This document shows positions 1 to 37,525 of a DNA stretch of 37,525 nt, one piece after another. This stretch comes from Alphaproteobacteria bacterium (GTDB taxonomy: Bacteria > Pseudomonadota > Alphaproteobacteria > Micavibrionales > UBA2020): assembly GCA_030682495.1 (NCBI GenBank), contig JAUXOC010000081.1, forward strand, positions 1-37,525. The letters run 5' to 3'. Both the position numbers and the translations under genes were made by a program. Position 1 is the first letter of the stretch. Every line of letters starts with the position of its first letter. Below the pieces are notes generated by a model, which did no database searches, had not been told where the DNA came from, and saw nothing but the letters and a program-made list of their open reading frames with translations.

Positions 1-172
1 CATGTTCGAACTGCCCGGCATGGAAGGCGCCGAAGAAGTCGTTGTGACCGCCGAAAACATCCAGAACAGCACCCAGCCAACCATCGTTTTCTCGGACAAG
101 AAAAAAGCCAAGGACAAGGAAAGCAAGAAGAAGAAAGATGAAGGCGACGAAGAAACCGCCGCTGCTTCTTAA
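1..172 (+). CDS. clpX: ATP-dependent Clp protease ATP-binding subunit ClpX, C-terminal end (partial)
   Basis: Only the last 56 or so codons are in the window; the 5' part lies off the left edge. The frame reads MFELPGMEGAEEVVV, which matches the end of the ClpX small AAA+ domain (the typical family sequence is T-M-[FY]-[ED]-L-P-S-x-E followed by V-V-[VI]). It is followed by a lysine/glutamate-rich tail (residues about 33 to 51 of the visible part) and stops with TAA at 170-172. ClpX unfolds substrates and feeds them to the ClpP peptidase in the cytoplasm. The charged tail is longer than in E. coli ClpX and is probably disordered. A strong terminator follows. The assignment rests on this short segment, but the motif is distinctive. 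Confidence 0.85.
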   Translation, partial: MFELPGMEGAEEVVVTAENIQNSTQPTIVFSDKKKAKDKESKKKKDEGDEETAAAS

Positions 173-190
173 TACCTTACCCTTTGACAC

Positions 191-223
191 AAAAAACACC
201 CCGCTCCGGCGGGGTGTTTTTTT
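191..223. terminator. Bidirectional rho-independent terminator between clpX and the thiamine pyrophosphokinase gene
   Basis: A perfect 9-bp GC-rich stem, ACACCCCGC (196-204) with GCGGGGTGT (209-217), closes a 4-nt loop TCCG. It is flanked by an A-run on the left and a run of seven T on the right, so it can end transcription from both directions. It sits 18 nt after the clpX stop and 8 nt from the stop of the convergent gene. Confidence 0.92.
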
Positions 224-231
224 ATGCGCGG

Positions 232-858
232 TCAATCTGCCGAGAACATGACGATGACAGGCACATCGGTTTCGATCCGCACCTCTCCGCTTGCGATATT
301 TGATATGCCGCGGCCCGAAAGGACGGATAAATCGATACGGTGGGCCGGATAAGCACAAGCACCGGAAAGGCTTACAAGCGCAGGAGACAGCGCGAAGACC
401 GAAAATATGCCGTCATGTCGAAAACTCTGCGCACCACGGGCAAAATGACGCTGCACCACGCGCCCCGCGCCGCTATAAAATATGGCCTGTTCAAAACTGC
501 CTCGGCGGCGCATTTCGGCATCAATCACGCCAAGGACGCCCAGCGCATGATCGGCGCGTCCGCCCGTAAAACCTGAAAGATGCAGCCGCCGCCACAGGCC
601 GACGCGCAAAACCTCCAGCGCAAATTCAAGATCTGTCTTGTCTTGTGCTGATTTGAAAATTGCCGGGATATCCGCTGGCGCAAGACCTGAATCCCCATCA
701 CCGATCCAGAGACGCGGCTGTGCCACAGCCGCGATGCCGCCGTCAATGGCAATCTGAGGCATCTCGCGCGCAAGCAGCTCTGGCGGCAACGGCGTTTGAG
801 ACAAAGGACCAATCAGCCACAGGTCAGCGGCCTGCATGACATCCGGCGGAATATTCAC
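232..858 (-). CDS. thiN: Thiamine pyrophosphokinase (thiamine diphosphokinase)
   Basis: The product would transfer pyrophosphate from ATP to thiamine to make thiamine diphosphate in the cytoplasm. Family motifs in order, numbered from the GTG start: A-I-D-G-G at 37-41, the G-D-G-D-S metal/nucleotide motif at 53-57, K-T-D-L-E at 74-78, and G-G-R-A-D-H at 99-104. A C-terminal G-I-S-N segment matches the thiamine-binding domain. I chose GTG at 858 because it overlaps the upstream stop as GTGA and has an AAGGA-like ribosome site a few bases before it. ATG at 837 is the alternative and would shorten the protein by 7 residues. At 208 aa the length is normal. It is the last gene of a leftward operon. 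The N-terminal half is more diverged than the motif regions. Confidence 0.8.
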   Translation of the reverse strand: MNIPPDVMQAADLWLIGPLSQTPLPPELLAREMPQIAIDGGIAAVAQPRLWIGDGDSGLAPADIPAIFKSAQDKTDLEFALEVLRVGLWRRLHLSGFTGGRADHALGVLGVIDAEMRRRGSFEQAIFYSGAGRVVQRHFARGAQSFRHDGIFSVFALSPALVSLSGACAYPAHRIDLSVLSGRGISNIASGEVRIETDVPVIVMFSAD

Positions 859-1520
859 GCGCCTCGTCCTTTTTCGGCAATCGCCGCGACGATGATCTCG
901 ACGCAAGACCAGAGCGCTTCACCAAATTCTTCATCTGCGCCCTCGTCCTGAAAAAGCCTTTCCTGCGCAAGCTCTGCGGCGTTCAGCGCCGCGCGATATG
1001 TCACAACGCGCCCCTCGCCGCCATAATCGGCGGTATATTCCTCTGACGCCTGTATGCAGAGTGCTGCATGACCGTAATGCGGCAGCAGTGCCCTGACCGC
1101 CGCCACGCGCCCCATTGCCGCAGCCGCCATCAGCGGTGTCCAGCCGCTTTTGTTCGCGGTATCAACGCGCATGCCTGCCGCCACAGCGCGCGCAAAGGCA
1201 TCGACAATTTCATCATCGTGCAGCCACTTGGCCATATACTGCGCCAGCGTCGATTCATGCGCGCCACTGGGGTCGTTAAGGCTTTTCTGCCCGGTCCCTT
1301 CCAGCGCCTGATGCAGCCAAAAAAGCGTCATAATGCGCCCTGACGCCGGTGCATTGGCCGCCGCGACATTGAAAGGCGTCTCGCCGTTGCTATCATAGGC
1401 ATGAAGATCGGCGCCCGCCGCCAGCAGCGATTCAAGATGGGCGATATCTGCCACCCCGCGCATTTCATCCAGCACCGCATTATGCAGCGCAAAAGGATCG
1501 TTCGTTTTATCCATGGTCAT
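855..1520 (-). CDS. Ankyrin-repeat protein
   Basis: A 221-aa cytoplasmic protein with no signal peptide. Two recognisable ankyrin units are visible. One runs through about residues 26-54 with the L-L-A-A-G-A-D-L and N-G-E-T-P-F signatures. A better one at 119-146 carries S-G-W-T-P-L-M-A-A-A followed by V-R-A-L-L. Ankyrin repeats mediate protein-protein contacts, and no enzymatic domain is visible. The start ATG at 1520 overlaps the stop of the upstream DUF1028 gene as ATGA, and a second ATG lies two codons downstream at 1514. The stop overlaps the next gene as GTGA. This double overlap points to translational coupling and roughly equal expression with its neighbours. The binding partner is unknown. 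A second, unrelated-looking ankyrin protein is encoded at 17560. Confidence 0.8.
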   Translation of the reverse strand: MTMDKTNDPFALHNAVLDEMRGVADIAHLESLLAAGADLHAYDSNGETPFNVAAANAPASGRIMTLFWLHQALEGTGQKSLNDPSGAHESTLAQYMAKWLHDDEIVDAFARAVAAGMRVDTANKSGWTPLMAAAAMGRVAAVRALLPHYGHAALCIQASEEYTADYGGEGRVVTYRAALNAAELAQERLFQDEGADEEFGEALWSCVEIIVAAIAEKGRGA

Positions 1521-2098
1521 ACCAGCCCCGCTGAAAGGTCGTCCAGCACCTGAAGCGACTCCGTGACACGCAGCATATACGGCTGTTCCCCCACAACAAG
1601 AATGGCGGCGGAGCGGTGACCGCGCACATCGCCGCCCGTCGCAATCCCCGCCGCCAGTGCGGCAAACAACCGGCGGCGCAGGGGCGCTTGCATGTCGTTC
1701 ATAAATGCTTTTTCCATCGCCGCCAAGGTTTTGTCTGATGCCAGCATATTGCCCGCCAGCGCGTGATGCGGTTTGGAAATATGTCCCGCCCAATGCAAGC
1801 ATTGCGCACCCGTCATGACGCCGATATCGCCATCCATCGGCACAGCGATGATTTGCCGCATGTCGATTTTACGGTCTTCGCTTTTCAGGTTTTCAATGAT
1901 ATCCGGACCGTTCGTGCCGGCGCGCAGCATCTCTAGCGCCCGCGCACCCACCTCGCGGTCCCCCTTCGCCTGCACCGAGACAACACCGAAACGATCATCG
2001 ACATAAAGGCTGCCCTGCGCGCAGTCATCCGACCCGCTGGCCATCGCAACGCCAATATGCCGCGTATAGGGATTTCTGGCGATTAGTGTCAGGGTCAT
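1517..2098 (-). CDS. DUF1028 family Ntn-hydrolase-like protein
   Basis: The 193-aa product begins M-T-L-T-L-I-A-R-N-P followed by a G-V-A-M-A-S strand. This is the hallmark N-terminus of DUF1028 proteins, in which the usual form is S-I-V-A-R-D-P then G-V-A-V-x-S. A later segment, G-A-R-A-L-E-M-L-R-A-G, corresponds to the family's G-L-x-L-L-x-x-G. Known members have the Ntn-hydrolase fold and are suspected amidohydrolases, but no general substrate is established. The start ATG at 2098 follows the methyltransferase stop by 13 nt and has a GAAGAAGG ribosome site. Open frame continues further upstream but belongs to the overlapping methyltransferase gene. Whether the residue after Met1 (Thr2) could act as nucleophile after processing is only a guess. 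Confidence 0.72.
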   Translation of the reverse strand: MTLTLIARNPYTRHIGVAMASGSDDCAQGSLYVDDRFGVVSVQAKGDREVGARALEMLRAGTNGPDIIENLKSEDRKIDMRQIIAVPMDGDIGVMTGAQCLHWAGHISKPHHALAGNMLASDKTLAAMEKAFMNDMQAPLRRRLFAALAAGIATGGDVRGHRSAAILVVGEQPYMLRVTESLQVLDDLSAGLV

Positions 2099-2111
2099 GG
2101 CTGCACCTTCT

Positions 2112-3860
2112 TCACCCGGCGGCGCGGCACCAGAATTGGTACATGCCGCTGAAGACCTCGGTGTGCACTTTCTCCAGCGCATGCCATTGATCCAAATCTG
2201 CGAGGTTCGCAGCCGGCCCATGCATATCCTCAAAAACTTTAAAAATGCGTGGCGGTAAATTGAAGCCAACGAAATCGAGCCCAAGCTTATCCAGTATCTC
2301 TGCAATCTGAACAAGATCAAAACGATGTTCTTGGACATGAAACAGCAGGTCACAGAAAGTTGACATTTGGTAGAAGTCGCCACTTTCACGGAGCTTTTCA
2401 AGAGCTTCACGCGGGAGCAGTTTGTCCGCTCGCTGCCGAAACTCATTCATCCCCGCACGCGTTGCGGCAAAACCTTTATCTTGTATGATCTTACGCGCAG
2501 CAACAACGCTGCTGCGGCCGATTTCGCTGTACAGACCGATGCGCATGAGCCCACCCGGCTTGAGCAGCCCGCGCAGCACTTTCCAACCGGCAAAAGGATC
2601 GGCCATATGGTGAAGAACACCTGAACTGAGAATGTAATCATACCTCTCCGCTCGACCTTCCAGCTGTAAAATATCCGCCTGCGCAAATTTGACATGCGAA
2701 AGACCCAGATCCTGCGCACGAGCCGACGCATACGATAAGCTGCTCTTGCTCAAGTCGACCGCGAGAATTTCTGCATCGGGAAAAACCGTCCCCACAAGCG
2801 CAGCTTCGTAGCCCGTGCCGCACCCGGCATTGAGAATACTCCCGTTCTGCGGGACACTTCGTTCCGCTTCGCCCAGCACGGCATTGTGCGGCACGTGATG
2901 CCATCTGGGATAAGGGAAGGCCTCGTACTGCTCTCGCACCTTTCCGGAAACTGAATCTTCAATAGGCGTAATACAGGGAATATCTTTCTTGATTTCGAGC
3001 AAACGCGCAACTTCTCGTATTTGCAGGTCGGCAACCGGTATCAGTGCCGTTTCGGCATCACATACCACAGCCAGCGCAGACGCTGCGGGTATTCTGCCAA
3101 GGCTTTCGTAACAAGCAAAAATGGCAATTTCTTCGGCACGTGCGCCCGCCGGGTTTTCCGACAGGCTTTGACGCATCGCTGCGATCAGAGTCTCTTCTTC
3201 AGAAGAAGTATCGAAAATATACTCGGTGTAAAAGCAATACCGAGACAAAGCTGCAGCGGTACGCAGAAAATTTTCGCGTTCCCAAAGATGAGAGCCAGAG
3301 GATAAATCCTTAAGCAAAGACGCGCGCAAAGTGGTCAGAGCCTTCTCGAAGCCCCAGTTTGGAACGATAAGTCTTTTTAATCCCGAGAGAAACAAAGAGT
3401 TGGCCGTAAGGGCCGCTTTTTCCTTGCTGTCGTAAAGCATGCCCGGTGAAACTATGACAGAAACCTCAGGATGACTCAGCAGCAGAGCATGCCAGAGAGG
3501 GCAAAGATTATCCGTGCTCAGTTCAGGCAACGCAAGACAGGCCTCTACCGCCTTCGCCATACCGGCATTGAACTGCGTAAAGGAGAAACTCAGTTTGTCC
3601 GCGCACAAAGAAAAGGCAAGCAGATAGGCTTTTTCATCAGGCTTTTGCGCAATCGCGAGCACCAGAAGACCGAGCGCCTCCTGAAACTCTTTGCGCAGCA
3701 TGCACACATCCGCCAGCATGCCCAGAGCGGCGTGATCGTTTTCGTCTTCTTCCAGCGCCTTTTCAAGCCATTCTTCGGCTGTATCGATATCATTATCCAG
3801 CAGGCACAAAGCCGCTTTATCCCGCGGCTTGAGGTTTTTTTGCAAATGTTGTTTAGACAT
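2112..3860 (-). CDS. TPR-repeat protein fused to a class I SAM-dependent methyltransferase
   Basis: A 582-aa two-part protein. Residues about 10-85 form helical tetratricopeptide-like repeats (alanine/leucine helices such as A-E-E-W-L-E-K-A-L). A helical middle region follows. From about residue 315 comes a Rossmann methyltransferase with motif I I-L-N-A-G-C-G-T-G-Y near 341-350, an acidic residue ending strand 2 (A-V-D-L-S), and the post-motif L-S-S-G-V-L-H-H-M-A-D-P. The V-L-H-H signature is typical of small-molecule or natural-product methyltransferases of the type 11/12 group. The substrate cannot be read from the sequence. The ATG at 3860 lies 8 nt inside the end of the puuA-like gene, so translation is probably coupled; no good ribosome site is visible at the usual distance. 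Confidence 0.82.
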   Translation of the reverse strand: MSKQHLQKNLKPRDKAALCLLDNDIDTAEEWLEKALEEDENDHAALGMLADVCMLRKEFQEALGLLVLAIAQKPDEKAYLLAFSLCADKLSFSFTQFNAGMAKAVEACLALPELSTDNLCPLWHALLLSHPEVSVIVSPGMLYDSKEKAALTANSLFLSGLKRLIVPNWGFEKALTTLRASLLKDLSSGSHLWERENFLRTAAALSRYCFYTEYIFDTSSEEETLIAAMRQSLSENPAGARAEEIAIFACYESLGRIPAASALAVVCDAETALIPVADLQIREVARLLEIKKDIPCITPIEDSVSGKVREQYEAFPYPRWHHVPHNAVLGEAERSVPQNGSILNAGCGTGYEAALVGTVFPDAEILAVDLSKSSLSYASARAQDLGLSHVKFAQADILQLEGRAERYDYILSSGVLHHMADPFAGWKVLRGLLKPGGLMRIGLYSEIGRSSVVAARKIIQDKGFAATRAGMNEFRQRADKLLPREALEKLRESGDFYQMSTFCDLLFHVQEHRFDLVQIAEILDKLGLDFVGFNLPPRIFKVFEDMHGPAANLADLDQWHALEKVHTEVFSGMYQFWCRAAG

Positions 3861-5196
3861 TGAGCAGCAGATTCTCCCTCTCCCATGACGAAATGACGGC
3901 GTTATAGGCTTTGTATTCGGTCTCTTTGATGGCGATCAGGGCGCGGCAGAATCGTTCGCCTAGAATTTCCTGCAATGGTTTGCAGGCCCTGAATTTCTTG
4001 AGCGCATCGAACTGGTGCGTCGGCAGGGAGTGGCCTTTTTTATAGGCGCTTCCTTTGATCTGTTCGGTCGGCTCCAGCCCTTCGATCATCCCGAGCAGGC
4101 CGCAGGCCAGCGTGGCGGAAATCGCCAGATACGGGTTGCCATCGGCACCGGGCAGACGGTTTTCGACGCGGCGGCCTTCGGGCTTGGCGATTGGCACGCG
4201 CAGACCGGCGGTACGGTTATCAAGCCCCCACTCCACATTGATCGGACTGTCCGTTTCCTTGTGCCCGAAGCGGCGGTAAGAGTTCACGTTCGGTGCGAAC
4301 AGCGGCAATGCCGCCGGCAGATAACGCTGGAGCCCGCCGACATAATGGCGGAAGAGCTGCGAGTCCGAGCCGTCTTCGTTGGCAAAAATATTCACGCCCG
4401 TTTTCAGATCAACCACGCTCTGGTGAATGTGCATGGCACTGCCCGGCTCTGTCTGCATCGGCTGCGCCATAAAGGTCGCATAAACACCGTGACGCAGCGC
4501 AACTTCGCGTGCTGTGCGCTTGAACAGGAAAGCCTGATCGGCCAGCTCCACGGGGTCGCCGTGGTTGAAGTTGACTTCCAACTGCGCCGCACCTGCTTCG
4601 TGGCTGAGCGTATCAATGTCGACGTTTTGCTCTTCGCAATAATCATAGATGTCTTCGAAGATCGGATCGAATTCGTTGACGGCATCGATACCGTAAGCCT
4701 GACGGCCGCTTTCCTGACGGCCACTGCGGCCCACGGGCGGTTGCAGCGGAATATCGGGGTCGGTATTGACGGCCACCAGATAGAATTCCAGCTCGGGCGC
4801 CACAACGGGGCTCCAGCCGCGATCATTGAATTCTTTGATGAGGCGTTTGAGCAGCTGGCGCGATGACAGCGGCACCGGCGTATCATCGCCGTTGAAAGCG
4901 TCACAAATAATCTGCGCCGTCGGTTCCTGATACCACGGCACAAGGCGGATGGAATCTTCGTCAGGCTTCATGTAGACATCGCCGAGCGAGGCGCTGATCA
5001 GATCGCCATCCGGATAGTCGCCGGTGACAGTCTGGATAAAGATAGATTCAGGGATCGGCATGCCGCGTTCGCGCAGGATGCGCAGCAGCTTGTCCGCCGG
5101 CAGGATCTTGCCGCGCGCGATGCCGGACATGTCCGGTATCAGGCATTCCACTTCCGTTATTTCGTGTTCTCGGATAAACTGCTCCAGCTTGTCCAT
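3853..5196 (-). CDS. puuA: Glutamine synthetase family protein, probably gamma-glutamylputrescine synthetase
   Basis: A 447-aa member of the glutamine synthetase superfamily, which ligates glutamate to an amine using ATP in the cytoplasm. Catalytic features: A-P-E-L-E-F at 133-138 with the metal-binding glutamates, H-E-A-G-A-A-Q-L-E-V-N at 199-209, and M-H-I-H-Q-S at 255-260. The N-terminal I-P-D-M-S-G-I-A-R-G-K strand is typical of the PuuA/GlnA-III group. The divergent neighbour is a PuuB-like oxidase, which argues for polyamine rather than ammonia as substrate. The start ATG at 5196 has an AAGGGG ribosome site 8 nt upstream; open frame continues upstream to 5835 but is antisense to puuB and lacks family similarity. 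The last 8 nt overlap the methyltransferase gene. Other gamma-glutamyl-amine substrates such as ethanolamine or monoamines are possible. Confidence 0.85.
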   Translation of the reverse strand: MDKLEQFIREHEITEVECLIPDMSGIARGKILPADKLLRILRERGMPIPESIFIQTVTGDYPDGDLISASLGDVYMKPDEDSIRLVPWYQEPTAQIICDAFNGDDTPVPLSSRQLLKRLIKEFNDRGWSPVVAPELEFYLVAVNTDPDIPLQPPVGRSGRQESGRQAYGIDAVNEFDPIFEDIYDYCEEQNVDIDTLSHEAGAAQLEVNFNHGDPVELADQAFLFKRTAREVALRHGVYATFMAQPMQTEPGSAMHIHQSVVDLKTGVNIFANEDGSDSQLFRHYVGGLQRYLPAALPLFAPNVNSYRRFGHKETDSPINVEWGLDNRTAGLRVPIAKPEGRRVENRLPGADGNPYLAISATLACGLLGMIEGLEPTEQIKGSAYKKGHSLPTHQFDALKKFRACKPLQEILGERFCRALIAIKETEYKAYNAVISSWERENLLLNV

Positions 5197-5257
5197 GACA
5201 AACCCCTTGATATGATGATTTTTTAGACCTCCCCTTGCAGGAAGCCTTACCTCAAAG

Positions 5258-6553
5258 ATGCCCAAGAAATATGAAAACGTAAAGGAGTACCACGACCCTT
5301 GGTATGCTTTGACAGCCAACCGGCTGCTTGTGACTCTAGGCGCGCTCCGAGACGAGGTCAACTGCGATGTGTGCGTGGTGGGTGCCGGTTTTACGGGGCT
5401 TTCCGCCGCACTGGAGCTGGCGCAAAAAGGGTTTAACGTTATTCTTCTGGAAAAGGACAGCGTCAGCGGCCTTGCCTCCGGCCGAAACGGCGGACATCTC
5501 CAGCGCGGCTTCAGCCAGTCACCGGGCTGGCTGATCCGGCAATACGGGCTCGAAACGGCGAAGTTCCTCTGCAATGTTTCACTGGAAGGCCTCGGCCTGA
5601 TGCTGATGCGCATGGCAGAGCATGACATAAAATGCGACTTGAAATTCGGCCACCTGACCGCTGCCACAAAACCCAGACATGAAACCGAACTCAAGGCCGA
5701 CATCCGCGATTGGCAAAAACTCGGCCACAAAGACATCGACTGGTGGGACGAGAAAACGGTGCAGGAAACCATCCTGACTGGCGCATATACCGGCGGCCTC
5801 TTCGATACCAAGGGAGGGCATTTCCACCCCCTCAATTACGCCCTTGGCCTTGCGCAGGCTTTTCAGAAACATGGCGGACGAATTTATGAACAAACCGCCG
5901 CCGTCGATATCATCCCCGGCGAGACGAACCGCGTGACAACCGCATCGGGCGGCAGTGTGCTGGCCAAATTCGTCGTGCTGGCCGGGGTGACGGGCATGAA
6001 AGGCCTCGCGCCGCTGCGCAAAACCTCAATGGCTGTGACCGCCCATATGATTGCAACCGAACCGCTGAGCGAGACGCGCAGGCAGCAGATCATGACCCGC
6101 GATATCGCCGTGGCCGACGCCCGCTTTATCATGGATTATTACAGGTTTTCATCTGATAATCGTCTTTTGTTCGGAGGCAACTGTAACTATAGCGACCGCG
6201 AATACGCCAGCGAGGATATGCGCCTGCGCGAGCGTATGACGACCCTCTTCCCCTTGTTGCGCATGACACGGATCGACCACTGCTGGCGCGGACCGCTGGA
6301 TCTGACCATGAACCGTATCCCGCATCTGGGCCGCCTGACGCCGCAAATATACTTCGCACACGGCTTTGGCGGGCAAGGTGCGATCCTGACGCATATTCTA
6401 GGCAAAATTATGGCCGAAGCCGTCGCTGGCACTGCCGAGAGATTTGACGTTTTCGCCAAAATGCGGCACAACCCTTTTCCGGGCGGCGATCTGCTCAAAC
6501 GCCCACTCTTTGTCGCGGCCATGACATGGTATCGGCTGCGCGATATGCTCTAG
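5258..6553 (+). CDS. puuB: FAD-dependent oxidoreductase, probably gamma-glutamylputrescine oxidase
   Basis: A 431-aa DAO-family flavoprotein. The N-terminal Rossmann motif C-D-V-C-V-V-G-A-G-F-T-G-L-S spans 36-49, with the acidic strand-2 end L-L-E-K-D at 63-67. The A-S-G-R-N-G-G segment at 73-79 is the usual FAD-contact region, and a R-L-L-F-G-G strand lies in the second half. The leading W-Y followed by C-D-V-C-V-V-G spacing matches PuuB and similar glutamyl-polyamine oxidases, which oxidise gamma-glutamylputrescine to the aldehyde. It is divergent from the puuA-like gene with only 61 nt between the two starts, so the promoters overlap and one regulator could control both. The ribosome site is weak (AGGAAG about 13 nt before ATG). 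No puuC or puuD homologue is visible in the window. Confidence 0.8.
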   Translation: MPKKYENVKEYHDPWYALTANRLLVTLGALRDEVNCDVCVVGAGFTGLSAALELAQKGFNVILLEKDSVSGLASGRNGGHLQRGFSQSPGWLIRQYGLETAKFLCNVSLEGLGLMLMRMAEHDIKCDLKFGHLTAATKPRHETELKADIRDWQKLGHKDIDWWDEKTVQETILTGAYTGGLFDTKGGHFHPLNYALGLAQAFQKHGGRIYEQTAAVDIIPGETNRVTTASGGSVLAKFVVLAGVTGMKGLAPLRKTSMAVTAHMIATEPLSETRRQQIMTRDIAVADARFIMDYYRFSSDNRLLFGGNCNYSDREYASEDMRLRERMTTLFPLLRMTRIDHCWRGPLDLTMNRIPHLGRLTPQIYFAHGFGGQGAILTHILGKIMAEAVAGTAERFDVFAKMRHNPFPGGDLLKRPLFVAAMTWYRLRDML

Positions 6554-6588
6554 CTCTATACCGAGAAAGTTCTATAACCAGTTCTTGA

Positions 6589-7134
6589 TCAAGGCTGTTT
6601 AGGGGCAGACGGCGTTACCGTCTGCTTGCCGCGCGGAGCTTCGAATTTGTGAATGAGCGCGATAAGGCTGTCGTTATCCACAGCACGATGGCAAGCCCGG
6701 CGGTCTTCCCATGCCTGAACATCCGGCGAATTCACAGCCTTGAGAAAATCGACGATATTGTGAACAACTTGCTCAATATCAGATTTATAAAACTTGTCCG
6801 GGTTGCGGTATGTCTCTTCCGTTTCGAAATGGAACTTGCCATGCAGCGCCGCCGTCAGGCAGGAAGCCGCCATCCATTTCGAATAAGCCTTGGATTGTTC
6901 GTCCTCTGATGCGGTACGTAAATCACGACCCGCGGGGGCAAGCGCATGAAACTGATCCAGAGCCTCGGCAAAGTTCCTGATTTGCTGTGCCGGACTCAGG
7001 CAATCGACATAATTACGCCATGCCTCGGCATCCCTGCGGTCCGTCAGATCATCGGGGATGGGCAGGTTCAGAGCGGCAATATCGAATTTGTACATAAGGC
7101 GGCTGGTATCCACGTTTTTGGGGTAAATAGACAT
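6589..7134 (-). CDS. Conserved-looking protein of unknown function
   Basis: A 181-aa soluble, helix-rich protein with no signal peptide or membrane segment. I do not recognise a family. Visible features are the N-terminal segment M-S-I-Y-P-K-N-V-D-T-S-R-L-M-Y-K-F-D, a central helical region with W-R-N-Y and F-A-E-A-L, and a histidine- and aromatic-rich stretch (H-G-K-F-H-F-E-T-E-E) near 99-108. The C-terminus ends in a lysine/proline tail. The rc of an A/G-rich ribosome site lies just before ATG 7134, and a TTGACA promoter (7223-7250) reads toward it. It is convergent with puuB (35 nt between stops) and divergent from fdxA. Codon use looks like its neighbours, so it is probably a true gene. 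Confidence 0.7.
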   Translation of the reverse strand: MSIYPKNVDTSRLMYKFDIAALNLPIPDDLTDRRDAEAWRNYVDCLSPAQQIRNFAEALDQFHALAPAGRDLRTASEDEQSKAYSKWMAASCLTAALHGKFHFETEETYRNPDKFYKSDIEQVVHNIVDFLKAVNSPDVQAWEDRRACHRAVDNDSLIALIHKFEAPRGKQTVTPSAPKQP

Positions 7135-7222
7135 GATGAGTTCCTTTGATATTTTTTCAAGAAAGTAGATGGGTTCCTCTCGCCTTAGACGGAAAAAAGA
7201 ATCGGTAAAATGAATTTTTTCT

Positions 7223-7250
7223 ATGGTAAATCATCGCCAATACCTGTCAA
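7223..7250 (-). promoter_or_regulatory. Sigma-70-type promoter for the gene at 6589-7134
   Basis: On the minus strand there is an exact TTGACA (7250-7245), a 16-nt spacer, and TACCAT (7228-7223). Transcription would start near 7216 and give a leader of about 80 nt. The same layout (TTGACA, 16 nt, TAGCAT) precedes the gene starting at 14627. Confidence 0.55.
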
Positions 7251-7264
7251 GCCCCTCACACCAC

Positions 7265-7293
7265 TTGCCACCGCCCTGCCGCAGGCGTATAAC
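7265..7293 (+). promoter_or_regulatory. Sigma-70-type promoter for fdxA
   Basis: TTGCCA (7265-7270), a 17-nt spacer and TATAAC (7288-7293) give a start near 7300. That is 20 nt before the fdxA ATG and leaves room for the ribosome site AAGGGTGG (7303-7310). This placement also argues against the longer open frame that begins at 7210. Confidence 0.65.
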
Positions 7294-7320
7294 CTGAGAA
7301 AAAAGGGTGGAAAAGCCAAA

Positions 7321-7659
7321 ATGACTTATGTCGTCACCGATGTCTGCATTAAATGCAAATATACCGACTGTGTGGAAGTCTGCCCCGTGGACTGTTTCTA
7401 CGAGGGTGAAAACATGCTCGTCATCAACCCCGACGAATGCATCGACTGTGGCGTCTGCGTCCCCGAATGCCCGATTGACGCGATTGTGACCGATATTGAC
7501 GAGCGCGCCGAAAAGTTTCTGGAGCTGAACCGCGAATATTCAACGGGCGCCTGGCCGGTGCTGACGCGCAAAAAGCCCGGTCTGCCTGAAGCCGAAGAAT
7601 TTAAAAATATTCCTGATAAAATCAAATACTTCAGCCCAGAACCGGGTGAGGGAGATTAA
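7321..7659 (+). CDS. fdxA: 7Fe ferredoxin FdxA (3Fe-4S and 4Fe-4S)
   Basis: The 112-aa product is strikingly similar to Azotobacter ferredoxin I: it opens with V-V-T-D[15 protein letters not shown] and has [12 protein letters not shown] at 40-51. By family knowledge Cys9, Cys17 and Cys50 bind the 3Fe-4S cluster, and Cys21, Cys40, Cys43 and Cys46 bind the 4Fe-4S cluster. It carries electrons in the cytoplasm; in many alphaproteobacteria it is essential or linked to redox stress. ATG 7321 is chosen because the family begins exactly here, a ribosome site AAGGGTGG lies 10 nt upstream, and the promoter at 7265 would exclude the upstream start. Its stop directly abuts the stop of the convergent small gene at 7660. 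Confidence 0.97.
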
Positions 7660-7938
7660 CTAGCCCGGCCCGCCCTCGCCCTGTCCCTTGCGTCCCTTGT
7701 TGCGCTTGCGTATCGCTGCGGGCTTCAACACAGCAATGCCATCATCGTCATCTTTTTTCGGACCCGCGGCGGAAGGATCGCCTTCGGGCGGCACATAGCC
7801 CGGCGGAGGCCCCATGGGCAAAGATCGCGTCAACGGCCAAAGATCTGATGGTGAGAATACCATCACGTCAGACTTATGCCCAGCAGCGACGCCTGTCATG
7901 TCGGTGGCAGCCCTCTTGAATTCATCCATTAAGCTCAT
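7660..7938 (-). CDS. Small hypothetical protein, proline/glycine/lysine rich
   Basis: A 92-aa product with no family I recognise. The first 45 residues could fold (M-S-L-M-D-E-F-K-R-A-A then W-P-L-T-R-S-L). The rest is low complexity: a proline-rich stretch, four aspartates in a row, and a basic end K-R-N-K-G-R-K-G-Q. It is probably largely disordered. A GGAG ribosome site lies 9 nt before ATG 7938. The gene ends one base after the fdxA stop, with no room for a terminator. It diverges from carD across a 270-nt regulatory region. It could be a lineage-specific gene; a spurious frame cannot be ruled out. Confidence 0.5.
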   Translation of the reverse strand: MSLMDEFKRAATDMTGVAAGHKSDVMVFSPSDLWPLTRSLPMGPPPGYVPPEGDPSAAGPKKDDDDGIAVLKPAAIRKRNKGRKGQGEGGPG

Positions 7939-8016
7939 ATCGCGACTCCGGCGCTGTTTGCATAATCTTATCGATTAAAGGTTAAGAAAGGCCTATAGCC
8001 GCCCGAGGGGAACCTT

Positions 8017-8043
8017 TGGCTTGAATCCCCTGTTTTCAAGCCA
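8017..8043. repeat. Inverted repeat upstream of carD
   Basis: Perfect 9-bp arms TGGCTTGAA (8017-8025) and TTCAAGCCA (8035-8043) around a 9-nt spacer. There is no T-run after it, so it reads more like an operator or a cruciform site than a terminator. It lies in the 270-nt region between the divergent genes at 7938 and 8209. Confidence 0.6.
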
Positions 8044-8056
8044 TAAACATGCGGAA

Positions 8057-8071
8057 TTAACTTAAATTTAA
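8057..8071. promoter_or_regulatory. Perfect CtrA-type box (TTAA-N7-TTAA) upstream of carD
   Basis: TTAA (8057-8060), seven bases, TTAA (8068-8071). This matches the full CtrA consensus of alphaproteobacteria exactly. The site overlaps a 12-bp palindrome CTTAAATTTAAG (8061-8072). It is 137 nt upstream of the carD ATG and just upstream of the candidate promoter at 8080. The match is seen in the sequence; binding by CtrA is an inference. Confidence 0.6.
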
Positions 8072-8090
8072 GAATTTCCTTGAATTCTTA
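8069..8090. repeat. Inverted repeat overlapping the CtrA box and the carD promoter
   Basis: Perfect 8-bp arms TAAGAATT (8069-8076) and AATTCTTA (8083-8090) with a 6-nt spacer. The right arm covers most of the candidate -35 TTGAAT (8080-8085), so a protein bound here could block or recruit polymerase. Confidence 0.55.
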
Positions 8091-8108
8091 TGGCATTTCA
8101 TATATGGT
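8080..8108 (+). promoter_or_regulatory. Candidate promoter for carD
   Basis: TTGAAT (8080-8085), 17 nt, TATGGT (8103-8108). This would give a leader of about 95 nt. A second, weaker candidate is TTGTCA (8127-8132), 17 nt, TAGCAG (8150-8155). Neither can be preferred from sequence alone. Confidence 0.4.
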
Positions 8109-8208
8109 CTTTCTTGAATGGCACACTTGTCACCGCTGGGCACAAAACCTAGCAGATACCTGATTAAACAGACTTTTCTGTGAACAGACGTTTTTATAGT
8201 GAGGCACA

Positions 8209-9078
8209 ATGGCAAAGACATCCAAAGCGAAGGCGAAACCGGTTAAGAAGCCCGCGGCCAAAACCGCAGCCAAAACGGTCAAGAAGCCTTCTGCCGCCGC
8301 CAAGCCGGTCGCAAAAGCCAAACCGGTCGCCAAAAAACCGACCCCTGTCGCCAAGAAATCAAAACCGGCTCCTGCGCCCAAGGCGGCTGCTAAACCGGCT
8401 GTCAAAAAGCCCGCTCCCGCGCCGGTCAAGGCCGCTGTCAAGAAGGCAGCCCCCGCCCCTGTGGCCGTGAAGCCTAAACAGGTGCCCGTCAAAGCCGCCG
8501 AGCCGTCGAAACTTCCCCTTGGCGTCAAAAAGCCTGCACCCACCGTGCAAGCCCTCGCGCCGATGCCCGAAGCCAAGAAGCCGGAGAAGTTTGACTTCGC
8601 CGCAGGCGATTTCGTGGTCTATCCCGCGCATGGCGTCGGCTTTGTCGAAGGCGTCGAAACCCAGACCATCGCTGGCATGGAAATCACGCTTTACACTATT
8701 TGCTTTGAAAAAGACCGTATGCGCCTGAAATTGCCGATTTCCAAAGTGAAAGCTTCCGGCCTGCGCAAGCTGTCTTCCAAAGACCGTCTCAAGGACGCGC
8801 TGGCCACACTGCAAGGTCGTTCGCAGACCCGCCGCATCATGTGGAGCCGCCGCGCACAGGAATACGAAGCAAAGATCAACTCAGGTGACCCCGTTTCTAT
8901 CGCAGAAGTCCTGCGTGACCTGAAACGCGAAGGCGATCAGTCGGAACAGTCCTACAGCGAACGCCAGATTTATCAGGCTGCGCTGGAGCGTCTTGCCCGC
9001 GAAGTTGCCGCGATCGAGAAAATCGACGAAAAGAAAGCTGCAGAAAAGCTTGAGGCCGTTCTTTCCAACGTCGCTTGA
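8209..9078 (+). CDS. carD: CarD/CdnL-type RNA polymerase-binding regulator with a histone H1-like N-terminal tail
   Basis: A 289-aa protein in two parts. Residues 1-125 are almost only Lys, Ala, Pro and Val with recurrent K-K-P-A / A-K-P-V units, like the tails of histone H1 and bacterial H1-like proteins. Residues 126-289 form a complete CarD protein: the RID/Tudor-like domain starts F-A-A-G-D-F-V-V-Y-P-A-H-G-V-G at 130-144, and the helical C-terminal domain holds W-S-R-R at 212-215, matching the conserved tryptophan that props open the promoter bubble. CarD stabilises open complexes by touching the RNAP beta lobe. Normal alphaproteobacterial CarD is near 170 aa, so the tail is an addition that probably gives non-specific DNA binding. 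ATG 8209 has GAGG 8 nt upstream. A terminator follows. Confidence 0.92.
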   Translation: MAKTSKAKAKPVKKPAAKTAAKTVKKPSAAAKPVAKAKPVAKKPTPVAKKSKPAPAPKAAAKPAVKKPAPAPVKAAVKKAAPAPVAVKPKQVPVKAAEPSKLPLGVKKPAPTVQALAPMPEAKKPEKFDFAAGDFVVYPAHGVGFVEGVETQTIAGMEITLYTICFEKDRMRLKLPISKVKASGLRKLSSKDRLKDALATLQGRSQTRRIMWSRRAQEYEAKINSGDPVSIAEVLRDLKREGDQSEQSYSERQIYQAALERLAREVAAIEKIDEKKAAEKLEAVLSNVA

Positions 9079-9098
9079 CGCGAAGTCCCAAACAATAC

Positions 9099-9129
9099 AA
9101 AAAGGCGGCTGGCATCCAGCCGCCTTTTT
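9099..9129 (+). terminator. Rho-independent terminator after carD
   Basis: Perfect 9-bp stem GGCGGCTGG (9104-9112) and CCAGCCGCC (9116-9124) with a CAT loop, followed by five T and preceded by five A. It lies 20 nt after the carD stop and just before the ribosome site of the next gene. Confidence 0.92.
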
Positions 9130-9145
9130 CATTGCCGGAGGAAAC

Positions 9146-9499
9146 ATGGCCAAGCCTAAAGTTTACGGAATCAAAAATTGCGACAGCATGAAGAAAACCT
9201 TTGCCTGGCTTGACAAACACAGCGTCGCTTATGACTTTCACGATTATAAAAAATCAGGCGCGGATGAAACTACGCTGAAAGCCGCCATCAAAGCGCACGG
9301 CTGGGAAGCTGTTATCAATCGCAAAGGCACGACCTGGCGCGCCCTGCCCGAAAAGACGCGGGAGAGCATGACCGAAAAATCCGCCCTTGCCGCGGCGCTC
9401 GATAATCCGTCTCTGGTCAAACGCCCCCTGATCGTCTCCGGCAAAGATATCTTGCTTGGCTATGACGAGGCCACGTTCAAAGCCCTGCTGAAGTCCTGA
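9146..9499 (+). CDS. ArsC/Spx family thioredoxin-fold reductase (YffB-like)
   Basis: A 117-aa thioredoxin-fold protein of the ArsC superfamily. The N-terminal strand leads into G-I-K-N-C-D-S-M-K-K at 8-17, which holds the single active cysteine (Cys12), and the family W-x-x-L-D and Y-D-F-H-D-Y-K-K segments follow. A late K-R-P-L-I-V strand carries the conserved cis-proline region. The spacing matches YffB/Spx-related proteins, which are thought to be glutathione-dependent thiol reductases, rather than true arsenate reductases; no ars genes are nearby. ATG 9146 has an excellent GGAGG ribosome site. It lies right after the carD terminator with no clear promoter of its own, so partial readthrough is likely. 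Confidence 0.85.
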   Translation: MAKPKVYGIKNCDSMKKTFAWLDKHSVAYDFHDYKKSGADETTLKAAIKAHGWEAVINRKGTTWRALPEKTRESMTEKSALAAALDNPSLVKRPLIVSGKDILLGYDEATFKALLKS

Positions 9500-9578
9500 C
9501 CTGCCGTTTTCCCTATTGGCATGCCCCGCCGTTGGGGATAAGATGCGCCTTATACGTTAAACAGTCAGGCAAGGCGCG

Positions 9579-10403
9579 ATGTCGTTCAAGACTTCCTTCA
9601 GCAATCTGGGCCAGCCGCAGAGGATATGGACGGTTTCCGCCATCCGCGGCCAGCTGGCGCCGCTTGCCGCCATTCACAATCATATCTATGAGCACTGCCG
9701 CCCGGGTGACCGTGTGCTGTACACCGGCAATTACTGTGCAGGTATGCATGCGGCTCCTGCCGAGACACTGGATGAGTTGCTTTATTTCCGCCGCAGCCTG
9801 CTCGCCCGCCCCGGCATGGTACCGGAAGACTTCGTCTACCTGCGCGGCACGCAGGAAGAGCTTTGGAGCAAGATCCTGCAAATCCACTTCGCCCCGAGCG
9901 CGCGCGCCGTCGTCGAATGGATCGCCGCACACCATCCGGAAATGAACGGCCTGCTCAGTGCCTACGGCAGCTCCCTCGACGATGCACTACGCACCGCGCG
10001 CGAGGGCATTGTGCCTTTGACGAAATGGACGATCTTTCTGCGCGAACAAATGCGCGCGCGCGCCGGCCATGAAAAATTCTTTACGCTGCTGCGCCGTGCC
10101 GCCTTTACCGAACATGCAGGCAGCAATGACAACAATATCTTGTTCGTACATGCAGGGCTCGACCCCGCGCTGCCGCTGGCCGCGCAGGGTGATCGCTTCT
10201 GGTGGGCGGCGCGCAGCTTTGGCGCGATGCAGACCCCCTATCACCCTTTCCGCACCGTGATCCGCGGCTGTGATCCGGATCGCGGCGGTGTTTACGTGGG
10301 CGACGTCTCGGTCAGCCTTGATGGCGGCTGCGGCCATGGCGGGCAGCTGGTCTGCGCGCAGCTCTCGGCATGCGGCGATGTCCTGTCGCTTCAATCCGCC
10401 TGA
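9579..10403 (+). CDS. Calcineurin-like metallophosphoesterase fold protein with degenerate active site
   Basis: A 274-aa protein that keeps the framework of the serine/threonine protein phosphatase-like family but not its metal ligands. Where active enzymes have G-D-I-H-G, this has S-A-I-R-G-Q (20-25). In place of G-D-x-x-D-R-G it has T-G-N-Y-C-A-G (49-55). In place of G-N-H-E it has R-G-T-Q-E-E (89-94). The G-H-T histidine is replaced in I-R-G-C-D (228-232). Only F-V-H-A-G-L-D-P (189-196) and the C-terminal S-L-D-G-G-C-G-H-G-G-Q-L (246-257) look canonical. It is therefore probably a pseudo-enzyme that binds or scaffolds something. The gene is intact with normal codon use. It stands alone between two intergenic regions. 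Family assignment is by motif order. Confidence 0.7.
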   Translation: MSFKTSFSNLGQPQRIWTVSAIRGQLAPLAAIHNHIYEHCRPGDRVLYTGNYCAGMHAAPAETLDELLYFRRSLLARPGMVPEDFVYLRGTQEELWSKILQIHFAPSARAVVEWIAAHHPEMNGLLSAYGSSLDDALRTAREGIVPLTKWTIFLREQMRARAGHEKFFTLLRRAAFTEHAGSNDNNILFVHAGLDPALPLAAQGDRFWWAARSFGAMQTPYHPFRTVIRGCDPDRGGVYVGDVSVSLDGGCGHGGQLVCAQLSACGDVLSLQSA

Positions 10404-10692
10404 CAAGATAGACATGCAAAAGATAAATAAACAAAAGTTATCTATTCATACATTTTGATTAATATATGCAGCGGAACCTTACTGCCTTCCGCACGGTTTG
10501 CCTCGGGATAACCCCGCGTGAGAGCAGGATAAATCGGGCATCGGTTGCCTTTATGACCAAGGCATATTACAATTAGGTAATAGAGAAAAAATCCGACATC
10601 CAAAACCTGCACCGCGTCGTATAATTGAATATACGCCCAGATAAAGCTGTTCTGACTTTAACCCCGCAGGCGAAAAGGAAAGCTAGGCAATC
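10404..10692 (+). other. Intergenic leader region upstream of rpoH
   Basis: A 289-nt non-coding stretch with AT-rich patches. It holds one good promoter candidate (see 10545-10573), an isolated TATAAT (10620-10625) without a matching -35, and a purine-rich AAAAGGAA (10673-10680) that is the likely rpoH ribosome site, though 12 nt from the ATG. I saw no clear sigma-32 promoter (CTTGAA with CCCCAT), no strong terminator for the upstream gene, and no small RNA signature. A folding analysis for a temperature-responsive rpoH leader would be reasonable. Confidence 0.4.
10545..10573 (+). promoter_or_regulatory. Candidate rpoH promoter
   Basis: TTGCCT (10545-10550), 17-nt spacer, TACAAT (10568-10573). 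Transcription would begin near 10580, giving a leader of roughly 110 nt before rpoH. Confidence 0.5.
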
Positions 10693-11592
10693 ATGGCATA
10701 CATCGACGATCCGACCACCCAGCAAGCCAACCTCCGCTATATCCGTACAGCGATGCACGAACCTCTTTTGGAAAAAGAGCATGAACTGTCGCTTGCGCGC
10801 CGCTGGAGAGAGAACAAAGACGAAAAAGCGCTCCATGAACTCGTGCGTTCCTATACACGCCTTGTGGTCGCGATTGCGTCGAAATTCAAGAACTACGGCC
10901 TGCCGATCGGCGACCTTATTCAGGAAGGCAACATTGGCCTGATGGAAGCCGCCGCGCGTTTCGAGCCGGCACTTGAAAACCGTTTTTCGACCTACGCAAC
11001 ATGGTGGGTGCGCGCGCAGATTCAGGATTACGTCCTGCGTAACTGGTCGATTGTGCGTACTGGCACCACGGCAAGCCAGAAATCCCTTTTCTTTAACCTG
11101 CGCCGCCTGCGTGCCAAAATCGATGGCCAGTCTGCCCGCGATTATCTGGACAGCGATTCAGTTGCGCATATTGCAACAGAACTTGGCGTACAGCCCAAAG
11201 ACGTGCTGGAAATGGAAGCCCGCATGAACGGCGGCGACCAGTCGCTGAACAACACCATCGGCGAAAGCGGTGACGATGAATGGCAGGATTTTCTGGCCGA
11301 CCCCTCGCCGAACCCTGAACAGGTTGTGATCGGCATGCGCGACAACGCGACGCGGTCGCAATGGCTGGGCGAGGCACTGGGCGAACTGAGCCCGCGTGAA
11401 CGCACGATCATCGAAGAACGGCGCATGAACGATGATGTCGTCACGCTGGAAGACCTCGGCAAACAGCTCGGCATCAGCAAAGAGCGTGTGCGCCAGCTGG
11501 AACAGCGGGCGATGGACAAGCTTAAAAGCGCGCTGATGGTCAAAGCACGCGATGCCGGCATTTCGCACAATAGCCTTTTTACGGAAGTCTGA
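10693..11592 (+). CDS. rpoH: RNA polymerase sigma factor RpoH (sigma-32, heat shock)
   Basis: A 299-aa sigma-70 family protein. Region 2 holds Y-G-L-P-I-G-D-L-I-Q-E-G-N-I-G-L (68-83) and the DNA-melting segment F-S-T-Y-A-T-W-W-V-R-A-Q-I (98-110). The RpoH box follows at 129-137 as Q-K-S-L-F-F-N-L-R, close to the canonical Q-R-K-L-F-F-N-L-R, which separates it from RpoD. Region 4 has a helix-turn-helix with L-G-I-S-K-E-R-V-R-Q-L-E-Q-R-A near the C-terminus. It directs polymerase to chaperone and protease promoters. Alphaproteobacteria often carry two RpoH copies; which this is cannot be told here. The start ATG fits the family N-terminus. Confidence 0.96.
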   Translation: MAYIDDPTTQQANLRYIRTAMHEPLLEKEHELSLARRWRENKDEKALHELVRSYTRLVVAIASKFKNYGLPIGDLIQEGNIGLMEAAARFEPALENRFSTYATWWVRAQIQDYVLRNWSIVRTGTTASQKSLFFNLRRLRAKIDGQSARDYLDSDSVAHIATELGVQPKDVLEMEARMNGGDQSLNNTIGESGDDEWQDFLADPSPNPEQVVIGMRDNATRSQWLGEALGELSPRERTIIEERRMNDDVVTLEDLGKQLGISKERVRQLEQRAMDKLKSALMVKARDAGISHNSLFTEV

Positions 11593-11643
11593 AATTTAAT
11601 ATTTCATATCGTACCCGGGAGCGCATAGATCAAACGGCGAAGA

Positions 11644-11673
11644 TTGACAAAAAAAGCCCGGCGACTTTATAAT
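11644..11673 (+). promoter_or_regulatory. Consensus sigma-70 promoter immediately before the SNase-like gene
   Basis: Exact TTGACA (11644-11649), 18-nt spacer, exact TATAAT (11668-11673). Start is predicted at about 11679-11681, that is on the ATG at 11679 itself, which implies a leaderless or nearly leaderless transcript. Confidence 0.8.
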
Positions 11674-11678
11674 CGAAT

Positions 11679-12524
11679 ATGGGTATTTTTGTAAAATTTC
11701 GTTTTATGTACGTCCTCGCAGCGCTTGTCCTGCTGGGGCTTGGCATTTCCTTTTCCGTTCAAGCGCAGAAAAAGCCGCCCATACAAACATCTCCGTTCGA
11801 CTTGAACCTGACAGAAGTCGGCATCGTCACCGAGATCATCAAGCCCGATACGCTGCGCCTTGCCAATGGCAAAATATTCAAGATCGACAATATCCGCGTC
11901 CCGCTGCAGCTGGATTCAAACGCGATTGAGTTTCTAAACAACAACGTCCTCAACAAAAAAATAGGCTTCTATATCGTCGGCAAGGATCCGGTCGAAAGAG
12001 CTGACCGTTTTGGCCACACTCTGGCACATGTGGTCACGGAAGACGGAGAATGGGTGCAAGCGCTCATGGTCTCACGCGGACTGGCTTGGGCCAGCGGAAG
12101 CGAAAGCAGCCGTGAGCTTTTCATTCCCTTGCTCAAATACGAGGATCTCGCTCGTTCGCAAAACCTTGGCCTTTGGAAACTCCCTACCTTTGCAATCAGA
12201 GACAACGAAACTATTCACAACAACACCTATAATTCATTTCAAGTTTTTGAAGGGACAATCCGTGCTGTCAGCGCAAAAGGCAGATATGCCTTTTATAACT
12301 TTGATAAAGACCCTAAAACCGACTTTACGATTGTCGTGAATATAGGAAAGATGGAGGCCTACACTCTTTCAACGGGGGCACATAGCTATTCACCTTTGGA
12401 GTTCGTCGGCAGAAAAGTGCGTATTCGCGGGTGGGTCGAAGAAAATAACGGGCCGATGATAGAGCTTCTGTTTCAGGAACAATTAGAGTTTCTGGATGCC
12501 CCTTTCCAAATCTACTATAAATAA
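11679..12524 (+). CDS. Exported thermonuclease (SNase)-fold protein with substituted catalytic residues
   Basis: A 281-aa protein with an N-terminal signal peptide: basic residues Lys6 and Arg8, a hydrophobic core at 10-26, then a likely A-Q-A type cleavage near 29-30. Residues about 45-167 resemble staphylococcal nuclease: a V-x-E-I-I-K-P-D-T-L-R-L strand, D-R-F-G-H (109-113) where active enzymes have D-x-Y-G-R, V-S-R-G-L-A-W (131-137), and A-R-S-Q-N-L-G-L-W (158-166). The catalytic Arg of the Y-G-R motif is His here, and the usual R-x-x-x-I-D-x-P-E is missing its glutamate, so nuclease activity is doubtful. The last 100 residues form a second beta-rich domain ending E-L-L-F-Q-E-Q-L-E-F. The start is placed so that the signal peptide keeps its positive charge; no ribosome site precedes it. 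Confidence 0.72.
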   Translation: MGIFVKFRFMYVLAALVLLGLGISFSVQAQKKPPIQTSPFDLNLTEVGIVTEIIKPDTLRLANGKIFKIDNIRVPLQLDSNAIEFLNNNVLNKKIGFYIVGKDPVERADRFGHTLAHVVTEDGEWVQALMVSRGLAWASGSESSRELFIPLLKYEDLARSQNLGLWKLPTFAIRDNETIHNNTYNSFQVFEGTIRAVSAKGRYAFYNFDKDPKTDFTIVVNIGKMEAYTLSTGAHSYSPLEFVGRKVRIRGWVEENNGPMIELLFQEQLEFLDAPFQIYYK

Positions 12525-12584
12525 AGATTACTCCTGTTTTCTCTGGTTAGATATTGCACGCCTCTCCGCACTGGGGCATGATAC

Positions 12585-12601
12585 GGGGGTTTTTAACCCC
12601 C
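12585..12601 (+). repeat. Short GC-rich hairpin upstream of pgk
   Basis: GGGGGTT (12585-12591) and AACCCCC (12595-12601) with a TTT loop, 19 nt before the pgk ATG. Only three T follow, so it is at best a weak terminator for the upstream gene; it could instead structure the pgk leader. Confidence 0.45.
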
Positions 12602-12620
12602 TTTCCACCGGACGGACATC

Positions 12621-13862
12621 ATGAAAAGATTTTTGACGCTTGACGATCTTTCACCGAAAGGCCGCACTGTTTTGCTGCGCGCAGACCTGAACGTGCCTAT
12701 GCAAGACGGGCGTGTGAGCGACGAAACGCGTCTAAGCCGTCTGGTGCCCGGACTGCGCGAACTGGCTGATAAAGGTGCGCGTGTTGTCGTGATCTCGCAT
12801 TTCGGACGCCCGCGCAACAAAGAGGAAAGCCTTTCCCTCGCCCCTGTTGCCGCCGCGCTGTCGGGCTTATTTGGTCGTCCTATTTCGTTTATAGCGGACT
12901 GCGTCGGCGCCGATGTCGAAAAGAATATCCAAGGCATGAAAGATGGCGATGTCGTCATGCTCGAAAATCTGCGGTTCTATCCAGAAGAGGAAAAAGACGA
13001 CGCCAACTTCGCCGCGGAGCTTGCACGCCTCGGTGATATCTACGTAAACGACGCTTTCTCCTGCGCGCACCGCGCCCATGCCAGCACGCACACGCTTGCC
13101 ACACTGCTGCCTGCCTATGCCGGGCGCCTGATGGAGGCGGAGCTGACCGCGCTTGAACGGGCACTGGAAAATCCCGAACATCCCGTCGTGGCCATCGTTG
13201 GCGGCGCAAAGATTTCGACCAAGATCGACCTGCTGAACAACCTTGTGCGTAAGATCGACGTGCTGGTACTGGGCGGCGGCATGGCCAATACCTTTCTGGC
13301 CGCGCAAGGCCTTCCGATGGGTAAGTCGCTGTGCGAACATGAGATGAAAGATCAGGCGCGTGCCATCACGCAAACAGCGCAAAGTGCCGGCTGCAAAATC
13401 ATTCTGCCCATCGACGCGGTTGTCGCAACCGAATTCCGTCCAAATCCGCCGGTCGAAACCCGCAGCAGCGATTCTGTGCGCGAAAACGAGATGATGCTCG
13501 ATATCGGGCCGGAAAGCGTTGCGATGATCGAAGCCACGCTCGAAAAATCGCGTACCGTGCTGTGGAACGGCCCGCTTGGTGCGTTTGAAACACCACCCTT
13601 CGACCAGGCAACCGTGAAGCTCGCACACAAAGTCGCCGCATTGACGGCGGAGGGAAAATTGATCAGCGTTGCCGGTGGAGGTGATACCGTCGCCGCCCTC
13701 GCGCAGGCAGGCGTTGACGAAAAAATGACCTATGTTTCCACGGCGGGCGGCGCGTTTCTGGAATGGCTGGAAGGAAAAACCCTGCCTGGCGTCAAAATCC
13801 TGATGGACCGTGCCGTGGCCATACGCCAAAGCGGTGACACTTCGGCCTGCGCGGCGGGATAA
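12621..13862 (+). CDS. pgk: Phosphoglycerate kinase
   Basis: A 413-aa glycolytic enzyme that transfers phosphate from 1,3-bisphosphoglycerate to ADP in the cytoplasm. The family signature R-A-D-L-N-V-P-M appears at about 20-27, the substrate-binding H-F-G-R-P near 60, G-G-A-K-I-S-T-K-I near 195 for the nucleotide side, and the hinge region V-L-W-N-G-P-L-G-A-F-E followed by A-G-G-G-D-T-V-A-A-L near the C-terminus. Length is normal for a bacterial Pgk. In many alphaproteobacteria pgk sits with gap and fba; here it stands alone, convergent with an unknown membrane protein with 12 nt between stops and no obvious terminator. Confidence 0.97.
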   Translation: MKRFLTLDDLSPKGRTVLLRADLNVPMQDGRVSDETRLSRLVPGLRELADKGARVVVISHFGRPRNKEESLSLAPVAAALSGLFGRPISFIADCVGADVEKNIQGMKDGDVVMLENLRFYPEEEKDDANFAAELARLGDIYVNDAFSCAHRAHASTHTLATLLPAYAGRLMEAELTALERALENPEHPVVAIVGGAKISTKIDLLNNLVRKIDVLVLGGGMANTFLAAQGLPMGKSLCEHEMKDQARAITQTAQSAGCKIILPIDAVVATEFRPNPPVETRSSDSVRENEMMLDIGPESVAMIEATLEKSRTVLWNGPLGAFETPPFDQATVKLAHKVAALTAEGKLISVAGGGDTVAALAQAGVDEKMTYVSTAGGAFLEWLEGKTLPGVKILMDRAVAIRQSGDTSACAAG

Positions 13863-13874
13863 CCTGATACGGAT

Positions 13875-14627
13875 TTAGCCGCGGTTATTGCCGCGGAACT
13901 TCGGTTTTTCCAGTATTGTCGGCGCAGGCTGTTCCAGCGCGCCCACACGTTCGACAACACCCTCGACCTTATCGGCCAGTGCTTTGAATTCGCCGGTCAG
14001 TGCATCGGGCGCGGGCAAAGCTTGCATCGGCTGTTTGGCCGCTATCTGTTCGACAATCAGGCGCGCCGGTTCACTGCGGGGCAGCAGCCCCATGGGCACC
14101 AGCTCTACTTTCGCCATCGTTTGAGACGCTTCCGCACCTTTTTCATCAATAAATTTACGCTGAAATTCGAAGGAAGATAGCTCCCCCTTCTCTTTCTCTC
14201 CCCACGCATAGGCGTGATAGACACGCACGCGCTGCAATACCGGCGCAACATCGGCGATGTGGCGCTGAAGATGTGCTTCCAGAGCGTCTGGCAAGCGTCC
14301 CATGTGTTTCAGCTTGTCGGTTTTTTTGTCGATATATTCCTGCATCGCCTTGATCTGCGAAAGATCGCGCGCATCTCCCACCAGCTTGAATCCGTTCAGC
14401 GAATGATCATTCCCGCGCACACGCGACGGGTCATCCCCCAGCATGCTCACCATAAAGCCCGCCCATATGGGAAGGACTATGAACGCACCCGCCGGGCCGA
14501 CCAGGATCCCTGCGGCCATCAATCCGCCCGTCGCCGCAGCGCCGCCTGCCGCTATGCCTGTTCCCGTAGCTTTGGCCTTGTGCTGGCGCTGAAGGTAACG
14601 AATTGATTTGTTTATATTTTCCAGCAT
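13875..14627 (-). CDS. Hypothetical protein with a glycine-rich membrane hairpin
   Basis: A 250-aa protein of no family I recognise. An N-terminal basic helix (I-R-Y-L-Q-R-Q-H-K-A-K) is followed by a glycine/alanine-rich hydrophobic region at about 26-64 that could form a two-helix membrane hairpin. The remaining cytoplasmic-type region is charged and helical, with I-D-K-K-T-D-K-L-K and a late A-L-A-D-K-V-E-G-V-V-E-R-V coiled-coil-like helix. ATG 14627 is preferred over an upstream in-frame start because of an AGGAG ribosome site 8 nt before it and the promoter at 14661-14688. The basic C-terminus ends K-P-K-F-R-G-N-N-R-G. Confidence 0.72.
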   Translation of the reverse strand: MLENINKSIRYLQRQHKAKATGTGIAAGGAAATGGLMAAGILVGPAGAFIVLPIWAGFMVSMLGDDPSRVRGNDHSLNGFKLVGDARDLSQIKAMQEYIDKKTDKLKHMGRLPDALEAHLQRHIADVAPVLQRVRVYHAYAWGEKEKGELSSFEFQRKFIDEKGAEASQTMAKVELVPMGLLPRSEPARLIVEQIAAKQPMQALPAPDALTGEFKALADKVEGVVERVGALEQPAPTILEKPKFRGNNRG

Positions 14628-14660
14628 ACCGCGGCTCCTTGAGGCTTGAATTTCCACGCC

Positions 14661-14688
14661 ATGCTAGCAGTTTTTATTATTATGTCAA
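14661..14688 (-). promoter_or_regulatory. Sigma-70-type promoter for the gene at 13875-14627
   Basis: Minus-strand TTGACA (14688-14683), 16-nt spacer, TAGCAT (14666-14661). Start near 14654, leaving a leader of about 27 nt that includes the AGGAG ribosome site. Confidence 0.6.
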
Positions 14689-14708
14689 CTTCCTATTTGC
14701 CAAACGCA

Positions 14709-14743
14709 GCAACGCCCTCACCTGATAAAGGAGAGGGCGTTGC
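14709..14743. repeat. Long inverted repeat downstream of the DUF2336 gene
   Basis: Perfect 11-bp arms GCAACGCCCTC (14709-14719) and GAGGGCGTTGC (14733-14743) enclose a 13-nt loop. It lies 29 nt past the DUF2336 stop and just upstream of the promoter at 14688. There is no T-run on either strand, so it is not a canonical terminator. It could be an interspersed palindromic element or a transcript-stabilising hairpin. Confidence 0.7.
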
Positions 14744-14771
14744 CACCTGTATGTATCTACCTTGGAAGAAA

Positions 14772-15887
14772 CTAAATGATGTCGGGGTTATTGACCCAGG
14801 TCTTCATGATACGCTGGACATCAAAATCCCGAATGGCGTCGAAGTTTTTGAGTGCCATCGCCAGTTCGCGCTGATCCACAATCTTGTCGCCCGTACGGAT
14901 ACCACGGCTGAGCAGGAAGATCGACGCAAATTCCGATTTCATCATGCCAATATAACGGCAGGCGACCACAAAAGGCTTGCCGCCGTCTTTTTGCACCATC
15001 TTGATAACATGATCGGGCATCAGACCCGTGCGCTCGGCGAAGAGTGCGAGGAAGAAACCCACCTGTCCACGGCGCAGTGTTTTAATCATCAAATCAGCGC
15101 TGATGTCTTTGCGTTCCTCGAACCGGCGCGCGATCAAAACCATATCCGGCGTTGCTTCGCGCATGCCTTTGGCTTCGTTGCTCAGCTCGTGGATCAGGTC
15201 TTCCAGCGACTGTTCCAGCACCTGCGGCGGGATCAGGAATTTTTCTGCGATTTCCTTGCGCAGCGCCTGAGAGACGATCATGTAAAGATCAATCGCAATG
15301 TCTGTGTCGACTTCAGGGCGACGCAGCAGCGGCGCTTGCAATTCTTCGGAACGCAATGACGCCTTGGCCAATTTGCGCATCGATGCTTTTTGCAGATGGA
15401 CGCGTTGGTTATCGACAAGATTAAGCATCGTCTGCACATCACCCGTATCAATCAAACGGTCGGAGACGAGCGGGCTGAGGGTATCGCGCTGCGCAATCAC
15501 GCGCGAATGCTCCTCGCCTTTCGATGAAATGATATAAACAAGGTCAACGTCATTGAGCACGGGGCTGTGCATCAGCACCTTGCGCGCCACGGTGATATGA
15601 TCGTTGGCGAGATAGACCATAACTTCGGGCGGGATATTTTTTTGCACCGACAGGCGTTCTGCCAGCGCTTCGCGCAGGTCAAGCTCTGCCTGACGGATAA
15701 GGTTTAGAAGAATTTCGCTGGCGAGGCTTTGCTCGGTATCGTTCAATTGGCGGTCATCAAAAAATTGTGAAACAGCTTTAGCAAGCTTTTGACGACCGGC
15801 ATCCGAAGTATCCTGCGCGCATGACAGCAGTTCTTTTGGATCCAAGATATTCACTCCCCTGAATATATCTTTAGATGGAAATTCCAT
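14772..15887 (-). CDS. DUF2336 family protein
   Basis: A 371-aa all-helical protein matching DUF2336, a family known mainly from alphaproteobacteria and made of HEAT-like helical repeats of unknown function. Typical features are the repeated D-x-x-x-x-V-R-x-x-L-A-E-like helices (for example R-E-A-L-A-E-R-L), a segment on leaving the active region P-P-E-V-M-V-Y-L-A-N-D, and L-I-D-T-G-D-V-Q-T-M-L-N-L-V-D-N. Some family members contain cyclic-nucleotide or PilZ links, but none is visible here. ATG 15887 has an AAGGA ribosome site 9 nt upstream. A GTG at 15962 would add a very basic 25-residue tail and is less likely. Confidence 0.8.
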   Translation of the reverse strand: MEFPSKDIFRGVNILDPKELLSCAQDTSDAGRQKLAKAVSQFFDDRQLNDTEQSLASEILLNLIRQAELDLREALAERLSVQKNIPPEVMVYLANDHITVARKVLMHSPVLNDVDLVYIISSKGEEHSRVIAQRDTLSPLVSDRLIDTGDVQTMLNLVDNQRVHLQKASMRKLAKASLRSEELQAPLLRRPEVDTDIAIDLYMIVSQALRKEIAEKFLIPPQVLEQSLEDLIHELSNEAKGMREATPDMVLIARRFEERKDISADLMIKTLRRGQVGFFLALFAERTGLMPDHVIKMVQKDGGKPFVVACRYIGMMKSEFASIFLLSRGIRTGDKIVDQRELAMALKNFDAIRDFDVQRIMKTWVNNPDII

Positions 15888-16129
15888 CCGTCGATTCCTT
15901 TTTGGTTTTTTGTTCTTGGCGGCGCGCGCCCTCCTCGGCGGCATGAAAAATAACTTGATCACCTATTTAAAATTTTACGCAAATTACGTTAAAGAATGAT
16001 AAATATTGGATGAAATTCGTAAAATCAATCGCTTGCAACAGGTACCAGACGTACAGACTCCAGTTCAAGAAACGGATTCCGCACTGCATCAGATTCTCAG
16101 AGGGAGATTGAAAGGCCTTTTTTGAGGCA

Positions 16130-16144
16130 TTAACACTGCGTTAA
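16130..16144 (+). promoter_or_regulatory. Perfect CtrA-type box overlapping the promoter of the gene at 16222
   Basis: TTAA (16130-16133), CACTGCG, TTAA (16141-16144): an exact TTAA-N7-TTAA. It covers the position where the -35 of the TATGAT promoter should be, which is the typical layout of CtrA-activated promoters. An identical 11-mer TTAACACTGCG recurs at 37073-37083 but there the second half-site is missing. Confidence 0.7.
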
Positions 16145-16162
16145 TAAATGTCGTGCTATGAT
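16134..16162 (+). promoter_or_regulatory. Activator-dependent promoter of the gene at 16222
   Basis: A good -10 element TATGAT (16157-16162) with no recognisable -35 at the right spacing (CACTGC at 16134-16139); the -35 slot lies within the CtrA box. Start would be near 16169, about 50 nt before the ATG. Confidence 0.55.
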
Positions 16163-16221
16163 TAAAGTCTGGAGTGCGATTTCATTCCTTTGTTTTGTGC
16201 GTAAGCGAAGGAGCTTTTTTG

Positions 16222-16485
16222 ATGGTCAACCCTGTCGGTTCAAGCGGCGGCTACCAGTCCTATGCTTATCAGCAGCAGATCAGTCCTGTGCAAGAACCAC
16301 GTGGCGGTGATAACCGCGTGGAAAAGCGCGAGGCGCCTGCGGCAGATACGCAACGTGGCGATCAACGCAGCCTCGCTTCACGAGACGAGGATACGACGAC
16401 GCGCTCCCGCGCCAATGACGATGGACAAGCGCGCGAAAACCGCGACACAGGCACACGCGGTCAAACGCTGGACGTAACCGTATAA
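16222..16485 (+). CDS. Small, highly charged, probably disordered protein
   Basis: An 87-aa product opening M-V-N-P-V-G-S-S-G-G-Y-Q-S-Y-A-Y-Q-Q-Q and then rich in Arg, Asp, Glu, Thr and Gly without hydrophobic core, so it is likely disordered in solution. No family recognised. ATG 16222 is chosen over 16174 because a GAAGGAG ribosome site lies 9 nt upstream and the promoter start near 16169 falls before it. The CtrA-type promoter suggests cell-cycle or motility-phase expression. The short N-terminal pattern looks like that of small flagella-associated or surface proteins, but I cannot assign it. A terminator lies 82 nt downstream. Confidence 0.65.
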   Translation: MVNPVGSSGGYQSYAYQQQISPVQEPRGGDNRVEKREAPAADTQRGDQRSLASRDEDTTTRSRANDDGQARENRDTGTRGQTLDVTV

Positions 16486-16567
16486 TTATTGGCACGATAT
16501 GCAGGATGCTCTGCTGACTGACTTTCTTCGGACAACTCACGTTGCTTTTCTTTTTCGCTTGACCTCG

Positions 16568-16594
16568 CCCCCGCGCCCATACGCGGGGGTTTGT
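16568..16594 (+). terminator. Rho-independent terminator after the small protein gene
   Basis: 8-bp stem CCCCCGCG (16568-16575) and CGCGGGGG (16582-16589), 6-nt loop, followed by TTTGTTTT. It separates the small gene from the formyltransferase gene. Confidence 0.85.
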
Positions 16595-16625
16595 TTTATC
16601 CGCTTCACCCTTGCCGGTTTGACGT

Positions 16626-17495
16626 ATGGATTTGCCTGAAATCCGCAAATTACGCGCGGTCATTTTATATTCCGCCGGCCATGCCGGCAGCGCAATTGTG
16701 CTGAATATCATGGACGAAGCGCCGGATATCGAGATTGTCGGCATTGTTCGCGCCCCGCCCTTGAAAACCAAAAACCTGAAAGAAGACATGCGGCGTATGG
16801 GCTGGCGGTTCAGCTGGCTTTTGCTGTGGCAGCGCGTCGTGCAGATGATAGTTTTTGCGCTGGCTATTTTTCTGCGCCCCTGGCTCTGGCGCAAGTTATT
16901 ATTGCCCGGCTGGTATCTGGCGCGGCAAAAACAAATACCGGTCAAATCCTGCCGCAACATCAATCACCCAAACATCGAAAATTTTATGCGCGCGCAGCAG
17001 CCGGACATTATTATATCCGCTTTTTTCAACCGTATTTTAAAGCAAAACATCATCGCTATCCCCCGCCTTGGCGTTTTGAACATTCACCCCGGCTGGTTGC
17101 CTGATTATAAAGGCGTCATGAATTATTTCTGGGTCTTGAAAAACAATGACGCGTCTGCCGGTGTCACCCTGCACTGGATCAACGAGGGGATTGATACCGG
17201 CGATATCATCTCCCGCCGCCGTTTTATTATCCACCCCGACACCACACAGCATCAGGTGCTGGTCAAGGCTGCGACGATTGGCGGCAGAATGGCCGTCTCT
17301 GCCGCACGCAAACTGGCGCGGGGCGAGCCCCTGCCCGCCCTTGACCAGACACAAATGGCGCATCCGCAGAGCTATTTCGGCATGCCCGCTGAACAGGATT
17401 TTGAAGCTTATTTTGCCAAACGTCGGTTCTTTCGCATCCGCGACGTGCTGGGCACCGCGCTCCGGCGGATTTGGCGCAAAAGGCCATCGGCTTGA
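16626..17495 (+). CDS. Formyltransferase-fold protein with a hydrophobic insert
   Basis: A 289-aa protein with the formyltransferase core shared by methionyl-tRNA, GAR and sugar N-formyltransferases, which use 10-formyl-tetrahydrofolate. The catalytic set is complete: Asn152 and His154 in L-G-V-L-N-I-H-P-G-W-L-P, and Asp190 in N-E-G-I-D-T-G-D-I. The C-terminal OB domain of tRNA formyltransferase is missing, which argues against Fmt and for a small-molecule or nucleotide-sugar substrate. Residues about 62-98 are strongly hydrophobic and tryptophan-rich with flanking arginines, and may attach the protein to the membrane. No sugar-biosynthesis genes are nearby. The stop overlaps the -35 of the next gene's promoter. 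Confidence 0.8.
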   Translation: MDLPEIRKLRAVILYSAGHAGSAIVLNIMDEAPDIEIVGIVRAPPLKTKNLKEDMRRMGWRFSWLLLWQRVVQMIVFALAIFLRPWLWRKLLLPGWYLARQKQIPVKSCRNINHPNIENFMRAQQPDIIISAFFNRILKQNIIAIPRLGVLNIHPGWLPDYKGVMNYFWVLKNNDASAGVTLHWINEGIDTGDIISRRRFIIHPDTTQHQVLVKAATIGGRMAVSAARKLARGEPLPALDQTQMAHPQSYFGMPAEQDFEAYFAKRRFFRIRDVLGTALRRIWRKRPSA

Positions 17496-17520
17496 CAAAT
17501 CCATTAATTTGTCATAATAT
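17492..17520 (+). promoter_or_regulatory. Strong promoter with an internal operator-like palindrome
   Basis: Exact TTGACA (17492-17497), 17-nt spacer, TAATAT (17515-17520). Inside it is a perfect inverted repeat with 8-bp arms TGACAAAT (17493-17500) and ATTTGTCA (17507-17514) around CCATTA. The palindrome fills the space from the -35 to the -10, a classic repressor position. Transcription would start near 17527, about 33 nt before the ankyrin gene. Confidence 0.75.
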
Positions 17521-17559
17521 ATTTGAGCTTTTCAGTCATCCCGCCCATCGGAGTCGTTC

Positions 17560-18168
17560 ATGAGCAAAGAGATTTTCAAACCCGCGCCTTCTGCAGGGTT
17601 CAACAGTGCCGCAGCGTCATGGGAAGATCACCGCGCCGCCTTTTTCAAGTCCCTGCAAGAAAGCGACAGAGCGACAATGCAGACCGTGCTGAAAAAATAT
17701 CCTGAGGCCGTCGATTGGCAGGACCCGAAGGGGAACACGCCGCTTCACACCGCTTTTGACAAGCGCGATCTCGATACCTTTAAGTTTCTGCTGGAAAAGG
17801 GCGCCAATCCAAACCAGCAGGCACAACTGACAGGACTGCGCAAGCTCTTCTCCGTCTTTCCCGATCCTTATATCCTCGAAAAAGCCGTCAAGACCGGAGA
17901 AAAGCCCTACATCATTCCTCTGCTACAGTACAATGCGTGGCAACACAACAGGACAAACGGAGAAAGAGCCCCCAAAGCCGTGCGCTTCGAAATCACAGAC
18001 CTTCTCAAGCGCGCAGATAAAATCCGCGAAGAATTCCTTGAACAACAGCGCGGCAACAAGCCTGCCGCCGCCCCTGCGCCACAGCCAGCTGCCACAGAAG
18101 GCGAACAACATCTTGAAGTTCTGAAACCTGCTAAAGTGCAGCGCCGTGCGCCGAACGCGCCTGCATAA
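17560..18168 (+). CDS. Ankyrin-repeat protein with disordered C-terminal tail
   Basis: A 202-aa cytoplasmic protein. A clear ankyrin pair spans about 29-90: K-S-L-Q-E-S-D-R-A-T-M-Q-T-V-L-K-K-Y, then G-N-T-P-L-H-T-A-F-D-K-R-D-L (57-70) and F-L-L-E-K-G-A-N-P-N (76-85). The C-terminal third is rich in Ala, Pro and charged residues and ends R-R-A-P-N-A-P-A. No catalytic domain. It has its own promoter with a candidate operator, so it is probably a single regulated gene. It is convergent with amn, 18 nt between the stops. It is not obviously a paralogue of the ankyrin protein at 855-1520. Confidence 0.8.
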   Translation: MSKEIFKPAPSAGFNSAAASWEDHRAAFFKSLQESDRATMQTVLKKYPEAVDWQDPKGNTPLHTAFDKRDLDTFKFLLEKGANPNQQAQLTGLRKLFSVFPDPYILEKAVKTGEKPYIIPLLQYNAWQHNRTNGERAPKAVRFEITDLLKRADKIREEFLEQQRGNKPAAAPAPQPAATEGEQHLEVLKPAKVQRRAPNAPA

Positions 18169-18186
18169 AAACAGTGATTTTAAAAT

Positions 18187-19719
18187 TTACTGAAACGCCA
18201 CCTCGGTAAAGCTGCGCAGTTTGCGGCTGTGCAGCCGTCCGGCGCCCATGGCGCGGATCTTTTCCATTGTGGCGATACCGATTTTCAAGTGCTGGTCAAC
18301 GCGTTCGCGGTAGAACCTGTCGGCCATACCGGGCAGTTTCAGCTGGCCGTGCAGCGGCTTGTCGGAAACGCACAGCAGCGTACCATAGGGCACACGGAAG
18401 CGGAACCCGTTGGTGGCGATGGTTGCGGATTCCATGTCGAGCGCGACGGCGCGGCACTGGCTCAGGCGCAGTACAGGCACGCTCTGTTCCCACAACTCCC
18501 AGTTACGGTCGCTGACGGTGGCGACGGTGCCGGTACGCATGATCTTTTTCAGGTCGTAGTCTTTGAGGCCGGAGACTTCGGAGACAGATCTCTCAAGCGC
18601 GACCTGCACTTCTGATAGCGCCGGGATCGGCACCCAGAGCGGCACGGCGTCATCCAGCACCTTGTCATCGCGCATATAGGCATGCGCCAGAACATAGTCT
18701 CCCATTTTTTGCGAATTACGCAGCCCCGCACAGTGGCCGAGCATCAACCATGTGTGCGAACGCAGCACCGCAACGTGGTCGGTGATGGTCTTGGCATTCG
18801 ACGGCCCGACGCCGATATTGATAAGAGTAATACCCGTCCCATCGGCGCGTTTCAGGTGATAGGCCGGCATCTGCGGCAGGCGCGGCGGTTTCTGCCCTGT
18901 GCCCACGGGCACTTCGGGCAGGTTGGCGTTATGGGTGACGACGTTGCCCGGCTCGACGAAGGCGACGTATTCAAGGCGTTTTTCATCCACCACCTCGCCT
19001 TCCTGCGCACGCGTCATCATGACGTGGGCGTCGCGCATGAATTCATCGACATAAAATTGATAGTTGGTGAACAAGACGAATTTCTGAAAGTGTTCTGCCG
19101 ACGTACCGGTATAATGTTTCAGGCGCTGCAAACTCAGGTCGACGCGCGGCGCGGTAAAGAGCGCCAGCGGCGCGGCATCGCCTTCTTTCACCACATGCCT
19201 GCCATCGGGAATAGTATCGTCCATATTGGCAAGATCGGGCTGGTCGAAAACCTGCGGCAGACGCGCGATTTGCTCAACCGTCAAATCGGCTTCGAGATGG
19301 AATTGATCCCCCAGCGCGAAGTGCAGCGGGATCGGCGTTTCACTGACGCCGACTTCCAGCTCTGCCTCGGGGTGGTTTTTGAGCAGGAGTGTAAACTGGT
19401 CGAGGTAATAATTCTGATACAGGTCCGGACGCGTCAACGTTGTGCGGTACGTACCGGGGCGCGACAGAAAACCGTACGACAGGCGATTGTCCACGCTCGG
19501 CCCGCGCGCTGTGGTGAGTTCGATATAAGGGTAATGCGCGCGCACGCGCTCTTCCTCACCGGTACCTTTGGAAAACTGCTCGAAGGTATGGCGCAGATAG
19601 GCGACGTTATGATTGTAAATTTCCCGCACCCAGTTCAGTGCCTTGCCGGCGTCGTTAAAACTGCGCGTGGTCATCAGACCATCGCGGATGGGAGAAGGCG
19701 ATTTGTTTCCGATCAACAC
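18187..19719 (-). CDS. amn: AMP nucleosidase
   Basis: A 510-aa protein that hydrolyses AMP to adenine and ribose 5-phosphate, thereby controlling adenylate levels in the cytoplasm. The N-terminal AMP nucleosidase domain carries Y-P-Y-I-E-L-T-T-A-R-G-P (about 64-75) and F-L-S-R-P-G-T-Y-R-T-T-L-T-R-P. The C-terminal half has the nucleoside-phosphorylase fold with G-I-T-L-I-N-I-G-V-G-P-S-N-A-K-T and the late A-L-D-M-E-S-A-T-I-A-T-N-G motif, whose Glu and Asp act on the glycosidic bond. Length fits the family (E. coli 484 aa). The start is GTG at 19719 with AGAGGT upstream. It is the last gene of the leftward dapF operon, 33 nt after ftsY. Confidence 0.95.
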   Translation of the reverse strand: MLIGNKSPSPIRDGLMTTRSFNDAGKALNWVREIYNHNVAYLRHTFEQFSKGTGEEERVRAHYPYIELTTARGPSVDNRLSYGFLSRPGTYRTTLTRPDLYQNYYLDQFTLLLKNHPEAELEVGVSETPIPLHFALGDQFHLEADLTVEQIARLPQVFDQPDLANMDDTIPDGRHVVKEGDAAPLALFTAPRVDLSLQRLKHYTGTSAEHFQKFVLFTNYQFYVDEFMRDAHVMMTRAQEGEVVDEKRLEYVAFVEPGNVVTHNANLPEVPVGTGQKPPRLPQMPAYHLKRADGTGITLINIGVGPSNAKTITDHVAVLRSHTWLMLGHCAGLRNSQKMGDYVLAHAYMRDDKVLDDAVPLWVPIPALSEVQVALERSVSEVSGLKDYDLKKIMRTGTVATVSDRNWELWEQSVPVLRLSQCRAVALDMESATIATNGFRFRVPYGTLLCVSDKPLHGQLKLPGMADRFYRERVDQHLKIGIATMEKIRAMGAGRLHSRKLRSFTEVAFQ

Positions 19720-19752
19720 GAGACAGTACCTCTTTCGTTGAGGGCGCGCCGC

Positions 19753-20895
19753 CTAAACAGGATCATCCGAAGCGGATGCAGCGGCGTCGAGCCCGACAAT
19801 GGCGCGGGCATAATCGACCGCGGCGAAAGGCCGCAAATCATCAATGCCCTCCCCTATACCTATAGCATGAACCGGCATCTGAAATCTCTCGGCAAGTGAA
19901 ACCAGCACCCCGCCCTTGGCCGTGCCGTCCAGCTTGGTGACAATCAGGCCGGTTATGTCAACCATCTCCTTGAACAGCTCCAGCTGGCTATGCGCGTTCT
20001 GGCCGACGGTAGCATCCAGCACCAACAAGATCGCATGCGGCGCTGCGGCATTTTTTTTGCGGATGACGCGGACGATCTTTGACAGCTCTTCCATCAGGTT
20101 TTGCTTGTTTTGCAAACGTCCGGCGGTGTCGATCATCAGCACATCAGCGCCTTCCGCCTCTGCACGGTCGAGCGCTTCATAGGCAAGCGCGGCGGCATCC
20201 GCCCCCTCGTCTTTCGTGACCACAGGGCAGCCGATACGGTCGCCCCAGACTTTGAGCTGCGCCACGGCGGCAGCGCGGAACGTATCGCCCGCGGCGAGCA
20301 TAACCTTTTTCCCCTCGCGCGTGAATTGCTGGCCGAGTTTGCCGATGGTGGTCGTCTTGCCCGTGCCGTTGACGCCGACCATTAAAATCACAAACGGCTT
20401 TGCATCCAACGTAAACAGCGGCTTTTCCACCGGTGCCAGAATTTTGCCGATTTCATCGGCCAGCGCGGCGCGGATTTCATCGCCGGAGATTTCTTTGTCG
20501 AAACGGTTTTTACCGACCGCCGCAGCCAGTTTCGCCGCGGTTGCAGGGCCAAGATCTGCCGTGATCAAAAGCTCTTCCAGTTCATCCAGTGCAGCCTGAT
20601 CCAGCTTGCGCTTGGTAAAAATGCCCGTGATACCGTCCGAAATCTTGTTCGACGACAGGCTCAGACCGGATTTCAACCGCGCAAACCAACCCTGTTTGCT
20701 TTCGCTTTGCGCGGCGGCTTCTTTGGGCGGGGCTTCTTGTACCGTTTCTTGCGGCGGTTCTACAGCGGCAAGCTCTGCCGGCGCTTCAACAATTTCGGCA
20801 ATAGAACCCTCCGCGGCAGTTTCCACCACCTGCACGCTTTCTTCGGCTTTATCTGCCTGCTCTTCTTTTTTCTTTTTATTAAAAAACCAGATCAT
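19753..20895 (-). CDS. ftsY: Signal recognition particle receptor FtsY
   Basis: A 380-aa SRP receptor that docks ribosome-SRP complexes at the inner membrane. An acidic, Ala/Glu-rich N-terminal A domain covers about 11-66 after a short hydrophobic and basic start (M-I-W-F-F-N-K-K-K-K). The NG domain follows with the helical N part from about 90 and the G1 loop G-V-N-G-T-G-K-T at 174-181. D-T-F-R-A-A-A-V-A-Q-L, D-T-A-G-R-L and the T-K-L-D-G guanine-specificity motif complete the SRP-GTPase set. It lies between mtaB (46 nt upstream) and amn, in the dapF-mtaB-ftsY arrangement typical of alphaproteobacteria. Confidence 0.98.
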   Translation of the reverse strand: MIWFFNKKKKEEQADKAEESVQVVETAAEGSIAEIVEAPAELAAVEPPQETVQEAPPKEAAAQSESKQGWFARLKSGLSLSSNKISDGITGIFTKRKLDQAALDELEELLITADLGPATAAKLAAAVGKNRFDKEISGDEIRAALADEIGKILAPVEKPLFTLDAKPFVILMVGVNGTGKTTTIGKLGQQFTREGKKVMLAAGDTFRAAAVAQLKVWGDRIGCPVVTKDEGADAAALAYEALDRAEAEGADVLMIDTAGRLQNKQNLMEELSKIVRVIRKKNAAAPHAILLVLDATVGQNAHSQLELFKEMVDITGLIVTKLDGTAKGGVLVSLAERFQMPVHAIGIGEGIDDLRPFAAVDYARAIVGLDAAASASDDPV

Positions 20896-20941
20896 TCTTC
20901 TCTACCTTGTCATGCCTGTCCTGCGCGGAGATACGCGCATT

Positions 20942-22279
20942 TTACAGGATACGGCCTTTCAAAACGCCGTCTTCCGCTTTCTCGGCGACAAAACGCAGCA
21001 GCGCTCCGGCGGGCACGTCATTATCAAGCGCCACTTCACTGAAATAGGGCGTACGGCCGCGGTTGTTTTTTTCAGCCAGCACCATCATTTCACGTCCGAC
21101 CAGTCCGGCCGCATGTTTTTCGACCTGCTGCACGCCAAGATCGCGCAGACGCTTCGCGCGTTCTTTACGTAGCCCCCCATCGACCTGCGGCATACGCGCG
21201 GCCGGTGTGCCGGGGCGCGGCGAATAAGGGAAGACGTGCAGGAAGGTCAGATCACATTCACGAACAGCGTCAAACGTATTTTCAAACATCTCGTCCGTTT
21301 CCGTCGGAAAACCCGCGATGATATCTGCCCCGAAAACAATATCGGGGCGCAAACGGCGCGCTTTATCGCAGACCTTAAACAAATCATCGCGCAGATGGCG
21401 ACGCTTCATGCGCTTGAGGATCATATCATCACCTGCCTGCATCGACAGGTGCAGGTGCGGCATGAATCTTTCTTCCTCGCCGATCAGTTTCCACAGGTCA
21501 TCGTCTATTTCGACAGGATCGAGCGACGACAGGCGCAAACGTTTCAAATCAGGCACCAGCGCCAGAACGCGGCGGATCATCTGGCCGAGCCGCGGCTGCC
21601 CCGGCAGATCAGGGCCGTACGAAGTAATATCCACGCCGGTCAGCACGACTTCGTGATAACCATGTTCGACCAGCTTGCGTAGCTGATCGACAATTTCACC
21701 CATGGGCACAGAGCGTGAATTGCCGCGCCCATACGGAATGATGCAAAACGTGCAGCGGTGGTCACAGCCGTTTTGCACCTGCACAAAAGCGCGCGCATGC
21801 GATTCAAACCCCGAAATCAGATGCCCCGCGGTTTCCTTGACCGACATAATATCATTGACGATCACGCGTTCGGTCGAGGGCGAAAGCCAGCTTTCTTCTT
21901 TCAGCTTCAGGTCATTGCCCATGACCTGCGTGACTTCGGGCATGTCGGCAAAGCTTTTGGGGTTCACTTGCGCGGCGCAGCCGGTCACAATAATCTTCGC
22001 ATCCGGATTTTCGCGGCGCGCACGGCGAATGGCCTGACGCGCCTGACGTTCTGCCTCGGATGTCACGGCGCAGGTATTGATGATGATGGCATCTGTCAGC
22101 CCCGCCTTGGCGGCATGTGCCTTCATCACTTCGGATTCATAAATATTCAGGCGGCAGCCAAATGTCACCACACGCGGACCGTCCTTGCCCTGCTGCGCCA
22201 GCTGGGTATCTGCATCGGGCAGTTCGATCGCTTCCTCGTGATGCTCCGCTTTACGGGTAATGATTTTCAGCTCGTCCAT
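20942..22279 (-). CDS. mtaB: tRNA (t6A37) methylthiotransferase MtaB
   Basis: A 445-aa radical SAM enzyme that adds a methylthio group to t6A at position 37 of tRNAs reading ANN codons. The N-terminal MTTase domain has its cluster-binding cysteines at Cys42 (T-F-G-C-R-L-N), Cys70 (N-T-C-A-V-T) and Cys101 (V-T-G-C-A-A-Q). The radical SAM cluster C-x3-C-x2-C is at Cys172, Cys176 and Cys179 in N-G-C-D-H-R-C-T-F-C. The G-C-R-L-N and N-T-C-A-V-T forms mark MtaB rather than MiaB or RimO. A C-terminal TRAM-like region ends the protein. It is preceded by the EamA gene (31 nt) and followed by ftsY. Confidence 0.96.
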   Translation of the reverse strand: MDELKIITRKAEHHEEAIELPDADTQLAQQGKDGPRVVTFGCRLNIYESEVMKAHAAKAGLTDAIIINTCAVTSEAERQARQAIRRARRENPDAKIIVTGCAAQVNPKSFADMPEVTQVMGNDLKLKEESWLSPSTERVIVNDIMSVKETAGHLISGFESHARAFVQVQNGCDHRCTFCIIPYGRGNSRSVPMGEIVDQLRKLVEHGYHEVVLTGVDITSYGPDLPGQPRLGQMIRRVLALVPDLKRLRLSSLDPVEIDDDLWKLIGEEERFMPHLHLSMQAGDDMILKRMKRRHLRDDLFKVCDKARRLRPDIVFGADIIAGFPTETDEMFENTFDAVRECDLTFLHVFPYSPRPGTPAARMPQVDGGLRKERAKRLRDLGVQQVEKHAAGLVGREMMVLAEKNNRGRTPYFSEVALDNDVPAGALLRFVAEKAEDGVLKGRIL

Positions 22280-22310
22280 TTTTAATGCTTCATGCCGCTT
22301 TGGCGGCTGT

Positions 22311-23219
22311 TCAGGTTTGGGGCACCAAGACAGGTTTGCGCCGCAGCGCCGTACGGGTAAACAGGATACCCGTGCCGATAATCACGAAAGCCCCTGTCAG
22401 CGTCCAGTTATCCGGCTGTTCCTGCCAAATGACATAGCCCATCAGGGCGCTCCAGACAATATTGCTGTATTGAAAGGGCATCACCATCGATGCCGGCGCG
22501 CAGCGAAAAGCCGAATACATCAAAAAAAGCGCCAGCACATCGGCGGCAGCGCAGCCCAGAAACAGGGGTAAATCCCCCGCCGCCGCCGGTTGCCACAGGT
22601 CGCCGCCAAAAACCAGCACACCGGAGATAACCAACGCCCCCGTATAAAAATACAGGATAAAGGCCGCGGTATGGATACTGCGGCTCATTTTGCGCACCAG
22701 CACCTGACTGACTGCCAGCGCAAATGTCCCGCCCAGCGCCGCCAGCAGCGGCAAGCTCGCCTGCATGTCCACCCCCGGACGCAGCACCAGCAAAATACCC
22801 ACAAAGCCCGCAACGATCAGCCCTGTCTGCCAGCGGCTCAGCCGTTCTGCCAGAAAGACAAAAGACAAGACAGCGACCAAAAGCGGTGCCGCCGCCACAA
22901 CCGTGCTGATCTGTGCCAGCTGGCCATGACCGAAGGCGTAAAAAAGCGACAGGCAAGCTGTCAGTGCCGCCATGACATATACCAAAAGAAGCGGGCGCAC
23001 CCGCTTCACAAAGACCATCCGGCCCGACATCAGCAGCCACGACAACACAGCCGTAAAGCCGCAGACCGCATTCATAAAAACAATCTGAAAAGTCGAATAG
23101 CTCTCCAGCGTCAGCCATTTCACCAGCGCATTCATGACCGCCAAAGACAGGGCGGAGCCCAGCATCAGGAAAATACCCGGCCCATGATATTGGGCATCCG
23201 GCAAGGCGGCGGCGTTCAT
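22311..23219 (-). CDS. EamA/DMT family transporter
   Basis: A 302-aa inner-membrane protein with about ten hydrophobic helices arranged as two EamA repeats (the drug/metabolite transporter superfamily). The first repeat starts around G-S-A-L-S-L-A-V-M-N-A-L-V-K-W; the second repeat begins near residue 150 and includes A-S-M-V-M-P-F-Q-Y-S-N-I-V-W, a typical DMT motif. Substrates in the family range from amino acids and nucleosides to drugs; none can be inferred. ATG 23219 overlaps the dapF stop as ATGA, so the two are co-translated. Its presence between dapF and mtaB splits the usual alphaproteobacterial order and suggests insertion into an existing operon. Confidence 0.88.
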   Translation of the reverse strand: MNAAALPDAQYHGPGIFLMLGSALSLAVMNALVKWLTLESYSTFQIVFMNAVCGFTAVLSWLLMSGRMVFVKRVRPLLLVYVMAALTACLSLFYAFGHGQLAQISTVVAAAPLLVAVLSFVFLAERLSRWQTGLIVAGFVGILLVLRPGVDMQASLPLLAALGGTFALAVSQVLVRKMSRSIHTAAFILYFYTGALVISGVLVFGGDLWQPAAAGDLPLFLGCAAADVLALFLMYSAFRCAPASMVMPFQYSNIVWSALMGYVIWQEQPDNWTLTGAFVIIGTGILFTRTALRRKPVLVPQT

Positions 23220-24052
23220 TCTCCAAACCCTTGCGACAGGGTTCCCGTAAAGACCTCTTCTACGGCACCGGTCATCAGTACATGGTCGTCGGCCTCGCGC
23301 CATTCAATATCCAGAACACCACCTTCCAGCGTGACCGAGACCTTTCGCCCCGTCAAGCCGCGCCGCGCCGCCGCCACCGCCGCCGCACAGGCACCGGTGC
23401 CACAGGCGCGGGTGATACCAACACCGCGTTCCCATACCTGCATGGTCAAGGCATTCCAGCTGTCGATACGCACGACCTCCACATTGGTCTTTTCCGGAAA
23501 CAGGGGGTGGTTCTCGATCAACGGGCCGAACTTTTCGAGCGGCACCTCTTCCAGCTGCTGAACGAAGAAAACCGCATGGGGGTTGCCCACATTGACAGCG
23601 ACAGGAGCCTTAAGCATGCCCTCGCTGAGCCCCAAAGAAAGCGTGTCCTGCTCTTCACTTAGCGGGATATCTTGCCATCCAAGGCGAACTTTGCCCATAT
23701 CCACACAGACCCGTCCCGCACCGGCACGGCGGGCCTTGAGAATACCGGCCATGGTTTCCAGTGCGGCCTCGCTGCGCCCCGTTTCACGCATCAGCACATC
23801 GGCCACGCAGCGGGTGGCATTGCCGCAGGCGCCGACCTCGCTGCCGTCGCTGTTAAAAATACTCATAAAAACATCGGCTTGCGCAGATTTAGGCGGCGAG
23901 ATAATAACCATCTGGTCAAACCCGACCCCTGTATGCCTGTCCCCCAGACTCCGGATCATTTCTGTGGATAAGTACAAAGGAGCCCCCGCACGACCGTCAA
24001 AAATGACGAAATCATTGCCAAGACCGTGCATTTTCAAGAATGTTTTTTGCAT
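23216..24052 (-). CDS. dapF: Diaminopimelate epimerase
   Basis: A 278-aa PLP-independent epimerase that converts LL- to meso-diaminopimelate for lysine and peptidoglycan synthesis. The N-terminus K-M-H-G-L-G-N-D-F is diagnostic. The two catalytic cysteines are Cys76 in G-A-C-G-N-A-T-R-C and Cys217 in R-A-C-G-T-G-A-C-A. I chose ATG 24052 because the family starts right before the M-H-G-L-G motif; a GTG at 24085 would add 11 residues, and neither start has a strong ribosome site. It heads a leftward operon with EamA, mtaB, ftsY and amn and is divergent from the dsbA-like gene. Confidence 0.95.
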   Translation of the reverse strand: MQKTFLKMHGLGNDFVIFDGRAGAPLYLSTEMIRSLGDRHTGVGFDQMVIISPPKSAQADVFMSIFNSDGSEVGACGNATRCVADVLMRETGRSEAALETMAGILKARRAGAGRVCVDMGKVRLGWQDIPLSEEQDTLSLGLSEGMLKAPVAVNVGNPHAVFFVQQLEEVPLEKFGPLIENHPLFPEKTNVEVVRIDSWNALTMQVWERGVGITRACGTGACAAAVAAARRGLTGRKVSVTLEGGVLDIEWREADDHVLMTGAVEEVFTGTLSQGFGE

Positions 24053-24142
24053 GATAGGGGTATAACCGCTTTTTATTTCATCCACAGCATTTTAACCTTT
24101 TTTTCTCAACTAAAATATTGAATTTTGTCGAAAAAATTGCAC

Positions 24143-24159
24143 ATAACTTGTGAAGTTAT
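24143..24159. repeat. Perfect inverted repeat upstream of the dsbA-smc promoter
   Basis: ATAACTT (24143-24149), GTG, AAGTTAT (24153-24159). It ends one base before the -35 at 24161, a typical activator or repressor site location in the divergent dapF/dsbA region. Confidence 0.6.
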
Positions 24160-24160
24160 A

Positions 24161-24190
24161 TTGCCTTTTCACAAAAGCAAAGCTTATAAT
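24161..24190 (+). promoter_or_regulatory. Sigma-70 promoter of the dsbA-like/smc operon
   Basis: TTGCCT (24161-24166), 18-nt spacer, exact TATAAT (24185-24190). Start near 24197, giving a leader of about 69 nt. Confidence 0.7.
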
Positions 24191-24225
24191 CACCGCAGAT
24201 TCTTACATCTTTGAAAACATTAAAA

Positions 24226-24258
24226 ATGCACCGGACTAACCGGTGCGCAGCATAAGGG
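24226..24258 (+). promoter_or_regulatory. Leader hairpin and 9-codon upstream ORF before the dsbA-like gene
   Basis: A 7-bp GC-rich stem GCACCGG (24228-24234) and CCGGTGC (24240-24246) with loop ACTAA sits 7 nt before the ribosome site AAGGG (24254-24258). The same segment holds a short frame from ATG 24226 to TAA 24253-24255, whose stop overlaps the ribosome site. It may modulate translation of the downstream gene; no strong ribosome site precedes the short frame. Confidence 0.4.
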
Positions 24259-24265
24259 AAATCTC

Positions 24266-25267
24266 ATGCGCAGCGAAGCGAACAAAAACTCCAAATTTCA
24301 GAGAATGCAGGGCAAGGCCGCGATCATCGCCGTTGTCGCCCTGCTGGCGATTGCCGCCGCTGTTTTCATGTTCGTACCCCCGCCGTCTTTGCAAACGCCG
24401 GAGCAAGCCGCAATCGAACAAAGCGGTACCGAAACCGCCGCGAATATTCCGGCCGAGGTGCTCGATAGCATGGCTGCACAAAGCGAGATCGCCGCCTACG
24501 CCGATGCACCGGAAGAAACAGCCGCGCCCCAAACCGCCGAAGAGCGTCTGGCCGCGAGCAGCCCCGTCAGCACAGAGAGCGCAGAAAGCATTGAACCCAG
24601 CAGCGCGCCTGACGCCCCTGCCCCTGATGCCGATGCCTCTGCCGAAGCAGCACCGCGCACCGAAGATGCAGAAGAGGTCGAAAGCCTGCTGAATGCACCC
24701 AAAGCGCTGACCGTCAACATCCTGCGCGCCACCGACGACCGCGTCCTTGGCCGCGACGATGCGCCGATCACGATTATCGAATATGCATCGTTGACCTGCC
24801 CGCATTGCGCGAAGTTTCATAATAACTCGCTCGCCACCATCAAGCGTGATTTGATCGACACCGGCAAAGTCCGCCTGATCTTCCGCGACTACCCCATCGA
24901 CAACTACGCCCTGCGCGCCGCCATGATGGCGCGCTGCGCCCCGAACGAGAAGTATTTCGACCTGCTCGAAGTACTTTTCAAAAACCAGGACAAATGGACC
25001 AAGAGCGACAACCCGCTGCGCGCGCTGGCGCAATACGGCAACCTTGCCGGTATGGATGACGATTTCATCACCGCCTGCATGACCAATGCCGAACTGGAAT
25101 CCGCGCTGCTGAAGCGCCAACGCGATGCACAGACGCTGTACCGCATCCGTTCGACCCCGACTTTCGTCTTTAACCTGCGCGGCAGTGAAAACGTCCGTCA
25201 GCTGGTGGGCGTTGACGACCCGCGCGAATTCGCCGAAGTCGTCAACAAACTGCTGGGCATGAGGTAA
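24266..25267 (+). CDS. Membrane-anchored DsbA-family thioredoxin-fold protein
   Basis: A 333-aa protein with an uncleaved-looking signal anchor at about 18-37 following a basic start, which would place the rest in the periplasm. Residues about 40-150 are a long acidic Ala/Glu/Pro/Ser linker. The DsbA-like domain then has the redox pair C-P-H-C at Cys178-Cys181 inside E-Y-A-S-L-T-C-P-H-C, and the cis-proline loop S-T-P-T-F at 296-300 (Pro298). Cys224 and Cys271 may form a second disulfide. It fits the thioredoxin_4/DsbA group (disulfide oxidase or isomerase). The ribosome site AAGGG precedes ATG 24266. The smc gene follows after 4 nt, the common alphaproteobacterial order. Confidence 0.9.
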   Translation: MRSEANKNSKFQRMQGKAAIIAVVALLAIAAAVFMFVPPPSLQTPEQAAIEQSGTETAANIPAEVLDSMAAQSEIAAYADAPEETAAPQTAEERLAASSPVSTESAESIEPSSAPDAPAPDADASAEAAPRTEDAEEVESLLNAPKALTVNILRATDDRVLGRDDAPITIIEYASLTCPHCAKFHNNSLATIKRDLIDTGKVRLIFRDYPIDNYALRAAMMARCAPNEKYFDLLEVLFKNQDKWTKSDNPLRALAQYGNLAGMDDDFITACMTNAELESALLKRQRDAQTLYRIRSTPTFVFNLRGSENVRQLVGVDDPREFAEVVNKLLGMR

Positions 25268-25271
25268 TCCG

Positions 25272-28200
25272 ATGGTTCAGTTCAGCAAGCTCCGCCTCAC
25301 CGGCTTCAAATCCTTTGTCGAACCAACCGAGCTCGATATCGGCGAAGGCCTCACCGGAATCGTCGGCCCGAACGGCTGCGGCAAATCCAACCTGACCGAA
25401 GCCCTGCGCTGGGTGATGGGTGAAAACTCCCCGAAGCGCATGCGCTCGTCCGGGATGGATGACGTGATTTTCAACGGGACAGACGACCGACCCGCCCGCA
25501 ACACGGCCGAAGTCTGCCTGCTGCTGGACAACGCCGACCGCCGCGCGCCGGCCGAGTTGAACGATTCCGACGAACTTGAAGTCTCGCGCAAGATCGAACG
25601 CTCTGTCGGTTCGACCTATAAAGTCAACGGCAAGAACGTGCGCATGCGTGACGTGCAAATCCTTTTTGCGGACAGCTCCATCGGCTCGCATTCTCCCGCG
25701 CTGGTGTCACAAGGCCGCGTTGCCGACATGATTAATGCCAAGCCGACCCAGCGCCGCATGGTGCTGGAAGAAGCCGCCGGCATTTCCGGCCTGCACGCCC
25801 GCCGCCATGAAGCGGAGCTGAAGCTGCGCGCCGCCGAAACCAATCTGCTGCGTCTCGAAGACGTCATGGGCGCGATGAATGCGCAGCTTGACGGCCTTAA
25901 GAAACAGGCGCGTCAGGCATCGCGTTACCGCAACCTGTCCGGTCATATCCAGACGGCCGAAGGCTCGCTGTTGTATCTGCGTTTTCAAGCCAGCCAGATT
26001 GCTGTCACCAACGCCCTCGCCTCTTTCGATCTGGCCGAAAACACCGTGCGCGAAAAGACGCTGGAAGTCACCGCCCTGACAACCCAGCAGACCGAAGCCG
26101 CCGCAGGCCTGCCCGAGATGCGTCAGGCCGAAGCCGAAGCCGCCGCCGCTCTTCAGCACCTTAAACTCGCCTATGGCACGCTTGAAAACGAAGCACGCCT
26201 TGTCGAAGAAGAACGCGCGAAGTCGGAAAACCTGCTGTCGCAATACACACGCGACGTTGCCCATGAAACCGCGCAGAAAAGCGAAGCCGGCGAGACCGTT
26301 GCCCGCCTTGGCGAAGAACGCGCCGCGCTGGAAGATGAAGCCGCGCGTCAGGGTGAACGTGAAGAAGAAGCCCGCATTCTGCGTGACGAGCTGCAAAACG
26401 CCGTAGAGAAAAGTGAAACCGAACTGACCCTGCTGACGGAAGAAACCGCCGCGCAGGACGCCGCACGCAGCAGCGCCGAACGCCAGATCGGTGATCTGGA
26501 ACGCCGCCTCGCCAGCCTGCAATCGCGTAAAACCGATCTTGAATCGCAGCATGTCCGCCTGATCGAAAACACACCGGGCAAGGCGGAGCTGGATACGCTC
26601 GGCACCGATATCGCCGCTGCTGAAGACAGCTATAAAAACGCCACCGCCGCATTGGACAGCGCCGAAGCCGACCGCGCAAGCGCCGACCAGCGCGCGCAGG
26701 AAACCGCCGATGCCCTGCAAGCCGTACAGCGCAGCTTTGCGCAGCTGACCGCCGAAGCCGATGCACTGCGCCGCATCCTGCGCAACCCGCAGGAAGGCTA
26801 TCAGCCGGTCATCGACCTTTTGAACGTCGATGCAGGGCTTGAAAAAGCCCTCGCCGTTGCACTCGGTGACGATCTGCAAGCCGCGCTCGATGGCAATGCG
26901 CCGATTTTCTGGCGCGAACTGCCGGAATATACCGATGCCGCATCCCTGCCCGGCCATGCCCGCCCGCTGTCGATCTCTGTTCAGGGGCCGAAGGCACTGG
27001 CGCGTATTCTGTCGCAAATCGGTATCGTCGAAACCACCGCAGAAGCCGAAGCGCTGATGCCCGACCTGAAACCCGGCCAATGCCTCGTCACCCGTGACGG
27101 CGGCGCCTGGCGCTGGGACGGTCTGGTTGTTTCGCCCGATGCCGAAAACGCCGCCGCAATCCGTCTGGAGCAGAAAAACCGCCTTGCCGATCTCGAAGCC
27201 GAGATTGATGCGATGCAGGCGCGCCTTGACACCGTTCGCAGCGATGCCGAAACCGCCAAGCAAACCCGCACGAATGCGATTGACGCCGTCAATGCCGCGC
27301 GCGCCGCGAACCGCCTTGCCGAAGAAAACCTCAATGGCCTGCGTCGCCGCCACACCGCGCTCAGCAACCAGCTGACCGAAGTGACCGCGAAACTATCCAG
27401 CCTGACGACGTCGATCGAAGCGGCTGTACAAGATATTGAATCTGCCGAAACGTCCTTGAGCGAAGCGCGCGAAACCCTCGCCGCCCTGCCGGAGACGACC
27501 GAAAGCCGCGAGCGCATCGCCGCGCTGAAAACCGCTGTCGGCGAAAAGCGTCAACAGCTTGCCGACCAGCAGGCCGTCTATGCCGACATTCGCCGCGCCG
27601 GTGAAAACCGCGCCCGCCGTCTCGGCCAGATTGCAGGAGATGTCGAAAGCTGGAACGCGCGCATCGAGCGTATTGACGAGCGCCTGCTCGAGCTGGAAGA
27701 CCGCATCAACCAGACCAAGGCCGTGCTGGAAGATCTCTCCGGTCGCCCCGCCAAGATCGCGGAACAGCAGCAAAGCCTGCTGACCCAGATCAGCGATGCC
27801 GAAGAGCGCCGCCGTGAAGCCGCCGATATTCTGGCCGCAACCGAAAACAGCGCGAATGAACTACAGCGCACCCTGCGCACAGCCGAAGCCGCCCTGTCCG
27901 ACGCCCGCGAAGCGCGTGCGATGGCACAGGCAGGCGTCAGCAATACGCAGCACAGCCAGTCCGGCATCGAAGCGACCATCTTTGAAAAATTCAGCTGCAC
28001 GCCCGAAGAACTGGTCGCCAAGCTGGAACTGGCCGTCGAAGAACTGGGCGATGCCGACAGCTGGCAGTCCAAGCTGGAGCGTTTGCTACGCGAGCGTGAC
28101 AACATGGGCCCCGTAAACCTGCGCGCCGAAGTCGAAGCACAGGAAATCACCGACCAGATGACGCTGATGGATACCGAGCGCGCCGATCTGGCCGCCGCCA

Positions 28201-28736
28201 TAGACAAACTGCGCGAAGGCATCAACAAGCTGAACAAAGAAGCGCGCGAGCGCCTGCTGGCTGCCTTTGACACCGTCAACCTGCACTTCCAGAAACTGTT
28301 CACGCGCCTCTTTGGCGGTGGTTCGGCTTATCTGAAACTGGTCGAAGCCGATGACATTCTTGAATCCGGTCTTGAAATTTATGCCCAGCCGCCGGGCAAG
28401 AAACTCACCGTCCTGTCGCTGCTCTCGGGCGGTGAACAGACGCTGACGTCGATTGCGCTTATCTTCGGCATGTTCCTGACCAACCCCGCGCCGATCTGCG
28501 TGCTGGACGAGGTGGACGCCCCGCTGGACGAAAGCAACGTCGACCGTTATTGCACGCTGCTCGAAGACCTGTCGAAAGAAACCAAAACCCGCTTTATCGT
28601 CATCACCCACCACCGGATGACGATGGCGCGCATGGATCGTCTCTATGGCGTGACCATGAGCGAACGCGGCGTGTCGCAACTGGTTTCTGTTGACCTGACG
28701 CAGCATGAACTCGATCTCGAAAGCCTCGCGGCCTAA
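25272..28736 (+). CDS. smc: Chromosome partition protein Smc
   Basis: A 1154-aa condensin ATPase that organises and segregates the chromosome. Walker A G-P-N-G-C-G-K-S is at 32-39. Long heptad coiled coils (about 170-500 and 650-1000), rich in Ala, Glu and Arg, flank a hinge at about 505-640 that includes G-Y-Q-P-V-I-D-L-L. The signature L-S-G-G-E-Q-T-L lies at about 1052 and the Walker B C-V-L-D-E-V-D-A-P-L-D at about 1077. The length is normal for alphaproteobacterial Smc. The start ATG is 4 nt after the dsbA-like stop, with a GAGGT ribosome site spanning that stop, so translation is coupled. A strong terminator follows. Partners ScpA and ScpB are not in the window. Confidence 0.98.
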   Translation: MVQFSKLRLTGFKSFVEPTELDIGEGLTGIVGPNGCGKSNLTEALRWVMGENSPKRMRSSGMDDVIFNGTDDRPARNTAEVCLLLDNADRRAPAELNDSDELEVSRKIERSVGSTYKVNGKNVRMRDVQILFADSSIGSHSPALVSQGRVADMINAKPTQRRMVLEEAAGISGLHARRHEAELKLRAAETNLLRLEDVMGAMNAQLDGLKKQARQASRYRNLSGHIQTAEGSLLYLRFQASQIAVTNALASFDLAENTVREKTLEVTALTTQQTEAAAGLPEMRQAEAEAAAALQHLKLAYGTLENEARLVEEERAKSENLLSQYTRDVAHETAQKSEAGETVARLGEERAALEDEAARQGEREEEARILRDELQNAVEKSETELTLLTEETAAQDAARSSAERQIGDLERRLASLQSRKTDLESQHVRLIENTPGKAELDTLGTDIAAAEDSYKNATAALDSAEADRASADQRAQETADALQAVQRSFAQLTAEADALRRILRNPQEGYQPVIDLLNVDAGLEKALAVALGDDLQAALDGNAPIFWRELPEYTDAASLPGHARPLSISVQGPKALARILSQIGIVETTAEAEALMPDLKPGQCLVTRDGGAWRWDGLVVSPDAENAAAIRLEQKNRLADLEAEIDAMQARLDTVRSDAETAKQTRTNAIDAVNAARAANRLAEENLNGLRRRHTALSNQLTEVTAKLSSLTTSIEAAVQDIESAETSLSEARETLAALPETTESRERIAALKTAVGEKRQQLADQQAVYADIRRAGENRARRLGQIAGDVESWNARIERIDERLLELEDRINQTKAVLEDLSGRPAKIAEQQQSLLTQISDAEERRREAADILAATENSANELQRTLRTAEAALSDAREARAMAQAGVSNTQHSQSGIEATIFEKFSCTPEELVAKLELAVEELGDADSWQSKLERLLRERDNMGPVNLRAEVEAQEITDQMTLMDTERADLAAAIDKLREGINKLNKEARERLLAAFDTVNLHFQKLFTRLFGGGSAYLKLVEADDILESGLEIYAQPPGKKLTVLSLLSGGEQTLTSIALIFGMFLTNPAPICVLDEVDAPLDESNVDRYCTLLEDLSKETKTRFIVITHHRMTMARMDRLYGVTMSERGVSQLVSVDLTQHELDLESLAA

Positions 28737-28757
28737 ACCTCTACGCTTTCCCATCCT

Positions 28758-28787
28758 AAAAACCCCGCCGGAAACGGCGGGGTTTTT
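28758..28787 (+). terminator. Rho-independent terminator after smc
   Basis: A 13-bp perfect stem AAAAACCCCGCCG (28758-28770) with CGGCGGGGTTTTT (28775-28787) and a stable GAAA tetraloop. It is nearly symmetrical and may work in both directions. Confidence 0.95.
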
Positions 28788-28814
28788 GCTGTTAAGTACT
28801 CGATATTGCTCAAA

Positions 28815-28829
28815 TTAACCAGGCGTTAA
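28815..28829 (+). promoter_or_regulatory. Perfect CtrA-type box upstream of the HExxH protein gene
   Basis: TTAA (28815-28818), CCAGGCG, TTAA (28826-28829): exact TTAA-N7-TTAA with the TTAACC form common in CtrA targets. A -10-like TAAAAT (28840-28845) lies at a distance that puts the -35 slot (28817-28822) inside the box, as at CtrA-activated promoters. It is 42 nt from the ATG at 28871. Confidence 0.65.
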
Positions 28830-28870
28830 AAAAATATGGTAAAATGGCAATATCTTTTGAATGAGGGTGC

Positions 28871-30667
28871 ATGAGCTGGCTCAAAAAAATCTTCGGCCAA
28901 GCCGCGCGGAAAAGTTATTTTCCGCCACCCATTGCCGATGGCCCGCCGCAGCCCGAGGGCTATTGGTCGATGATTGTTGACGAGAACGGCGAAGCCGTCA
29001 CCAACCGTCCGCCCACCGCAACCGATTTCCTCGCCCGCCGGCCAATAGACTATATCGATGGCGGCACCCAGCCCGCCTTTAAAAAAGATCCGCTCCTGAA
29101 CGAGCGGGAGAACACAAAGAATCTCGTCGATTACGAAATTCGCAGCCAAAAGAACAAAGAGCATCTGCAAAAGGCCGTCTTTCTGCTGTCACAAACCGAC
29201 GATGGCGCAAGGTTGCTATCCAAGGCAAAACAAATGGAATTTCGTCTTGTCTTCAATGATGATCTTTGCAAGGAAAGAAACGCGTCTGGCCTTTGCGATT
29301 ACGCCAACAAGCAAATCCCGCTCGCCAGCGGCTCCTCCGCCGCCAATGTCGCCCTGACACTGAAACACGAGCTTCAGCATATGGAAGACATCAAAAACGG
29401 CATGCGCTATGGCCTGTCAGATACGCCGCGCAGCGCCATCTTGCTTGACCGTGTGCTTGAAGGGAATGCCCGCGTATCCGAAGCCGTCGCGGCGGCGGAA
29501 GCACTGCTCGGCTCCCCGCAAGGCCCCGCGCGGCAATTCCGCACCGCCGCGCTGTTCAACGAGTTTTGGCGCGCCTGCCCGCAAATGGCGCAAGAGGCAC
29601 AGAGCGCACTGCCGCAAGCGGCAGAGAACAAATGGACAACTTTCGCGGCAAAAGTTCTGCCTGCCTATTTCCGCGAAACAGCCACGCTCGCGCTTTACGA
29701 ACGGGACTACTTCAAATTTATCGATAAATACGTGCCCGACACATCAAACTCGATCAAAGCCGCCAAGGATGGCGATTATCAGCACCGCGCTGCACACCAG
29801 AGATACGTTGATTCTGCGCGTAATAATGCGAATACCCTTTTCACGCAAGACCGCTGGAACGCCGAAAACATCGCCCCGCTGCTGACCATTCGCGGTATTC
29901 CGTATATGAAAGAGATCACAGGAAAGGGATTTTCACTGGCCAGCGAGACTGCAACCGCACTCACAGCAACTGGGCCCGCGCTGTTTGAAAAGCTGAAACA
30001 AAACATTCGCACCGTCTTGCCGGAAAGTGATAAACCCGCCCTGCTGGATTTACCTGTACAAAAATCTGCACTTGCCTTGCCCGCGCTGCCCAACCCTTAC
30101 ACCGGATATACATCGAAGCTGGAGACAGAGGCCTTCGCCGCGATACAGATGCCCCATCGCCTCGACGGCAGCAGACTGTCGAACGGTCAGCGCAGCCACG
30201 AAAGCACAACACAGCTTTTCAATGATGCCTTTAAAGCCATGAAAAGCGGCGCCACCGATACCGACCGGATACACTATGTCATCAACAGCTACCTGCATCA
30301 AAATGCAGGAGTTGCAAACGTGCGCGGACTGGTCGGCAACCTTCTTGAAGCGGGCTTGCGCGCGCCCATCGGCGCCTTCCCCGAAAAATATTTAGTCGAT
30401 CTGCGTGCCCGTGCCACCTTGAGCGTGCGCTTGTTCAAAGAAGGCCAAGCCTCTGACATCAGCCCGAAGGAAGCAAAGCTGCTCGACCACTGGCAGCAGA
30501 TGAAAGACAAAGGCATGGATCCCGTCTGGATCGATGCGGCGAACAAGCAAGCCTCTTGGGTTGCGAAAGATGGCCGCAGCGACTTCTACGAAAAAGAAGT
30601 GCTGGGCTACCTGAAAGACAAACCCGTCGCTGAAAAAGCCGCTATCCCCGCGCAAAAAAGACAGTAG
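28871..30667 (+). CDS. Putative zinc metallopeptidase with HExxH motif, otherwise unknown
   Basis: A 598-aa protein with no signal peptide; a short hydrophobic/basic start S-W-L-K-K-I-F-G-Q may be amphipathic. The only catalytic-looking feature is L-T-L-K-H-E-L-Q-H-M-E-D: His166, Glu167 and His170 form an HExxH zinc site, with possible third ligands Glu197 or Glu204 in the helix L-E-G-N-A-R-V-S-E-A about 27-34 residues later, a gluzincin-type spacing. I recall a putative metallopeptidase family of this look (DUF6782), but cannot confirm it here. The remaining 390 residues are mostly helical with no recognised domain. A GAGG ribosome site precedes ATG 28871. The CtrA box upstream suggests developmental control. 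Its substrate is unknown. Confidence 0.7.
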   Translation: MSWLKKIFGQAARKSYFPPPIADGPPQPEGYWSMIVDENGEAVTNRPPTATDFLARRPIDYIDGGTQPAFKKDPLLNERENTKNLVDYEIRSQKNKEHLQKAVFLLSQTDDGARLLSKAKQMEFRLVFNDDLCKERNASGLCDYANKQIPLASGSSAANVALTLKHELQHMEDIKNGMRYGLSDTPRSAILLDRVLEGNARVSEAVAAAEALLGSPQGPARQFRTAALFNEFWRACPQMAQEAQSALPQAAENKWTTFAAKVLPAYFRETATLALYERDYFKFIDKYVPDTSNSIKAAKDGDYQHRAAHQRYVDSARNNANTLFTQDRWNAENIAPLLTIRGIPYMKEITGKGFSLASETATALTATGPALFEKLKQNIRTVLPESDKPALLDLPVQKSALALPALPNPYTGYTSKLETEAFAAIQMPHRLDGSRLSNGQRSHESTTQLFNDAFKAMKSGATDTDRIHYVINSYLHQNAGVANVRGLVGNLLEAGLRAPIGAFPEKYLVDLRARATLSVRLFKEGQASDISPKEAKLLDHWQQMKDKGMDPVWIDAANKQASWVAKDGRSDFYEKEVLGYLKDKPVAEKAAIPAQKRQ

Positions 30668-30778
30668 ATGCCTGTTTCTAAAAGATTTTTTTCCTAAGCC
30701 CTCTTTAAGCTTTTTACGCTATGCTGGTTACAGGAAGCCAAAAGCGGTGCCGCGTTGCCCGCTTCGGCAGGAGAAGTC

Positions 30779-31186
30779 ATGAAACAGAGCCTACGCTATA
30801 GCGCTTTTGTCTTCTGTGCGGCCGTGCTGGCCAGCGCGGTTTTCTGGCATGCGGCCGAAAGCGCCAGCGGCTTTGGCGCGCTGCCGGTTTGCGAAATACG
30901 AGGCACAGTTTCCGACGTGCAGGTCAAAAAATCGCCGGTGCCTTCGCCGCTGGTTGAAAACGAGACCCTGATTTCGGTCGATGTACAGGAACGCAAGGCG
31001 CGCTATGGCGACATCGCCCCCTGTACCAGCCACAAAGCCGTGTCGGAAAACCGCACGTATAAACTATGCAGCCAGAACAATATCGAAACCGGTGACGTTA
31101 TTGGCGGTACCGAAGCCGTCATCACCGGCCCCGCCTCTCCGGTGGGTTGCCTGTTTGACCTTGTCGTGATTGCGCACAAAGAATAA
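30779..31186 (+). CDS. Small exported protein of unknown function
   Basis: A 135-aa protein with a signal peptide: Lys2 and Arg6, hydrophobic residues 8-24 (S-A-F-V-F-C-A-A-V-L-A-S-A-V-F-W), and a probable cleavage after the A-E-S-A-S region near 30. The mature part has cysteines in L-P-V-C-E-I-R-G-T-V, I-A-P-C-T-S, Y-K-L-C-S-Q and V-G-C-L-F-D, enough for two disulfides in the periplasm. The I-R-G-T-V-x-x-V start and alternating strands look like an OB-fold-type beta barrel, which is only an impression. ATG 30779 is preferred over 30755 because of a GGAG ribosome site 7 nt before it. No family recognised. Confidence 0.7.
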   Translation: MKQSLRYSAFVFCAAVLASAVFWHAAESASGFGALPVCEIRGTVSDVQVKKSPVPSPLVENETLISVDVQERKARYGDIAPCTSHKAVSENRTYKLCSQNNIETGDVIGGTEAVITGPASPVGCLFDLVVIAHKE

Positions 31187-31251
31187 TTCCTCATAAAAAC
31201 GGATGAAATCCGGCGCGCGCTGGCGTAGGATGCGCGGCGGAGGATATTGCC

Positions 31252-32187
31252 ATGAGCCGCTTCGTTGTTGCCGCCCTTTATAAATTTGCGCCCGTTGCGC
31301 AGCCCGAACAGATGCAGTCGGATTTGCGCGCCGTCTGCGCCGAACACGGTATCTGCGGCACACTGCTGATCGCAGCCGAGGGCATCAACGGTACCATCGC
31401 CGGCAGCCGCAGCGGCATTGACACCGTGTTGCACCATATCCGCCGCTATGCCGGATTTCAGGATATGGAGCACAAGGAATCCTTTGCAAGCGAACAGCCA
31501 TTTTACCGCATGAAGGTACGCCTGAAAAAAGAGATCGTTACCATCGGCCTGCCCGATGTGAACCCGAACGAAATCGTTGGCACCTATGTATCGCCGCAGG
31601 AATGGAACGAGGTCATTTCAGATCCCGAAACCATCGTGATTGATACCCGAAATGACTACGAAATTAAAATCGGCAGCTTTAAAAACGCGGTCAATCCGGA
31701 GACTGACAGCTTCCGCGCCTTTCCGGACTATGTGCAGAAAAATCTCGACCCGCAGAAAAACAAAAAAGTGGCTATGTTCTGCACCGGTGGCATCCGCTGC
31801 GAAAAAGCCTCTGCCTATATGAAGAAACTGGGGTTTGAGGAGGTGTACCACCTCAAGGGCGGCATCCTTAAATATCTCGAAGAAATGCCGCAAGAACAAA
31901 GCCTATGGCAAGGTGAATGTTTTGTCTTCGACCAGCGCGTCGCTGTCGGGCACGGGCTGGCCGAAGGCCGCTACATCCTCTGCCCGTCCTGCCGCCATCC
32001 TGTCTCGCCGGAAGATGTCAAAAGCGATAAATATATCGACGGCATCGCCTGTCCAAATTGCCACGACAGCCTGAGCGAAGAGCGCAAGGCACGATCTGCC
32101 GAGCGGCAAAAACAAATCAATCTTGCCGAAGCGCGCGGTGAAAAACACATTGGCGCTGAATATAATTCCGAAGGCGAAGACGATTAA
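31252..32187 (+). CDS. trhO: tRNA uridine-34 hydroxylase TrhO (rhodanese family)
   Basis: A 311-aa protein of the YceA/TrhO group, which hydroxylates U34 of certain tRNAs using oxygen to make 5-hydroxyuridine. The N-terminal domain has A-A-E-G-I-N-G-T-I-A at 41-50, a family hallmark. The central rhodanese domain has V-I-D-T-R-N-D-Y-E (129-137) and the active loop C-T-G-G-I-R-C with Cys177. The C-terminal region holds two C-x2-C pairs (244/247 and 267/270) that could bind zinc. Length matches E. coli TrhO extended by a charged tail. Its stop is 1 nt from the convergent YeiH-like gene. Confidence 0.95.
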   Translation: MSRFVVAALYKFAPVAQPEQMQSDLRAVCAEHGICGTLLIAAEGINGTIAGSRSGIDTVLHHIRRYAGFQDMEHKESFASEQPFYRMKVRLKKEIVTIGLPDVNPNEIVGTYVSPQEWNEVISDPETIVIDTRNDYEIKIGSFKNAVNPETDSFRAFPDYVQKNLDPQKNKKVAMFCTGGIRCEKASAYMKKLGFEEVYHLKGGILKYLEEMPQEQSLWQGECFVFDQRVAVGHGLAEGRYILCPSCRHPVSPEDVKSDKYIDGIACPNCHDSLSEERKARSAERQKQINLAEARGEKHIGAEYNSEGEDD

Positions 32188-32188
32188 A

Positions 32189-33148
32189 TCAGCCTATCCA
32201 GCCCGCCTGAATAGCCGCAAGTGACCCCGCCGCGACAAACAGCCAGAGCAAAAGCCCCAGCAGCAGCGGACGCCAGCCCAAGGATCTGAACGCGGATAGC
32301 GTAATCGTGCTACCGATCAAAAACAGCGTCACCGACATACCACGCTGTGCCGCAAAAAACACCATATCCGCGACGCCAGAAAGCGCCGGCAGCCATGTAA
32401 ACAAAGCCGCCACAGCCAGAAAGGCCGGAATAAACCACGGGAATTTCATGCCCGGCAGCGGGCTCTTGGAGGCGCGGAAGCGGAATGTCATGACCAGCCC
32501 CGCCAAAAGCGCCAGCGGAAAAATCCACAGCGCACGCGCCATTTTCAGCACCACGGCATTTTCAAGTGCGCCCTCGCCATAGGCTGTCGCCGCCCCCACG
32601 ACAGAGCTGGTATCATGTATCGCCAGCGCCGCCCAAAGCCCGAATTGCTTTTCGCTTAGCCCCAGATAATGCCCGAGCGGCGGGAAGACCAGCAGCGCCA
32701 CCGCATTCAATACAAAAACAATCGCCAGCGACATCGCCACCGCTTCAATACGCGCGCGGATGGCCGGCGCCATGGCGACAATCGCGCTGCCGCCGCAAAT
32801 CGCCGTGCCCACGCTGACCAGAATCGTTGTATCCCCCGCAAGGCGCAGGCGATTGCCGATCAGCGCGCCCATGGCCAGCGCCGCCGCGATGCCGATGATG
32901 GTATAGACAATCCCCTCCGCCCCCGCGTGCAGGACATCGTAAAGGTTCATCCCCGCGCCCAGCCCCGCAACAGAAAAGGCCAGCGTGCGGCGCGATGTTT
33001 TCATGCAAAAATCCAGCGCCGGATTGCCGATCACCAGCGCAATCAGCATACCCGCAGCCAGCGCCATAGGCGCACTCACGACCGGCAGCAGGCAGAGCAA
33101 AATCCCCACCGCCAGCAAAACACGAAAAGCCACCAGACGCAGATGCAT
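32189..33148 (-). CDS. YeiH/UPF0324 family membrane transporter
   Basis: A 319-aa inner-membrane protein with about ten hydrophobic helices. The family motif V-G-T-A-I-C-G-G-S-A-I-V-A is present near 114-126, and A-I-H-D-T-S-S-V-V-G-A-A matches the second conserved region. These UPF0324 proteins are annotated as putative sulfate or sulfite exporters; the direct evidence across the family is thin. The ATG at 33148 shares bases with the upstream stop as TGATG; a GTG one codon earlier is also possible. It is therefore translationally coupled to the cysteine-rich membrane protein upstream, and the pair probably works together. Confidence 0.88.
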   Translation of the reverse strand: MHLRLVAFRVLLAVGILLCLLPVVSAPMALAAGMLIALVIGNPALDFCMKTSRRTLAFSVAGLGAGMNLYDVLHAGAEGIVYTIIGIAAALAMGALIGNRLRLAGDTTILVSVGTAICGGSAIVAMAPAIRARIEAVAMSLAIVFVLNAVALLVFPPLGHYLGLSEKQFGLWAALAIHDTSSVVGAATAYGEGALENAVVLKMARALWIFPLALLAGLVMTFRFRASKSPLPGMKFPWFIPAFLAVAALFTWLPALSGVADMVFFAAQRGMSVTLFLIGSTITLSAFRSLGWRPLLLGLLLWLFVAAGSLAAIQAGWIG

Positions 33149-33807
33149 CACTGATCTTTCTTCTGTTCAGGCATTTTGATGACTACGGGGCCGCTGCCGA
33201 CAGTGGCGCAGCCGCCGCCTTGTTCGCAGGCGCGGCAGCGGTCACGCTGGTTTTCCAATTTGCCGTGAAAATTTTCGGTATCGCCGTATTCGATGAATTC
33301 CAGATAACGGCTATGCGCGTCCTTGATTTTTTTGGCGTGCTTGATGGGGCACCAGAATTGTTCTGTCCTCCCTGCCACTTCGCGCGTATAGGCGATGACA
33401 CCATTGCCGTATTCGCAGTAGAGGCAGTTCAGTTTTTCGATCCAGTTCAAATATTCAAGATATTTGCGGTCCATCACCACATATTCGCTGCGTTTGACCA
33501 GCGGAATGCCGTAGACGCGAAAGCAAATATGCTGATAAACCGTCACAAATAAATCCATCAACGAAAACGGAATGATAAGGCTATAGATCACTGGTGCGGT
33601 CACGATATAGCCGATTTTGGACGTACGCAGAAATTTGGATATCTTCATGCGCAGCGCGCGATGGCGGGCGATGACTTCCTGTTCGAAAACAACGCGGCGC
33701 TGTTCTATTTTATAGCGGAATTCGTCACGTTTGCGGTCGATCTCGCGCTCGATTTCGTCCTGCAGCGTTTCGATACGCTCTTTCAGGCCGGCGATGATTT
33801 TTTCCAT
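33148..33807 (-). CDS. Conserved-looking cysteine-rich membrane protein of unknown function
   Basis: A 219-aa protein. Residues 1-55 form a highly charged coiled coil (E-R-I-E-T-L-Q-D-E-I-E-R-E-I-D-R-K-R), followed by hydrophobic helices at about 65-98. The cytoplasmic-type remainder has L-N-C-L-Y-C-E-Y-G-N-G (Cys128, Cys131), W-C-P-I-K-H (Cys153, His157), and C-R-A-C (Cys191, Cys194) plus Cys200. These could form one or two metal or Fe-S sites. No family is named by me, but the aromatic Y-C-E-Y-G-N-G core looks conserved-protein-like. It is the first gene of a pair with a YeiH-like exporter and lies divergent from msrA, which hints at a sulfur or redox role, as inference only. Confidence 0.75.
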   Translation of the reverse strand: MEKIIAGLKERIETLQDEIEREIDRKRDEFRYKIEQRRVVFEQEVIARHRALRMKISKFLRTSKIGYIVTAPVIYSLIIPFSLMDLFVTVYQHICFRVYGIPLVKRSEYVVMDRKYLEYLNWIEKLNCLYCEYGNGVIAYTREVAGRTEQFWCPIKHAKKIKDAHSRYLEFIEYGDTENFHGKLENQRDRCRACEQGGGCATVGSGPVVIKMPEQKKDQ

Positions 33808-33864
33808 GTCCCTTGCCTCTTTTAAAATTCAGCCCTACCTTATACCAAAGCAAGGGAGTTTCCG

Positions 33865-34341
33865 ATGGAAAAAGCGGCATTTGGTGCGGGGTGTTTCTGG
33901 GGTGTAGAGGCAGCGTTTCGCAAGATGGGCGGCGTCGAAAGCACCGCCGTGGGTTATATGGGCGGCCATACCGACCAGCCGACGTACAAGGCGGTCTGCA
34001 CCGATACCACCGGCCATGCCGAAGTTGTTTTTGTCGAATACGATCCTGCCGTTGTCAGCTATGCCGCGCTGCTTGATTTGTTCTGGCGTTGTCACAACCC
34101 GACAGAGCTAAACCGCCAAGGCCCCGATGTCGGCACGCAATACCGCAGCGCCATCTTCACCTATTCCGCGGCGCAGCAGAAAGAAGCCGAAGAAAGTAGA
34201 GCCGCCCTCACCGCTTCCGGAAAATATGCGCGTCCGGTCGTGACGGAGATCGCCCCCGCCGCAACTTTCTTTATCGCCGAAGACGATCATCAGCAATATC
34301 TGGAAAAACGCGGTCTCGCCTCCTGCCATTTGCCCGGATGA
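33865..34341 (+). CDS. msrA: Peptide methionine sulfoxide reductase MsrA
   Basis: A 158-aa enzyme that reduces methionine-S-sulfoxide in proteins and free form. The active motif G-C-F-W-G is at 9-13 with Cys10 as the catalytic residue. H-T-D-Q-P-T-Y (36-42) matches the family's substrate and binding segment, and V-G-T-Q-Y-R-S-A-I (about 90-98) is another family block. A C-terminal cysteine (Cys154) may act as resolving residue. The protein lacks any signal peptide, so it is cytoplasmic. The start ATG 33865 follows AAGGGAG. It is divergent from the cysteine-rich membrane protein gene, 57 nt apart. Confidence 0.96.
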
Positions 34342-34383
34342 TGTGATAAAGTCTTCCGGTATTTTAAAGGGAGACTCAGACAC

Positions 34384-35592
34384 ATGACCGCCACCAAACC
34401 GATGCTGACACATCTGGCCGATGAAACCGCCGCGCTGCATACGCAGGGGCTGTATAAATCGGAGCGCATCATTGTCTCCCCGCAGCAGGCCGACATCACC
34501 GTGCACCGTCCGCAGAACGACGACAGACATGTGATCAACCTCTGTGCCAACAATTACCTCGGCCTTGCCAATCACCCCGATCTCATCGCCGCCGCGCACA
34601 AGGCGCTCGACACGCACGGGCTCGGCATGGCTTCCGTGCGGTTTATTTGCGGCACGCAGGATTTGCACAAACAGCTGGAGCGCAAAGTCAGCGAATACCT
34701 GAAGACCGAAGACACCATTCTTTACACATCTTGCTTCGATGCCAACGGCGGCCTGTTTGAAACCATTCTTGGCGAGGAAGACGCCGTTATCAGCGATGAA
34801 CTCAACCATGCCAGCATCATCGACGGTATCCGTTTGTGCAAGGCATCGCGTTACCGCTACAAAAACAACAATATGGATGATCTGGAAGCGAAGCTGAAAG
34901 AAGCCGCCGGCGCGCGTTACCGTCTGGTCGTGACAGATGGCGTTTTTTCGATGGACGGTATCATCGCCAACTTGCCCGCCATTTGCGATCTGGCCGAAAA
35001 ATACGATGCGATGGTGATGGTCGATGACAGTCATGCTGTCGGTTTCACCGGCAAAACCGGCGCAGGCACGCCGGAGCATTGGGGCGTGCAGGATCGCGTG
35101 CATATTATCACCGGCACCTTTGGTAAAGCGCTTGGCGGTGCATCGGGCGGTTATACGTCAGGCAAAAAAGAAATCATCGAATGGCTGCGCCAGAGATCTC
35201 GCCCCTATCTGTTTTCAAACACGCTGGCGCCATCGATTGCTGCCGCATCCATCGCCGCCATAGCCCTGATTTTGAAAATGCCGGAGCGTTTGCAAAAACT
35301 GCGTGATAACGCGAAGTATTTCCGCGAGAAAATGACTGCGCTCGGCTTTGATCTGATCCCCGGCGAACATCCGATTATTCCCGTGATGATCTATGACGCC
35401 GTTCTGGCCAAGAAACTGGCCGACAAGTTGCTCGATGAAGGGCTTTACGTCATCGCCTTCTCCTACCCCGTCGTGCCGCAGGGCAAGGCACGTATCCGCA
35501 CGCAAATGTCGGCGGCACATGACAAAACGCACTTAGATCGCGCCATCGCCGCATTTGAGAAAGTTGGCCGTGAGTTGGGAGTGATTAAGTAA
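34384..35592 (+). CDS. kbl: Glycine C-acetyltransferase (2-amino-3-ketobutyrate CoA ligase)
   Basis: A 402-aa PLP enzyme of the alpha-oxoamine synthase family that splits 2-amino-3-oxobutyrate with CoA into glycine and acetyl-CoA. [10 protein letters not shown] is the N-terminal family block at 57-66, D-D-S-H-A-V-G (214-220) holds the PLP-ring Asp and His, and T-F-G-K-A-L-G-G (245-252) has the PLP lysine Lys248. The tdh gene follows 2 nt later, which settles the assignment against 5-aminolevulinate synthase or BioF relatives. An AAGGGAG ribosome site precedes ATG 34384. Confidence 0.97.
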
Positions 35593-35594
35593 CC

Positions 35595-36638
<1,044 letters not shown>

Positions 36639-36641
36639 AGA

Positions 36642-37049
36642 TCAGCTGCCGAATTTGCGTGAAAAATCCAGCGCGACCGTGATGCGCGGGCAGGACGTGC
36701 TGGTGCAATGCGCTTCGCCTTTGTACGGCAGCGCACCGAATTCTTTATCCGGCATCTCGGCGGTGAAGGTGATTTCGGCGGGCTTGCCTGCAACCTTGTT
36801 GAAGGTTTCAAAGCGCACGTTCGTATATCCCATATCGGTAATACGCTGTTCGGCCACGGGCATCACAAACATCGGATCGTTGTCCTGCGCGTTTTTGACC
36901 GCGTGATTAAACATGATCGACGCCCCGCCGAGTGCAACCGCCATGGTGCCCATGGTCAGAAAGGCCGCAAAAGCGTCGGATTTTTGCTTGGGCACGGTTT
37001 TGCCTTCTTCGATTTGCGGATTGGGGCTGGATTGGGGCTGGTTTTGCAT
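36642..37049 (-). CDS. Small single-pass membrane protein of unknown function
   Basis: A 135-aa protein. A disordered, Gln/Pro/Lys-rich start (about 1-24) leads to one hydrophobic segment at about 26-48 (A-F-A-A-F-L-T-M-G-T-M-A-V-A-L-G-G), then a soluble domain with strands such as Y-T-N-V-R-F-E-T-F and E-I-T-F-T-A-E-M-P. Two cysteines close together (A-H-C-T-S-T-S-C-P) suggest an oxidised pair, hence a periplasmic C-terminus. No family recognised. ATG 37049 is chosen because an AGGTG ribosome site is 6 nt upstream; a GTG one codon earlier is possible. A promoter candidate lies at 37087-37115. Confidence 0.65.
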   Translation of the reverse strand: MQNQPQSSPNPQIEEGKTVPKQKSDAFAAFLTMGTMAVALGGASIMFNHAVKNAQDNDPMFVMPVAEQRITDMGYTNVRFETFNKVAGKPAEITFTAEMPDKEFGALPYKGEAHCTSTSCPRITVALDFSRKFGS

Positions 37050-37086
37050 CACACACCTGTTTTTTCATGATTTTAACACTGCGAAG

Positions 37087-37115
37087 ACACTACGCCCCCA
37101 TATTAATTATGTCAA
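37087..37115 (-). promoter_or_regulatory. Candidate promoter for the gene at 36642-37049
   Basis: Minus-strand exact TTGACA (37115-37110), 17-nt spacer, TAGTGT (37092-37087). Start near 37080, about 31 nt before the ATG. The -10 is a weak match. Confidence 0.45.
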
Positions 37116-37203
37116 TCAAAAACCGGCAGTCTATTGAGAAACCCTTTGATTTATCGCATATTAAACCAGTTTTTCCCTCACGGTTTCATATCAGGAGAGC
37201 GCC

Positions 37204-37525
37204 ATGACCGCCCGCAAAAAAGCCGCCGCCGAATCCAACATCCAGATCCTGTCGCTGGCCGATACGGCCGGGCACCTGCTCAAGAAGCTCGGCGTCAATT
37301 CCCGCGATTTCTCGGCGGGCAACCTCAAGGTTTTCACGCCCGTCGATGGCTCGCTGCTGGGTATCGTCAAAATGGACAGTCCTGCGCAGCTGGAAACCAA
37401 AATCGCGCGCGCACATGATGCCTTTCTAAACTGGCGCACCGTCCCCGCCCCGCAGCGCGGAGAGCTGATCCGCGTCTTCGGCGAAGTCCTGCGCGAGAAC
37501 AAAGACGATCTCGGCAAACTGGTCA
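37204..37525 (+). CDS. Aldehyde dehydrogenase, ALDH7-like (probable L-piperidine-6-carboxylate/aminoadipate-semialdehyde dehydrogenase), 5' part
   Basis: The first 107 codons of a gene that runs off the right edge. The N-terminal part shows the ALDH arrangement: V-F-T-P-V-D-G-S-L-L-G-I-V (43-55), an alpha helix with A-R-A-H-D-A-F-L-N-W-R (68-78) and P-A-P-Q-R-G-E-L-I-R (81-90). The W-R-x-V-P-A-P-x-R-G form is characteristic of the ALDH7 group, which oxidises alpha-aminoadipic semialdehyde in lysine breakdown. The catalytic cysteine and glutamate would lie outside the window, so activity cannot be judged. AGGAG 8 nt upstream supports ATG 37204. A weak promoter (TTGAGA 37134-37139, TATTAA 37159-37164) reads toward it. 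Confidence 0.8.
   Translation, partial: MTARKKAAAESNIQILSLADTAGHLLKKLGVNSRDFSAGNLKVFTPVDGSLLGIVKMDSPAQLETKIARAHDAFLNWRTVPAPQRGELIRVFGEVLRENKDDLGKLV

Follow-up and report, generated by a model that had tools for sequence, protein, structure and literature searches.

The locus considered here raises the question of whether a CtrA-type box, standing in the place of a -35 element, acts as the promoter of a small gene of no recognised family. In many alphaproteobacteria, swimming and the cell cycle follow a programme whose master regulator is CtrA, and the site predicts a new member of that programme in the Micavibrio-like bacteria, an order with predators among its members. A literature search for CtrA together with Micavibrio found no paper.

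Layout and recurrence of the promoter site

The box, TTAA-CACTGCG-TTAA (TTAACACTGCGTTAA), lies at positions 16130-16144 on the plus strand of the window (the whole 37,525-nucleotide stretch of DNA that was analysed), where it overlaps the -35 position and matches the full CtrA consensus exactly, as originally predicted. Its second half-site is separated by N12 from the -10 hexamer TATGAT (16157-16162), the correct distance according to the same prediction, and a TG at 16154-16155 makes this an extended -10 element, TGC-TATGAT (TGC 16154-16156; whole element 16154-16162, plus strand). From the position of the -10, transcription is predicted to start within 16166-16171 (plus strand), which puts the 5' end of the box at about -36 to -41. 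The box had also been described as the only visible -35, and no TTGACA-like hexamer was present 16-18 nt upstream of TATGAT, nor did a consensus scan list an ordinary sigma-70 promoter at 16130-16162. Downstream on the same strand, a Shine-Dalgarno sequence read as AAGGAG (16208-16213) is followed by a gene for an 87-aa disordered protein with an ATG start (16222-16485) and by an intrinsic terminator (16567-16590) closing a one-gene transcript, a similar hairpin being found in the sister species. No Rfam family was matched anywhere in the window.

The likeness to CtrA-activated promoters of Caulobacter, also part of the original prediction, was upheld by comparison with published promoters (PMC4287350, PMC11264516). 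As in the CtrA-activated promoters of Caulobacter crescentus, TTAA-N7-TTAA covers the -35 position with its 5' end at about -39, the full CtrA motif of Caulobacter ctrA P2 being located at -39 (PMC4287350). Unlike the Caulobacter promoters, however, the present one has a different target gene, carries a TGN-type extended -10 in 14/14 homologues and belongs to a genome in which SciP was not detected. The promoter is of the ordinary CtrA type, and what is new is its target, an orphan disordered protein.

Pattern searches of the window and of the genome, from which all regulon statistics given here are derived, established how often such boxes would be expected. Within the window, TTAA-N7-TTAA was observed three times against 0.19 expected from shuffles, and none of 100 shuffles reached three. 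The genome-wide scan that accompanied the original prediction as a proposed check returned 58 occurrences in 2.52 Mb; TTAA pairs at the six spacings from 8 to 13 numbered 80 altogether (13.3 per spacing), making a spacing of 7 enriched 4.35-fold over their mean (Poisson P ~1.6e-19). The composite of box, N11 or N12 and TANNNT occurred 21 times on both strands, where the boxes alone would predict about 3.6 and a reversed-pattern control gave 2 matches. The box at 16130-16144 is not a chance occurrence.

Conservation in relatives, on which the original prediction had been made to depend, was examined in homologues of the small gene, which were found in 14/18 genomes of its own family and in 33/142 genomes of the order Micavibrionales, most of the genomes compared being drafts. 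Four family genomes (G001, G010, G015 and G017) gave no homologue, possibly through incompleteness or because the genes are short and diverged. In all 14 family homologues the full box was present, 64-95 nt before the matched start and with the same geometry, 11-12 nt separating it from TANNNT; the regular expression used demanded box and TANNNT, and every homologue passed. The TG of the extended -10 was likewise present in 14/14, although the search did not require it. The eight half-site bases were invariant (identity 1.00), the N7 and flanks being variable (0.33 for N7 and 0.25 for the 15 nt upstream); at 25-33% identity, N7 and upstream flank are, on this comparison, near random and saturated. 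Owing to their shared ancestry, these homologues cannot be counted as 14 independent cases, even though the DNA around the site is saturated with changes. Furthermore, across 110 kb of DNA surrounding the gene in eight of these family genomes, 13/13 composite sites lay upstream of the small gene or of a divergent DUF2336 gene; the counts of 14 and 13 both come from a single set of genomes.

In other families, TTAA-N11/12-TANNNT was retained in 24/29 homologues, against 13% in shuffles and 4/29 in reversed sequence, where the 29 mix two partly overlapping sets and may include close relatives. The distal half-site was mostly degenerate in these families (TAAA, GTAA, CTAA or AAAA, for example), similar to the degenerate Caulobacter motifs AAAA-N7-TTAA at fliL and CTAA-N7-TTAA at fliQ (PMC11264516). 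The five exceptions all belonged to family f5 (L044-L048) and appear to have TTTA in place of the proximal TTAA, at the same N11 from the -10, which suggests that the CtrA motif has drifted or that a different regulator acts there. Judged from sequence, the comparison with relatives is the strongest evidence for the promoter.

CtrA and competing readings of the box

The original prediction would also have fallen had the genome lacked ctrA. A 236-aa protein encoded on C81 was found to match the CtrA equivalog model NF045991 at 401.8 bits (cut-off 350), as the only protein of the genome above that cut-off, and its best PDB match was CtrA (4qpj). Matches above the cut-off were also obtained in 29/35 relatives searched, and among the remainder several are incomplete genomes with fragments. 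SciP (DUF1153), the CtrA partner in Caulobacter, was not found in the genome by a search that does detect it in Caulobacter. The genome contains fliF, and about 290-330 bp before its start four overlapping boxes are arranged in tandem; genes for TadE and for a receiver-domain protein likewise follow composite sites. Since CtrA typically controls flagella and pili, the boxes before fliF and TadE support reading the motif as a CtrA box here.

Taken with the site, its geometry, its conservation and the genome-wide enrichment, the presence of ctrA makes it very probable that 16130-16162 is a CtrA-activated promoter. Phosphorylated CtrA would bind both TTAA half-sites over the -35 position and substitute for the -35 element for sigma-70 RNA polymerase, and the extended -10 would then give a one-gene transcript for the 87-aa intrinsically disordered protein.

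It could be argued that the box is bound, in place of CtrA, by some other member of the OmpR/PhoB family whose motif resembles that of CtrA. Five other Trans_reg_C proteins are encoded in the genome, the evidence examined consists of the DNA motif and the gene, and another OmpR-family regulator could read TTAA half-sites. TTAA-N7-TTAA at -35 is, however, the documented CtrA motif, the C81 protein alone passes the CtrA model cut-off, and the motif recurs before the flagellar and pilus genes fliF and TadE, so such a regulator appears very unlikely. A similarly small probability, if anything a little lower, attaches to the reading that CtrA represses the small gene or that the box is there chiefly for DUF2336, the divergent gene. 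CtrA does repress some promoters and a site on the DUF2336 side exists, but that site is DUF2336's own and oriented towards it, and in Caulobacter CtrA represses from half-sites that cover the -10 (PMC4287350), whereas here a full box covers the -35 of the small gene. The least credible reading, with hardly any weight, takes the TTAA repeats as incidental to an ordinary, AT-rich sigma-70 promoter that has an UP-like element: the region is indeed AT-rich and an extended -10 promoter can do without a -35, yet this would account neither for eight invariant half-site positions in 14 homologues whose neighbouring positions show 25-33% identity nor for the genome-wide enrichment of the exact 7-nt spacing.

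The disordered protein and its divergent neighbour

Compared with the sister species, 40/55 base differences within 16222-16485 fell at third codon positions, and the 44 changed codons comprised 32 synonymous and 12 non-synonymous changes. This third-position bias and synonymous excess show that the open reading frame is coding. The product had been described as a highly charged protein of 87 aa; the length was correct, but with 30% charged residues, 15% Q+N and 40% G+S+T+A+P it is better described as low-complexity and disordered. AlphaFold, run with 16 sequences, gave a mean pLDDT of 56.9, a pTM of 0.13 and no secondary structure, confidence rising to about 71 only in blocks 31-40 and 81-87. 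These blocks contain both conserved motifs, namely a centre with the family consensus QTQPRQAPAA (RVEKREAPAA in the protein here) and a C-terminal RGxxLDVxV-type tail, RGxx(L/V)(D)(V/I/L)x(V/A), which is among the most conserved parts of the protein. As predicted, it fell into no recognised family: no Pfam or NCBIfam family scored above cut-off for the 87-aa protein, and no Pfam family did so for any of 16 homologues, itself included. A Pfam CENP-N match (E 0.099) was rejected as chance. Among 148 distinct ORFs examined in this genome (G000), an LDVTV/LDITV tail was present only in the 87-aa protein and in one 257-aa protein. The latter (L060, 1577-2347, plus strand) ends in LDITV, has a CtrA composite promoter and matches no Pfam family.

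A feature beyond the original prediction is the gene diverging from the small one, 14772-15887 on the minus strand, together with a mirrored CtrA-type promoter. Its 371-aa product contains a DUF2336 domain (PF10098, 169.6 bits, cut-off 34.6) and is a distant relative of Caulobacter SpbR, a protein counted among the regulators of dimorphic development (PMC12700997). It shares the Pfam family of SpbR but matches the SpbR equivalog model (NF052659) weakly, at 143.1 bits against a cut-off of 400, and by these scores is not SpbR itself. The gene diverges from the small gene in many orthologous loci, and different families share the gene order rpoH, nuclease-like, pgk, DUF2336 with the small gene diverging from it, AMP nucleosidase, ftsY, mtaB, dapF; the names were mostly read from the sequences and not from domain scans. 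The site facing DUF2336 (15972-16003, minus strand) is a half-site version, TTTA-TCATTCT-TTAA-N11-TAAAAT, which is found in this genome and the sister species; most of it falls within a stretch of about 39 bp that differs at a single position between the two. Full boxes with N11/12 and TANNNT face DUF2336 in seven family genomes, six of which were seen again in a second locus set. A second DUF2336 gene of the genome had no box nearby, even with one mismatch allowed.

Because CtrA-type promoters face both genes, CtrA probably drives both in this family, and the two proteins would then be produced at the same time, in the motile or pre-divisional phase when CtrA is active. A bidirectional design for the whole order was considered and rejected, since no DUF2336-facing site was found in most other families; as far as these genomes show, only the window's own family has such a design. 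Divergent CtrA-controlled promoters are known from Rhodobacter sphaeroides (flgB2-fliI2 and fliL2-fliF2, in one case with two independent sites; PMC6180460), and the locus resembles them in that a divergent gene pair is, here by prediction, under CtrA. The R. sphaeroides pairs, however, consist of flagellar genes with very short intergenic regions, whereas DUF2336 and the orphan gene are about 330 bp apart with one site each. A literature search for DUF2336 together with CtrA found nothing.

The small protein may be an adaptor or binding partner, a substrate of regulated degradation or an exported protein. It is possible, though tentative, that through its two short linear motifs, in the centre and the C-terminal tail, it acts as a phase-specific binding partner or adaptor, perhaps of the DUF2336 protein. 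An equally tentative proposal is that it is no DUF2336 partner and is exported or rapidly degraded via its tail, as a type I secretion signal or ClpXP degron. This proposal is favoured by the conservation of the extreme C-terminus and by its ending in Asp and hydrophobic residues, which is reminiscent of known type I secretion tails and of hydrophobic degrons; on the other hand, no obvious exporter or adaptor gene adjoins the small gene. Somewhat more speculative is the idea of a lineage-specific module of Micavibrionales, timed by CtrA, in which the DUF2336 protein and the disordered protein act at the cell pole while the cell is motile and seeking prey; the small protein would then be the prototype of a new adaptor family that relies on short motifs.

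Other boxed genes

Membership of the small gene in a cell-cycle, motility or attack-phase regulon, as originally proposed, is plausible from the boxes before fliF, TadE, receiver-domain and putative metallopeptidase genes. In M. aeruginosavorus, highly expressed attack-phase genes are mostly hypothetical (PMC3189940). A conserved CtrA-type promoter offers a testable handle on an orphan gene and on motile-phase control in a predator-containing order, and the geometry TTAA-N7-TTAA, N11/12, TANNNT is usable for predicting the remaining regulon from sequence.

Several composite sites also occur immediately upstream of genes encoding a putative metallopeptidase (DUF6782), a predicted protein glutaminase, a cyclic nucleotide phosphodiesterase-like protein and large unnamed proteins (G000 L061, L065, L074, L064, L071 and L076), which might be predation or secretion genes. 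Within the window, a second CtrA-type promoter at 28815-28845 (TTAACCAGGCGTTAA, N10, TAAAAT, with TGG before the -10) lies 25 nt upstream of a putative metallopeptidase gene (28871-30667, plus strand; DUF6782, 56.5 bits). A third full box at 8057-8071 (TTAACTTAAATTTAA) is located upstream of a CarD-like gene at 8209 and has no -10 at the CtrA distance. In the array upstream of fliF (G000:C81:15597-15644, L145), five TTAA half-sites follow one another in exact 11-bp steps.
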